This document shows positions 1 through 64,000 of a DNA stretch of 64,000 bases, in pieces (positions within the stretch are counted from its first letter, which is position 1; every line of letters begins with the position of its first letter). The stretch lies in assembly GCA_037893225.1 (NCBI GenBank), contig JAZGUH010000158.1, positions 1,054,001-1,118,000 on the forward strand, in the 5' to 3' direction. The stretch comes from Hippasteria phrygiana. Its lineage: Eukaryota; Echinodermata; Asteroidea; Valvatida; Goniasteridae. The position numbers were made by a program, and so were the translations under genes. The notes beneath the pieces are model-generated. The model was not told the origin of the DNA. It was given only the letters and a program-made list of their open reading frames with translations, and searched no databases.

Positions 1-855
1 AACTGGTTCAAGTGAAGTTTTAGTGTGATTATTTGCCGCTCAAAAATTGACCCCCCCTTTTTAAAATTTGTTGAGACTCAAATTGAGGGCGCTGTTCGTG
101 ACGTAGACCGAGGCACCGAAATTCATGGATCGACTCGATAGTCTGGACCCGGCCCGTATACACACACTCGGTCTACACGTGCAATTTCGTTGCAACAACA
201 ACTAACATCGAACTTACCCTGATTTTTTTTAGCGAAGGCTCCTCGGGGAATGGGCCGTTTAACTGCATTTGCCTACATCTTACTCACTGAATCTGGGAAC
301 TTTGTTGGGATGGCAGTGCACTTGAGCATATTTTTAATGGTCATCCCAAAGGATTTGAAAATACCAGTATCGAAACACGACGGCTCAAAGTGGTCGCTAC
401 ATAACGCTGAGAAGCTGCTGGGGCCGGACCACTATACGCTCTTGTCACCTTCACTTTCGCCGTCCAAATTCTCCGATATTTCGCATCAGTTGGAAATAAA
501 TGAAGGCTTACTCCATCCGTCGTTGTTTGCTGCACCCATCAGCCACACACCTTGTCGGCATGGTCGAAAAACCACTATATTTTGCTTAGATTTTGGACGA
601 AGAATTTTCGCCGTACAATGTACACACAATGCATACCCGTGATGAATGGGTAATGTGCCTCGATCTACGTCACACACTTACGTTAATGAGGGTCCCACTC
701 AGGGGGCGGAGTAGCTTGGACAAACATTTTCAAAAATTGTTTTCTCATATTTAATTTGGGAAATAATTGTCTCTGGACACAAAATATCATTGTCAAGATA
801 ATACTTTATTGTTTTAAGCAGATATAATGCAATATAAATCCTAAATCATGTTTCC
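1..855 (-). repeat. Copy A of a THAP-exon block, inverted relative to 55.69-56.89 kb
   Basis: The first 855 bases are the reverse complement of 55.69-56.89 kb over nearly their whole length, apart from a 306-bp foldback present only in the right-hand copy. Shared sequence includes promoter-like DNA, the THAP exon, its splice donor and part of the following intron. The window starts inside the block, so its outer edge is not seen. At 845-860 it meets the 3' end of a non-LTR retrotransposon. It could be a duplicated gene fragment or part of a DNA transposon with a THAP transposase; the sequence does not decide. Confidence 0.8.
218..561 (-). pseudogene. THAP zinc-finger first exon, frameshifted
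   Basis: THAP domains are C2CH zinc-coordinating DNA-binding modules of transcription factors and of P/Kolobok-type transposases. The start ATG (561-559) begins MPTRCVADGC, giving the first two zinc cysteines. One base is missing in the AAA run just after, so the start frame ends within eight codons. The rest (…FPTDAKYRR…CSDHF…) reads on in another frame and keeps the third cysteine and the histidine. The exon ends AGG/GTAAGT at 218. Family identity rests on cysteine spacing, the FPTD motif and the CSDHF motif. The paired copy at 56002-56333 is broken differently, so the two decayed independently. Confidence 0.72.
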
Positions 856-3800
856 TTTAAGGAGTTTATGGTTCTCATTTGTTCAGGCAGATTATTCCAT
901 ATACTGGCACCACTCACAGCGAAACTTGTCACGTAGCATTCCTTTTTGGCGAAAGGAACTTTCAGTGCCATTTGGGTCGATTGTCGTGTTTCACGAATCA
1001 CTGTAAGTGGTGTGAACAGATTTGTCATGTACAAAGGAGTCATTTTGTTAAGGCTTTTGAAAACAAGGATAGCCTTTTTGGACTGAACTCTATCATTAAA
1101 AGGAATCCAATTTAGTCTGGTAAACATATCAGCTGAGGGGGTGAGGGAGGTACGTTTAAGGATTATCCGTGCGGCTCTTTTAGACATTTGTTAAGGGTAT
1201 TGTCGTGAGATATGTACCTTCCTCCCCACACCGTACAGCAATACTCTAAAGGTGGCATAACTAAACTTATAAAGAGTGTGTGCAGGCTGCTTTGGGGAAC
1301 GTAATCACGAATTATGTTTAACACACCCAATTTAGACGAAACAGTCTTCCTTACGTATTCAACATGTGTACCCCAACTTAATGTTTCATCAACAACTACA
1401 CCCAAGCATTTACAAGATTTCACTTTTTCGATAACCTTATCAGCAATGCACACGTTCAGGTCGACGTTTGATATTTTTTGCCTTGAACCAATAAGCATAC
1501 ATTTGGTTTTGTTGGCATTTAATGCTAGTTTGTTTCTTAGGCACCAGTTGTGAATACTAGCAAGAGCTACATTCAAGTTCCTTTCTATTTCGTTAATACT
1601 AGAGGAGCTACACGTTAAAGGGACACATTGCCTTCAAATGTCATGAAATTTTGCTGTTTGGAAATGTTCCTTATCTTTTATAAGAGTTGTTCATGCAAAC
1701 AAAACACGTATAGTGTGTTGTAATTAGTGAGTAGTGATTACAAAACCAAAAATTGGCCTCTGACCCCTGACATCTGCCCTGCGAAACATAGACTTATTTC
1801 CAGTAGTAAATACCACCGTCTAAATAATGCGCAAAATACGCTGTAAGAGTCTTTAGGCTGGCGCCGCAGCCAGTGGCCTTGTAAAACTATCAGATGATCG
1901 CCAGGTACCATTCTCTACCTCGTGACACATATCGCCAGTGCTGCGCGCCGTGCCACAGTACATCAAAATGGATCAACAGAACGTACTTCAACCAGCTGCG
2001 ACTGGAAATACGACTGGTGAATACTGTCCGCCATTTTGTGGAGTCAAAAATTTGGTTCTACAAAATGGCGGACCGTTATTTGTCACGAAATTAAACAAAA
2101 ACCACGCAATTTGAAGGGATAGTTATGTGAATCTTTATATTATACTTTTAAAAAAGCTTCCCAACCATATCCATTTCAGTTTTATAGCCCAAATCGAAAA
2201 ATCCAAAGCAATGTGTCCCTTTAACGTGGAGTCATCTGCATACATAAATAAGTTGCAATTTTGGGGTATACAAGATGGAAAATCAATACTATAAACAATG
2301 AATAAAAGTGGCCCTAAGATCGACCCTTGTGGAACGCCTATGTCTATGGGCAACCCCTTCGATATTGTGCCCTTAATATTTACAGACTGACTACGACCGC
2401 CTAGGTACGACTTAAACCAATTAATTACAGAAGATGACAAATTCAGCTTCTTCAATTTGCCTATAGTAGGATTACATGATCCACACAATCAAAAGCTTTA
2501 CTGAGATCTATGAACACGCTACCTGTAACCTTACCTTGCTCCATAGCCTCAAAACACTTGTTTGTTAAATCGTGTAGAGTGCTTTCAGTTGAGTGCAAGG
2601 GTCTAAATCCCGATTGGCAACTAGGTAACAAATTGTTATCATCGAGGTGCCGAGTGCACCCATCTTTCTAGAATAGAGATAATTGGCAGTATAGAAATAG
2701 GCCGATAATTACTTGTACTACATTTATCTCCTCCCTTGTGAATTGGTGTTACCAAGGCGTGTTTCCAATCTTTAGGGTATTGCTCGCATCTTATGGAGAG
2801 GTTAAAAATATATGTTAAAGATTTAGTAATATAAGGGGAAGCAATTTTAATCATTTTAACACTGATGCCATCCGGACCTGTTGCTTTCCCAACCGACATG
2901 GATGATATTTGCTTTTGAACGAACTCTTCTGTAATATTAGGTACAGTGCATTCTTCAAGTTCTTCCAGAGAATCAACGATAGAGGCGTAGGTATCATTGT
3001 TTTCAAGTTCGCCCGATGGGCAATTTCTAGCTGTACGTTTTCCTATTGTAGAAAAGTGTTCATTTAATGTATCAGCAATGTCAGTGGGATCGTCAATATT
3101 TTCTCCATTTGGGGAAGTGATACAATTTGGAGCAATTTTCTGTTTCTTAGGAAGTACCTCCTTTAGCTTTTTCCATAGCATAGATGAATTGCTTTTATTT
3201 TCTTCTATGGCTGATGTATAGTATTCACTCTTCTTAGTGCGGATTTTATTAGTTACATTGTTCCGCAGCTTTTTGTAAGAGTCCCAATCGATCTGTGAGC
3301 CTGAGCGTTTTGCGATTTTGTGTGCACGATCCCGCTGTCTCATAAGTTTAAGAATTTCGCAATCGAGCCAAGGTAAAGAGGCACCCCGAATACGTTTAGT
3401 TTTGATTGGTGCATGAAAGTTAATAATACTCATAAATATGGAGTGCCATTTGCACCACGCTTCATCAACATCATAAGAGTCTAGTACATCTTGCCATGGT
3501 GCATTAAGGAGGTCGTCTTTAAATGCATCATTGTCTATATTTGTAAGACATCGAAAGTTTATTGAGCGACCTTTAATTTTTGGTGTTTTCCAACTATGTT
3601 GACCATAAACAAGATAATGGTCACTGATTAGGACTGGTAATACACCACATTCCTTTATTAGCTCTGGATGGGAGCTGAAAATGAGATCGATTATTGTTTG
3701 AGTGGACTCAGTGACCCGTGTTGAGTCATGTATGAGTTGCGCCAATTGGAATAAACCAAAACAAGAAATAATTGGGTTTGAGTTCATACTATCATCGTCA

Positions 3801-4102
3801 ACTGAAACATCATAATTAAAGTCCCCAGTTGCAATAATTTCTTTACATTCACAGGAGGCCTTATTAATAATATCACTTAGTTTATCAATGAATTCAACAG
3901 AGCTTGAAGGTGGCCTATAAATAGAACTAATAAGCACAGGCTGTCTTTGTTTACACTTAATTTCAACCCATATGCACTCGACATCATCTGTTTCAAGATC
4001 CTCACGACGAGTGAAAGTTAAATTGTTTCGGATGTACATGGCAACCCCACCACCATGTCGGTTCCTGTCTTTTCTGACAATGGAAACATTTGGTAATGTG
4101 AT
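845..4102 (-). mobile_element. CR1/Jockey-group non-LTR retrotransposon, copy 1, 5'-truncated
   Basis: Minus-strand element with the C-terminal part of an AP-type endonuclease (GDFNYD near 3815, SDHYLV near 3620) and a reverse transcriptase (GKATGPDG near 2880, YADD near 2250), followed by the cysteine/tryptophan-rich C-terminal region of the Jockey/CR1 group. The 466-codon frame at 4039-2639 is the longest intact piece. Small deletions, for instance near 2650 where copy 2 is longer, and a 602-bp DNA element at 1619-2220 break the rest. Homology to copy 2 (28.17-31.2 kb) stops at about 4102, the usual 5' truncation of such elements. Not functional as it stands. Confidence 0.9.
1619..2220. mobile_element. 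602-bp non-autonomous DNA element, TTAA target (Kolobok/T2-like)
   Basis: Ends are AGGGACACATTGC and its exact reverse complement (13 bp). TTAA flanks both sides (1615-1618 and 2221-2224). Copy 2 of the host retrotransposon has a single TTAA at the same point (near 28915), so this is a clean insertion with a TTAA duplication. Known background: TTAA is the target of piggyBac and Kolobok, and T2/Kolobok MITEs start AGGRR, which fits. No coding capacity is visible. Confidence 0.88.
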
Positions 4103-4353
4103 GCCGACGAGAGGGATTCTATATTTAAGAAAAAAGGGTTGTTATTCTGAACCATCATTTATTCTGTTTCGCGAAAGCTCATTATGTATGTTAAATGTAT
4201 GTACGTGACCCCGTGACGTACACGTGTAGAGTCGGTTGATGCTACAGCCAAACACTATAGGCATGTACGTACGTGGAGTTGATGCTGCTGGAAGAGTTTT
4301 TGTCTAATTTTGATATTATTTCAGTATAAGCATGGTTCTGAGATAATCATTAT

Positions 4354-4630
4354 GCCTCATCGTGTGTAGTTGGGGGTTGCACGAGGAACAGCGACAAAAA
4401 CCCTGACCTAACCTTACTGCGATTCACATTGCTGAATAGAGTTCAAAGGCGACAGTGGGTCCGCTTTGTAGACAATACAAGATCTGATTTTTGGCTGTCG
4501 AAACGGTCGAAAAAATGTGCAGAACATTTCGCCAAAGACTATATTGATGATAGTGTTAGTATGAAAACTAAGCTGGGTTTGAAGGCACAATTCCGTTTGA
4601 AGGTTGGAGCCATTCCAACTCTGAAGGCAC
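4354..4630 (+). pseudogene. THAP zinc-finger fragment, third copy
   Basis: Reading from 4363 the frame gives CVVGGC, a basic region with WVRFVD, then KKCAEHF and GAIPTL. These are the C2CH ligands (C-x4-C … C-x2-H) and the AVPTL-type tail of a THAP domain. The natural start, MPHR immediately upstream at 4354, is one base out of frame, so the domain has lost its start codon by a one-base deletion. No following exon is recognisable; at about 4810 the sequence changes to the repeated block that precedes the GPCRs. It could be a relic of a THAP transposase or of a host THAP gene. Confidence 0.62.
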
Positions 4631-4812
4631 AGAGCATTCAAATCCTGTCCTGGACTCACGCGCACTACCAGACCACGACGACGTTGCCTGCGGTTGCCGG
4701 CTCCAGCAGCCAGAGCCCCGGCCGTCTCCCTCCCTGTCCACGCTCGCTTGACTCAACATGCATTGTACACGCACAGTAGCGCATGCTACTTGTATTATCA
4801 TGGTATTATCGT

Positions 4813-6060
4813 GTTCAAACAAAACCCAACGGAGCCCTTTTTTGCCAAGAGCTCATTTTCGCTACAGCACACAAAGTGATCGTTTGTTTTGTTTGGTGCG
4901 TCACCGAGGAAAGATATGCAATTCTTACTTCAATGATTAATGTATCGTCCCTTATCAGTCAGTTACCATTAAGTAAGTGATGGTTCATTACTTTGTAATA
5001 GTAGACTGGTCAGGAACAACAGTGATTCCTGTACTGATTTCTCAGCGCAGCCAATGCTAATAATGGGTACTGTATTAATTTCCCTAGAGAAACGTCTTTG
5101 TAATTCATACAAGATGGTATATATATAGACATATACACTAAGTATTGGTACACTTAAATCTTCAGATTTGCTTTTTTTTGTCCCTGTTTCGAGTTTTTGT
5201 TTTTTAATTCAACAACCATAATATGTTACAGTTGCAAGGATCGGGGTCAAAATCAACAAGAAAAATTGCGTAAAAGAGTCATCTGCTTTCTGTTAATTCC
5301 TCACCATTGCGATGTTCCTGCACTTCATTGCAGAAACATATAACACTAACACTGTACGTGAACAGCACATATTGTCAAAACTAGTAGCTGGGACACATAG
5401 GATTTATTATTTCCAGCACTGTCAAACAGGCCTCTTAGCGCTTTGGCTGCTTGTATTGTGCACAACGCAAACGGTACCTTCCTCCATTTGCGCAACTATA
5501 CGTCCTCCGTTGAATACTGCAGCCACATCTGGGATGGTGCTCAGGCTTGCTATTTGTCCCTCTGAGATAGGATTAGGCGCCGTGTTTCAAATCTGGTTGG
5601 CCGGGATCTGGCATCTTCCATGGAACCCCTACATGTCTGATGCTCTGTTGCTTCATTGAGCCTCTTTTATCGATACTATCATGAAAGGTATTCCAGTGGC
5701 CTTTCATCGTTAGTTCCCCATCCAAACTTTCAGGCACTCTAATCGCTGGCTGTCTCATTACACCCTTTCACTGTTGTTCCAAAAGCTAGCACTGTCAGAT
5801 ACTCTTCAATGCTGTTCCTTATCATACTGCCCCTCTTTGGAACTCCTTACCTGTGACCAGCTTCCCTTCCACCTTATCTTCCACAATCCAAACGAAATTT
5901 GAATAGATACCTTCTAAGTTCTATCCGACATGTGATTTCTGCCTTTAATAGCCTTTTGTCCAATGTTGGGCTATACCCATAAAATATAACCCAATTCACT
6001 TTGTACAAAAAGACAGCGTATTAGTTAGGCTGTTTACAACTATACAAAATAGTATATACA
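4813..6060 (+). repeat. Block A, copy 1 (downstream flank of GPCR copy 1)
   Basis: The same approximately 1.2-kb block occurs at 9294-10560 and 21267-22345, always on the side of the GPCR 3' end. It carries a decayed C-terminal piece of a second, plus-strand non-LTR retrotransposon and ends with a conserved stretch near 5970-6050 (gggctatacccat…). It joins the THAP fragment on its left. Confidence 0.85.
5290..5990 (+). pseudogene. Non-LTR retrotransposon C-terminal fragment (family 2), copy 1
   Basis: Across shifting frames the translation shows EYCSHIWDGA, IQRRVSNLVG-like and SLFYRYYH-like segments, typical of the region after the reverse transcriptase in RTE/Jockey-like elements. Several frameshifts separate them. 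The family differs from the minus-strand CR1-like elements in this window. Copies lie at 9770-10480 and 21770-22290. Confidence 0.6.
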
Positions 6061-6087
6061 CATGATTACTTAAGACTATGGGGAAAT

Positions 6088-6200
6088 AGAGTACCGAAGT
6101 AATGACGTCAATCAATGCAATGTTTGGAACCAGAATACATTCTAAACTGCATGTGTTTGGAACCATTGCCGCGGCAACTGACGTCAGATTTCGGTACTCT
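6088..6200. mobile_element. 113-bp MITE with two CRE-like palindromes, copy 1
   Basis: Termini are AGAGTACCGAAG and its complement. It is flanked by AT on both sides (6086-6087, 6201-6202). The equivalent site beside GPCR copy 2 (15415-15416) has one AT and no element, so the insert and its 2-bp duplication are proven in the window. TGACGTCA, the perfect cAMP-response-element palindrome, occurs at 6103-6110 and 6179-6186. Confidence 0.88.
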
Positions 6201-6567
6201 ATAGTCGGGTTTGGTTATTTGTGATTAACATCGATTCAAATTTGGCACTTTGTCTGACATAGGCTAACGGAGAAGTAATTTGTTTTATGTCATTCCTCTG
6301 GCCATATTGCTAACCTAACATTTTTGATCTGCGAACACTGTATATGGCACGGGGACTTGTGGATGAGTAAAAAATTTATGCCCAAATTAAATCCACGATT
6401 ATTCAAACTAATTTCAAAGCAAGTTACGATGGCGATGGTGGTAGTCGTTCTGGTGTTGATCCCTGCTGAGCTGCCTTCTGACAGACTTCAAGTTGGTCTC
6501 CTCTTGATGCATGTGTTGTGGTGACATCACGGTTTGACAGTTAGGACCATAGGCCTACTAATATGAC

Positions 6568-7546
6568 TCAAAGTTGCGCTTGTGCTTGCGTCTCATGCAC
6601 CTCCAACCCAACCGATTGGTGTTTGGTTACCAGACAGGTGCATCTTGTTTTGGCCGATAGCAAACCACACAGTGCTCGTCGCAGATCCTGGTTGCGTAGG
6701 TAGTAGATGATAACATTCATCCAGCCGTTCGACAGCCACAAGGCATCCGTGAAAATGCTGGTGGGATAGGACGTGTAAATCGGCAGGTGCAATGGTAAAA
6801 TGACGGCAGTAGGAATCCAGGTGAGTATTAATGTCGCAGTTATGATGGCGATGGTTGTGGTCGCTCTGGCGTTGAACTGTTGCGATTCCCGCCTCCCGCT
6901 TTGGCCGGAGATGTATTGGGCGTGACGGTGTGCTATCAGATAAATACGCACGTAGATAATGATTACAACAATTAGTGCAAGTGAAATGTAGAAACAAGGG
7001 ATGTACATGTACAAACCCCACTCACGCCTTATGTGCGTGCATATGCGAGGGTGCTGTGGTAACACAATACTGCCGCCGTAAACCCATGCGATAACATTAG
7101 CAATATGCTGGATACAGCCCAGGCGCTGCTCACTGCGATCTTCGATCGGCGTGGTGTCACCAAGGTAGGATAGCGTAGTGGGTAGGAAATCGCCAGGTAA
7201 CGATCTATCGTCAACAGCAAGATCGAAGCGACACCCAGCACGTAAAATATGTGTGCGACCACATCTATAGCCGCACAAAGGAAGTCTCCCAGCAACCAGG
7301 CTCCCGCGTAAAATTCGGTCAAATGCGGTAACCCGAATATTGCAGTAAACAGATCACTCAGGGTGAGCGAAGCCAGGAAAATTGTTGTGGTCTGCTTGAT
7401 GCTGGTGGCACGTGCTAAGGTGAACAGCATCAGCGGATTGAGTAGAAGGTTCAGAGCGATCGTCAGCGTCATAAAAATGGCAACGAAAACACCAAATGCG
7501 TTGTCCAGATTCCAATATCAACCTCCTCTCCGGTAGAATTGGTCAT
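6568..7546 (-). pseudogene. Rhodopsin-class GPCR, copy 1, frameshifted
   Basis: Closely related to the intact receptors at 15795-16787 and 22883-23869, but broken. The ATG lies at 7546-7544. A one-base loss near 7495 (AAATG where copy 2 has AAAAGG) shifts the frame after about 14 codons. A second one-base loss near 7080 shifts it in the second extracellular loop. The TM2-TM4 part (7472-7029) and TM5-tail part (7278-6568) each read well. A further small change shortens the C-terminus. DRY, the TM6 W-x-P and the TM7 N-x-x-x-Y are all still encoded, so loss looks recent. Confidence 0.88.
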
Positions 7547-8450
7547 TCTTGGATGGGCTGTGTTCAGTACGAATTACAGGCATACTAGACTGCTAGCAGT
7601 TCATCGAATTGCACCTTCATGGGCTGGAGTGAGGAATTTATAAGCCCTCATCAGCATCATGACATGCTTGCTAAGCGTTTTTGATCCTGCATTGGACATC
7701 ACTCGCTTTTACAGAATGGTTGGAGTTCAAGTCGACCATGACTGGCGTATTGTACCCACAGTGTGATCTGCTCAACCACGTGACATTCAAACATAACCTG
7801 AAGGAGCATCAGCTAATGAAGTGTCATGGTTGTACGCCTACTGATTGTAAATGTTTGACTAAGGAGGCAGACCAAATTAGCTTTCTGGAAGACTCATCAA
7901 TCAACAAGTGCTTCTCATCCAGGCGTTTGCCAAATGACAGCGTTAATGAGAAAATCAAATGGTCTGATAGGAAACAAACGGTTTGACCAAGTCGAGCAAG
8001 GAGCGTTTATATATTTATTCATTTATTACATTTCTTTACCCAGGGTGTGCCCAAAAAGTTTAAAACTGGTTTGCAGTAAGCCCTGCATACTATTTTAAAT
8101 GAAACTGAATATTTACACACGTACAAAATATTTACACATACAAGATTATTTACACAAATAAATCTATTTACTGCTAACTTTTCAACTCTCCACTAGATAC
8201 CGGTATACCTATTGCTGATTTACCGAATGGGCGAAAAAACCCGCGAAAAAATTTTTTGGGGGAAAAATCAAGGGGAAATTCCCATCCGGCTCCAAAGTAT
8301 TGTGGCAACCAAGTTTATAAACTCAGGAGATCAGCGCAAATGGCAAAAAAAAACACTGATTGGTGGCTTTACGTACATGCGTAGCTCCGATTTAAATACA
8401 CCCAATTAGGAGTTCATGGTTCTTAATTTCTCAGGCTGATTATTAGACTA
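7547..8450 (-). repeat. GPCR copy 1 upstream flank and promoter region
   Basis: Conserved with 16788-17730 and 23870-24780. Nearest the gene is a TATAAAT (minus strand, 7642-7636), about 90 bases above the ATG in all three copies. Further out is a conserved, apparently non-coding stretch (7680-7990), and then AT-rich sequence (8010-8450) that matches the 3' tail region of the CR1-like elements. No gene is seen. Confidence 0.65.
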
Positions 8451-9293
8451 GCTGTTATATCAATTAATCGGATTGCAACTTCGTGGGCTTGAGTGAGGAA
8501 TTTATAATCCCCCATCAGCCTTGTGAACGACTTGCTTAGCGTCTTTGATCCTGCATTGGACGCGTCGCTTTTACAGAATGGTTAAAGTTCAAGTCGACTG
8601 TCACCGGCATATTGTACCCGTCTGCTTAAACACTTGACATTCAAACATAACCGAAGGAGCATCAACTGATGATGTGCCATGGTTGTACGCCTACTGATTG
8701 TAAATGTTTGACTTATTTAAGGAGGCAGGCCAAATGAGCATCCTGGAAGACTCATAAATCAACAAGTGCTTATGATTCAGGCGTTTGTCAAATGACAGCG
8801 TTAACGAGAAGATCAACATGGCCTCGGGAACCAAACAACAAGTCGAGCAAGGAGCACTTGTTATTCAATGGTGATTCCTGACCTGCACAACCAAATGCGG
8901 GACCCCAAATATTCCAGAAAGCAATCGTGCAGGGTGAGAAAAGTCGGGGGAATTTTGGTGGTCTGCTTGATGCTTTAGAGCGATTTTTCAGCGTCCTACA
9001 AACGGCAATGAACACATCAAAGGGTGTTGATATATCCTCGTGATCAACCTCGTCGTCGGTACCAGAAGACGCGTGGACATGTTGTCCATTGTATATGTTT
9101 ATGCTCAATCTGCACATCACAAACATTTCATGTACGACTAAAAAACGTCGCATATACAGGATTGACAGACGTGAGTCTCAGTTTAAACCAGTGTTGAAAG
9201 TCACAGTGACATTCGTATGGTTTGAATCTCTGTAGACAAACATCGACGTAACCACAGCGTGATCGACTTATTAGTCCACTTAGTATTATCGTG
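8451..9293 (-). repeat. Fourth, partial GPCR promoter flank plus receptor remnant
   Basis: 8451-8870 repeats the GPCR upstream flank, including a TATA-like word. It is followed by a severely deleted receptor piece (8886-9066) and a conserved junction segment (9067-9293) that recurs at 21050-21266. This marks an ancient extra copy of the GPCR unit. Confidence 0.7.
8886..9066 (-). pseudogene. GPCR remnant (N-terminal and TM1-TM2 region)
   Basis: On the plus strand, aaatgcgg…ccaaatattcca, gattttggtggtctgc-like and gtgttgatat…aacctcgtcgtcggta pieces line up in order with the complement of the first about 80 codons of the intact receptors. Internal deletions remove most of TM1 and the rest of the gene. 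It cannot be coding. Confidence 0.68.
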
Positions 9294-10560
9294 TTCAAAC
9301 AAAACCTGACGGAACCCTTTTTTGCCAAGAGCTCATTTTCGCTACAGCACACTAATGGATCGTTTGTTTTGTTTGGTGCGTCACCGAGGAAAGATATACG
9401 ATTATTACTTCAATGATTAATGTATTGTCCCTTATCGGTCAGTTACCAATAAGTAGTGATGTTTCATTACTTTGTAATAAGTAAACTGGTCAGGAACAAC
9501 AGTGATTCCTGTACTGATTTCTCAGCGCAGCCAATGCTAATAATGGGTACTGTATCAATTTCCCCAGAGAAACGTCTTTGTAATTCATACAAGATGGTAT
9601 ACTACATAGGCATATACTGTAAGTATTGGTACACTTAAATCTTCAGATTTGTTTTTTGTCCCTGTTTCGAGTTTTTGTTTTTTAAATTTAACAACCATAA
9701 TATTTTACAGTTGCAAGGATATTACACAGGGTAAGTCAAAATTAACAAGAACAAATTGCGTAAAAGAGTCATCTGCTTTCTGTTAATTCCTCACCATTCC
9801 TGCACTTCATTGCAGGAACATAACACTATGCGTCTGCTTAGACAGCACATCTCGTCAAAATTGGAGCTGGGACACATAGGATCTACTATTTCCAGCACTG
9901 TCAAACGAGCCTCTCAGCGCTTTGGCTGCTTGTATCGTGCACAACGGTACCTTCCTCCATCTGCTCAACTATACGTCCTCTCGTTGAATACTGCAGCCAC
10001 ATCTGAGATGGTGCTCAGGCTTGCTATTTGTCCCTCTGAGATAAGATTAAGCGCCGTGTTTCAAATCTGGTTTGCCGGGATCTGGCATCTTCCCTGGAAC
10101 CCCTACATGTCTGATGCTCTGTTGCTTCATTGAGCCTCTTTTATCGATACTATCATGAAAGGTATTCCAGTGGCATTTCATCGTTTTTCAGTTCCCCATC
10201 CAAACTTTCAGGCACTCTAATCGCTAGCTGTCTCATATGGCACACCCTTTCACTGTTGTTGTTCCAAAAGCTAGCACTGTCAGTATACTCTTCAATTTTG
10301 TTCCTCATCATACTGCCCCTCTTTGGAACTTCTTACCTGTGACATGCTTCCCTTCCACCTTATCTTCCACAATTCAAACGAAATTTGAATAGATACCTGC
10401 AAAGTTCTATCCCTGTGATTTCTGCCTTTTCACGTCTTTTGTATAGCCCACACCTTGAGTAGTCTTTTGCCCAGTGTTGGGCTATACCCATAAAAGAATA
10501 ACCCAATTCACTTTGTACAAAAAGACAGCGTATTAGTTAGGCTGTTTACAACTATACAAA
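9294..10560 (+). repeat. Block A, copy 2
   Basis: Homologous to 4813-6060. It holds the same family-2 non-LTR fragment (9770-10480) and stops abruptly at …ctatacaaa (about 10560). In the other copies the block runs straight into tagtatatac and the GPCR. Here 4.8 kb of Ngaro/DIRS-like sequence intervenes, after which the block resumes near 15374. Confidence 0.85.
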
Positions 10561-10939
10561 TACAGCTTATGGGCAATGCCAATAAGTCACTTTATGGAAG
10601 CGGGATAAGACCATAATAGGTTTAGGGAGGAGCATTCTATTGCGAAAGGAACTTACAATGATGGCTTGGTATGCAAAGTCACTCGAGCATATCAGCTAGG
10701 CAGAAAGCCATTTTCACAGTTCAATCACAGTTGGAACGACGTGTGTGTGGGTGTCTTCTCCAACTGACACATGGCGTGTGTACTTCCACCGCAGGCGGCA
10801 AACACAACGAGTTCGAAGCTAAGTATTAACTCAAGATATTATATTTCCCATTCCCTATATTCCCGTATTTGGTTTGTTATTTCGAGAGAAGAAGACGCCG
10901 AAGATAACGAGTGTATTTACTACGGAAATAATTTAAAAC

Positions 10940-11538
10940 ATGGCGCCTAAGACGGTGATGGTTGTCGGCCACTCCTTTATTAAACATTTGGAGAAATACA
11001 TCCGAGATTCGAACGACCCACGGATCAATTCGAATTTCAATTTAGATGTTTATAAACTTAAGGTGTCCACACTTGGTCAATCAGGTTGCAACATAGCTCG
11101 TTTCCGCCGTTTCTTCTTCCCGAAAATTCATCGAAATAAAGCGGATATTCTGTATATTGAATTGGGGACGAATGACCTCGATAATGTTAGTGGGGTCGCC
11201 GATATGGTGTCATCACAATTAGTTGATTTGGTGCAGGACATAGCCTACACCGGATATCAGACAGTACGTTTGTTATAGTTGGTCAAGTTTTTAAGCGTGA
11301 ATTACACGGAGCACGAGACCCGGATTTCAACCGGAAGATTGTGGAATTCAATGAAATGACCTCAAAGTTAATCAATGCCCTTTCGTACGGGATATTTTGG
11401 AAACACATTAGGATGTGGAATTCCAGTTTGCATTTGATTTCTCTGGTTGGCGTACAACTAAATGTCGCCGGCATGAATAGATTATAAAAGTCTATTAGAG
11501 GCGCATTGTGGCATTTACATCATAATGAATGAACTGGG
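10940..11538 (+). pseudogene. SGNH/GDSL hydrolase-like ORF of the Ngaro-type element
   Basis: ATG at 10940 in context aaacATGG. Block I reads VVGHSFI, carrying the nucleophile serine, and block III reads ELGTNDL (the GxND oxyanion block). The first frame ends at 11278 through a frameshift; the continuation reads FVIVGQVF … LVGVQLNVAG. Families of this type end with a D-G-V-H-L block supplying the catalytic Asp and His; here the equivalents are V and Q, so two of three catalytic residues are gone. A TAA at 11484-11486 stands where a tyrosine codon is likely, and frame continues to about 11538. SGNH esterases are known passengers of some retroelements, including CR1 ORF1. Confidence 0.7.
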
Positions 11539-11720
11539 AGCACTATTAAAATAAATTGCTCGCTGTCTTCCTTTTCTTATTTACTTTGAATATAATAATA
11601 ATTATGAAAAAGGAAAAAAAATAATAAATAGATACCAATAAATAAATATTGTTACGATAAGTTACTCAGCAGAACTTGGTGACGCTAGTGGTGTTTGTCA
11701 TGTTGCATGCAAGTCGTGTG

Positions 11721-12008
11721 GAGTGGTTGTCACTTAATAGCACGCGTTTTGCCTCGTATTGGGTTTTAAGCAGAGTGGTTGTCACTTAGCTTAGCGGAGT
11801 GGTTGTCACTTAGCTTGTTGGTTAATGCCCATGGTTTTTAGTGCGGAGTTGTTGTCACTTAGCACGGGCCTCGTGGTTTGTGACGTTAGCAGAGTGGTAA
11901 TTGTCACGTTGTTCTTATGCCGGGATGTTCCCGTTCGGTAGTGCGTAGTGGTTGTCACTTACCACGGGCCCTGTGATTTGGTGTTTCGGGTAGAGTGGTT
12001 GTCACTTT
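11721..12008 (+). repeat. Seven spaced copies of a 16-bp core, GAGTGGTTGTCACTTA
   Basis: Cores start at 11721, 11773, 11797, 11846, 11892, 11944 and 11993: spacings of 52, 24, 49, 46, 52 and 49 bp. Sequence between cores is only weakly alike (CACGGGCC recurs). It lies between the hydrolase ORF and gag, where control sequences or the internal repeat complex of a tyrosine-recombinase retrotransposon could be. Confidence 0.8.
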
Positions 12009-12443
12009 GCTTGGCGAGGCGAATGTATGTTCCAACATGTTCATTTGTTAACCCACGTCAAAGCGAGCCAACGTTTGCGATTGCTCGATAATATCGTCAG
12101 CTGATAGAGCCCAAATAGTACCAAAATACACAAAACAACAACAACAAATAATAATAATAATAATAACTAAACAAAGTATAAATACGAAACCGAAGTTTGT
12201 AAGGTTTTTATGTATGTTTAAATTTTTTTTATCCGTCATTATTTATTACGCCTTTGGCTAGTATTTTACGTCCTTCCGTTGATATATCGTTTCGGCGATA
12301 TGTCCGATGTTGTTTACTGGTCCGAGAGGCGATGGCATACTCATTGGTATTGAGTAAATAATTTCGGGCAACATAAACATTGCTGACTACATGCACATTT
12401 TTGTATTATCATATTCAGTTACGTTATCACCTGAGGCAATACA

Positions 12444-13770
12444 ATGCCGCCGAGGAGAAATCCCAGGCGGGCTCAAGTGGAGCGTCTGGCAGGTGGCTCA
12501 GTAATGCGCCGGTCTTCTCCATGCGTTGGTGCACAGCGAGATCGGCCTGCACGTCAAACCCATACAGTGACTGCCATCATCCATCCACCACCTTGCCAGG
12601 AACATGGGTTACCTGACCCTCCGCCGGTTCCAGAGGGCAACAGTGTTCCTTTGCTGGTCCAGTCGGGTGGAGAGGCCGGTGCACAGACTGGTGTATCCAG
12701 AAGGCAATCTACTCGGGCTGCGAATCACAACGTGGCACATTCCCGGGGTACTGCAAAGCGAGCTACCAAGCGTCCAAGGCTTAATATCAGCGATGTCAAT
12801 AATGACCTCCAAGAACTGAGGAAACAAGTAAGTGACATCACTAAAACGACAGACAAGATAGGAGCTATGGATGTCCTCCATTCATGCGATTGAGGGCTCC
12901 ATGTCTGCTATTCGGGAGGTAATGACGGAGCTGGTTAAGGACAAATCTTCGTCATCTAGCCGCACGTCCTCGGTTACCCAATCCTCGGTAGTAAACGACT
13001 CTCTCCCTGAAGCGGTTACAGATCATATCAACGATATCATCGGGGCCGACGACTCGGATGGTGGGATTAAGGACACCGGGCTTTCAGGTTTTCGGTCCCT
13101 CTCTCTACCGTTAGACCTTGGTGTCGATGCTAAAGTACGGGATAAAATTGTATCCAACCAGTATGTAGAATTGCATCGACTTCTTGGGGAGACGGGAGAT
13201 GAGGGGGATCGCCAGGCCCATGAAGCCGCATCTCATATTTATGTCGATAGCCACAATAACTTAAAGTACAAAAGGGCACACCCTACAGTTGACACAATCG
13301 AAAAGTGGATGGATGCGTTCTATGTTTTTATTTCAATTTGCACCACCAAACACGAATGTCTCCCGCAGCTCCTTGCATATGTAAAACGCATCCGCAGATT
13401 GCATGCCCTTGGAGGCAATTGGCAGTTATATGACTCCCAATTTCGAAAGTGGATCCCGACCCTATACCTAAGCCAATGTGGGACACCTTGAATTATGAGC
13501 TTTGGGATACGTACGTGTCGGCCACTCCATTCTACGTTCAAACCACTCAACGGGCCCTTTCAGGCTGGGCCCTCGTCAGGGGGCAGATATAGAAAACGGT
13601 GGCCATTCACAGATACAAAGTTCAGATTCGATAGAAAGAATTTCTGGCCATCGGGATCATGTTTCGGATATCAGAAATTCGGCAAGTGTAAACGCACCAA
13701 CTGTGAATATACACGTGAATGTTGCTACTGCAAGGCCAAACAAAAATGCCACGGAGCCATCTTCCCCTAA
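12444..13770 (+). pseudogene. Gag-like ORF of the Ngaro/DIRS element, frameshifted
   Basis: ATG at 12444 opens a basic, proline-rich N-terminus with a bipartite-looking basic stretch (KRATKRPR). A short coiled-coil-like segment follows (LQELRKQVSDI). A one-base shift near 12865 moves the frame to 12871-13491 (…LDLGVDAKVRDKI…), another lies near 13455. A cysteine-rich motif (CFGYQKFGKCKRTNC … CCYC, 13665-13730) matches the zinc finger at the end of DIRS-type Gag. It likely packaged the element's RNA. Confidence 0.65.
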
Positions 13771-13789
13771 AAGTCAGATGTGCGAACAG

Positions 13790-14734
13790 CTGCCAACTCC
13801 GGTTATTCCAAGTAGATTGGCTGAATTTTTACGAGGGTACTTGGCTCCGCAATTCCACTATCTCATTCACGGTTTTACATTCGGTTTTTCAATCCGACAC
13901 ATGGGGTCACCTAACACAAAGGAATCTCCCAACCTTAAAACGGCAATCGATATGCCTGATATGGTTTCAATCAAAATTATGGCAGAATTATCCAAGCAAA
14001 GACTACTCGGACCGCTTGAAAGGCCGCCGTGGGATACGTCTGATATTTCACCAATCGGGTTATGCCCCAAGAAGACCCCGGGTGAATACCGACTTATACA
14101 CCATTTATCTTACCCTAAAGGTTTGTCTGTAAACTCCGGTATCCCATGGGAGCTTTCGACGGTACAGTACTCGAGCATTAATCAGGCAGTGTCTTGTGTC
14201 AAAGAGATAGGGCCGGGATGTTTTATGGCAAAAACGGATGTTGAATCTGCATTCAGGATAATTCCAATTGATCCTATATAATGACATTCACCTCCTGGGT
14301 TTTAGGTGGAACGATTAATATTATTTTGACCGTTGTTTACCCATCCGGGCTGCTCCTCCTCGTGTGCGATTTTCGAGGAGTTCAGCTCGTCTTTGGAATG
14401 GGCAGCATTAGACAAGCTATCAATCCGTCCCATGGTTCATGTTTTAGACGACTTTCTTTTTATCAATGACACAGCGGCGGCTTGTGAGGCTGATCTGCGA
14501 TCCTTTCTGCGTATGTGTGACTATATTAACATACCAATTGCACCAAAAAAGACATTCTGGCCAAGTACCTGCATGACATTTTTAGGCATCGAGCTTGATT
14601 TAGTCCAACTGACGGCTCGGTTACCTCGTGATAAAATTCAAAAGGCGCTAAACCTTTTAGACAATTATTTGGAAAGGCGCTCCGCCACTTTTTTTGAAAG
14701 AAATGCAATCTTTAATTGGTGTGTTAAATTTTAA
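13790..14734 (+). pseudogene. Reverse transcriptase of the Ngaro/DIRS element, disrupted
   Basis: Fingers and palm read in frame to 14281 (…GEYRLIHHLSYP…, MAKTDVESAFR with the first catalytic Asp). After a frame break around 14280-14330 the palm resumes with SSSCAIFEEF and the catalytic box VHVLDDFLF (near 14445). The LDD variant and the flanking GIPW and CAIFE motifs are usual for DIRS/Ngaro. At least one frameshift and one in-frame stop abolish function. Confidence 0.78.
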
Positions 14735-14790
14735 TTGCACGATGGTACCTGGTAGAGCATTCTTGAGGAGATTAATCGATCTTACTAAGG

Positions 14791-15270
14791 GTGTTATTAG
14801 GGACAATCACCATTAGACTGAATAAGGATGCGAAAGATGATATGCGTGTTTGGCACTCTCTTTTACGTCACTATAATGGGAAATCATTTTTCTTGCACGA
14901 TTGGGCTTCATCTGACGGTTTACAACTGTTTACCGATGCCGCTGGATCGCTGGGTTATGGTGGTATACTTGGTGACAATTGGTTCTTTGGAGCGTGGCCT
15001 CAGAAAATACTCGAGGCTAACCTTAATATTTCTATCTTAGAACTTTGTGGTAGCTATGATAATGTGGGGCAAGAACTTGCCGACAAACGCATTTGTATCA
15101 ATTGTGACAATGAGGCGGTGGTGTCGATTATTAACAGCCAAACCAGTAAAAATCGTCAAGTCATGGTGCTTTTAAGAGAACTTGTTCTCACGTGCCTTAA
15201 CAATAACATACTAATTCTGGCCTGTCATATACCTGGCCAGCAGGTGCTACTGTTCCCTGATTTGTTATAA
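14791..15270 (+). pseudogene. RNase H domain of the Ngaro/DIRS element, 3'-truncated
   Basis: Contains LFTDAAGSLGYGG (first catalytic Asp), ISILELCG (the conserved Glu) and INCDNEAVV (third acidic residue), in the right order for RNase H. The frame ends HIPGQQV… then PDLL and a stop at 15270, just where DIRS elements continue toward the tyrosine recombinase. About 100 bases later the duplicated GPCR block resumes, so the recombinase and 3' repeats are missing. Confidence 0.75.
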
Positions 15271-15794
15271 AGAATAAATTCTGTACTTTCAGTGTGTTCA
15301 GATTTATGTTAATAAATTTGCCACGAATGTGGCCTGATCTGCCCAAAGATATGTCTCCCGCTTTTCATATAAGATAGTATATATATACACATGATTACTT
15401 AAGACTATGAGGAAATAGTCGGGTTTGGTTATTAAGTGATTAACATCGATTCAAATTTGGCACATTGTCTGACATAATAGGCTAACGGAGAAGTAATGTT
15501 TTTTATGTCATTCCTCTGGCCATATTGCTAACCTAACATTTTTGATCTGCGAACACTGTATGGCACGGGGACTGGTGGACTGTGTAGGACAAGTAAAAAA
15601 ATTATGCCCAAATTAAATCCACGATTATTCAAACTAATTTCAAAGCAAGTTACGGTGGTGATGGTGGTAGTCGTTCTGGTGTTGATCCATGCTGAGCTGC
15701 CTTCTGACAGACTTCAAGTTGGTCTCCTCTCGATGCATGTGTTGCGGTGACATGCACGGTTTGACAGCTTGGACCATAGGCCTACTAATATGAC

Positions 15795-16787
15795 TCAAAG
15801 TTGCGCTTGTGCCACATCGGCTGTCTCATGCACCTCCAACCCAACCGATTGGTGTTTGGTTACCAGACAGGTGCATCTTGTTTGGGCCGATAGCAAACCA
15901 CACAGTGCTCGTCGCAGATCCTGGTTGCGTAGGTAGTAGATGATAACATTCATCCAGCCGTTCGACAGCCACAAGGCATCCGTGAAAATGATGGTGGGAT
16001 AGGACGTGTAAATCGGCAGGTGCAATGGTAAAATGACGGCAGTAGGAATCCAGGTGAGTATTAATGTCGCAGTTATGATGGCGATGGTTGTGGTCGCTCT
16101 GGCGTTGAACTGTTGCGATTCCCGCCTCCCGCTTTGGCCGGAGATGTATTGGGCGTGACGGTGTGCTATCAGATAAATACGCACGTAGATAATGATTACA
16201 ACAATTAGTGCAAGTGAAATGTAAAAACAAGGGATGTACATGTACATACCCGACTCACGCCTTGTGTGCGTGCATATGCGAGGGTGCTGTGGTAACACAA
16301 TACTGCCGTCGTAAAACCCATACAATAACAATAACATTAGCAATACGCTGGATACAGCCCAGACGCTACCCACTGCGATCTTCGATCGGCGTGGTGTCAC
16401 CAAGGTAGGATAGCGTAGTGGGTAGGAAATCGCCAGGTAACGATCTATCGTCAACAGCAAGATCGAAGCGACACCCAGCACGTAAAATATGTATGCGACC
16501 ACACCAATAGCCGCACAAAGGAAGTCTCCCAGCAACCAGGCTCCCGCGTAAAATTCGGTCAAATGCGGTAACCCGAATATTGCAGTAAACAGATCACTCA
16601 GGGTGAGCGAAGCCAGGAAAATTGTTGTGGTCTGCTTGATGCCGGTGGCACGTGCTAAGGTGAACAGCATCAGCGGATTGAGTAGAAGATTCAGAGCGAT
16701 CGTCAGCGTCATAAAAATGGCAACGAAAACACCAAAAGGCGTTGTCCAGATTGCAATATCAACCTCCTCTCCGGTAGAATTGGTCAT
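15795..16787 (-). CDS. Intronless rhodopsin-class G-protein-coupled receptor, copy 2 (orphan)
   Basis: 330 residues in one exon, ATG at 16787. Seven hydrophobic segments in the usual order. Class A landmarks: N-glycosylation site NST at 3-5, TM1 N-x-x-x-N-P near 33-38, LTLSD with Asp65 in TM2, Cys91 and Cys172 for the TM3-loop disulphide, DRY at 115-117, W-I-P at 246-248 in TM6, and N280-x-x-x-Y284 in TM7, where the usual NPxxY proline is lost. A short tail has a possible palmitoylation motif (RCTC, 304-307). It should sit in the plasma membrane and signal through G proteins; the ligand cannot be told. It has two extra leucine codons near 154 relative to copy 3. Intronless tandem receptors recall the expanded GPCR sets of sea urchins. 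Confidence 0.9.
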   Translation of the reverse strand: MTNSTGEEVDIAIWTTPFGVFVAIFMTLTIALNLLLNPLMLFTLARATGIKQTTTIFLASLTLSDLFTAIFGLPHLTEFYAGAWLLGDFLCAAIGVVAYIFYVLGVASILLLTIDRYLAISYPLRYPTLVTPRRSKIAVGSVWAVSSVLLMLLLLYGFYDGSIVLPQHPRICTHTRRESGMYMYIPCFYISLALIVVIIIYVRIYLIAHRHAQYISGQSGRRESQQFNARATTTIAIITATLILTWIPTAVILPLHLPIYTSYPTIIFTDALWLSNGWMNVIIYYLRNQDLRRALCGLLSAQTRCTCLVTKHQSVGLEVHETADVAQAQL

Positions 16788-16877
16788 TCTTGGATGGGCT
16801 GTGTTCAGTACGAATTACAGGCATACTAGACTGCTAGCAGTTCATCGAATTGCACCTTCATGGGCTGGAGTGAGGAA

Positions 16878-16884
16878 TTTATAA
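16878..16884 (-). promoter_or_regulatory. Putative TATA box of GPCR copy 2
   Basis: TATAAAT on the minus strand, about 91 bases above the start codon. The same word at the same distance occurs above copy 3 (23965-23959) and copy 1 (7642-7636), inside a conserved upstream flank. A start site would fall about 60 bases before the ATG. Confidence 0.5.
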
Positions 16885-17351
16885 GCCCTCATCAGCATCA
16901 TGACAGGCTTGCTAAGCGTTTTTGATCCTGCATTGAACATCACTCGCTTTTACAGAATGGTTGGAGTTCAAGTCGACCATCACCGGCGTATATTGTACCC
17001 ACAGTGTGATCTGCTCAAGCACTTGACATTCAAACATAACCTGAAGGAACATCAGCTAATAAAGTGTCATGGTTGTACCCCTACTGATTGTAAATGTTTG
17101 ACTAAGGAGGCAGACCAAATTAGCTTTCTGGAAGACTCATCAATCAACAAGTGCTTCTCATCCAGACGTTTGCCAAATGACAGCGTTAATGAGAAAATCA
17201 AAATGGTCTGATAGGAAACAAACAGTTTGACCAAGTCGAGCAAGGAGCGTTTATATATTTATTCATTTATTACATTTCTTTACCCAGGGTGTGCCCAAAC
17301 AGTTTAAAACTGGTTTCCATTGGGGCCCTGCATACTTTTAAAATGAAATTG

Positions 17352-17383
17352 AATATTTACACACACACACACACACACACCCA
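17352..17383. repeat. (CA)n microsatellite
   Basis: A run of CA dinucleotides that adjoins the inserted 185-bp element at 17384. The paralogous flank at 24436 has only a short acacaca. Confidence 0.85.
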
Positions 17384-17568
17384 GTCATGTAAACGGGTGC
17401 AATCGTGGACCTCCCATTGTTCCTCTTTTGTTTATACTCTAACTTTTTCGGAAGGCCTCCCATTGGTTTTGTACACGATTTTCAAACGTGGACGTTAGGT
17501 CAAACGTGGACCCCTTTGTCTACGCCCAATTCTTTTGTCCTAGGTCCACGATTGTCGGCATATACAAA
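17384..17568. mobile_element. 185-bp element with CAATCGTGGAC ends, copy 1
   Basis: About 90% like 60427-60610. Inner terminal repeats CAATCGTGGAC and GTCCACGATTG define an inverted pair. It is missing from the duplicate flank at 24.43 kb, so it arrived after the duplication. In both places it is bordered by CA- or CCCA-rich simple repeats. Confidence 0.7.
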
Positions 17569-17734
17569 CTCACACACACACATACCAAATATTTACACAA
17601 ATACAAGAATATTTACGAAAAACCTGCGAAAAAAACCTTTTTGGGAAAAAGCAAAGGGAAATTCCCATCCGGCTCCAAAGTATTGTGGCAACCAAGTTTA
17701 TAAACTCAGGAGATCAGCGCAAATGGCAGAAATT

Positions 17735-18140
17735 TAGTCTAGCAAACATATCAGCTGAAGGGGTGAGGGAGGGACATTTAAGGATTATCCGTGCGGCTCT
17801 TTTTAATAGACATTTGTTGATTAGAATAATTGTGAGATGTACCTTCCTCCCCACACAGTACAACAATACTCTAAAGGTGACATGACTAAACTTGTGTGCA
17901 GGCTGCTTCGGGGAACATAATTACGAATTCTGTTTAACAGTTTAGCTTAAGTATTCATCAACATGTTGACCCCAATAATGTTTTGTCAGTAACTACACCC
18001 TAGCATTTACATATTCACATTTTCAATAACATTATCTGCAATGCACATGCACGTTTAGGTCAATGTTGGATATTTTCTGCCTTGAACTAATAAGCATGCA
18101 TTTGGTTTTGTTGCATTCAGTGCTAGTTTATTTCTTATAG
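17735..18140 (-). pseudogene. CR1/Jockey-like 3' fragment
   Basis: Matches the C-terminal coding part of the CR1-like copies at 1.1-1.55 and 28.43-28.85 kb with many small deletions. It ends at the 2.1-kb block starting near 18141; the other half resumes at 20255, so the block interrupts an old copy. Its duplicate is 24725-25404. Confidence 0.7.
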
Positions 18141-18158
18141 ACCGGGAGCCCAGGGGGT

Positions 18159-18193
<35 letters not shown>
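18159..18193. repeat. Poly-G tract of 35
   Basis: Uninterrupted G run. The duplicate (near 25415) has only six G, so the tract expanded in this copy or is an assembly artefact of homopolymer sequence. Confidence 0.9.
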
Positions 18194-18194
<1 letters not shown>

Positions 18195-18510
18195 CAGCCT
18201 AGCTGGAAAGTTAACCAATTTCCATGTATATAGCAATGGTCCACGTGCATATATACCGATGTAAGGAAAAGTATGTCTACCGGCGGGCACAATGTGGTGG
18301 GTGTGGTCAGGAGGGCCATGACAAAGGGCCCCAAAATTGAGCTAGCCTAGCTGGTGAGTTAACCCGATGAAACCTACTGGAAAATGTTCGGCATAGTCCC
18401 AGGTATCATGAATGGCCACTGCCAGACATTTTCAGTGGTGGAACATGCGGACATAATGGGCCGTAACAGACGCCTATACTCCAATACTGGTCTGTCACTG
18501 TCAGGGTTTC

Positions 18511-18732
18511 CAGGGGCGGATCCAGGGGGTTGGGGTGGTCGAAACCCCTCCTGCTGTGACCCAAAATATATTATAACAATTATAGTAATAATATAGAAAG
18601 ATAACATTCTGCAGGGGTTATTATCTGTAGGCCCTATGTGGTGAGCATTAAATGGTAAGTGCATCAGTCACAATGTGCTGCATTACCTATATGACCGCCT
18701 GTCCGCAACAATCGGACATAACAACGGTCCTG

Positions 18733-18763
<31 letters not shown>

Positions 18764-18794
18764 ATCCCTGCAAAAATCCCTGGATCCGCACCTG
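18511..18794. mobile_element. MITE with CAGGGGCGGATCCAGGG ends, copy 1
   Basis: Left end CAGGGGCGGATCCAGGG, right end CCCTGGATCCGCACCTG, with GTTTC on both outer sides as a possible 5-bp duplication. The interior carries a 30-base poly-C tract (18734-18763). Ends of this kind occur on hAT-like elements, but a clean 8-bp duplication is not seen. Duplicate at 25740-26018. Confidence 0.7.
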
Positions 18795-19795
18795 GTTTCT
18801 TTCCTTCTTTCATGTCTTCCCTTTCCTCTGTTCCCTCCGTCGCCTGATAACCACCTCCGGGCCCCTTTTTGTTGCCACTCCTTACTCCCTTTGATGTGCC
18901 TCTCCCCTCTTTGCTCTTTATCTCTGATATGTTTCTCCATCCATCCATACATGTACGTGCGTCCAACGCGAGTTTGTTTCTTATACCATGTACACCACTG
19001 TCATTTTTCATTGAAAAAGAACTTGTGTAAGTTTAAAACGTTATGTTATGGATTTACACAAGATTTTTTTAAATCGTCTTTGCAGTGCACTATTAACACA
19101 GTCAACAATGCAGAATCTGTGTTTTGCCAGCAAAATCACAACTTTTTCTTGTTTGAATCAGAGTGCTCTTATTCGCACCCTGCTTTACATATTTAGGCCA
19201 CGCCCACAAAAGGGTAAAAATAACATTATGTTATTATGTAAGAATGTTTTATCTTGTGTCCAAGTGTATTTCAAAACATAAAGAACAAGCGAAATGGATG
19301 TAAAAAAACCTGTTTTTGTAAGTTGGTATTATCTGTACCTCTTTTTTAACAACAGCTCCAGGCCAAACACATTGTATATGTACTGTACATATCGAACATG
19401 GTCAATAAGCCTATCGGGAAATGGACATTTGATGAGAACGGTGTGTGTTATTTGTTTTAAAAATGGGTACAAAATTAGCCACAAGGCATTGGCAAACATG
19501 CCAGGAAAATTTGACAGGATTAAAAGAATGCATTGCGATGATATAAGCGAAAATGTACTTGGAAGGGGGTGGCGGCCCCGCCCCCTCCGCACTATTCGCG
19601 CCGTTCTTAAGTTAATTAGTCTGATCTCAAATTAATCTTAGGTTACATTTCTATTTTCTACACAAGCGTCAAGGCATCTATAGAAACTGGTTTCACATTT
19701 TTCTCGTTACAACTGTATCAGCGAAAAGGAACGGGAGGAGGTTACGGCCACGCCCCCTCCTGTACATATTTTTTGTCTGGCGGGCACTCGAAATA

Positions 19796-20185
19796 AATTA
19801 TGTCGTGCGCTCGAAATGATTTCGTGCGCTCGAAATCATTTCGAGAGCACGAAATAATTTCGAGCAAACGAAATCATTTCGAGCAAACGGAATCATTTCG
19901 AGCAAACGAAATCATTTCGAGCGAACAAAATCATTTCGAGCGAACGAAATCATTTCGAGCGAACCAAATATAGTATTCCGAGCTCACGAAATACTGTATT
20001 TCGAGCGCACGAAATATATTAATTCGAGCGCTTGAAATGATTTTTATCACATGAAATGATTTCGAGTACACAAAATAATGTATTTCAAGTGCACGAAATG
20101 ATTTCGAGCGCACGAAATAAATGATTTCGAGTGCACGAAATGATTTCTTGAGCACGAAATGATTTCGAGCGCACGAAATATAGAA
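19796..20185. repeat. 19-bp tandem array of CGAAATCATTTCG palindromes, long copy
   Basis: About 20 units built on the 13-bp palindrome CGAAATCATTTCG separated by GAGC(A/G)(A/C)A-type linkers; the most regular part (19860-19970) has a 19-bp period. The duplicate array at 27048-27175 is only about 130 bp. Confidence 0.88.
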
Positions 20186-20254
20186 CTCAAATTGTTTCTT
20201 CATACGTGATTTTTGTCGTCATATGTCCCTTTGGGGGCTCCGTAATTTCATTAG

Positions 20255-20412
20255 TACTAGAGGAGCTATAAGTTAATATGGAGTCATCTGCATACATAAA
20301 AAAGTTGCAATTTTGGGGTATACAAGATGGAAGATCACTAGTATAAACAATGAATAAAAGTGGACCTAGGATCGACCCCTGCGGAACGCCAATGTTTATG
20401 GGCAGAACATTG
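20255..20412 (-). pseudogene. CR1/Jockey-like RT fragment (palm)
   Basis: On the minus strand it reads GVPQGSILGP and MYADDS, the RT box before and including the catalytic motif. It is the second half of the copy interrupted by the 2.1-kb block, and it is fused at 20412 to gypsy-like sequence. Confidence 0.75.
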
Positions 20413-20950
20413 GAACGCGCGGGTTCTGAGTGCTGGTACCATTAGAGATTTTGGGACAAAGCTTCCAAATGTGTCAAACCTTGTTCCTTCAGGGACAATA
20501 AATCTAAGGCGGCAAATCAGGAAAACTAGAAAGCCAGCAACTAGGGACGACGAGTTTGGCTGGCAAAACCGAAAGTCGTCTATTTTACATTAGAGACAAA
20601 ACTACTGGTACTAATTTTCTAGTTGACCGTGTGCTGAAGTAAGCGTTATACCACCTACCAGTAATGACAAACGCAACTGTATTTCATATACTTTACAAGC
20701 GATTAATAAAAACCCCATCACCATTTACGGAGAGAGATCTATGACTTTGAATATCGGACTAAGGCGTAATTATAAATGGATTTCTATTGTCGCAGCAGTG
20801 CCTGTACCAATTATCGGCGCCGATTTCCTAAAGCATTTTTCTCTAGTGGTTGATGTTAAAAATCGCAGGCTAATTGATTCTCTAACTGAACTGACAGTTA
20901 CCTGTAATAAAGCCTCTATAATTTCACCGAGTCCATTATTTGCCATGCCA
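20413..20950 (+). pseudogene. Ty3/gypsy-type retropepsin fragment, broken at the active site
   Basis: Plus-strand frames show a basic pre-protease region, FLVD just before the catalytic D-S/T-G, and, 70 codons on, PVPIIGADFL, the conserved second protease motif of Ty3/gypsy elements. A frameshift falls in the active-site triplet itself, so no working protease is encoded. Neither reverse transcriptase nor LTRs are present. Confidence 0.7.
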
Positions 20951-20974
20951 AACAGTGATAATACTGTTTGGCAT
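20945..20974. other. 12-bp perfect hairpin at a junction
   Basis: ATGCCAAACAGT, loop GATAAT, then the exact complement. It sits at the join between the protease fragment and a GPCR remnant. Confidence 0.85.
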
Positions 20975-20975
20975 T

Positions 20976-21050
20976 ACTACAAACGGCAATGAACACCTCA
21001 AAGGGCGTTGATTAATCCTCGTGATCAACCTCGTCGTCGGTACCAGAAGA
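20976..21050 (-). pseudogene. GPCR remnant (5' end)
   Basis: Matches 8985-9066 almost base for base, and through it the first 30 or so codons of the intact receptors. Nothing downstream of that part remains. Confidence 0.6.
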
Positions 21051-21266
21051 CGCGTGGACATGTTGTCCATTGTATAGGTTTATGCTCAATCTGCACATCA
21101 CAAACATTTCATGTACGACTACGCCTAAAAAACGTCGCATATACAGGTTTGACAGACGTGAGTCTCAGTTTAAACCAGTGTTGAAAGTCACAGTCATATT
21201 CGTATGGTTTGAATCCCCGTAGACAAACATTGACGAAACCACAGCGTGATCGACTTCTTAGTCCAC

Positions 21267-22345
21267 TTATCGTGTTCAAACAAAACCTGACGGAGCCCCT
21301 TTTTGCCAAGAGGTCATTTTCGCTACAGCACACAAAGTGATCGTTTGTTTTGTTTGGTGCGTCACCGAGGAAAGATATGCGATTATTACTTCAATGATTA
21401 ATGTATTGTCCCTTATCAGTCAGTTACCATTAAGTAAGTGATGTTTCATTACTTAGTAATAGTAGACTGGTCAGGAACAACAGTGATTCCTGTACTGATT
21501 TCTCAGCGCAGCCAATGCTAATAATGGGTACTGTATTAATTTCCCTAGAGAAACGTCTTTGTAATTCATACAAGATGGTATACTACATAGACATATACTC
21601 TAAGTATTGGTACACTTAAATCTTCAGATTTGTTGTTTTTTGTCCCTGTTTCGAGTTCTTGTTTTTATATTCAACAACCATAATATGTTACAGTTGCAAG
21701 GATCGGGGTGAGTCAAAATCAACAAGAAAAATTGCGTAAAAGAGTCATCTGCTTTCTGTTAATTCCTCACCATTGCGATGTTCCTGCACTTCATTGCAGA
21801 AACATATAACACTAACACTATACGTGAACAGCACATCTCGTCAAAACTAGTAGCTGGGACACATAGGATCTATTATTTCCAGCACTGTCAAACGAGCCTC
21901 TCAGCGCTTTGGCTGCTTGTATCGTGCACAACGGTACCTTCCTCCATCTGCGGAACTATACGTCCTCTCGTTGAATACTGCAGCCACATCTGGGATGGTG
22001 CTCAGGCTTGCTATTTGTCCCTCTGAGATAAGATTAAGCGCCGTGTTTCAAATCTGGTTGGCCGGGATCTGGCATCTTCCCTGGAACCCCTACATGTCTG
22101 ATGCTCTGTTGCTTCATTGAGCCTCTTTTATCGATACTATCATGAAAGGTATTCCAGTGGCCTTTCATCGTTAGTTCCCCATCCAAACCTTCAGGCACTT
22201 TCAGGCAAACTTTTTCACGTCTTTTGTATAGCCCACACCTTGAGTAGTCTTTTGCCTAGTGTTGGGCTATACCCATAAAAAATAGCCCAATTCACTTTGT
22301 ACAACAAGACAGCGTAGGCCTATTAGTTAGGCTGTTTACAACTAT
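21267..22345 (+). repeat. Block A, copy 3
   Basis: Homologous to 4813-6060 and 9294-10560, with an internal deletion near 22200. It includes the family-2 non-LTR fragment (21770-22290) and leads into the GPCR copy 3 flank without interruption. Confidence 0.85.
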
Positions 22346-22389
22346 ACAAAATAGTATATACACATGATTACTTAAGACTATGGGGAAAT

Positions 22390-22502
22390 AGAGTACCGAA
22401 GTGATGACGTCAATCAATGCAATGTTTGGAACCAGAATACATTCTAAACTGCATGTGTTTGGAACCATTGCCGCGGCAACTGACGTCAGACTTCGGTACT
22501 CT
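22390..22502. mobile_element. 113-bp MITE with two CRE-like palindromes, copy 2
   Basis: Ends AGAGTACCGAAGT are perfect inverted repeats over 13 bp here. TGACGTCA occurs at 22405-22412 and 22481-22488. AT flanks both sides. It lies about 380 bases past the stop codon of GPCR copy 3. Confidence 0.88.
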
Positions 22503-22882
22503 ATAGTCGGGTTTGGTTATTTGTGATTAACATCGATTCAAATTTGGCACTTTGTCTGACATATAGGCTAACGGAGAAGTAATTATTTTTTAATGTAATT
22601 CCTCTGGCCATATTGCTAACCTAACATTTTTGATCTGCGAACACTGTATGGCACGGGGACTGGTGGACTGTGCAGGATGAGTAAAAAATGTATGCCCAAA
22701 TTAAATCCACGATTATTCAAACGAATTTCAAAGCAAGTTACGGTGGCGATGGTGGTAGTCGTTCTGGTGTTGATCCCTGCTGAGCTGCCTTCTGACCGAC
22801 TTCAAGTTGGTCTCCTCTTGATGCATGTGTTGCGGTGACATGCATGGTTTGACAGCTTGGACCATAGGCCTACTAATATGAC

Positions 22883-23869
22883 TCAAAGTTGCGCTTGTGC
22901 CACATCGGCTGTCTCATGCACCTCCAACCCAACCGGTTGGTGTTTGGTTACCAGACAGGTGCATCTTGTTTTGGCCGATAGCAAACCACACAGTGCTCGT
23001 CGCAGATCCTGGTTGCGTAGGTAGTAGATGATAACATTCATCCAGCCGTTCGACAGCCACAAGGCATCCATGAAAATGATGGTGGGATAGGACGTGTAAA
23101 TCGGCAGGTGCAATGGTAAAATGACGGCAGTAGGAATCCAGGTGAGTATTAATGTCGCAGTTATGATGGCGATGGTTGTGGTCGCTCTGGCGTTGAACTG
23201 TTGCGATTCCCGCCTCCCGCTTTGGCCGGAGATGTATTGGGCGTGACGGTGTGCTATCAGATAAATACGCACGTAGATAATGATTACAACAATTAGTGCA
23301 AGTGAAATGTAAAAACAAGGGATGTACATGTACATACCCGACTCACGCCTTGTGTGCGTGCATATGCGAGGGTGCTGTGGTAACACAATACTGCCGTCGT
23401 AAAACCCATACAATAACATTAGCAATACGCTGGATCCAGCCCAGACGCTACTCACTGCGATCTTCGATCGGCGTGGTGTCACCAAGGTAGGATAGCGTAG
23501 TGGGTAGGAAATCGCCAGGTAACGATCTATCGTCAACAGCAAGATCGAGGCGACACACAGCACGTAAAATATTTGTAATACCATACCAATAGCCGCACAA
23601 AGGAAGTCTCCCAGCAACCAGGCTCCCGCGTAAAATTCGGTCAAATGCGGTACCCCGAATATTGCAGTAAACAGATCACTCAGGGTAAGCGAAGCCAGGA
23701 AGATTTTGGTGGTCTGCTTGATGCCGGTGGCACGTGCTAAGGTGAACAGCATCAGCGGATTGAGTAGAAGGTTCAGAGCGATCGTCAGCGTCATAAAAAT
23801 GGCAAGGAAAACACCAAAAGGCGTTGTCCAGATTCCAATATCAACCTCCTCTCCGGTAGAATTGGTCAT
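22883..23869 (-). CDS. Intronless rhodopsin-class G-protein-coupled receptor, copy 3 (orphan)
   Basis: 328 residues, one exon, ATG at 23869. Same layout as copy 2: TM2 Asp65, TM3 Cys91, DRY at 115-117, TM6 W-I-P and TM7 N-x-x-x-Y without the proline. Differences cluster in TM3 (GMVLQIFYVLCVAS, where copy 2 has GVVAYIFYVLGVAS), in TM4 and in one TM1 residue. TM3 lines the ligand pocket in class A receptors, so the two may differ in ligand preference; this is an inference. The frame is free of breaks and the upstream TATA word is kept, so it is probably expressed. Confidence 0.9.
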   Translation of the reverse strand: MTNSTGEEVDIGIWTTPFGVFLAIFMTLTIALNLLLNPLMLFTLARATGIKQTTKIFLASLTLSDLFTAIFGVPHLTEFYAGAWLLGDFLCAAIGMVLQIFYVLCVASILLLTIDRYLAISYPLRYPTLVTPRRSKIAVSSVWAGSSVLLMLLYGFYDGSIVLPQHPRICTHTRRESGMYMYIPCFYISLALIVVIIIYVRIYLIAHRHAQYISGQSGRRESQQFNARATTTIAIITATLILTWIPTAVILPLHLPIYTSYPTIIFMDALWLSNGWMNVIIYYLRNQDLRRALCGLLSAKTRCTCLVTKHQPVGLEVHETADVAQAQL

Positions 23870-23958
23870 TCTTGGATGGGCTGTGTTCAGTACGAATTAC
23901 AGGCTTACTAGACTGCTAGCAGTTCATCGAATTGTACCTTCATGGGCTGGAGTGAGGA

Positions 23959-23965
23959 ATTTATA
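23959..23965 (-). promoter_or_regulatory. Putative TATA box of GPCR copy 3
   Basis: TATAAAT on the minus strand, 90 bases above the ATG, as in the other copies. Confidence 0.5.
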
Positions 23966-24724
23966 AGCCCCCATCAGCACCATGACAGGCTTGCTAAGCG
24001 TTTTTGATCCTGCATTGAACATCACTCGCTTTTACAGAATGGTTGGAGTTCGTCGACCATCACCGGCGTATATTGTACCCACAGTGTGATCTGCTCAACC
24101 ACTTGACATTCAAACATAACCCGAAGGAGCATCAGCTAATGATGTGCCATGGTTGTACGCCTACTGATTGTAAATGTTTGACTTATTTAAGAAGTCAGAC
24201 CAAATTAGCTTTCTGGAAGACTCATCAATCAACAAGTGCTTCTCATCCAGGCGTTTGCCAAATGACAGCGTTAATGAGAAAATCAAAATGGTCTTAGGAA
24301 ACAAACAGTTTGACCAAGTCGAGCAAGGAGCGTTTATTTATTTATTCATTTATTACATTTCTTTATCCAGGGTGTGCCCAAAAAGTTTAAAACTGGTTCC
24401 CATTAAGCCCTGCATACTATTTTAAATGAAACCGAATATTTACACACATACAAAATATTGACACAAATACAAGAATATTTACACAAATTAATCTATTTAC
24501 TGCTAACTTTTCAACTCTCCACTAGATACCGGTATACCTATTGCTGATTTACCGAATGGGCGAAAAACCCGCGAAAACACCCTTTTGGGGAAAAATCAAG
24601 GGGAAATTCCCATCCGGCTCCAAAGTATTGTGGCAACCAAGTTTATAAACTCAGGAGATCGGCGGAAATGGCAAAAATATCACTGATTAGTGGTTTTACG
24701 TACATGCGTAGCTCCGATTTACAT

Positions 24725-25404
24725 AGACCCAAGGAGTTCATGGTTCTTAATTTCTCAAGCTGATTATTCCATATATTGGCACCACTCACAGCGAAACTTT
24801 GGGCGTAGCATATCTATTTGCCAAAATTAATTTTCAATGCCATGTGGGTTGATTGCCTTGTTTCACAAATCACTGTAAGTGGTGTGAAAAGATCCGTCAT
24901 GTACGAAGGAGTCATTTTGTTAAGACTTTTGAAAACAAGGATAGCCTTTTTGGATTTAACTCTTTCAGAAAAGGAGCTCAATTTAGTCCAGCAAACATAT
25001 CAGCTGAAGGGGTGAGGGAGGTACATTTAAGGATTATCCGTGCGGCTCTTTTTAGACATTTGTTGATGAGGATAATTGTGAGCTATGTACCTTCCTTCCC
25101 ACACAGTACAACAATACTCTAAAGGTGACATGACTAAACTTGTGTGCAGGCTGCTTCGGGGAACATAATTACGAATTCTGTTCAACATACCCAATTTAGA
25201 CGACACAGTTTAGCTTACGTATTCATCAACATGTTGACCCCAATAATGTTTTGTCAGTAACTACACCCTATCATTTACACTTTCACATTTTCAATAACAT
25301 TATCTGCAATGCACACGTTTAGGTCAATGTTGGATATTTTCTGCCTTGAACTAATAAGCATGCATTTGGTTTTGTTGCATTCAGTGCTAGTTTATTTCTT
25401 ATAG
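24725..25404 (-). pseudogene. CR1/Jockey-like 3' fragment, duplicate
   Basis: Duplicate of 17735-18140 but longer at the 3' side. Many indels, no open frame. Confidence 0.7.
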
Positions 25405-25739
25405 ACCGGGAGCCCAGGGGGGTCAGCCTAGCTGGAAAGTTAACCAATTTCCATGTATATAGCAATGGTCCACGTGCATATATACCGATGTAAGGAAACG
25501 TATGTCTACCGGCGGGCACAATGTGGTGGGTGTGGTCAGGAGGGCCATGACAAAGGGCCCCAAAATTGAGCTAGCCTAGCTGGTGAGTTAACCCGATGAA
25601 ACCTACTGGAAAATGTTCGGCATAGTCCCAGGTATCATGAATGGCCACTGCCAGACATTTTCAGTGGTGGAACATGCGGACATAATGGGCCGTAACAGAC
25701 GCCTATACTCCAATACTGGTCTGTCACTGTCGGGGTTTC

Positions 25740-25961
25740 CAGGGGCGGATCCAGGGGGTTGGGGTGGTCGAAACCCCTCCTGCTGTGACCCAAAATAAAT
25801 TATAACAATTATAGTAATAATATAGAAAGATAACATTCTGCAGGGGTTATTATCTGTAGGCCCTATGTGGTGAGCATTAAATGGTAAGTGCATCAGTCAC
25901 AATGTGCTGCATTACCTATATGACCGCCTGTCCGCAACAATCGGACATAACAACGGTCCTG

Positions 25962-25992
<31 letters not shown>

Positions 25993-26018
25993 TGCAAACA
26001 TTCCTGGATCCGCACCTG
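25740..26018. mobile_element. MITE with CAGGGGCGGATCCAGGG ends, copy 2
   Basis: Duplicate of 18511-18794, with the same ends and a 30-base C tract (25963-25992). Confidence 0.7.
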
Positions 26019-27047
26019 GTTTCTTTCCTTCTTTCATGTCTTCCCTTTCCTCTGTTCCCTCCGTCGCCTGATAACCACCTCCGGGCCCCTTTTTGTTGCC
26101 ACTCCTTACTCCCTTTGATGTGCATCTCCCCTCTTTGCTCTTTATCTCTGATATGTTTCTCCATCCATCCATACTTGTACGTGTGTCCAACGCGTGTTTG
26201 TTTCTTATGCCATGTACACCACTGTCATTTTTCATTGAAAAAGAACTTGTGTAGGCCTAAGTTTAAAACGTTATGTTATGGATTTACACAAGATTTTTAA
26301 AAATCGTCTTTGCAGTGCACTATTAACACAGTCAACAATGCAGAATCTGTGTTTTGCCAGCAAAATCACAATTCTTTCTTGTTTGAATCAGAGCGCTCTT
26401 ATTCGCACCCTGCTTTACATATTTAGGCCACGCCCACAAAAGGGTGAAAATAACAAGTGTTAGGCTTGTTTGACGAAGTGTTATAATGTAAGGATGTTTT
26501 ATCTTGTGTCCAAGTGTATTTCAAAACATAAAGAACAAGCGAAATGGATGTAAAAAAACCTGTTTTTGCAAGTTTGTATTATCTGTACCTCTTTTTTAAC
26601 AACAGCTCCAGGCCCAAAACTTTGTATATATACTGTACATATCGAACATGGTCAATAGCCTATCGGGAAATGGACATTTGATGAGAATGGTGTGTTTTAT
26701 TTTTTTAATGGGTACAAAATAGCCACAAGGCATTGGCAAACATGCCAGGAAAATTTGACAGGATTAAAAGAATGCACTGCGATGATATAAGCAAAAATGT
26801 ACTTGGAAGGGGGTGGCGGCCCCGCCCCCTCCGCACTATTCGCGCCGCTCTTAAGTTAATTAGTCTGATCTCAAATTACTCTTAAGTTACATTTGTATTT
26901 TCTACAAGCGTCAAGGCATCTATAGAAACTGGTTTCACATTTGTCTCCATCGTCGCGTTGCAACTGTATCGGCGAAAAGAAACGGGAGCGGGTTACGGCC
27001 ACGCCCCCTCCTGTACTTTTTTGTCTGGCGGGCACTCGAAATAAATT

Positions 27048-27175
27048 ATGTCGTGCTCTCGAAACTATTTCGTGCGCTCGAAATCATTTCGAGAGCGCGA
27101 AATCATTTCGAGCAAACGAAATATATTATTTCGAGCGCTCGAAATGATTTTGACCGCACGAAATAAAGAACTCAA
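27048..27175. repeat. 19-bp palindromic array, short copy
   Basis: About six units of the CGAAATCATTTCG array that has some 20 units at 19796-20185. Flanking sequence is the same in both. Confidence 0.85.
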
Positions 27176-27225
27176 ATTATTTCTTCATACGTGATGTTTT
27201 TCGTCATATGTCCCTTTAGGGGCTC

Positions 27226-27580
27226 CGTAATTTCATTAGTACTAGAGGAGCTATAATTGTTTAAGTTGCAATTTTAGGGTATACAAAATGGAAGATCAAT
27301 AACAATGAATAAAAGTGGACCTAGGATCGACCCCTGCGGAACGCCAATGTTTATGGGCAGAACATTGGATACTTTGCCCTCAATATTTACAGATTGACTA
27401 CGACTGCCTAAGTAGGCCTATACGACTTAAACCAGTTAATTACAGAATATGACATTCATCTTTTTCAATTTGCCTAGTAGGATTATATGATCGACACAAT
27501 CAAAAGCGTTACTGAGATCTATGAACATTGAACACAATACGTGTAACTTCACCTTGCTCCATGGCCTCAAAACACTTGTT
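27226..27580 (-). pseudogene. CR1/Jockey-like RT fragment
   Basis: Minus-strand boxes NIGVPQGSILGP and a FKSYLG-like segment match the RT of the 28.17-31.2 kb copy. Deletions interrupt it. It extends further 5' than its duplicate at 20255. Confidence 0.7.
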
Positions 27581-27943
27581 TGATAAATCGTCACATTTTC
27601 TCCACTCATGAAAAGAATGATCCTTGTATGAATGTCAATCTGATCAAAATATTTATTACATTTCTTTACCCAGGGTGTGCCCAAACAGTTTAAAACTGGT
27701 TTCCACTGGGGCCCTGTATATTATTAGTTCAAACTGAATATTTACACATTCATACAAAATATTGAAACAAATACAATAATGTTTACACAAATAAATCTAT
27801 TTTCGGTTAACTTTATAACTCTCCAGAAGCCTATTGCTGATTTACGGGATGGGCGAAAAACCCGCGAAAAAAACCTTTTAGGGTGAAAAACAAGGGGAAA
27901 TTCCCATCCGGCTCCAAAGTATTTTGGCAACCAAGTTTATAAC

Positions 27944-28092
27944 TCGTCAAACAATCCACAAGGGAAACTGACTAGGTAAATTTGAATACATTTTCAAAGT
28001 GAACAAAGGAACTGGCAGGGGCGGTACGGTAACCCGGAGGTCGCAAGTTCGAATCCCGCTCCTGCCAGTTTCTTTGTTCACTTTGAGAAAGT
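27944..28092. mobile_element. Inverted pair of tRNA-derived SINE tails
   Basis: 28020-28092 (plus) holds a box-B-like GTTCGAATCCCG and the tail tttctttgttcactttg. 27944-28019 is the reverse complement of the same tail extended to aaccacaagggaaactga. The family recurs at 44243-44340, 54175-54400, 54048-54145 and 62960. Confidence 0.75.
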
Positions 28093-28169
28093 TTATAACT
28101 CCGCAGATCAGCGTAAATGACAGAAATATCACTGATAGATGGTTTTACGTAGCTCCGATTTAAATGTAC

Positions 28170-31100
28170 TTAAGGAGTTTATGGTTATCATTTGTTCAGG
28201 CAGATTATTCCATATACTGGCACCACTCACAGCGAAACTTGTCACGTAGCATTTATTTTTGGCGAAAGGAAATTCAGTGCCATTTGGGTCGATTGTCGTG
28301 TTTCACGAATCACTGTAAGTGGTGTGAACAAATTTGTCATGTACAAAGAAGTCATTTTGTTAAGGCTTTTAAAAACAAGGATAGCCTTTTTGGACTGAAC
28401 TCTTTCTTTAAAAGGAATCCAATTTAGTCTGGCAAACAAATCAGCTGGGGGGAGGGGGGGGGTGAGGGAGGTACATTTAAGGATTATCCGTGCGGCTCTT
28501 TTTAGACATTTGTTGAGGGTATTGTCGTGAGATATGTACCTTCCTTTCCACACCGTACAGCAATACTCTAAAGATGGCATAACTAAACTTACAAAGAATG
28601 TGTGCAGGCTGCTTTGGGGAACGTAATCACGAATTCTGTTTAACACACCCAATTTAGACGAAACAGTCTTCCCCAACTTAATGTTTCATCAACAACTACA
28701 CCCAAGCATTTACAAGATTTCACTTTTTCGATAACCTTATCAGCAATGCATACGTTCAGGTCGACGTTGGATATTTTTTGCCTTGAACCAATAAGCATAC
28801 ATTTGGTTTTGTTGGCATTTAATGCTAGTTTGTTTCTTAGGCACCAGTTGTGAATACTAGCAAGAGCTACATTCAAGTTCCTTTCTATTTCGTTAATACT
28901 AGAGGAGCTACACGTTAACGTGGAGTCATCCGCATACATAATCACGTTGCAATTTTGGGGTATACAAGATGGAAAATCACTACTATAAACAATGAATAAA
29001 TGTGGCCCTAAGATCGACCCTTGTGGAACGCCTATGTCTATGGGCAAGACCTTCGATATTGTGCCCTTAATATTTACAGACTGACTACGACCGCCTAGGT
29101 ACGACTTAAACCAATTATTACAGATGACAAATTCAGCTTCTTCATTTTGCCTAGTAGGACTACATGATCCACACAATCAAAAGCTTTACTGAGATCTATG
29201 AACACGCTACCTGTAACTTCACCTTGCTCCATAGCCTCAAAACACTTGTTTGTTAAATCGTGTAAGAGTGCTTTCAGTTGAGTGCAAGGGTCTAAATCCC
29301 GATTGGCAACTAGGTATCAAATTGTTATCATCGAGGTAGCTATATACTGCGGAGTGCACCCATCTTTCTAGAATCTTAGAGATAATTGGCAGTATAGAAA
29401 TAGGCCGATAATTACCTGTACTACATTTATCTCCTCCCTTGTGAATTGATGTTACCAAGGCGTGTTTCCAATCTTTAGGGTATTGCTCGCATCTTATGGA
29501 GAGGTTAAAAATATAAGTTAAAGATTTAGTAATATAAGGGGAAGCAATTTTAATCATTTTAACACTGATGCTATCCGGACCTGTTGCTTTCCCAACCGAC
29601 ATGGATGATATTTGCTTTTGAACGAACTTTTCTGTAATATTAGGTACAGTGCATTCTTCAAGTTCATCCAGAGAATCAACGATAGAGGCGTATATCATTG
29701 TTTTCAAGTTCGCGCGATGGGCAATTTCTAGCTGTACGTTTTCCTATTGTAGAAAAGTGTTCATTTAATGTATCAGCAATGTCGGTGGGATCGTCAATAT
29801 TTTCTCCATTTGGGGAAGTGATAGAATTTGGAGCAATTTTCTGTTTCTTAGGAAGTACCTCCTTTAGTTTTTTCCATAGCATAGATGAATTGCTTTTATT
29901 TTCTTCTATGGCTGATGTATAGTATTCACTCTTCTTAGTGCGGATTTTATTAGTTACATTGTTCCGCAGCTTTTTGTAAGAGTCCCAATCGATCTGTGAG
30001 CCTGAGCGTTTTGCGATTTTGTGTGCACGATCCCGCTGTCTCATAAGTTTAAGAATTTCGCAATCGAGCCAAGGTAAAGAGGCACCCCGAATACGTTTAG
30101 TTTTGATTGGCGCATGAAAGTTAATAATACTCATAAATATGGAGTGCCATTTGCACCACGCTTCATCAACATCATAAGAGTCCAGTACATCTTGCCATGG
30201 TGCATTAAGGAGGTCGTCTTTAAATGCATCATTATCTATATTTGTAAGACATCGAAAATTTATTGAGCGACCTTTAATTTTTTGTGTTTTCCAACTATGT
30301 TGACCCATGGAGGAAGGAATCCTTCCTCCATGGTTGACCATAAACAAGATAATGGTCACTGATTAGGACTGGTAATACACCACATTCCTTTATTAGCTCT
30401 GGATGGGAGCTGAAATTGAGATCGATTATTGTTTGAGTGGACTCAGTGACACGTGTTGAGTCACGTATGAGTTGCGCCAATTGGAATAAACCAAAACAAG
30501 AAATAATTGGGTTTGAGTTCATACTACCATCGTCAACTGAGACATCATAATTAAAGTCCCCAGTTGCAATAATTTCTTTACATTCACAGGAGGCCTTATT
30601 AATAATATCACTTAGTTTATCAATGAATTTAACAGAGCTTGAAGGTGGCCTACAAATAGAACTAATAAGCGCAGGCTGTCTTTGTTTACACTTAATTTCA
30701 ACCCATATGCACTCGACATCATCTGTTTCAAGATCCTCACGACGAGTGAAAGTTAAATTGTTTCGGATGTGTACATGGCAACCCCACCACCATGCCGGTT
30801 CCTGTCTTTTCTGACAATGGAAAAATTTTGTAATGTGATTTCATCATCGGAGATTGAGGCATTGCAGAAAGTTTCATTTAGACAGATGATATCGAATGGA
30901 TTTGTAGACATTAAAATGTTAAATTGGTCAAATTTGTTTATTAAACTTCTCACATTAAAATGGGCGAATGAGAATCCCCCGGAGCTTTGGTTGTAGATAA
31001 CGCCATCAATTAAGTCTATCGTAGATTTTTGCCTTTTGGATTGAGCAGCTCTTTGACCGTTGTTAGGTATTGGTTCCATTCCTGGCCTTGATAGTGTGTC

Positions 31101-31203
31101 TGGGTTAGTGGCTGACGGAGATGGGTTGGATGCTGTTTTTGATACAGGTGTGGGTAGTACTGATGTACTAAAATATAAAAAACGTGGGTAAAGAATGTGA
31201 TTT
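28170..31203 (-). mobile_element. CR1/Jockey-group non-LTR retrotransposon, copy 2
   Basis: The fuller of the two copies. Endonuclease motifs: HFNVRSL and CLNETF (31.0-30.9 kb), GDFNYD (near 30560), SDHYLV (near 30350). RT boxes: GKATGPDS (near 29590), NYRPISILPI (near 29400), GVPQGSILGP (near 29010), MYADDS (near 28940). The C-terminal region runs to about 28250. Frameshifts split it into six open pieces, including one near 30330 caused by a 34-bp insertion. Upstream of the endonuclease is a proline/serine-rich stretch cut at 31204 by a foldback. Dead, but informative as an empty site for insertions in copy 1. Confidence 0.9.
30306..30332. mobile_element. 27-bp palindromic micro-insert with 7-bp target duplication
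   Basis: A perfect palindrome (CATGGAGGAAGGA, one central A, then the complement) lies between two copies of GTTGACC (30299-30305, 30333-30339). Copy 1 of the same retrotransposon has a single GTTGACC at 3598-3604 and no insert. It shifts the host frame. Confidence 0.9.
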
Positions 31204-31388
31204 CGGAAAGAGTTCCATATCCGGACATCACTCATTTTCCCTAAAAAGTGTAAATCTGATGAAGAAACACGAATTTAGGAGGGAAACATTTTCAACTTAT
31301 TCTTTGAAAATACTTAGACTTTTTCTGTCATGGCCCATAGACTTTGTGCACGAGGTATAAGTGATGTCCGGATATGGAACTCTTTCCG
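31204..31388. mobile_element. 185-bp foldback with 29-bp perfect terminal repeats
   Basis: 31204-31232 and 31360-31388 are exact reverse complements starting CGGAAAGAGTTCC. The interior has no ORF. The left arm supplies the apparent first codons (MSDVRIWNSF) of the open frame that runs into the copy 2 endonuclease, so that start is not native. Confidence 0.85.
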
Positions 31389-31955
31389 TGATGGCTCTAT
31401 ATGCATTGCTTCAGATTCGAGTTCTTAAAAAAGGCCTACATTTTGACGGGAAATAATTTTGCGAATGCATTTGAGTAGATCTCCGAACAAATGACGTCAC
31501 ACTTTTTATAATTCGTTTGCCAAGTGGGGTGAGTTCGATTCGACGAAATACATGTAGGGCCTATAGGCCTACATTTAACGATAGATGCTTATTTTGAAGA
31601 TAATAATCTTTTGAAGTTTTGTACTTCTTATTAGCGGCATATACAAAAAAACGTATTGTTGATTCCTTATGAGTTTGTAGACTTGCTGTTTGTCGCATAA
31701 CAGGCGCAAATTGACATGATCTCAACTTAATTAGGCCCATATGCAATAAAATACATGCCGTGATACAAGAACAACGGTACGTTGTTCCTCCCCCACCTCA
31801 GTTGCTTCATGAATGCAATCAGTTGCAGTAGAGAACCATGCAGGAAATGGCCAAGGTGATCAGAGAATGAACACCAGATTAAACGGGGACATTATTCATC
31901 ACCAGGATTCCAATGCTGATATTTTTAGTGGCTAGTGCCAGAAGAACGTTCCTAA
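31389..31955. other. Non-coding spacer
   Basis: AT-rich with taggcctac words. No gene, RNA or repeat recognised. Confidence 0.6.
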
Positions 31956-33038
31956 AGCCCCTGTCACATAGTAGCGTATAGAGCCAACGTATGCCCAACG
32001 TTATTAGAAATGTGGGTGTACGTTCGCGTAAGTTGCCATTCGTTCGTGACACGTTTGACATACGTTGTATTCGTTAGCTGTTCGTAGGGGTTCGGAGAGG
32101 TACGCTGTGGTCGATTTTTAATTTTGGACATGTTCAAAATGTTGAGCGTGTGACAACGTACTGATCAATACGCTATGTATACGTTGAGCATTCGCTGTGT
32201 GAACGTTTCGCACGTTGGGTGTACGTTTCTTCTTCGTCCGCTGTTCGTCCTAATACGTCCAACCCATCTGGAACTTTGCCATAGCGAATGCACAACGTAT
32301 ACATAGCGTTTGTCTAACGAATGGCTAACGAATGGTCAACGAATACACAGCGTATTCCAAACTACATCAACTTTCACAAGGCGTCCATCTAACGTGCTTG
32401 ACGCTAGTCTACCGATATAGTAACGTGCGTCCACAGTACAGCTGCAGTACAGGTAGCGTTTTTCAGTCTGTGACGTCACAGCGGCCGCGAGTAGCTCCTT
32501 CATAATTTCTGCTCATCAGCTGGTCATCAGAGATGGAGGATGCTCAGAGACTCCGGATTCAATATCTTCTGGCCGTTCATCAACATGAATATGACCTGAA
32601 CCAGCTTGCCATTAGAATTCTTGGGAGGCATGCTAAAACTGGACCTGGAACTCAGAGTTAGTGAAACTGGTCTGAAGATGTTGACTGTCCGAGGTATCTT
32701 GGTGAAGTGTGGGTCAGCCGAGACACGTCACGTGACCGGCCGCAGCACGCTAGACATACGTTGGGCATTCGCTGGTCATTCGTTGTGTACGCTCAGCATT
32801 CGTTGGATGGACGCTACGCATGCGCTGTCATTCGTTACTATGGGCGCTAGTTATACGATCAGCAATCGTTCCTCATTCGTTGGGCATTCGTCTTATACGC
32901 CAGGGAGTTCGTTGAGAGACAGATTTTGGCCGCAAATTTGAGCGTATTTGCGCGTATCTGGACTTTGCCAAATTTCGGGAAAAAATATCTGTACGCTAGG
33001 CATAAGTTAGCTCTATACGGTACTATGTGACAGGGCCG
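31956..33038. mobile_element. 1.08-kb Harbinger-like non-autonomous element
   Basis: Ends (CCCCTGTCACATAGTA and its near-complement) form about 45-bp inverted repeats. TAA flanks both sides (31953-31955, 33039-33041), the TWA target of PIF/Harbinger. The interior is packed with dispersed cgttggncattcgttg words in both orientations. A short frame at 32533-32660 (MEDAQRLRIQ…) may be a captured or leftover exon; nothing supports a function. Confidence 0.75.
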
Positions 33039-33041
33039 TAA

Positions 33042-34380
33042 GGCTTTACTTTACCAAATCCACTTACTCACCCTCTCAATGTTTTGAATAGTTGGATCAT
33101 AAACGTTACTGCCTACGGAACAGGGATCTCCGTCAAGCACTATATACACGTACACAGCTTGCTGTCAGATTGGCGACACGGGCTGTTTCAAAGAACATTA
33201 TAAAGCACCGCTCCTAATCAAGTCCCCATGTGTTCATCTTTCGTTTTACAAACGAACCGTCACTACATACACGTACTTGTCAAGAGCCATCAAGTACCTG
33301 AGACCCAAATATAAATAAAAGGCTTTCATAAGTGCCTTAATTGCAAAGGCGGGAATTGACAAAGAATGGATGAGGAACCACAACGTCGATTATACCATGG
33401 AGCTATGATTATACCAAATTATAATTCACAACATTTCGAGGCAAGAAATGTTTACTATAATTTAAATGCGATGTTACAGTGCTGAAAGTTTTTTGTTGCT
33501 TTCAGCGATTTTATTTCACAACAAAAGAAGTCTAACTTGTCACTAAACCTGCGTGGTTCCTCTTTGACCCGTTTTGGATAAGATATAATCTATGTGATGG
33601 GGATTAATAATTATACTTTGTTTACAGACCTTCAGTGTTGAAGGCTTTACAGAAACTGTAACTTTGAAGTCTGAGAGGTAATCTTTTGAGAAAACCTTTC
33701 TCCTAAAAAAAATCGGCCTAATTGCCGTTGTGATTTTATTTTAATGAGGTATATAATGTATTAGTGCAACATTACTGTAAGATATTTTTTTACTAACACC
33801 ATCCATTCCGTTCGTTATCTCTATAACCCAGAAGGTTACTTGCTGTTCCGATTAACTCTAGGTGTCAAGTTCCAGTGAATTTTCTCATAGAATTTATGCC
33901 CAAAAATTTGCCGCGTAATTAATCCAGAAATGACTTTGTATCAGACAGATACAATTTTTGTTTTATTTCTTCTAGTTCCTACTTTATGTACATTGAGCAT
34001 CTTATTGAATTTCTCGGTAACTTTAATAATTGAAAGTTGAAAAGTTTATACAGTTTTCATTTAAATACATGAATCCGGACACGTGGTTCATGCACCCTGC
34101 GCCACCCTATAGTCTCGGGGTTGAAGCACATAGAGTGACGTCACTGCAAATTTGTTTACATACCTAGCACAATTTTTTTTGTACTGTACTCACTAATTAC
34201 AAGACGTCGTATTCAACCTCAGTGAAAATATCAGATGAAACTACATGTCCGTATGTGTTAAATAAAACTAAAACAACCGATGACCAAATATTAAACTCTA
34301 ATAGCAAATTATACAACAGAATGGCGATTGCAAAGTGACATGATCTCTTGAGAAAAGTAACAGTTTATGTCAAAGGAACG
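33042..34380. other. Non-coding, 3' of the channel gene
   Basis: AT-rich. Probably includes the channel's 3' UTR; a minus-strand AATAAA-type word is near 33965. No coding region seen. Confidence 0.5.
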
Positions 34381-34529
34381 TCATTTGTGCTGTTTTCCCG
34401 TAATTCTCTGGAAGAAATTTTTGACCAATGAGAAGCCTAGCATGTGATATACAGCAAGGTGATCCAGGAACTCGAATAAAGTCAGAACACTTGCTCCCAG
34501 TAATAGACCGATCTCTCCCCCGATGTCAC
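34381..34529 (-). CDS. Channel exon 9 and stop
   Basis: DIGGEIGLLLGASVLTLFEF is TM2 with the selectivity filter; a short basic tail follows. Acceptor ttccttgcag; TGA at 34383-34381. Confidence 0.93.
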
Positions 34530-37500
34530 CTGCAAGGAAATAAACAAAATCCAAGTTTAAAGGATGAACGTTTAGGCCACCCTCCCGATAAGGAGTTTGT
34601 TGAGACTAACATAGAAAGGACTGTCCAAACCTAAACCCCAAATAAAGAAAACAAAAACCAAAAACCAAAAGCAAAATACCTAAAATCTCAAACCCAAACC
34701 CCCTAACTTAAACCCAAAACTAAGACCAAAGTCTAAGCCCAGCTCCTGCTCTGCAGTTTCCAAAGCTTACTTGTTAAACTGAAGATGTCGTAGGCTTCTT
34801 TGTGTTCGATGACCGTCTGCCGCATGTCCTCAAAGTAAATGTACAGATCCACAATATTGTTTCTGAAAGGAAACGGTAACATGATTGGCCAAAGACGAAA
34901 GATGGCGCTGTAATGCGCATCCATTGAGCCACAGAGTAAGAGAGTTGCCACATACACAATGAGGTCCCAGAGAATCAGGACACAAAATGGTTTCCTGGTG
35001 CAATGGTGATAGTGCAGTCTTTGCGATTTCATTTTCAGATGTACACGTGCACTAATAGAACCATTTTGTGTTCAAATGAGCCCACATCCAGCGGCCACCC
35101 TTGATTTGTCGGAGGGGTGGAGGGGAGGGAGGGGTGGAGGGGAGGGAGGGGTCGAGACTTCCACCATTTATAATGTTTGTACACAAATTAACTCTGGAAC
35201 CCTTTCCTTCCATAATACTATTTCAAAATCGCTAGGGGACGTTGGTGGCGATGAATTCGTTTTCCATGTAGCAGGGATCATAAATCCGCTAACAATTACA
35301 AGACATTGAAGATGATGACCTCTAACGATTTCAACCTCCTCCCCCCCATAACAACACACCACATATCTGGGAATAATTTAATCTAAATTTGAAATCAAAA
35401 CCATCCTTTTTCATTTTGAATTCAGTTTGGATTAGATAATTAGGGACTGATCCACAAGGGTGTCGAACTCTCTCTTCTCTTTGCCTTTCTTTTTCTTCTT
35501 TTTAACTAAAATCCGTTTTTTTGCCATTACGGTGAAGGACAATAAAATATATTTGAATGGCGCCATTAATGCCAAGAAAGAGTATACCCTCCCGCTTGTC
35601 AAATTATTTTACGGACGGAAAATAAATGTAGTCACCTATTTGGGCAATATTTTTCAACCTCCCAGCAAAAATTCCTTGATCCCACCTAATTTGCAAGCAG
35701 AACCAAATGAGATATTATCATTTGGAGGGAAAGATAGAACATTTTGGTAACACGTGCATTTCAAAACACAATCTGACCTGATTTCCTCCGCGGTCATGTT
35801 GTATTTTTCGCTCAATTTTGGTACTGCATACTGTGCAGGTGTGGCCGTCAGACTTACTCGTGTAAGATATCTCTCTTCAACACAGGGAGGATTACACGAA
35901 CACTCAACGCCGACTGAAAGGCAATTATATCAGATCAATTGAATAGTAAGAGGGATGAGCGAGGTCCTGCATTCGTGTCAGGTAGTAAGCATAGGTGCAC
36001 TTTTAATAAATTAGTTTTGAATAAATTTGGGATAAATTAGTTTCTGAAATGTAAATCACATCAAGTTTTAAGATTAAACAATGAATGATACGTCTCCTGT
36101 GCCACTTTCTTAATTTAATCAAAAGAGGTCTGAAATAGTAACCTTTCCGTCAAATGCACATAACTCTATTTAAAAACGAAGAATTTGTTACAATATTCAT
36201 CCTTACTATGACAATCTTACCTAAAGCATTGTATGCACAAGTTGCTGTCATCTCGAAATCACAGACTTCTTCAACTCCTCCTGAAAAAAGGGTAAAAGTT
36301 CACCTTTAATTACATTTTGAAGCTCCAACTGATCAAACCTTACCCCTGTCGTCAAATTAGCGTAATTAATCATTTGAATTAACATCACTACTTGTAATGT
36401 CATTTTTATTACCGTCATCATCGTCATAATCATCATCACTTTCATCCGCATGGTCATCATGATCATCGTCGTCGTCATTCCCACAATTGTCATAATCATC
36501 ATTATCCTCAATTCTTTACCACGATGATCACTGACCAAATGGGGTATTAGGGAGACCAACTTTGCTGAAAATAATTGGAAACTTTTGAGACGCTGGTGGC
36601 AGCAGACATGCCAGTCCTTTTTGCTAGTTTAAGCATGCGCACTACCGGTGGGAACAATATGGAAGAGGACCGGTTTGTCTGCTGCCACCACCGTTTCAAA
36701 ACTCTCCCAGTACGTCAGGTACATCTTAGAGACATTGGAAGATATTTCCATGTGTCCCTCAGACCTCACGCCTATGTCTAGGCAGAATTTTACTGTCGGA
36801 AATGGTTTTACCTTTATCTGCAAGGCTCGGTTAGGGTGGGATTCGGATTAGGGGTCGTTTAATTTGGCGCACAATTGTATGGGAATGATTGAGGTATTTA
36901 CCATGACAACCACGACAACCACCATCATTGTTCTGATCATCAATATCATCCTCAAATTCTGTATCGTGATGTTAATCATTTTTACCACTCCAAAACAGAT
37001 GCCAACATGGTCTTCAAATAGTACTAGACCTCGATTAAGCCCCCTTTACACAGGGCTGCGACCTGTGTACCACCTATGAGCGACCAAAAAATGGCCAGGA
37101 CGCTCAATGGTCGCCTAAACCCAGAAAATCCTGTTTCTATGTAACTGCTCCAGCGATCCTTGTGATCCAATTTTCGGGCATTTTCATGTCGAAAGGAGGC
37201 ACAAGGGAGGCACAAGGGAGGCAGAAGCATCGCCCAGATTGACGGTAAAATTTGCAACAGAACGCATCTATTACATGGCGACCATTGGCCGACCATTGTG
37301 CATCCATTCTGCAACCACGGCAATGCTTGTGCCTTCCTTCTGCCTCATTTGAGCCACCTTTGAGCAACCAACGTCCTCGGCGACCTTTGTGCGACTGTTT
37401 TGAACCACCTATGAACGACCTAGGCAACCATTCGGCCTCCTTTGAGCCTCCAACGGCGACATGGCCAGTTTTATGGTCGCACAAGGGAGGCCCAAAGGTC

Positions 37501-40500
37501 GCCATCCTGTGTAAAGGGGGTATCAGCAACTCACCAGCCATCCAAGGCAAGTAGCATCCGCAGTTCGCTAAGACATTCTCTGCGAGACATTCCACCAAGC
37601 AGGTATTGGGCGTGTAGCTGGTGTAATATTTCAGACCGCCGTCTGTACAGTTTGTCAAGTACGGATGTTTTTTGCTTCGAATCTGAAATATTTACAAATC
37701 CCCATTCCAACCTCGTTCAGCAATCTCGTGGACGCACCCCTCTCTACCCGTGCACAAAATGGCACCGCACGTGTCTATGTTCTGTTGAGAAACGACGAAA
37801 AAGTGGACATTCTTTGATTCCACTATGGGCGAGGACGCGAAGCGTCCGAGCCTATTCGAATCAAAGATGTCCACCTTCCGAGTCGTTTCTCGACTTAAAC
37901 AACGCCCATTTCTCAATACATTATCAATATTTCAAGAAAACAAAAACATTCCATTCTTACTAATACTTTGAGGTACCGGTATGAGATGAATTAAGTCCAT
38001 TGTTCAGTGGTTGCCTACATTATGTAGATACGTGAAACATTGCCCCGTCGGTCCCCGTGTTCCGTCGAAACAATGGAATAAAAGGTTCAGTTCTTGAACG
38101 CGCTCAATCGAAGTAAGGGCGTTTAGTCTTTACAAATATTCGACACTTTTGTGAATAGACTAGAGTGGAGTCACAAGAGTACCGGTAGTTAAAAGAAAAC
38201 TCCCCGCCAAATCCAATGGCAATGCTAAAAAATTAGTCTATTATGCTTAAATTCAAAGAGCGCAACAATGAATGGGGAGAATGGGAATCCCTGCAGGGAT
38301 ACCTGTTTTGATTCATTTGTTCAGGTTTTGTTGAACAGCTTTATTTGTTTTATTTGCATGTTTGATGGATTATGATCAAGTTGTTTGACTGTAATTTATC
38401 GTTTAATTGTACATGTATATGCATCGTGCTTCTTGTTTGTTTTTTGTCATAAAAACATAATATCAAATAAAGGTCGTTTCAATAGGCATCTTACCACTGT
38501 TTTGGTGAGAGGTATAACTGTTGTAAATCCTGGTGCCGCTTGGATAATACCGGGGTTGACAAATGTAGCCACGTCATATCGACTATGGATCAATATCTGA
38601 GGATTAATGATTAGGCCCCTATATTACAAAAGGTCGTTTTACATAGCGCATCACAAACAAGGTTCTCATAGACTCATATAAAACGCCACAAATCCACACA
38701 TTAAGATCTAGGGACGAGGTATTTTAAATAGACCTAATGAACTTGACGCTCCAAAACTAACATCACATTCGGATTGGATTTTTCAACTCAACCGAAAAAG
38801 GGTGGGAAAAACATTCGCCACTTCTAAAGTTGTGAAGCTTATCAATGGTCCCTGTCACTCAAAATACAAATCATGGTTTCCATAATGCAGATGTATCCTT
38901 ACCACTGTGAATAAATCGATATTAGGTGTGAAAATCAATTGGATTGACTGAATATACCCTGAAGCCAGCTGTATCGAAGGGTGTGGCTAAGTAATCATAC
39001 TGCTCCATGTTTAACCTCATCCAAAGCCCCTCCTCCGAAGTGGTCCCGTTGATGACGTAGAGCGAGTCCCCGCCTCCTGGCTGGCTCATGTCTCCAGCGT
39101 TGAAGGTATGACATGGTCCTAGGTCCGTCCACGTTCTCTGTCAGGGTAAAGCAAGTCTGTAATTCATTTAATGGTATAAATGACCAATGTTATCTTTGCG
39201 GTCGAACGATGAATTTCTCTTTTTAACGGAGAACCCCCAAAATAGAGCAACAGCAGCAGCGGCGGCGGCGGCAGCAGCGGAAGCAGTAGTAAAACAAACA
39301 AAAAAATAGCAAAACAGTAGGCTGGCAACAGCAACAGCAGCAGCAGCAAAAGCAGTAGCAACAGTAGAAGCAGCATCAACAACAAAAACAGCAACAACAA
39401 AAACAATAACATATCGGCAACAGCAGAAGCAGTAGTAGTAGCAGCAGCAACAACAAAAACAGCAACAACAAAAACAATAACATATCGGCAACAGCAGAAG
39501 CAGTAGTAGTAGCAGCAGCAACAACAAAAACAGCAACAACAAAAACAATAACATATCGGCAACAGCAGAAGCAGTAGTAGTAGCAGCAGCAACAACAAAA
39601 ACAGTAACAGCAACAACAATAACATATCGGCAACAGCAGAAGCAGTAGTAGTAGCAGCATCAACAACAAAAACAGCAACAACAAAAACAATAACATATCG
39701 GCAACAGCAGAAGCAGTAGTAGTAGCAGCAGCAACAACAAAAACAGTAACAGCAACAACAATAACATATCGGCAACAGCAGAAGCAGTAGTAGTAGCAGC
39801 ATCAACAACAAAAACAGCAACAACAAAAACAATAACATATCGGCAACAGCAGAAGCAGTAGTAGTAGCAGCAGCAACAACAAAAACAGTAACAGCAACAA
39901 CAATAACATATCGGCAACAGCAGAAGCAGTAGTAGTAGCAGCAGCAACAACAAAAACAGTAACAGCAACAACAATAACATATCGGCAACAGCAGAAGCAG
40001 TAGTAGTAGCAGCATCAACAACAAAAACAGCAACAGCAAAAACAATAACATATCGGCAACAGCAGAAGCAGTAGTAGTAGCAGCAGCAACAACAAAAACA
40101 GCAACAACAAAAACAATAACATATCGGCAACAGCAGAAGCAGTAGTAGTAGCAGCAGCAACAACAAAAACAGCAACAACAAAAACAATAACATATCGGCA
40201 ACAGCAGAAGCAGTAGTAGTAGCAGCAGCAACAACAAAAACAGCAACAACAAAAACAATAACATATCGGCAACAGCAGAAGCAGTAGTAGTAGCAGCAGC
40301 AACAACAAAAACAGCAACAACAAAAACAATAACATATCGGCAACAGCAGAAGCAGTAGTAGTAGCAGCAGCAACAACAAAAACAGCAACAACAAAAACAA
40401 TAACATATCGGCAGCAGCATCAACAACAAAAACAGCAACAACAAAAACAATAACATATCGGCAACAGCAGAAGCAGTAGTAGTAGCAGCATCAACAACAA

Positions 40501-43318
40501 AAACAGCAACAACAAAAACAATAACATATCGGCAACAGCAGAAGCAGTAGTAGTAGCAGCAGCAACAACAAAAACAGCAACAGCAACAACAATAACATAT
40601 CGGCAACAGCAGAAGCAGTAGTAGTAGCAGCATCAACAACAAAAACAGCAACAACAAAAACAATAACATATCGGCAACAGCAGAAGCAGTAGTAGTAGCA
40701 GCAGCAACAACAAAAACAGCAACAGCAACAACAATAACATATCGGCAACAGCAGAAGCAGTAGTAGTAGCAGCATCAACAACAAAAACAGCAACAACAAA
40801 AACAATAACATATCGGCAACAGCAGAAGCAGTAGTAGTAGCAGCAGCAACAACAAAAACAGTAACAGCAACAACAATAACATACCGGCAACAGCAGAAGC
40901 AGTAGTAGTAGCAGCAGCAACAACAAAAACAGCAACAACAAAAACAATAACATATCGGCAACAGCAGAAGCAGTAGTAGTAGCAGCAGCAACAACAAAAA
41001 CAGCAACAACAAAAACAATAACATATCGGCAACAGCAGAAGCAGTAGTAGTAGCAGCAGCAACAACAAAAACAGCAACAACAAAAACAATAACATATCGG
41101 CAACAGCAGAAGCAGTAGTAGTAGCAGCAGCAACAACAAAAACAGCAACAACAAAAACAATAACATATCGGCAGCAGCATCAACAACAAAAACAGCAACA
41201 ACAAAAACAATAACATATCGGCAACAGCAGAAGCAGTAGTAGTAGCAGCATCAACAACAAAAACAGCAACAACAAAAACAATAACATATCGGCAACAGCA
41301 GAAGCAGTAGTAGTAGCAGCAGCAACAACAAAAACAGCAACAGCAACAACAATAACATATCGGCAACAGCAGAAGCAGTAGTAGTAGCAGCATCAACAAC
41401 AAAAACAGCAACAACAAAAACAATAACATATCGGCAACAGCAGAAGCAGTAGTAGTAGCAGCAGCAACAACAAAAACAGCAACAGCAACAACAATAACAT
41501 ATCGGCAACAGCAGAAGCAGTAGTAGTAGCAGCATCAACAACAAAAACAGCAACAACAAAAACAATAACATATCGGCAACAGCAGAAGCAGTAGTAGTAG
41601 CAGCAGCAACAACAAAAACAGTAACAGCAACAACAATAACATACCGGCAACAGCAGAAGCAGTAGTAGTAGCAGCATCAACAACAAAAACAGCAACAACA
41701 AAAACAATAACATATCGGCAACAGCAGAAGCAGTAGTAGTAGCAGCAGCAACAACAAAAACAGTAACAGCAACAACAATAACATATCGGCAACAGCAGAA
41801 GCAGTAGTAGTAGCAGCAGCAACAACAAAAACAGTAACAGCAACAACAATAACATATCGGCAACAGCAGAAGCAGTAGTAGTAGCAGCATCAACAACAAA
41901 AACAGCAACAACAAAAACAATAACATATCGGCAACAGCAGAAGCAGTAGTAGTAGCAGCAGCAACAACAAAAACAGTAACAGCAACAACAATAACATATC
42001 GGCAACAGCAGAAGCAGTAGTAGTAGCAGCATCAACAACAAAAACAGCAACAACAAAAACAATAACATATCGGCAACAGCAGAAGCAGTAGTAGTAGCAG
42101 CAGCAACAACAAAAACAGTAACAGCAACAACAATAACATATCGGCAACAGCAGAAGCAGTAGTAGTAGCAGCATCAACAACAAAAACAGCAACAACAAAA
42201 ACAATAACATATCGGCAACAGCAGAAGCAGTAGTAGTAGCAGCAGCAACAACAAAAACAGCAACAACAAAAACAATAACATATCGGCAACAGCAGAAGCA
42301 GTAGTATAGTAGCAGCAGCAACAACAAAAACAGCAACAACAAAAACAATAACATATCGGCAACAGCAGAAGCAGTAGTAGTAGCAGCAGCAACAACAAAA
42401 ACAGCAACAACAAAAACAATAACATATCGGCAACAGCAGAAGCAGTAGTAGTAGCAGCAGCAACAACAAAAACAGCAACAACAAAAACAATAACATATCG
42501 GCAACAGCAGAAGCAGTAGTAGTAGCAGCAGCAACAACAAAAACAGCAACAACAAAAACAATAACATATCGGCAACAGCAGAAGCAGTAGTAGTAGCAGC
42601 AGCAACAACAACAAAAACAGCAACAACAAAAACAATAACATATCGGCAACAGCAGAAGCAGTAGTAGTAGCAGCAGCAACAACAAAAACAGCAACAACAA
42701 AAACAATAACATATCGGCAACAGCAGAAGCAGTAGTAGTAGCAGCAGCAACAACAAAAACAGCAACAACAAAAACAATAACATATCGGCAACAGCAGAAG
42801 CAGTAGTAGTAGCAGCAGCAACAACAAAAACAGCAACAACAAAAACAATAACATATCGGCAACAGCAGAAGCAGTAGTAGTAGCAGCAGCAACAACAAAA
42901 ACAGCAACAACAAAAACAATAACATATCGGCAACAGCAGAAGCAGTAGTATAGTAGCAGCAGCAACAACAAAAACAGCAACAACAAAAACAATAACATAT
43001 CGGCAACAGCAGAAGCAGTTGTAGTAGCAGCAGCAACAACAAAAACAGCAACAACAAAAACAATAACATATCGGCAACAGCAGAAGCAGTAGTAGTAGCA
43101 GCAGCAACAACAAAAACAGCAACAACAAAAACAATAACATATCGGCAACAGCAGAAGCAGTAGTAGTAGCAGCAGCAACAACAAAAACAGCAACAACAAA
43201 AACAATAACATATCGGCAACAGCAGAAGCAGTAGTAGCAGCAGCAAAAACAATAACAAAAGCATGAGCAACGGCAACAGCAAAGCATTTAGCAGCAAAAT
43301 AATTCAGCAACAGCAGTA

Positions 43319-43355
<37 letters not shown>

Positions 43356-43716
43356 GCAGCATCAGCACAAACAGACAAACAAACACAAACAAACAAACAC
43401 CCCAACAAACACAAACACACAACACACAAACACACAAACACAAACACAGTGTCGTACTTCCCCAATATGTCCGAGGACAATGCTTTGTGTTTCTTATTGT
43501 TCCTTTAATATAACCAACCCCCATAGACTAAGCACGTATCCTTACGTTCGAGGACCGATTTCAACAAAAGACTCTACGTTCGAGGACTGAAAGGTTTCTT
43601 TGTGTTTTCTTTCTTCTCTTGTCCTCGGAGATATATACAGTGCACGTACACAAAGACAAACACAAACAGACACAAACACAGACAGACAGACAGACAGCCC
43701 GCCCGCCCGACAGCCC

Positions 43717-43747
<31 letters not shown>

Positions 43748-46700
43748 CAACACACGAAATTATTCTTCTCGGTTCTCAAAGTTATTAAACTGCTCAAAAA
43801 CTCACCTGAAAATCCTGAGGGCCGCAGATGTAATTCTGCTTCCATTGACATTCCAGTAGCATGTCCTCGATCCTGTGACCCCACCTGGCACCCACCTCAT
43901 TAACGTCCCAGTCAGGGAAGCTAAGATTCTCACCATAGTAATCTGGATCCACGGTGGTCTGAGGGAAGGAAGACTGGGTGACGTAAGGCAGGAGTATGGG
44001 CACCACGGACTCCCAGCCCGATTCGATCACGGCAGACCTCTTGAAGGCGTTGTAGTTGCAGATGGTGATAGCGGGAAAGGTGAGGTTGGGCTGGGTGATG
44101 AAGCTCAGTGAGGTCGTCGTGTCGTACTTGAGAAAAGTTTTGAAGTGGTCGACGGTGATGACGATGAAAGCGATAAACGCCACGAGGAACAGAATCAACC
44201 AGACAAATCTACGGAAAAGGACAACTGCAGTTTGTTTGTATCCAATTTTCAAAGTGAACAAAGAAAACTGGCAGGCGGGATTTCAACCTGCGACCACCGG
44301 TTTACCGGACCGGTGGCTCTACCAACTGAGCCATCTTGCTATTATGTTGGCAGTGTCCCAATTTTTCAGTAAGCTTGTTCGGGGGGCGCTGGACAGAAGT
44401 AATAATATTGCCGTATAGCCAGTGATCACGTCCGATGCAACCTGGGAAGTGGCAATGTTTTCATGTATAGTTAACTCACCAAATCAAGTCCAAATCATTT
44501 ATCCAATTTGAATCTTCTTTTACTTAAAACAAAATTATATTCTCAAAGTAACAATATATATTTAGAGTTAACAGGTGATGAGGCGAGAACGTGAAATTGG
44601 ACTGAACCAGGATTCGAACCAGAGACCTCTAGACTGTCGTTCTGGCGCTCTATTATAACTGAGCTATTCATGCCCATGCATGTATGTTGGGGTTCCGAAT
44701 AGGCCTATGTCATTTTTTTTATTCCTTACTCGGTGTACAAGCTATAGGCTAATGGCAATCGAATTCCCCGGGAATCATTGGGTTAGATCATTGCATGCCG
44801 TTTCCATTTCGGTAATTTTTTCAAGCAGTGGAATATATAGTGAAATGTTAAACAATAAAAGTGCCAATCCCTCGGAAGTGATTTTCTATTCAAAATGGGC
44901 AGGAGGATTAGAAGATGTGGTTTAACAACGAGGGTCCAAAATTACATCAAGAGCCAAGAGTTCAGGGTTGTTAAAAATCGTGATTAAATTTCTATTCTTT
45001 TTACCACTGTACCATTAATTTTTGGATAAAACATTTTTCTTTTTAAATCAGTCAATTTAAATGACCATCACTGAAAGTCAAGAATAACCACACACAATTG
45101 TTCATGAAATCAGTACTGAAATCCCTTTCATTTATCATAGCCTATTCTTTTCTAAAATAGATTTCAGTTTGTCTTAAACCATCATACTGCACATTTCTCA
45201 TCCAAGTTGATAACAGGAACCCCCCCCCCCCCCCACTCTACACAACCATGGTGGAATAAAAATATTTAATACAGCCACTATAAATATCAGCATGTAGGCA
45301 TGTACAAACCGTTACCCTAATAACCCTAGGGTGTGTGAAACATCATGAGAATTGAGGACTGTTAGGGTTAAGACATTATGGATTGCAAATCAAACAATGT
45401 TAGGTTTAATAATCAGCTTCCATCTCTGATCTTGTTTTCAATTATATAATCATGTTTATGTGCTCACATTACATTGAGCTTATGTGCCTATCAATTGTTT
45501 CCCCCACCCCCCCCCCCCCAGGCCACCCCACCTCTGAGGTGGGGATTGTCACTTTTGAAGTGACAAAATCCCCATCTCTGGGGCAAAAATCTAGCGACAA
45601 TCCCAACCTAAATGGGTGGGGACACCCCCACCTTATAGGGTAGGAATTAGAATGTTGATGCTCTTGTGTATGGTTTAGGTTTTGATTAAAAAAAAGCCTT
45701 GCAAAAGGATCGGGTGGGCTGGGGTGGGGTGGGGGGTTGGGTCGGGGGAATCAATTGATAGGCGCATTGGGAAAATTAAGGTCAAAGGTCGTTTGGGGCG
45801 GGAACATTGGGTGCGTTCGAGTAGCTCATCACCCGGATCGACTCGGGTTAGCCCCGTGCCGTTCGATTAGGTCTGACGTCATACCTGGGGCTCACTCGGG
45901 TCAGCCACCACAGACCCAGGGCCGTTTTCCAAACCCCAGCTTAGGCTCCGTCTTCGGCTCCATCACCATTGCCAAACTGCATGAACGAAGCCAAAGACGG
46001 AGACTGTTCATATAAGAGAACAAAATCCACTTTTAAGTTATTGGACTTAGCAAACTACATTGCGACATTAAAAAACAACAGGTATGTCGTAGATGGAGGG
46101 CAGAGTTTTTAATTTGTTGTGGCAATTTTTTGGTTAAAACGACAACGAAGATGATAAAACCATGATAAAACGCAACACGAAAATAAAGATGGCGAGGACC
46201 GCCCTGATTCGCAAGACATCAACCGCAAAACACCGGCGTAAGAAAATTGCATTTTCTACCGCAAGAAACTGTTCAGAATTACAAAAAATGATGTCATTAG
46301 AATTGAGAGAAGTATACTTTAGGTTGAAAAATTCATTTTGGAATGATAAAAATAACCTTGACTCGAAATGGATCAAATATAAAGAGGTGTCCGTAACTAC
46401 ACAATCGCCGACTCATATTCCTCCATGGCCGACTCAAGTGCAAGGTGACATCAACAGGAGAGGGCGTTTGACCGTTCTATTATTAGCCCAGCTCTCGTGG
46501 CTGACCCGTCTGCCTTCACCCGAGTCGATCCGGGTAAGCTATCGAACGCACCCTTTAAAAAGTGTAAAATTTTAACACAGGCTCGCTGTCGTCTGCTCTA
46601 CCGGCAAAATCTTGACCATGACGACATGACAATTATAAAATTCACAATTTACACACAGTCCCCAACTGTTGTTACGGCCGAAAATACACTCTTTGCTTTT

Positions 46701-49700
46701 CAATTTATGTCACAATTTGTACATTTACTCACGGTCGAATTCGACTTCGCCGCCATGTTTACGTTTTTAGCTAGGCGGTGACGTCATTACACCCGGGTAG
46801 CCACCAGAGACCCGCCCGCTAGCTGGGGTAGTAGTGGTAGTTGACACCGGAACAAACACGAGTATCACGTGATGACTAATCGAACGGTCTCGTGTAAGTT
46901 TCACTTACACGTGTAAGCTAATCGAACGCACCATAGACCGTGTAAGTCACGATTAAACTTCCGGACACCTCCGAGCCGGCTGGCGTAGGACTTTTACGTG
47001 TGCTTGATTTTGTTTTCTATATTACTTTGTTTTAACGAAGTTCTGAACTATAAAACGGCCATGAATGTTGATGATAAATTCAAAATTAATTTTACAATAT
47101 ATGAAAACATGCATGACTGTCAATTGAAGAAAAGTGGAAAAAATGTTTGACCTGAGCGTCAGGTTGCATCGTGATTGGCTCATTGTCAGGATGTAAAAGC
47201 CGCCCCCAAAAATCCCTGCACCTCATGGATTTTAGCGTTGACGCGGAAATCGCATGCATGAAAGTGTATGATGACCAAAATCCCCACTCTGGGGTTTAAA
47301 AACGTTACCAAATCCCCACCTCAGAGGGGGGAGGGGGAATCAATTGATATGCGCATTACGTAGGCCTACGCACCAGCTTTGTTTCTATATATATATAACA
47401 CGACAGATCCTACGGCCGCCTTGTACTGCATAAGCTTTAACAAAAGCTGGCGCGTGGATGGCGGATGACGTACGTATGACGTATCTAGACTTTTCGCTCT
47501 CCTTTTCCCTAATTTGGTATCCTTCACCTTTTGTCATTTAAAATGAAAAATAATATTTTTTTTAAAGCTTTTATCTACCTTTCAGTAAAAAGAACAGCGT
47601 TAAAACAAATTATTTCAAGAAAACTATACTCGCTTGAAAACTACACGTTGAAGCTCCTCTTCGAGGTGCCCAGAAGTTTGGTTTCTCGTCAACTCGCGTA
47701 CGTTCTCGGGGTCAACTTACACGCTCTATAATTCCCCCATACATTGATCTTTTTCTTGGTTTCTTTTTTTGGGGGAAGGACACCCTGTATATGTTATTTT
47801 AACCAGAAAGTTAATGGTTAATTGCCAAATATACATCAATTTAAGATCATGCATATCCCTTTTAACGTATTTCAATAACCTGACCATCATCAAATGAAGT
47901 AATATCCTTGTTTTCGATCCGATTTTGTCGAATGAGAATAGAAGGTCAATAAATTATAAAAGGGAGATTAATTACTGCCCGAAGAACGATATTTGTTCTA
48001 TCGTAAACACACTCTGTTTTTCTTATATAATTAGTTTTCTCCAGTAGAAACCCTGAAGGTTGCGCCATTGTAAATTCTTCATTATCATACGGTATTCCTT
48101 TCAGTCAAAGTAGCCGGATCAAAATCCGCAGAAAAAAAGACTTTAATATCTTTGCCAAAATGAAGAATAGATTTTTCGTTCTGGATGATCTATAATTGAA
48201 AAGAATGATAACAGATATACTGAATCTTACTCAAGTGCAAGGGAGTACAATTGTTTTCGCAGTCCAGAATTGCAAGAGTGTTTCTGTGTACTTGGCTATA
48301 TGTGAGCTGCAAGACAGGTTCTCGAACTTGTTTTCCCTTGAAATAAAATCCTCCACACCCCAATTAGTACAAGAAAAAGAAATATAGGCCTGTTGGTTTT
48401 AATGTTAGTCTAGTTTGCTAAGTCCAATAACTTAAAAGTGGATTTTGTTCTCTTAACGGAACAGTCCTTAACTACACAATCGCCCTTGAGGTCAGCCATT
48501 TCTAATTCCCCGCTCCAGTAGAATCTGTGGGTAGTCAGACTTAACTACGCATGCGTGTGACGTAATTCCACCAGTGACTCTGCTCCGCGAGCAGGGTCTG
48601 TGGGCCGAGTTCAGGCGGTCAGTTCTTAACACGAGTTCCCTGTTCTTGCGCCCGAACGGCGGGAACGCGACCGGAAACCATTGCACTCGGAACAAGATCA
48701 CACACCACCTACCAGTCGGGGTTTACAAGAACATGACGTAATTTGACGCGACGTACGTAGAAGACGACCAAAGATGGCGGATGATTTGACGAAGCATACA
48801 AAATCGTCGTAATGTTGCCTAAAATTCCCTTCCAAACGTTTTTAGGCAACATTACGCCGACTTTCATGCTTCGTCAAATCATCCGCCATCTTTGGTCGTC
48901 TTCTACGTCGCGTCAAATTACGTCATGCTCTTGTAAACCCCGACTGGTAGGTGCATGGTTTGTGATTTTGTTCCGATTGCAATGTTCGCGGGTCGCTTTC
49001 CCGCCGTTCGGGCGCAAGAACAGGGAACTCGTGTTAAGAACAAACCACCCGAACTCAGCCCCTGTGGCTGACCCGAGTGAACCCCGCTGCTCGACACCAT
49101 GGGAACGAGGTTGGTGGTGTGTGATCTTGTTCCGAGGGCAATGTTCTCGGGTCGCGTTCCCGCCGTTCGGGTGCAAGAACAGAGAACTCAAGAACAGACT
49201 GCCATAACTCAGCCTAACGGTCTGACTACCCACAGACTCTACTCGAGCAGGGAATTAAAAATGGCTGACCTCAAGGGCGATTGTGTAGTTAAGGACCCTG
49301 TTCCTAAAAGAGAACAAAATCCACTTTTAAGTTATTGGACTTAGCAAACTAGATAACGACATTAAAAACCAACAGGTATGTCGTAGACAGAGGGCAGGGT
49401 TTTAAATTTTGTGTGGAAAATGTTGGGGTAAAACAACAATGAAGATGACAAAACGCAACACGAAAATATAGATGGCGATCACGGCGACGCACAGTAAACA
49501 CGCAAAACCGTACATTCGCAAGACACCAACCACAAACACGTAGGAAAATTGCATTTCTACCGCAAGAAACTGTTCAAAATTACAAAAAATGATGTCAATA
49601 GAATTGACAGAATACTTTAGGTGGATACATCTATTTTGGAATGATAAAATCAACCTCGATTTGAATCATTAGATCAATAAAGAGATGCCCGTAACTACAC

Positions 49701-51682
49701 AATCGCCAACCCAAGTGCTAGGTGATATCAACAGGAGAGGTTTCTATTAGGCCAGCTTTCGTCTTGTAGGCCTACAACATGCCGCTTTCCCTTCTCAGTC
49801 CCGCTAAAAAACCGCGACAAAAAGTTGTCCAGTTCCGAATCAGTTAAAGCTCAATTGTTGTTCCTGCATAGGCCTACATGTCTTGCAAAGTCATAATCGT
49901 TTGACTGCGTGTTTAATTTGTTTCTTTGTGTTAGCAGCGTCAGCATCACCTGCGAGTTCCTATATTGCATCGCCTGTAAGGAGAACAACCGGTGATTCGC
50001 GAACATCGTCCGCTATTAAGGGTGTAGCGCCACCAATAGTGTGACTGTGGAATTATAGAAGTCATGGTATCGCATTACACGTGAGGACAGAAAAGAGGGT
50101 ATAACAAAGGGAACAATACTGTCCTCGCATATATTTCTTTGTTCCGGAAAAAGTGAGGACAGGCAAACTGGTGCTTAGTCTATGGGGATGAGTTATATTA
50201 AAGGGAACAATGGAAAGTCATCACGTGTATAGCGAAACAAAAATACACTGTTGTTCTATTCAACGCGAAAGTACCGTTGAATAGAACTTCCATTTTTGCG
50301 GTGCCGTGCGTTGCTACGAATAATTCAATGCGCGTGATGGACGATCCACCAATCAGATGGCGGGGATTTATCCAGGTGTTGTTTTGGATGCGTTCGATTA
50401 GCTTACACGTGTAAGTGAAACTTACACGAGACCGTTCGATTAGTCATCACGTGATACTCGTGTTTGTTCCGGTGTCAACCACCACTATACCCCAGCTAGC
50501 GAGCGGGTCTCTGGTGGCTGCCCGGGTGTAATGACGTCACCGCCTTGCTGAAAACGTAAACATAGACCATATCGCAAATACCGCCTGGTTGAGACGTCAC
50601 AATGGTCACAAGGGATTGTGGGAAGGAAATGGGAGCCATTTTTGTGCGCGTTTTCCTCCCACAATCCCTTGTGACGTCTCAACCAGGTGGTAGGCCTATT
50701 TGCGATAAGGTCTATGGAGGCGAAGTCGAATTCGACGTGAGCAAATGTACAAATTGTGACAAATTGTAAAACAAAGAGTGTATTTTCCTGACATTAACAA
50801 CAGTTGGGGACTAGACTGTGTGTAAACTGTGAGTTCTATAATTATCATGTCGTCATGGTCAAGATTGAGCCGGTGTTAACATTTTACACTTTTAAAGTTC
50901 CCGCCCCCAAACGACCTTTGACCTTAATTTTCCCAGCATGCCTAGGCGAATACACCGATTTGCCTCATTTCGTGGCTTCCCCGCGGTGTTACTCCGTGTT
51001 TATGGTGTACGCTTATCGAACGCACCCTAATAAGGCCGCATCCGAAACTCTCGTCTATTGTCTGGGTGTGCGCCCATTACAACTACGTGAAGAAATGCCG
51101 ACAATAGCCGTAGCTCTGGAAGCCTGTTTCGGACACGGCTTAACCTACAATCATCACTGGTAAAACTGATGAAACACTTTGCACACTAGCAATATACCCC
51201 ACTTTCCCCAATTCAATACTGAGAGCTCTGAATTTTGGCAAAGTTTTACACTGGCCCAAGCCCGAAAACTTCCCCTCAACTCACACATCAACATTGTATA
51301 CAGGAAAATGGGGGTGTGTTTCAAACCATTTTAGGGGTTAAATCAACGCAACTCACCGTCTTAATGGATGATAGCCCGTGTTTGTGAAGTATTTTATTCC
51401 ATGCAAAGATGTTTCCTTTGCAAAGTCCTGAAACAACAGTATCCCTAGGTTATTAACTTTTTTCTTATCGGGATCATCGGACATGATGTGGCGCATTCTC
51501 TCCCCTACAATCGACTCATGCTGGGAGCCGACTAGTGATGTGTTCGTTGCTCCTTGATCCGTCTCAGTCAATGATGAAGGGGTCGTTGTTATGAAGATTG
51601 ACTCCCTTGAGCGTGTCGGTGGGCTGACTCTGCCGCCGACCGACAGTGCACGTGCCCGTACACGAGCTGAGTTTTTTCCCAT
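34381..51682 (-). CDS. DEG/ENaC/ASIC-family sodium channel, nine exons, complete
   Basis: Joining 51682-51357, 44208-43806, 39137-38958, 38596-38495, 37682-37535, 36280-36221, 35913-35778, 34862-34771 and 34529-34381 gives 1,596 bases: 531 residues and a stop. All introns are GT/AG and all phases agree. The start ATG has a strong context (GCGGCCATGG). Landmarks: cytoplasmic N-terminus with the gating His94-Gly95, TM1 about 110-130, LTFPAITICNYN after TM1, an extracellular cysteine-rich domain including the family signature Y-x4-C-x3-C…C-G-C in exon 5, a palm-like exon 8, and TM2 with the G-A-S filter at 494-496. The length is normal for the family. It forms trimeric, usually amiloride-sensitive Na+ channels; whether protons or peptides gate it cannot be told. 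Confidence 0.93.
34771..34862 (-). CDS. Channel exon 8
   Basis: NNIVDLYIYFEDM and EHKEAYDIF correspond to the last palm strand before TM2. Acceptor tcctttcag, donor A/GTAAGC. Confidence 0.9.
35105..35152. repeat. GGGGTGGAGGGGA minisatellite
   Basis: G-rich direct repeats in intron 7; possible G-quadruplex former. Confidence 0.8.
35778..35913 (-). CDS. Channel exon 7
   Basis: CSCNPPC…Y matches the conserved CxCPxPC segment of the ectodomain. Acceptor gcctttcag, donor AG/GTCAGA. Confidence 0.9.
36221..36280 (-). CDS. Channel exon 6 (60 bp)
   Basis: EEVCDF and ATCAYNAL. Acceptor ttttttcag, donor G/GTAAGA. Phase 1 on both sides, so skipping it would keep the frame. Confidence 0.82.
36370..36515. 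repeat. Degenerate (ATC)n tract
   Basis: Imperfect ATC/GTC triplets in intron 5. The minus-strand Met/Thr/Ile-rich frame over it is an artefact. Confidence 0.8.
36583..36706. mobile_element. Small foldback MITE
   Basis: Arms ttttgagacgctggtggcag and the near-complement (ctgccaccaccgtttcaaaa) about 120 bp apart, in intron 5. Confidence 0.65.
37040..37520. mobile_element. 481-bp MITE ending CCCCCTTTACACAGG, next to a splice donor
   Basis: Perfect 15-bp inverted ends (37040-37054, 37506-37520). The interior repeats ggaggcacaaggga-like and gccacctttgagc-like words. It lies in intron 5, its end 14 bases from the exon 5 boundary. Confidence 0.85.
37535..37682 (-). CDS. Channel exon 5
   Basis: Residues 338-386 plus one base: PYLTNC, then the family signature YTPNTCLVEC…NCGC and LPWMAG. 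Donor G/GTGAGT. A MITE ends 14 bases into the intron. Confidence 0.93.
37786..37892. mobile_element. 107-bp foldback
   Basis: Arms GAGAAACGACGAAAAAGTGG… and complement (GTCCACCTTCCGAGTCGTTTC) around a short centre. Intron 4. Confidence 0.75.
38495..38596 (-). CDS. Channel exon 4
   Basis: Residues 304-337, beginning ILIHSRYD and containing APGFTT, as in the mid-ectodomain of ASICs. Acceptor atcctcag, donor GTG/GTAAGA. Confidence 0.88.
38958..39137 (-). CDS. Channel exon 3
   Basis: Residues 244-303, including LGPCHTFN, the family's conserved CxTFN. Acceptor ccctgacag, donor AGG/GTATAT. Confidence 0.9.
39361..43250. repeat. 71-bp minisatellite array, about 54 units, in intron 2 of the channel gene
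   Basis: The word atatcgg recurs every 71 bases (39411, 39482, 39553, 39624 …). Units differ at a few positions (gcagcaac or gcatcaac; aacagtaacagcaac or aacagcaacaacaaa), and two are 50-bp deletions (near 40402 and 41162). Composition is CAG/CAA/AAC-rich on plus, CTG/TTG/GTT-rich in the transcript. No unit holds a minus-strand stop in any frame, which gives long Leu/Cys/Tyr-rich open frames without coding meaning. Confidence 0.97.
43318..43446. repeat. (CAG)n then (ACAAAC)n simple repeats
   Basis: Simple-sequence tail beside the 71-bp array. Confidence 0.9.
43655..43746. repeat. (GACA)n microsatellite
   Basis: Interrupted ACAGACAG repeat with a gcccgcccgac core, 60 bp into intron 2. Confidence 0.9.
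43806..44208 (-). CDS. Channel exon 2
   Basis: Residues 109-243: TM1, FPAITICNYN and the start of the extracellular domain, with NLT and NLS glycosylation sites. Acceptor ttttccgtag, donor CAG/GTGAGT. Confidence 0.93.
44243..44460 (-). mobile_element. tRNA-derived SINE, 34 bp from the exon 2 acceptor
   Basis: On minus: a tRNA-like head with box A (TGGCTCAGTTGGTAGAGC) and box B-like GGTTGAAATCC, then the family tail tttctttgttcactttgaaa. Its end is at about 44243; the acceptor AG is at 44210-44209. Confidence 0.85.
44597..44675 (-). mobile_element. Second type of tRNA-derived SINE head
   Basis: Box A-like TAGCTCAGTTATAATAGAGC and box B GGTTCGAATCC about 40 bases apart. There is no acceptor-stem pairing or CCA context, so it is a SINE head, not a tRNA gene. 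Confidence 0.65.
44680..45483. other. Intron 1 sequence without recognised features
   Basis: AT-rich with a poly-C tract near 45222. Nothing else seen. Confidence 0.6.
45484..45767. mobile_element. 284-bp MITE with CCTATCAATTG ends
   Basis: Ends (GTGCCTATCAATTG and CAATTGATAGGCGC) are inverted, followed inward by CCCCCACC tracts. A lone right-hand end is at 47336-47358. Confidence 0.7.
45770..46932 (-). mobile_element. GGTGCGTTCGAT-ended element (minus) with a related element nested in it
   Basis: 45770-45808 and 46554-46932 together match the reverse complement of 50396-51027. Between them, 45809-46553 is another foldback with the same GGGTGCGTTCGA ends, itself holding a piece of the 49.3-49.7 kb repeat and the 14-bp micro-insert at 46414. 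Confidence 0.72.
46414..46427. mobile_element. 14-bp micro-insert with 7-bp target duplication
   Basis: CATATTCCTCCATG lies between two GCCGACT (46407-46413, 46428-46434). The paralogous site at 49705-49711 reads GCCAACC once, without insert. Its right half equals the end of the 27- and 30-bp palindromes. Confidence 0.72.
46936..48388. other. Intron 1 spacer
   Basis: Contains the lone MITE end at 47336-47358. Otherwise no feature. Confidence 0.5.
48389..49376. mobile_element. 988-bp palindromic (foldback) element
   Basis: Arms begin CCTGTTGGTTTTAATG and run inward through cctaactacacaatcgccc-like and ttcttgcgcccgaacggcgg-like words to a centre near 48835. Arms are about 90% alike with some indels. 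It lies in intron 1 of the channel gene; long sense frames over it are arm artefacts. Confidence 0.85.
49300..49745. repeat. Repeat shared with 46000-46470
   Basis: Direct repeat of about 430 bp (gtatgtcgtagac…caacaggagagg), about 85% alike. It gives the empty site for the micro-insert at 46414. Confidence 0.8.
50396..51027 (+). mobile_element. GGATGCGTTCGATTAGC-ended element (plus)
   Basis: About 632 bp with inverted ends GGATGCGTTCGAT and ATCGAACGCACCC. It is the inverted partner of 45770-46932 and is itself interrupted by the 150-bp foldback at 50564-50713. Confidence 0.78.
50564..50713. mobile_element. 150-bp foldback with AT target duplication
   Basis: Ends AGACCATATCGCAAATA and near-complement; the arms (ctggttgagacgtcac, cacaagggattgtggga) pair nearly throughout. 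AT at 50562-50563 and 50714-50715. The paralogous site near 46755 (minus) has one AT and no insert. Confidence 0.86.
51170..51335. repeat. Dispersed 165-bp repeat, copy 1
   Basis: Matches 59120-59285 (cactggccc…, …actcacacatcaacattgtatacagga). Origin unknown. Confidence 0.65.
51357..51682 (-). CDS. Channel exon 1
   Basis: Residues 1-108 and two bases of codon 109. Ser/Thr/Arg-rich cytoplasmic N-terminus ending with SLHGIKYF. Donor CG/GTGAGT. An upstream in-frame TTG (51697) is less likely as a start. Confidence 0.88.
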
Positions 51683-51771
51683 GGCCGCTAAATTCAAGCT
51701 TCCGGAACTTTCAAACTACGTGTGAGGTGTGATTTGGAACAGACCAACACGTCTGCACAACCGCACGTTAA

Positions 51772-51916
51772 CCCTCCTGTGCACCTGGCCAAAATCGAAC
51801 CAGTTGTTGTATGTACAGATCAAAACCTATCAAATGACAGATTGAAACACACACAAACTGTCAGAGTTGGTGTTTAAAGTTTTTGATAGGCTGTGATAGT
51901 TATAAGTATAGGAGGG
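51772..51916. mobile_element. 145-bp piggyBac-like MITE just upstream of the channel gene
   Basis: CCCTCCT … AGGAGGG between TTAA (51768-51771) and TTAA (51917-51920), the target and terminal CCC of piggyBac-type elements. It starts 90 bases before the channel ATG. A second copy lies at 61767-61908. Confidence 0.85.
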
Positions 51917-51920
51917 TTAA

Positions 51921-53140
51921 TCAAAACGAACGAGGTCAGATGTTGATAGAAATGAAGGACGTGCCAAATAACCACAGCACTTTTCGACCACACGATGCTT
52001 AACTGGCCGTGTTTGTAATTTCTACTGCTATATTATAACAGGATGGATGAATAATGGTGTACAATGCCTCAGGTATTTAGTGTCATGACAAAGCGCGTTA
52101 TATCAATAGGTGTTGATCTGCACACTGCAATGTACTTAAGGTTTTATTGACTTGTGTTTGAATGGATTACAAAAAAAATGGACTTGGCCGTCACAAAACA
52201 CCAAACAAATCGTGTTAATTTCGCCTGTTGTTCACTACCATAGCGTTAATAAATAAAACTCGTTTTAAACACATTACATGTATTAGGCCCTATGTAGGCA
52301 TCGGTAAATATCAAAGCTGCTCATATACGCTTGATCATCACGGCTAGATACGAAACCAAGAGCCCGACAACATGAAATATTCAATGGGCAGACACAAGTC
52401 CCCCCCCCCCTATCAGGACCAGATTATCCAATAGGCGCAGTAGGCATGCACTGCAGTGTCTAGGGCCCACGAAAAATTGGGGGCCTACGAAAATGCCTCA
52501 GTATACACCCTGGCGAACGCGCACACACACACAAACGAAATAGACGTTTGTGAACGTTTTTTTGCGTCGCCTTCTGAATTTTCGATTTTGGAAAAGCTTT
52601 AGGCCTAAATTTGCTAGTAGCTGACCCCTGACTGCAAACCTGAATACATGTACGTGTTTACACTGTAATAACTTGTAGCTACAGGATGGTATCAAAACAA
52701 AACACAAAACAAAGGAACATCACACAAGTGAAAATGTTAATGGACAATTATGTACAATATGATTTATAGCCGGGGTAAAAATCCTTAAAAAACCCAATGA
52801 AGATCAAGGTTATTCAAATTTTCGAGAAATGCACATGGCCAACCAAGATAAACAGCAATCCGTGTTATTTGAAACTATAAATTTAAATTACTGTACATTA
52901 TTACATAATGCAAATAATTAGGTGTGGGGTAAGTGGGACATGGTGAAATCTGCATAGAACGTGTATAAAAACCCATGCGTCTCTCCGTGGCACTGGCATG
53001 TATGATGTAGTAGCCATTTTTGTCAGAGAAATGCATCAATATTTTGTAAAATTAGGATATTCTCACAATAATTGATATTTAATTTCATATAGTTCAGTCA
53101 CTATATGCTAATGCTGCTTATTATTTATGTATTTTATAGA
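51921..53140. other. Intergenic, no feature seen
   Basis: AT-rich with a poly-C run (52390) and a short GT-rich stretch (52515). No gene or repeat recognised. Confidence 0.6.
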
Positions 53141-53142
53141 AA

Positions 53143-53219
53143 ATGACGGGACGTCAAAAGAAAACGTGAACTCCAAGTGGGATGCTGAAGCACCTTCAGA
53201 TGAACCATCTTAGACAAAT
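53143..53219 (+). CDS. Possible terminal exon of an unknown gene
   Basis: A good acceptor (ttattttatag) precedes a frame reading ENVNSKWDAEAPSDEPS and TAG, with AATAAA at 53325-53330. The acidic tail looks protein-like, but no upstream exon was found, so this stays tentative. Confidence 0.25.
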
Positions 53220-54047
53220 TGAGAATTTGGATTAATTATCCGACTGCATGGTTTTTCTACTGTTTTGATATATAGTTATTAATTACGTTTACGTTACTTA
53301 TAATTTTAGTTATGTGTTGAAGAGAAATAAATTGCTTTAAGCAAGCAGGGGTGAGATTGGCCAAAAATGAAAAATCCACGAAATCCACGAAAAATCCACG
53401 AGGACCCCAGATCAACATATAGTTTGTATTTGCCTAAAGGCACCGCCTTTAACTTAAATATCCGTTTTTATTGGTCTATATCCACTTTTACAGGTAAAAA
53501 CACCTTGAGAAAAACACCTCAGGAGTTCCAGATTGCAAAAGAGATTCTTTAAACATTCTGAAATTCCGACAAAAAATCCTGATAAATCTCATCCCTGTTT
53601 AAGGACTTGAACAAGTTGAATACACTTTTGCCCCCCGATGTCTAGAGTACGTAAACTGTGTTGTGCACAAAAAGCTTGGTATAAATACTTATGTTCATGT
53701 CGCTGTGAATACAAGAGTTACATGTACGTAATGTTGCACTTTATTTTCAGCATTTTTCTCCACGCAATGGGAAAGAGTGTTCTTTTTTCTTAGTTTTTTT
53801 CTTTGGAAGAAATTCCAGACAGGGTCTGCGGCATAAAAAACGTGTTTTCTTTTTCTTCTGCGGTCGGGAGCCAAAAACAGGGTCGGTCGGAAATGAGAGC
53901 CAAAGAAATAGAAAGGGACGCCCATATTTTAGCAGTTTTGTACTTATGCAGTGCTTGATCGACATCTTAGCTTTTTGGTACTTTAGATAGTAACCTCGCA
54001 CACTTCATCTGCAGAAGTGTCCGTGACGAGTGCATCACTAAAAAAAT

Positions 54048-54145
54048 TTCGTAAGTTCGAATCCCGCTCCTGCTAGTTTTCTTTGTTCACTTTGAAAATG
54101 TATTCAAATTTACCTGGTCCGTTTCCCTTGTGGTTTGTTTGATGA
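54048..54145 (+). mobile_element. SINE 3' fragment
   Basis: Box B GTTCGAATCCCG followed by tttctttgttcactttgaaa and tttcccttgtggtttg, the full tail of the SINE family. Confidence 0.75.
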
Positions 54146-54174
54146 ATTATATTTATAAGTTAAAAAGTCGTATC

Positions 54175-54400
54175 CTTATTGAGTGATCCTACAATGTCGC
54201 TTCCCAGGTTGTATTGTAAAATTGGGCGTGATCCACAGCATTATGGGTTTATGACTTCTGACTAGCGCCCACCGAACAAACAATTTGGGAGACCGCCAAC
54301 ACAACAGTTGGTAGAGCACCGGTACTGTATTCCGGAGGTCGCAGGCTCGAATCCCGCTCCTGCCAGCTTTCTTTCTTCACTTTGAAAATTCACACCAAAT
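54175..54400 (+). mobile_element. tRNA-derived SINE, nearly complete
   Basis: A 5' segment (tcccaggttg … ttctgactagcgccc) shared with 44350-44460, then a box A-like ACAGTTGGTAGAGC, box B GGCTCGAATCCCG and the family tail. The tRNA part is thus internal, about 110 bases from the 5' end. Confidence 0.8.
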
Positions 54401-55083
54401 TTATTTCAATCCTTTTGGGTGTATGTTGAGATTAGTGCTAAAATAACACTAGCTAGTAGAATTAGAACCGAATGGATGACGTCCATCATCAGAAGGGTTT
54501 TGGAGTCTGTACAACGTAAATGAAACAATAAAATCGTGGTTGTTTTGTTAGTCCAAATTTAGGTGTTAAGTACCGGTAGCACCAATACCCTTGCCCAAAT
54601 TAAACACTACAGCAGATTTAAATGACAGTTTATGGTGTTCAAATTGGAATTTATAAAAAATCAACACTGGTGTTATATATTTTTATTGCTACAATTAAAC
54701 ACCAAGGAAGACTCAATCGATCCCAGGGTCCTCTCAGACATGTTTGGTTTGGTGTTAATCTTAATTTTGGAAGCTAGTGTAGCCAATGAACATCGAATAG
54801 CCTACTTGCCCAAAATATACACCAAGGAAGGGTTAGATTTTACACCGACGGTGTACATTATTACGCCACAGTTTTTAGAGTGTGGGACTGGTCCTTTTCT
54901 TCTACGATATTCATGAATAAAAACGTACCGGTACAAGCCCGAAACTGTGGAAGTAGGCCTATACACGCATGTTTAAAAAGGCCTCGTGGTTGTGGTTTGA
55001 TGTGGTGGTCAAATGCTGGGTACACTCCAAAAACCGAATGTTAGAATGTAAATGTACACTGTCGATGTAAAATGTAACCCTTA

Positions 55084-55524
55084 CGGCGTGTTTGTTTCAC
55101 GCAGATCCGGAGCGCGATCAGTGATCCGGAGCGTCGAAAGCTGCTCCGGATCACGTTTTTAGTGATCCTGCTCGCGAGGTGGGTTCGCAAGATCCAAGAT
55201 GGCGACGTACGTGCGAGACGGACAGAGACAAGTGACGGTATTTTTTCATAGATTTAAAGCATTTGAACGAGCTATTGTGACAGTATTTACTCATAATTCT
55301 TTTACAGTGTATTTGTTTTATTAAAGCTATGTACGATTTATTTACTTTTCTGGAAATACTAGATAGTTTATTATAAAAATAGCCCTACAAAATCTGAAGC
55401 AGACGACATTGTCGTGTAATACAAATTCTCCCAGCATGCAACATATAGCGAGAGGGATTCGCGATCCTGTTTGTTTTCGTTCGGCTCTGGATCACCCCCC
55501 GATCCGTGTGAAACAAACAGGCCT
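55084..55524. mobile_element. 441-bp Harbinger-like MITE
   Basis: Ends share GTGTTTGTTTCAC/CTGTTTGTTTCAC, with TTA on both sides (55081-55083, 55525-55527). It contains a gene-start-like ATGGCGACG at 55200 with no continuing frame. Confidence 0.68.
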
Positions 55525-56001
55525 TTAGTGTTTCTTGTTCACGGAAAATCTAGAGTGGGATTTGGAGTTCCACAATATCCCCTCCATTGTTGCACATGGC
55601 AGTTTTTTACTGTACATGTACACATTACCACTACACGACCTGTGCAATGGAAGATAAATTCAAACATGTATAATATGGAACAAATGGTTTTGGTTTTAAG
55701 GAAACATGATTTAGGATTGATATTGCATTATTCCTGCTTAAAACAATAAAGTATTATCCTGACAATGATATTTTGTGTCCAGAGACAATTATTTCCCAGA
55801 TTAAATATGAGAAAAAAATTTGAAAATGTTTGTCCAAGCTACTCCGCCCCCTGAGTGGGACCCTCATTAACATAAGTGTGTGACGTAGATCGAGGCACAT
55901 TATTGATTCTGCTGCGCGAGCCGCATTGAGTGTACGTGTGTGTGCAGAACGGCGAAAATTCTTCGTCCAAAATCTAAGCAAAATATAGTGGTTTTTCGGC
56001 C

Positions 56002-56333
56002 ATGCCGACAAGGTGTGTGGCTGCTGGGTGCAGCAAAACAACGAAGGATGGAGTAAGCCTTCATTCATTTCCAACTGATGCAAAATATCGGCGAAAGTGA
56101 AGGTGACAAGAGCGAAGTGGTCCTGCCCCAGCAGCTTCTCAGCGTTATGTAGCGACCAGTTTGAGCCGTCGTGTTTCGATACTGGTATTTTCAAATCCTT
56201 TCGGATGACCATTAAAAATATGCTCAAGTCCACTGCCATCCCAACAAAGTTCCCAGATGTAAGTAAGGTACAGGCGGAAGCAGTTAAACGGCCCATTCCC
56301 CGAGGAGCCTTCGCTAAAAGGGAGAAAATCAGG
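56002..56333 (+). pseudogene. THAP zinc-finger first exon, deleted and missing a ligand
   Basis: ATG at 56002, MPTRCVAAGC, SLHSFPTDAKYRRK, then an approximately 11-base deletion relative to the other copy creates stops. The remaining domain continues in another frame (KVTRAKW … LCSDQF … STAIPTKF) to donor AGG/GTAAGT. The zinc-binding histidine (CSDHF in the other copy) is glutamine here. Confidence 0.72.
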
Positions 56334-56400
56334 GTAAGTTCGATGTTAGTTGTTGCAACTTACGAAATTGCACGTGTAGACTCAGACTAGTGTGTATGTA

Positions 56401-56706
56401 CCACTGATCTCTATTGGCTGCGAAGCTCCGCGATTGAAGCCACTGCACGGCCATCTTGCTATATTCAACACAATGGCCGTTTTCCAAGTCCCTGGCTTCA
56501 GCTCCGTCTCCGAATTCAGCCCATTGCCAAACTGCATTCATGCATGTAGTTTATGAATGGGCTGAAGTTAGTTGGAGACGGAGCTGAAGCCTGGAGCTTG
56601 GAAAACGGCCATTGTTTTGAATATAGCAAGATGGCCGCGCGGTGGCTTCAATTCACGCATAGGCAATCACTGCTGCGCTGCCAATCCAGTGTATAGAGAT
56701 CAGTGG
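56401..56706. mobile_element. 306-bp foldback with 6-bp duplication
   Basis: Ends CCACTGATCTCTAT and exact complement; long arms sharing gccatcttgctatattcaa and ggccgttttccaag. TATGTA flanks both sides. Absent from the paired copy near 150. A related word is at 45918. Confidence 0.82.
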
Positions 56707-56890
56707 TATGTACATGTGCGTCATATACGGGTCCAGACTATTGAGTCGATCCATAGAATTTCGGTGCCTCTTGCTCGGTCTACGTCACGAACAGCGCCCT
56801 CAATTTGAGTCTCAACAAATTCCAAATAGGGGGGTCAATGTTTGGGCGGCAAATAATCCACTAAAACTTCACTTGAACCAGTTTGGCTTG

Positions 56891-58564
56891 TAATTCACAT
56901 TTAATACATATAAATGAATTTATTTATGAAATAAAATGTGATCCGGCCAGTTTGAGAAGCATGTTTCCTTTAACAGTATCACCAGATGAGGGGGACGTGA
57001 ATAAGTTTTATATCTTAAAGAGAGGTTTTGAAATACAAGTTATCAGCTGCACTACCATTCTGTTGAGCAAAATACACCATGATACCAATACTGTGAGATA
57101 TAACTGGGGGAGGGGGATCAACTCTCTATTACGAGTGGTCAATTTTACTGGTCAATTTCAATTTCTGCTGAGCCGATGTTTATAATTTCAACAGAAAATG
57201 TTTCCTCATTTTATCGTAAAATTTTAATATAGAAATACTTTGATTCCCCGCATGCATTACAGGGCATGAAACAAAAACCCTCTTCACACCTGTTTTCTGA
57301 GGTGTTTCTCCGAGAACTGGTGTACTGAAAATGGCTTGAAACCATCCTAAAAACATACAGGTCTCAAATCTGAGCAGAGAAGACCTGAAAGATTAATTTG
57401 CAGCCAAACTTAAACAACAATTTTTAAACAGCCTTATAATACCCATTTTCAAATGAATGGAACTCGAGAAACTTTATATGAATTCATGCCAAAATGTTAA
57501 AAATGCATATAACGAGAATAAAAATCGAGACTACTACAGAGGCTTATATAAATATGCAAAGATCCAACTGACACCAATAGGACTTGGTCCCATCACATAA
57601 ATTTCACAATTCAGTATAGAATTAGATTTTCTACGGAAAGAATCTTAGTCATAACACTCACATGCACTGCTTTGTGTGCCCAGTCTTACAGACCCTTTTC
57701 CTGTCACGTCACACTTGACTGCATTAGATCGCCAAGTGTTACTTAACAGACGGAAGTCTATGCAAAATGCGACTTTCATAGAATCCTGGATATTTATCTT
57801 GGAGGGGTCACTGGTTGGAATTCATACAGAAAACCGGTCACTGTCTTGGTCAGCATTTGGAGTGAATACCCAAAAGTGGAAAACAAGCATTTCCCTCACA
57901 CATCCCTGCATCAAAATATTCACAGTACGCATCAAGCCTTTAATAAGCTTCCATAGTTAGTGCTGTAGTCAGATACACATTCATGATAAACGGTTCACAT
58001 GTCAAAACCCCGAATGAGCCTCCCAAAAATAAAGTTTTGAGATTAACTAGGAATCTGATGTCTTGAGTGCATTCAATTTCAACGCATACCTGCAACTCTC
58101 ATAGGGTTGTGCATTTACAGGTAGTACGGGTACCCGTTAAAGAAAGCCAATACCAACAATTTAATCTTGGAAATTGCTGTTCATATTGTTCGTAAAGTTT
58201 CACACGTTAATACTACCACATCGGTGCATCAATGCAGCAAAATGCAAGTGTGTACAGTGTGCTCTATAGCTTTACGGTGTAAATTGCATTTTTCGCAAGC
58301 GTCATAAACGTTAATCTGCTTTGTTTTTCCATGTACCCTGGTTTTCATTTTGAAAATTCCCCACAAATGACATTCAAAAACCTTCTTTTTCATTGTCTGA
58401 GAAATTTCTAAGTACATTGTAATATGTTATTTCGGTTACGGGTACTCGATTCCATAATCTGGAACCGGTTCCTGACATTAGCGGTCGGATACTCGGGTAC
58501 CCGGTTCAAATGCACAGCCCTACTCTCATCAGTTTGGAGTTGCTAAATAAGTGAGAAAGAGACT
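56891..58564. other. No feature recognised
   Basis: AT-rich, short frames only. Confidence 0.6.
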
Positions 58565-58803
58565 TGGGGGGTTTCTCAAACCCTGGCTTCGGCTTGGGCT
58601 TTCGTCTCCAGCTATTCCCCAGTCCCATTGCCAATCTGAAGCCTTGAATACGTAAATATATCAACAGGCTCAGGCTCCGGATTAAAACATCAGACTTCGA
58701 TATACATTTAGCAAAAACAGTATCGAAGATTTTGCCAAATCTGGGGACATAAAACTACGCTAAGCCGAAGCCCGAGCCCAAGCCGGGGTTTGAGAAATGC
58801 CCT
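58565..58803. mobile_element. 239-bp foldback
   Basis: Arms gtttctcaaaccctggcttc and the near-complement (…ccggggtttgagaaatgcc). Similar design to the 56401 element. Confidence 0.75.
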
Positions 58804-59018
58804 AGGAGAATGTCAATTTTTTGGATCCTTCATGGTGGGGCCACATGTGCTGGTTATTTGGTCACGTGGGTGAAAAAAGGTACAAGGCAGTGTAATATCT
58901 GTTCTCCATACATTCCGTGTTCAGTGAGAATGTAAATAAAGAAATAATCCCAAACAGTAGAAAGACAAACATTGATGAGCTCAGCTTCAGATATGGGTGT
59001 TTAGGGAGAAGGGTAGAG

Positions 59019-59048
59019 CATGGAGGAAGGATATATCCTTCCTCCATG
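59019..59048. mobile_element. 30-bp palindromic micro-insert with 7-bp target duplication
   Basis: A perfect 30-bp palindrome whose arms begin CATGGAGGAAGGA, between two GGTAGAG (59012-59018, 59049-59055). Same arms as the 27-bp insert at 30306. Confidence 0.85.
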
Positions 59049-59119
59049 GGTAGAGATAGCGACAAAATGTACAAGTCAAAGTGTATAAAACTGAACTGAC
59101 CTACAATCCCCAGAAAATT

Positions 59120-59285
59120 GTTGACACACCCTGCACACTGGTCAAACGACAACCCCCCCTTCCCCACATTCAAATTCCACTCTGATTTTGGATAAGGTTT
59201 TGCAGTGGCCCAGGCCTTTCTGCCAACTCACGTATCAACACTGTACAGGAGGAATGGGGGGGGGGGGGGTGTTTCATCAAATTTT
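59120..59285. repeat. Dispersed 165-bp repeat, copy 2
   Basis: Partner of 51170-51335; it includes a G run (59257-59268). Confidence 0.65.
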
Positions 59286-59441
59286 ACTCAAGATTTATGT
59301 AGTTTTATGTTCTGAAGAATTCTCTGCCCCTTCTTCATGTTTTGGAGATTACTTCCTCCCTCTTTGGCGAGCATGTGTACTGTGACCTGAAATTTAAAGG
59401 GCAGTTATTCGGAATTGTAATTATAAAATATAGTGCTCTTG

Positions 59442-59624
<183 letters not shown>

Positions 59625-60426
59625 TTAGTAACTCGCCTGGCTCACATACAAGTCGGAACTGCTGCCGGCTAGTCAAATTTGCTTCTTGACAAAGTGTTCC
59701 TTGTTTTACCTAACAAAAATAGCGCCCTGAAATAGCTGGCTAGTGAAACTTTATATGGGCTAGTGAAATGTACAGTAAACTAGACCAGGAGGCTAGTGCA
59801 AGGCCTGTAGAATTATTATGCAGTAGACATTATTGATTTTTAAAAATACAAGTGCAACGGTACAAGCAATTTTGCTGCTCTTATAACGAACAAAGCCAAA
59901 TTTTCCGTTGTTGTCTTCACCTTTCATGTTTCTTAGCAACCACTTGGATGTAATTTTAGTCATGTAACCGACTTATGCGCAAGGGACACATATAGAACTT
60001 GTTACAGAGTAAACGGAAAGTTGCAGTGTCAGAAGCGTGTCTCACAAATGGCGTGAAAAACATAATAAGTGCAACATGTCTGAACTGATGCAACAATCTC
60101 TGTTTTAAAAGCAAGTACCATGTAGTACAGCCCACAGCGGGTTTACGCGTTAAAACTTCACTCGGTCCACGAACCGTACAACCGCGAATTTTGCAATGCA
60201 ATGGGAGGTGATCTAATATGCAGATTAGACCAGATTAGATGCATGCGCATCAGTGTTACCAAAACAGCTATTCCCAACTCACTTGCAAAGCCGTGATGAT
60301 ACACGCGTGGCATGGAAACATATACCCCCGAGTAAACTGTCCACCCACCAACCAACGTTAACCAACCCACCCAACCAACCACCCGCCCACTAACCCACCC
60401 ACTAACCCACCCACCCACCCACCCAG

Positions 60427-60610
60427 TCATGTAAACGGGTGCAATCGTGGACGTCCCATTGTTCCTCTTTTGTTTATACTCTAACTTTTTTTCGGGAGAC
60501 CTCCCATTGGTTTTGTACACGATTTTCAATCGTGGACGTTCGGTCAAACGTGGACCCCTTTGTCTACGCCCGAATTCTTTTGTCCTAGGTCCACGATTGC
60601 CGGCATATAC
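60427..60610. mobile_element. 185-bp element with CAATCGTGGAC ends, copy 2
   Basis: Partner of 17384-17568, bordered by CCCA and CA repeats. It lies in the last intron of RNF121. Confidence 0.7.
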
Positions 60611-61126
60611 AAACTCACCCACACACACACCCACCAACCAACCCACCCACGCCGCCGTGGTAAAGATAGATTATTATCAAATTTTTATCAATTATTTATA
60701 TTCTTTTCTTAGAAAAGCGAACTTAATCACTATACTATATTACTAGCCAAGAACGGGAGAATACAAAGAAGGAAATGTCATTTTTGGTCTGAGAGGAAAA
60801 CCTGGAACAATTTCTTGGTGAAAAACCCATGTGATTAAGTGGCCATAAATTGTTGGGGAGCCACATTAGAATGTGACAGCTTGCCCAGATCTGGTAAAAT
60901 GTGTCCTTTCTCCAATGGTGTAATCTGTCACAGTGTGCATATACAGAGTCAACCAACTCCATGGCGCTGCTCTAAGCACAAAACTTTGATTAGCACAACA
61001 AATCTTGCTAATTAAACAGGTTACCAGCCAAAACTCCAGGTCATTTTAATGCTCAGCAAACACAGCTGAATACCGGTCACAAGCAGTATACATCACATGG
61101 AAAGTTGGTTGGTGATCCTGTTTTTA

Positions 61127-61483
<357 letters not shown>

Positions 61484-61766
61484 TTATAGGTCAGAAAAGT
61501 TTCTAGCGCAAATCCGATTAAAACCACAGTGAATTGTGGGGAAAAGTTGATTTGACAGTACTTGTAAATAATTTTTGCACAGGGGGCATAAAATAAATTG
61601 GCCAAAATACAGTGAGGTGAATTACCCTTTAACCCTAACCCTGCCATGTGCTGACAGCTCCACTTTGCTGGACTCTGCACACAAGTCAATTTGACAAAGT
61701 ATGCAATATGATGCGTCTGGCAGGGTTTCTAGCCAAAATGCCCTTGAGAATTAGGGTTAGATAAAT

Positions 61767-61908
61767 CCCTCCTATACTTATAACTATCACAGCCTATCAA
61801 AAACTCTAAAACACTAACTCTCACAGTTTGTGTGTGTTTCAATCTATCATTTGATAGGTTTTGATCTGTACAACAACTGGGTCGATTTTGGCCAGGTGCA
61901 CAGGAGGG
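61767..61908. mobile_element. 142-bp piggyBac-like MITE, second copy
   Basis: Reverse-complement copy of 51772-51916. TTAA is kept on one side (61909-61912) and mutated on the other. Between RNF121 exons. Confidence 0.8.
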
Positions 61909-62778
61909 TTAATTAATGATAACAAAATATATCAGGGCAAAATGACAGAAACAACTTACAATTAGATAATTTGATTACAATACACAGTGGTCTGGTTTCC
62001 TGACTTGTTGGTTCCCTAACCTGTTGATTCCCTATTAAATGACACTTGATAAATCGTTGGTCAGGTAGCCCTCACAGTTCAAAATAGATCATAACACACA
62101 GTATCAGTCTGAGTGATGTCATCCGTGGCAGTATTTCACTAATAATACTGCTGCCAAAAAACGGTTGAAAACATTAGGATTGACTTTTGCCAATGCGAGC
62201 GTTGATTTCAATAAAAACTTGAATATTTCAGGATTGACAACAGGCCCAAGACAGGCAGTCTGTTGTTTCTTTTCACACCCATTAACACCCAAACACCAAC
62301 AATAACACACCGAATGTCAAACGGAAACAAGTTTGGAAAATGTTGACATTTAGAGAACTGGGAGGAATTCCTCCCAGTAATATAATCAACTCATCCTGTG
62401 ACTTTGTAATACCTGACCTATCAATCGTCAGGTCTGGAAACCAGACCAAATTGTACAGCAGATCTAAATGCAGTTTCCAAATCAATGCTAAAATCAGGGT
62501 TTCGATTTCTCCAGAGGTTTCCTGATTTCAGGATTTTTGGTGAGATGTCCTTCCACATTTTCGGAGAGTTTTTGGTCCTTTAATTGTTTTTATCATTCCA
62601 AAACTGACCTCTGCAACATTAAACAGTCTTCTATTAATTTTAATGACCATATTTTTTGTTAAAAAATTGCATTTTTCTTATGCATTTTTCAGCAACGCCA
62701 TACAAATTAAATGCCTCCGAATTTTTCGTAGATTTTTCATTTTTCCCTGATATCTGACCTCGATATCTAGTTTCCCAC

Positions 62779-62912
62779 CTGTGTCTGCATGTTAGCTCAT
62801 ACACTCGTTCGGCCACCTCCTCATCTTCATCTGGTATGTAAATCTTTTGACCACAGACGGCGCAGATGTTATCCTCCAGAGTTCGACCGGGTAACCCCGT
62901 TTTCGTGTAGTA
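62779..62912 (-). CDS. RNF121: RNF121 exon with the first RING cysteines
   Basis: Reads YYTKTGLPGRTLEDNICAVC and GQKIYIPDEDEEV…YELTCRH, donor CACAG/GTGGGA, acceptor tttttgcag. RNF121 is a multi-pass ER/Golgi RING E3 ubiquitin ligase with roles in protein quality control. Only the final 118 codons are in the window; the N-terminal membrane part must lie above 64000. An acidic insert (PDEDEE) replaces the vertebrate sequence between the RING half-sites. Confidence 0.93.
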
Positions 62913-62959
62913 CTGCAAAAACAAAATTAATTATTTCTTAAAACAATTTGTATCTAAGA

Positions 62960-63460
62960 ACAAACCACAAGGGAAACTGACTTGGTGATTTAATAGATTT
63001 TTAAGAGTGTTCCAAGAAATTGGAGGGGGAAGGGGTGAGTTGGACTCACCAATGGTGGAAGTCCCCCTGCCTGGGTCTTTAGGTCTGAAAATTGTGATAA
63101 TTTCTCTGCAATCTATTGAAGATTTATCCGGGGAGTCTATTTAGATCCGGGCCCAGGAAAACCGTAAGGGTGGTAGGATTGGCAATTCAAAATGTGGCCA
63201 ACCCTAAAACCTCTGATAGCAACCCGTTACCTAGATGGGCTTTTAGCCTTGTATTGGGTGATATATCTTTGTTTGGGGCGCTAGTCAGAAGTCATCAACC
63301 CATAATACCATATGAAAATCATCACACAGGTGACATTGCTGGACTAATAAAAAAAAACACCTGTTCTTACGAAAATCTAGACAGGGTTTTTGCCCTTCCT
63401 TACATGGGGTTTAGCACTGTTAGTTTAGTGTTTTTTGAGAGACATTTTTAATACTAACTC
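62960..63460. other. SINE tail fragment and unclassified sequence
   Basis: aaccacaagggaaactga (62965) is the SINE end in reverse, and gcgctagtcagaagtcatcaa (63281) matches its 5' part. The material between is not family sequence, so it may be a SINE with an insert. A plus-strand frame across it has no recognisable domain. Confidence 0.45.
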
Positions 63461-64000
63461 CCTACATCATTTTTCCTCCAAGTCACCTGAATCCTCCAAC
63501 ATCCTCTGATTTTAAAGTGTTCAAGCTGTATGTAACTTGAATCCTCCAAAATCCTCTTATGGGGACCATTGCATAAATCCTCCAAAATCTTCTTGTGTTT
63601 TTTTAAACACCATATAGTAAAAGCCTGTTCGATATGACGATATTTCCCGATATTTCGATATTTTTTTCATATCGAAAATCGTATCGGCCCCTCTAAAAAA
63701 AAACGGAATATCGGGGAATTCGATATACCGAAGAATATCGCGATATATGTTCCTTTTGACCGCATTACGTGTGGATTTGTCCAGTTTACTTTGCTCGAAA
63801 TTCCAGTTATTTCCAATTATTGGACGGTAGGAATAGTATATAATGTATCATGATGTACCATGGAGGAATAAAAAAATACATACATGCACTAAATGTGTCT
63901 TTCTTTGACCGTTTTCTAAACCCCGACATGACATCTCCGCTCCGCGCGATTTACCTTCCGCGCGATTTACCCTCCGCGCCGTACGTTGTCAAGTGCAAAC
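63461..64000. other. Short-repeat region at window end
   Basis: Words aatcctccaa(a/c)atcctc recur (63489-63595); their complement ggattttggcggattcagga occurs at 61200-61310. An atatcgatat-rich palindromic stretch follows (63640-63750). No gene seen. Confidence 0.55.

What the first reader, a model, noticed from the sequence alone, without database searches (positions are those of the whole stretch)
30299..30339. A 27-bp perfect palindrome behaves as a mobile element, with a proven 7-bp target duplication
Copy 2 of the CR1-like element has GTTGACC, 27 bp of palindrome (arms CATGGAGGAAGGA), then GTTGACC again. Copy 1 has one GTTGACC at 3598-3604 and nothing else, so both insertion and duplication are read directly. 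At 27 bp it is far below the size of any DNA transposon or MITE family I know; it looks like two terminal repeats with nothing between. Its arms recur at 59019 and, in part, at 46414, each with a 7-bp duplication. Either a transposase moves bare termini in trans, or a repair process inserts a hairpin oligonucleotide.
Basis: seen in the sequence. Interest (0 to 1): 0.9.

Follow-up and report, generated by a model that had tools for sequence, protein, structure and literature searches.

The report
Excision scars of a P-like transposon
The tiny palindrome is not a mobile element but the scar left when a larger cut-and-paste transposon, very probably a relative of the fruit-fly P element, jumped out, and this genome carries thousands of such places.

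Summary
30306-30332 is a 27-bp palindrome between two GTTGACC copies; the paralogous copy has one GTTGACC and no insert. Genome-wide there are 31 exact 27-mers, 774 relatives with 2-32 bp between the same 13-bp arms and 4968 places with 8-bp arms; reversed-pattern controls 0, 0 and 4. Of 77 non-duplicate fetched copies, 68 have exact 7-bp duplications; the eighth base agrees at chance (17 of 68). A 27-bp mobile element it is not. Centres differ between sites, some copies keep one arm only, and arms keep at most 19 nt (B type) or 21 nt (A type) of a longer end. Intact elements with that end exist: 28-bp inverted repeats, mostly about 2 kb, 7-bp duplications. The copies are excision footprints: duplication plus both broken tips, end-joined, as published for Drosophila P elements, whose transposase leaves 17-nt 3' tails. 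P/THAP9-type transposases are abundant here. I found none between these ends, so P membership is inferred. A few targets bear serial scars.

The parts
30299..30305 (.). left copy of 7-bp target duplication GTTGACC
30306..30332 (.). 27-bp palindromic excision scar, arms CATGGAGGAAGGA
30333..30339 (.). right copy of GTTGACC
   Evidence: 94.8% identity to copy 1; strand from the long ORFs
2601..4102 (-). copy 1 of the repeat, site without insert
   Evidence: strand
3598..3604 (.). single GTTGACC of the empty site
59012..59018 (.). left 7-bp duplication GGTAGAG
59019..59048 (.). 30-bp palindromic scar, centre TATA (same form as L020, L029 and others, read as a microhomology join of B-type ends)
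59049..59055 (.). right duplication GGTAGAG
46407..46413 (.). left 7-bp duplication GCCGACT
46414..46427 (-). 14-bp scar CATATTCCTCCATG: one arm of a CATGGAGGAATA-type end, other arm trimmed to CAT
46428..46434 (.). right duplication GCCGACT

Best explanation
The palindromes are excision footprints of cut-and-paste DNA transposons with termini CATGGAGG..., very probably of the P superfamily. Step 1 (shown by full elements and by the empty site in copy 1): an element with long inverted repeats inserts and duplicates 7 bp of target (weak consensus GTTNAAC). Step 2 (inferred from junctions and from Drosophila P): the transposase cuts each end with a long stagger, so each chromosomal end keeps about 17-21 nt of the element as a 3' single strand. 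Step 3 (mechanism inferred; junction types shown): the two tails, inverted copies of one another, are trimmed, paired at short microhomologies or extended with filler, and joined. The site keeps duplication, arm, inverted arm, duplication. Step 4 (arrangement shown at a few sites, order of events inferred): the duplicated target stays attractive and is hit again, giving serial scars.
For: 31 + 774 palindromes with 13-bp arms, controls 0; 4968 with 8-bp arms, control 4. Exact 7-bp duplications at 68 of 77, next-outer 7-mers exact at 0 of 77, eighth base 17 of 68. Seven end pairs read: one dropped as an inverted duplication, 3 of the other 6 with exact and 3 with 6/7 duplications. 23 inward pairs among the listed 28-mer matches, 16 of them 1.97-2.12 kb apart. 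Junctions: 27-45 bp total, arms keeping 13-21 nt, 15 of 77 with a 4-nt overlap (ATAT/TATA), others blunt, 1-nt or filler. One-armed scars with exact duplications: L116, L123, L124, L008, L010. Of 89 A-type places, 70 run into the inverted second arm; the other 19 share no continuation beyond 21 nt except three places on C45 and two on C793. Drosophila P junctions acccagac-CATGATGAAATAAC-(AT)-GTTATTTCATCATG-acccagac and 17-nt 3' tails: PMC2895639, passages and table rows seen. P/THAP9 transposases in this genome: 86 PF21787 matches, some of them pieces of one copy; PF12017, PF21787, PF21788, PF21789 in 3 of 3 ORFs tested; one of them matches PDB 6p5a, P transposase, E 3e-24.
Against: No P-transposase match and no listed THAP match lies inside any of the listed TIR pairs. 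None of the 30 P-transposase loci fetched (L080-L109, 3.3-3.4 kb each) contains the 13-mer within 1 mismatch; six have it at 2 mismatches, internally. Their own ends were not reached. Nine of 77 scars lack an exact duplication. Of 20 A-type loci (of 310 matches), six have no downstream duplication and one has 5/7. I read these as deletion or mutation. The stagger length is inferred, not measured, and the A-type template was itself only 21 nt long.
Confidence: 0.87

Rival explanations
1. The 27-30 bp palindrome is itself a minimal mobile element (bare termini moved in trans by a transposase).
For: Hundreds of copies with a shared 13-bp arm, exact duplications at 68 of 77 examined.
Against: Centres and lengths differ from site to site (27-45 bp). 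One-armed copies with intact duplications exist. Intact long elements with the same ends exist. Drosophila P is said to need at least 138 and 216 bp of end sequence to move (PMC1562414, passage seen; the same passage notes P-MITEs with less than 100 bp).
Confidence: 0.03
2. Footprints of a cut-and-paste transposon that is not of the P superfamily but also makes a long stagger inside its terminal repeat.
For: No transposase was found physically between these ends.
Against: Footprints of other superfamilies as described in PMC3878927 (passages): 2-3 nt for Tc1/mariner, none for piggyBac, hairpin-derived for hAT. 7-bp duplications with a GT...AC consensus match Galileo and the CATG start matches P. 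P transposases are abundant here.
Confidence: 0.1
3. Insertion of a hairpin oligonucleotide by a repair process, or an assembly/cloning artefact.
For: A perfect palindrome between direct repeats.
Against: The arm sequence recurs at thousands of places and equals the end of real elements. The same scar with the same duplication is present in two slightly diverged loci, L018 and L054.
Confidence: 0.005

Closest known systems
Drosophila melanogaster P element excision footprints (Chan, Yu and McVey 2010, PMC2895639; passages seen)
   Same: Target duplication, up to 17 nt of each terminal repeat as a palindrome, central 1-3 nt microhomology or templated filler, one-sided losses; termini begin CATG.
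   Different: 8-bp instead of 7-bp duplication. Experimental products from one locus; here natural scars at many loci. Retained ends reach 19 nt (B type) or 21 nt (A type) here.
Galileo (P superfamily, Drosophila; PMC2775673 passages; abstracts in listing)
   Same: 7-bp duplication with a GT...AC consensus (GTAGTAC; here GTTNAAC).
   Different: Unusually long, foldback-like terminal repeats; here 28-bp-class ends on mostly about 2-kb elements.
Zebrafish Pdre2 / THAP9 elements (PMC10983969, passages)
   Same: Short terminal repeat (13 bp) starting CAT, THAP9-type transposase, animal outside insects.
   Different: 8-bp duplications; repeat CATACCTGTCAAC; no scar collection in the passages seen.
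Anopheles P elements and P-MITEs (PMC1562414, passages)
   Same: 27-31 bp terminal repeats, non-autonomous relatives.
   Different: 8-bp duplications; the word footprint does not occur in that text.
Rice DNA-transposon excision footprints (PMC4423477, passages)
   Same: Natural excision sites studied genome-wide, with deletions and filler.
   Different: 94 putative excisions found by comparing two species; footprints were mostly deletions or filler, not paired terminal-repeat tips.

Membership tests
P superfamily (P/Galileo/THAP9 elements) | 7-8 bp target duplication | tested here: met
   68 of 77 scars exactly 7 bp, eighth base at chance; 6 of 6 single elements 6/7 or 7/7
P superfamily (P/Galileo/THAP9 elements) | terminal inverted repeats with CA(TG) ends | tested here: met
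   CATGGAGGAAGGATATAGAAGGAGATAG on both ends of the C12, C33, C123 and C223 elements; C28 and C93 vary
P superfamily (P/Galileo/THAP9 elements) | P/THAP9 transposase encoded between those repeats | tested here: inconclusive
   86 PF21787 and 69 protein matches, none inside a listed TIR pair; only about 100 of 236 and about 100 of 135 TIR matches were listed, and element bodies were not read
P superfamily (P/Galileo/THAP9 elements) | cleavage about 17 nt inside the end, leaving long 3' tails | not testable with these tools
   Needs biochemistry; the retained-end cut-off of 19-21 nt is consistent
P superfamily (P/Galileo/THAP9 elements) | footprint = duplication + tips of both ends | tested here: met
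   one search compared with Table 1 of PMC2895639
P superfamily (P/Galileo/THAP9 elements) | subterminal inverted repeats / transposase sites | not tested
   element interiors could not be fetched
MITE or minimal mobile element | copies share one defined body that moves as a unit | tested here: not met
   centres and lengths vary; one-armed copies

The most novel reading that the evidence does not exclude
A clade of P-like transposons whose departures from this genome were very often mended by end joining rather than copied back, leaving about 5000 or more places that record its history. At least one subfamily (A type, CATGGAGGAAGGAACACTAAC) survives in the assembly only as scars. The transposase cuts with a 19-21 nt stagger, longer than Drosophila's 17. 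Vacated targets keep their attraction and are struck again, so tandem scars count visits.
Probability: 0.35. Interest if true: 0.68.

Novelty: new member of a known kind. Interest (0 to 1): 0.5.

Why it matters
Excision footprints of P elements are known from laboratory assays. Here one genome offers thousands of natural places with defined starting ends. They can serve as a record of how breaks with long 3' tails are repaired in the germline of an animal outside the usual models (microhomology choice, filler, one-sided loss), as presence/absence markers, and as a count of repeated visits to one target. They also explain short palindromes that could be mistaken for a new kind of mobile DNA.

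Tried and rejected
Rejected: the palindrome as mobile unit, hairpin-oligonucleotide insertion, artefact (see rivals). Programmed somatic excision was considered and set aside, because a scar with the same centre and duplication sits in two slightly diverged loci (L018/L054), which suggests inheritance; these could be duplicates or two haplotypes, and no reads were available. The THAP fragment at 4342-4779 first looked like a source of transposase. THAP places are very numerous and the 150 listed do not fall inside the listed TIR pairs. C173:350702-354308 looked like a 3.6-kb element, but the 15 flanking bases seen on each side are inverted copies of each other, so it was dropped from the element count. 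29 of 89 A-type places share one junction and GTC flank, probably one scar carried inside another repeat, so genome-wide counts are places, not independent events. A search for a further terminal type (CATGGAGGAAGAAAACACT) did not complete. only waited; one search was a placeholder.

Full report
OBSERVATION. The paralogue at 2601-4102 (94.8% identical over 1552 aligned columns) has the single GTTGACC and no insert. Two further sites have the same anatomy but other lengths: a 30-bp perfect palindrome at 59019-59048 between GGTAGAG copies, and a 14-bp remnant at 46414-46427 between GCCGACT copies.

GENOME-WIDE. The window lies in an unnamed 944-Mb genome. The exact form CATGGAGGAAGGA-N-TCCTTCCTCCATG occurs at 31 places. 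With 2-32 bases in the middle there are 774 more. With only CATGGAGG and CCTCCATG fixed, 0-30 bases apart, there are 4968. The same patterns read backwards give 0, 0 and 4. I fetched 29 of the 31 and all 50 places that one search listed (of 774), which are those on the first contigs. After removing two duplicates, 68 of 77 carry exact 7-bp direct repeats, four 6/7, two 5/7, one 4/7 and two 1/7 in register. L010, L049 and L067 among the low-scoring ones look like shifted or overlapping duplications. The next 7-mers outward never match exactly (0 of 77) and the eighth base matches in 17 of 68, as chance predicts. The duplication has a weak, nearly symmetric preference GTTNAAC (T at position 2 in 56 of 68, A at position 6 in 49 of 68).

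NOT A UNIT THAT MOVES. The middles differ: total length 27 to 45 bp. Of 20 A-type loci (the first 20 of 310 matches; one site appears twice; several repeat earlier loci), 13 have exact duplications, some with the second arm partly or wholly missing. L116 is CTCTACC, 19 nt of one arm, CTCTACC; L123 and L124 are similar. One of the 20 has 5/7 and six have no downstream duplication. A scan of the window and of the off-centre parts of 70 fetched loci (285 kb with centres) found 11 short inserts with exact 7-bp duplications beginning with the motif within one mismatch (one site twice, two or so probably chance). Forty shuffled motifs gave 0 in 26 runs, 1 in 12, 2 in one and 5 in one. This scan is biased, because many loci were fetched around scars.

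THE PARENT. Searching the longer B-type end gave 236 matches, about 100 of them listed. Among these are inward-facing pairs: C12 (2020 bp), C28 (2061), C33 (2023), C123 (3562), C223 (2090), C93 (2546). Their ends read CATGGAGGAAGGATATAGAAGGAGATAG, with variation in C28 and C93. Their flanking 7-mers are identical in 3 of 6 and differ by one base in 3 of 6. A seventh pair, C173, has flanks that are inverted copies of each other and was dropped. With up to three mismatches the 28-mer has 135 matches. Among those listed are 23 inward pairs 0.99-8.8 kb long, 16 of them 1.97-2.12 kb, in several sequence variants. So the 13-bp arm is the tip of a family of normal-sized transposons. For the other common end, CATGGAGGAAGGAACACTAAC, all 89 matches were listed (the pattern also required a non-G 14 bases further on). 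70 run into the inverted second arm. The other 19 share no continuation except three places on C45 and two on C793. No parent with that end was found.

HOW IT WORKS. Each scar looks like two inverted tips joined. Retained tip lengths run from 13 (the search minimum) to 19 nt for B and 21 nt for A; the A template used was only 21 nt long. 15 of 77 scars share a 4-nt ATAT/TATA overlap, all of B type; C-containing and G-containing centres suggest further end types not in my templates. This is what joining of long 3' tails by microhomology would give. In Drosophila, P transposase leaves 17-nt non-complementary 3' tails. The published junction table for P{w-a} contains the same classes: duplication, CATGATGAAATAAC, (AT), GTTATTTCATCATG, duplication; one-sided losses; templated filler (PMC2895639, passages and table rows seen; 17-nt statement also PMC7776569, and PMC11368186, passages). 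Tc1/mariner, piggyBac and hAT leave other footprints (PMC3878927, passages). I infer a P-type excision.

TRANSPOSASE. The genome has 86 matches to the P-transposase RNase H domain, some of them pieces of one copy, with open frames up to 780 aa, and 69 matches to one such protein. Three ORFs read as they stand carry PF12017, PF21787, PF21788 and PF21789, and the one compared with solved structures matches P transposase 6p5a. THAP domains are very numerous: 150 scored of 3880 candidates. None of these matches lies between a listed pair of the ends studied here. The link between scar and P transposase therefore rests on anatomy, duplication length, CATG ends and the presence of P genes with long open frames, not on a physical connection.

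SERIAL VISITS. Among the 77, three sites show a further copy of the target 7-mer with a second, partial scar. L061 has GTTGCAT-CATGGAGCTG-GTTGCAT-27-mer-GTTGCAT. L016 has ATAAGAC four times. L041 has GCACAAC twice and a 6/7 copy beside a lone arm. L112 (from the A-type loci) has a scar at CTTCGTT, one at GTTCAAG and an arm beginning beside the second GTTCAAG. I read this as renewed insertion into a target that excision had left intact.

AGE. Among the 72 scars with 6/7 or 7/7 duplications there are 4 mismatches in 504 position pairs, about 0.8%. The sample is selected for perfect arms and so leans young.

PRINT. Ten paper searches were seen as listings; in nine papers I saw passages. They showed laboratory P footprints and a genome-wide study of 94 rice excisions (PMC4423477), but no description of natural P-type scars across a genome. 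Subscription papers are mostly absent from that library, so this is weak evidence of novelty.

Noticed in passing
window 4342-4779 (+): THAP-domain fragment (PF05485) beside the truncated repeat copy 1; the genome has 150 scored and 3880 candidate THAP places, many of the listed ones with about 136-aa frames, as if one THAP-bearing repeat had spread.
   Followed up: partly
window 39164-43297: Long low-complexity repetitive stretch with very strong AT skew (0.636 in 40001-44000) that creates long repetitive ORFs.
   Followed up: no
window 6568-7472, 15795-16787, 22883-23869 (-): Three related loci that read like rhodopsin-type 7TM receptors, about 330 aa, the first split over overlapping frames (no family search run).
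   Followed up: no
window 63859 (+) and 45247 (+): CATGGAGGAATAAAAAAATAC and CATGGTGGAATAAAAATATTT look like lone ends of a related element; no partner with an exact duplication found in the window.
   Followed up: partly
G000 C60, C77, C99, C2 (coordinates): B-type ends continuing TAGCAAAAGT... or TAGCCAAAGT... recur 19-51 kb apart in one orientation; on C60, C77 and C99 the nearest lies 26-33 kb from a P-transposase copy of one family.
   Followed up: no
G000:C173:350687-354323: Two copies of an end facing inward with 15-base flanks that are inverted copies of each other (L143/L144): looks like an inverted duplication of a locus.
   Followed up: partly
A-type places: 29 of 89 places share one junction and GTC flank (the one fetched, L119, has duplication GTCTGAC): probably one scar amplified inside another repeat.
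   Followed up: partly
L016 1490-1570, L041 70-140, L061 75-135, L112 1435-1530: Serial scars: several excision footprints at or beside the same 7-bp target.
   Followed up: partly
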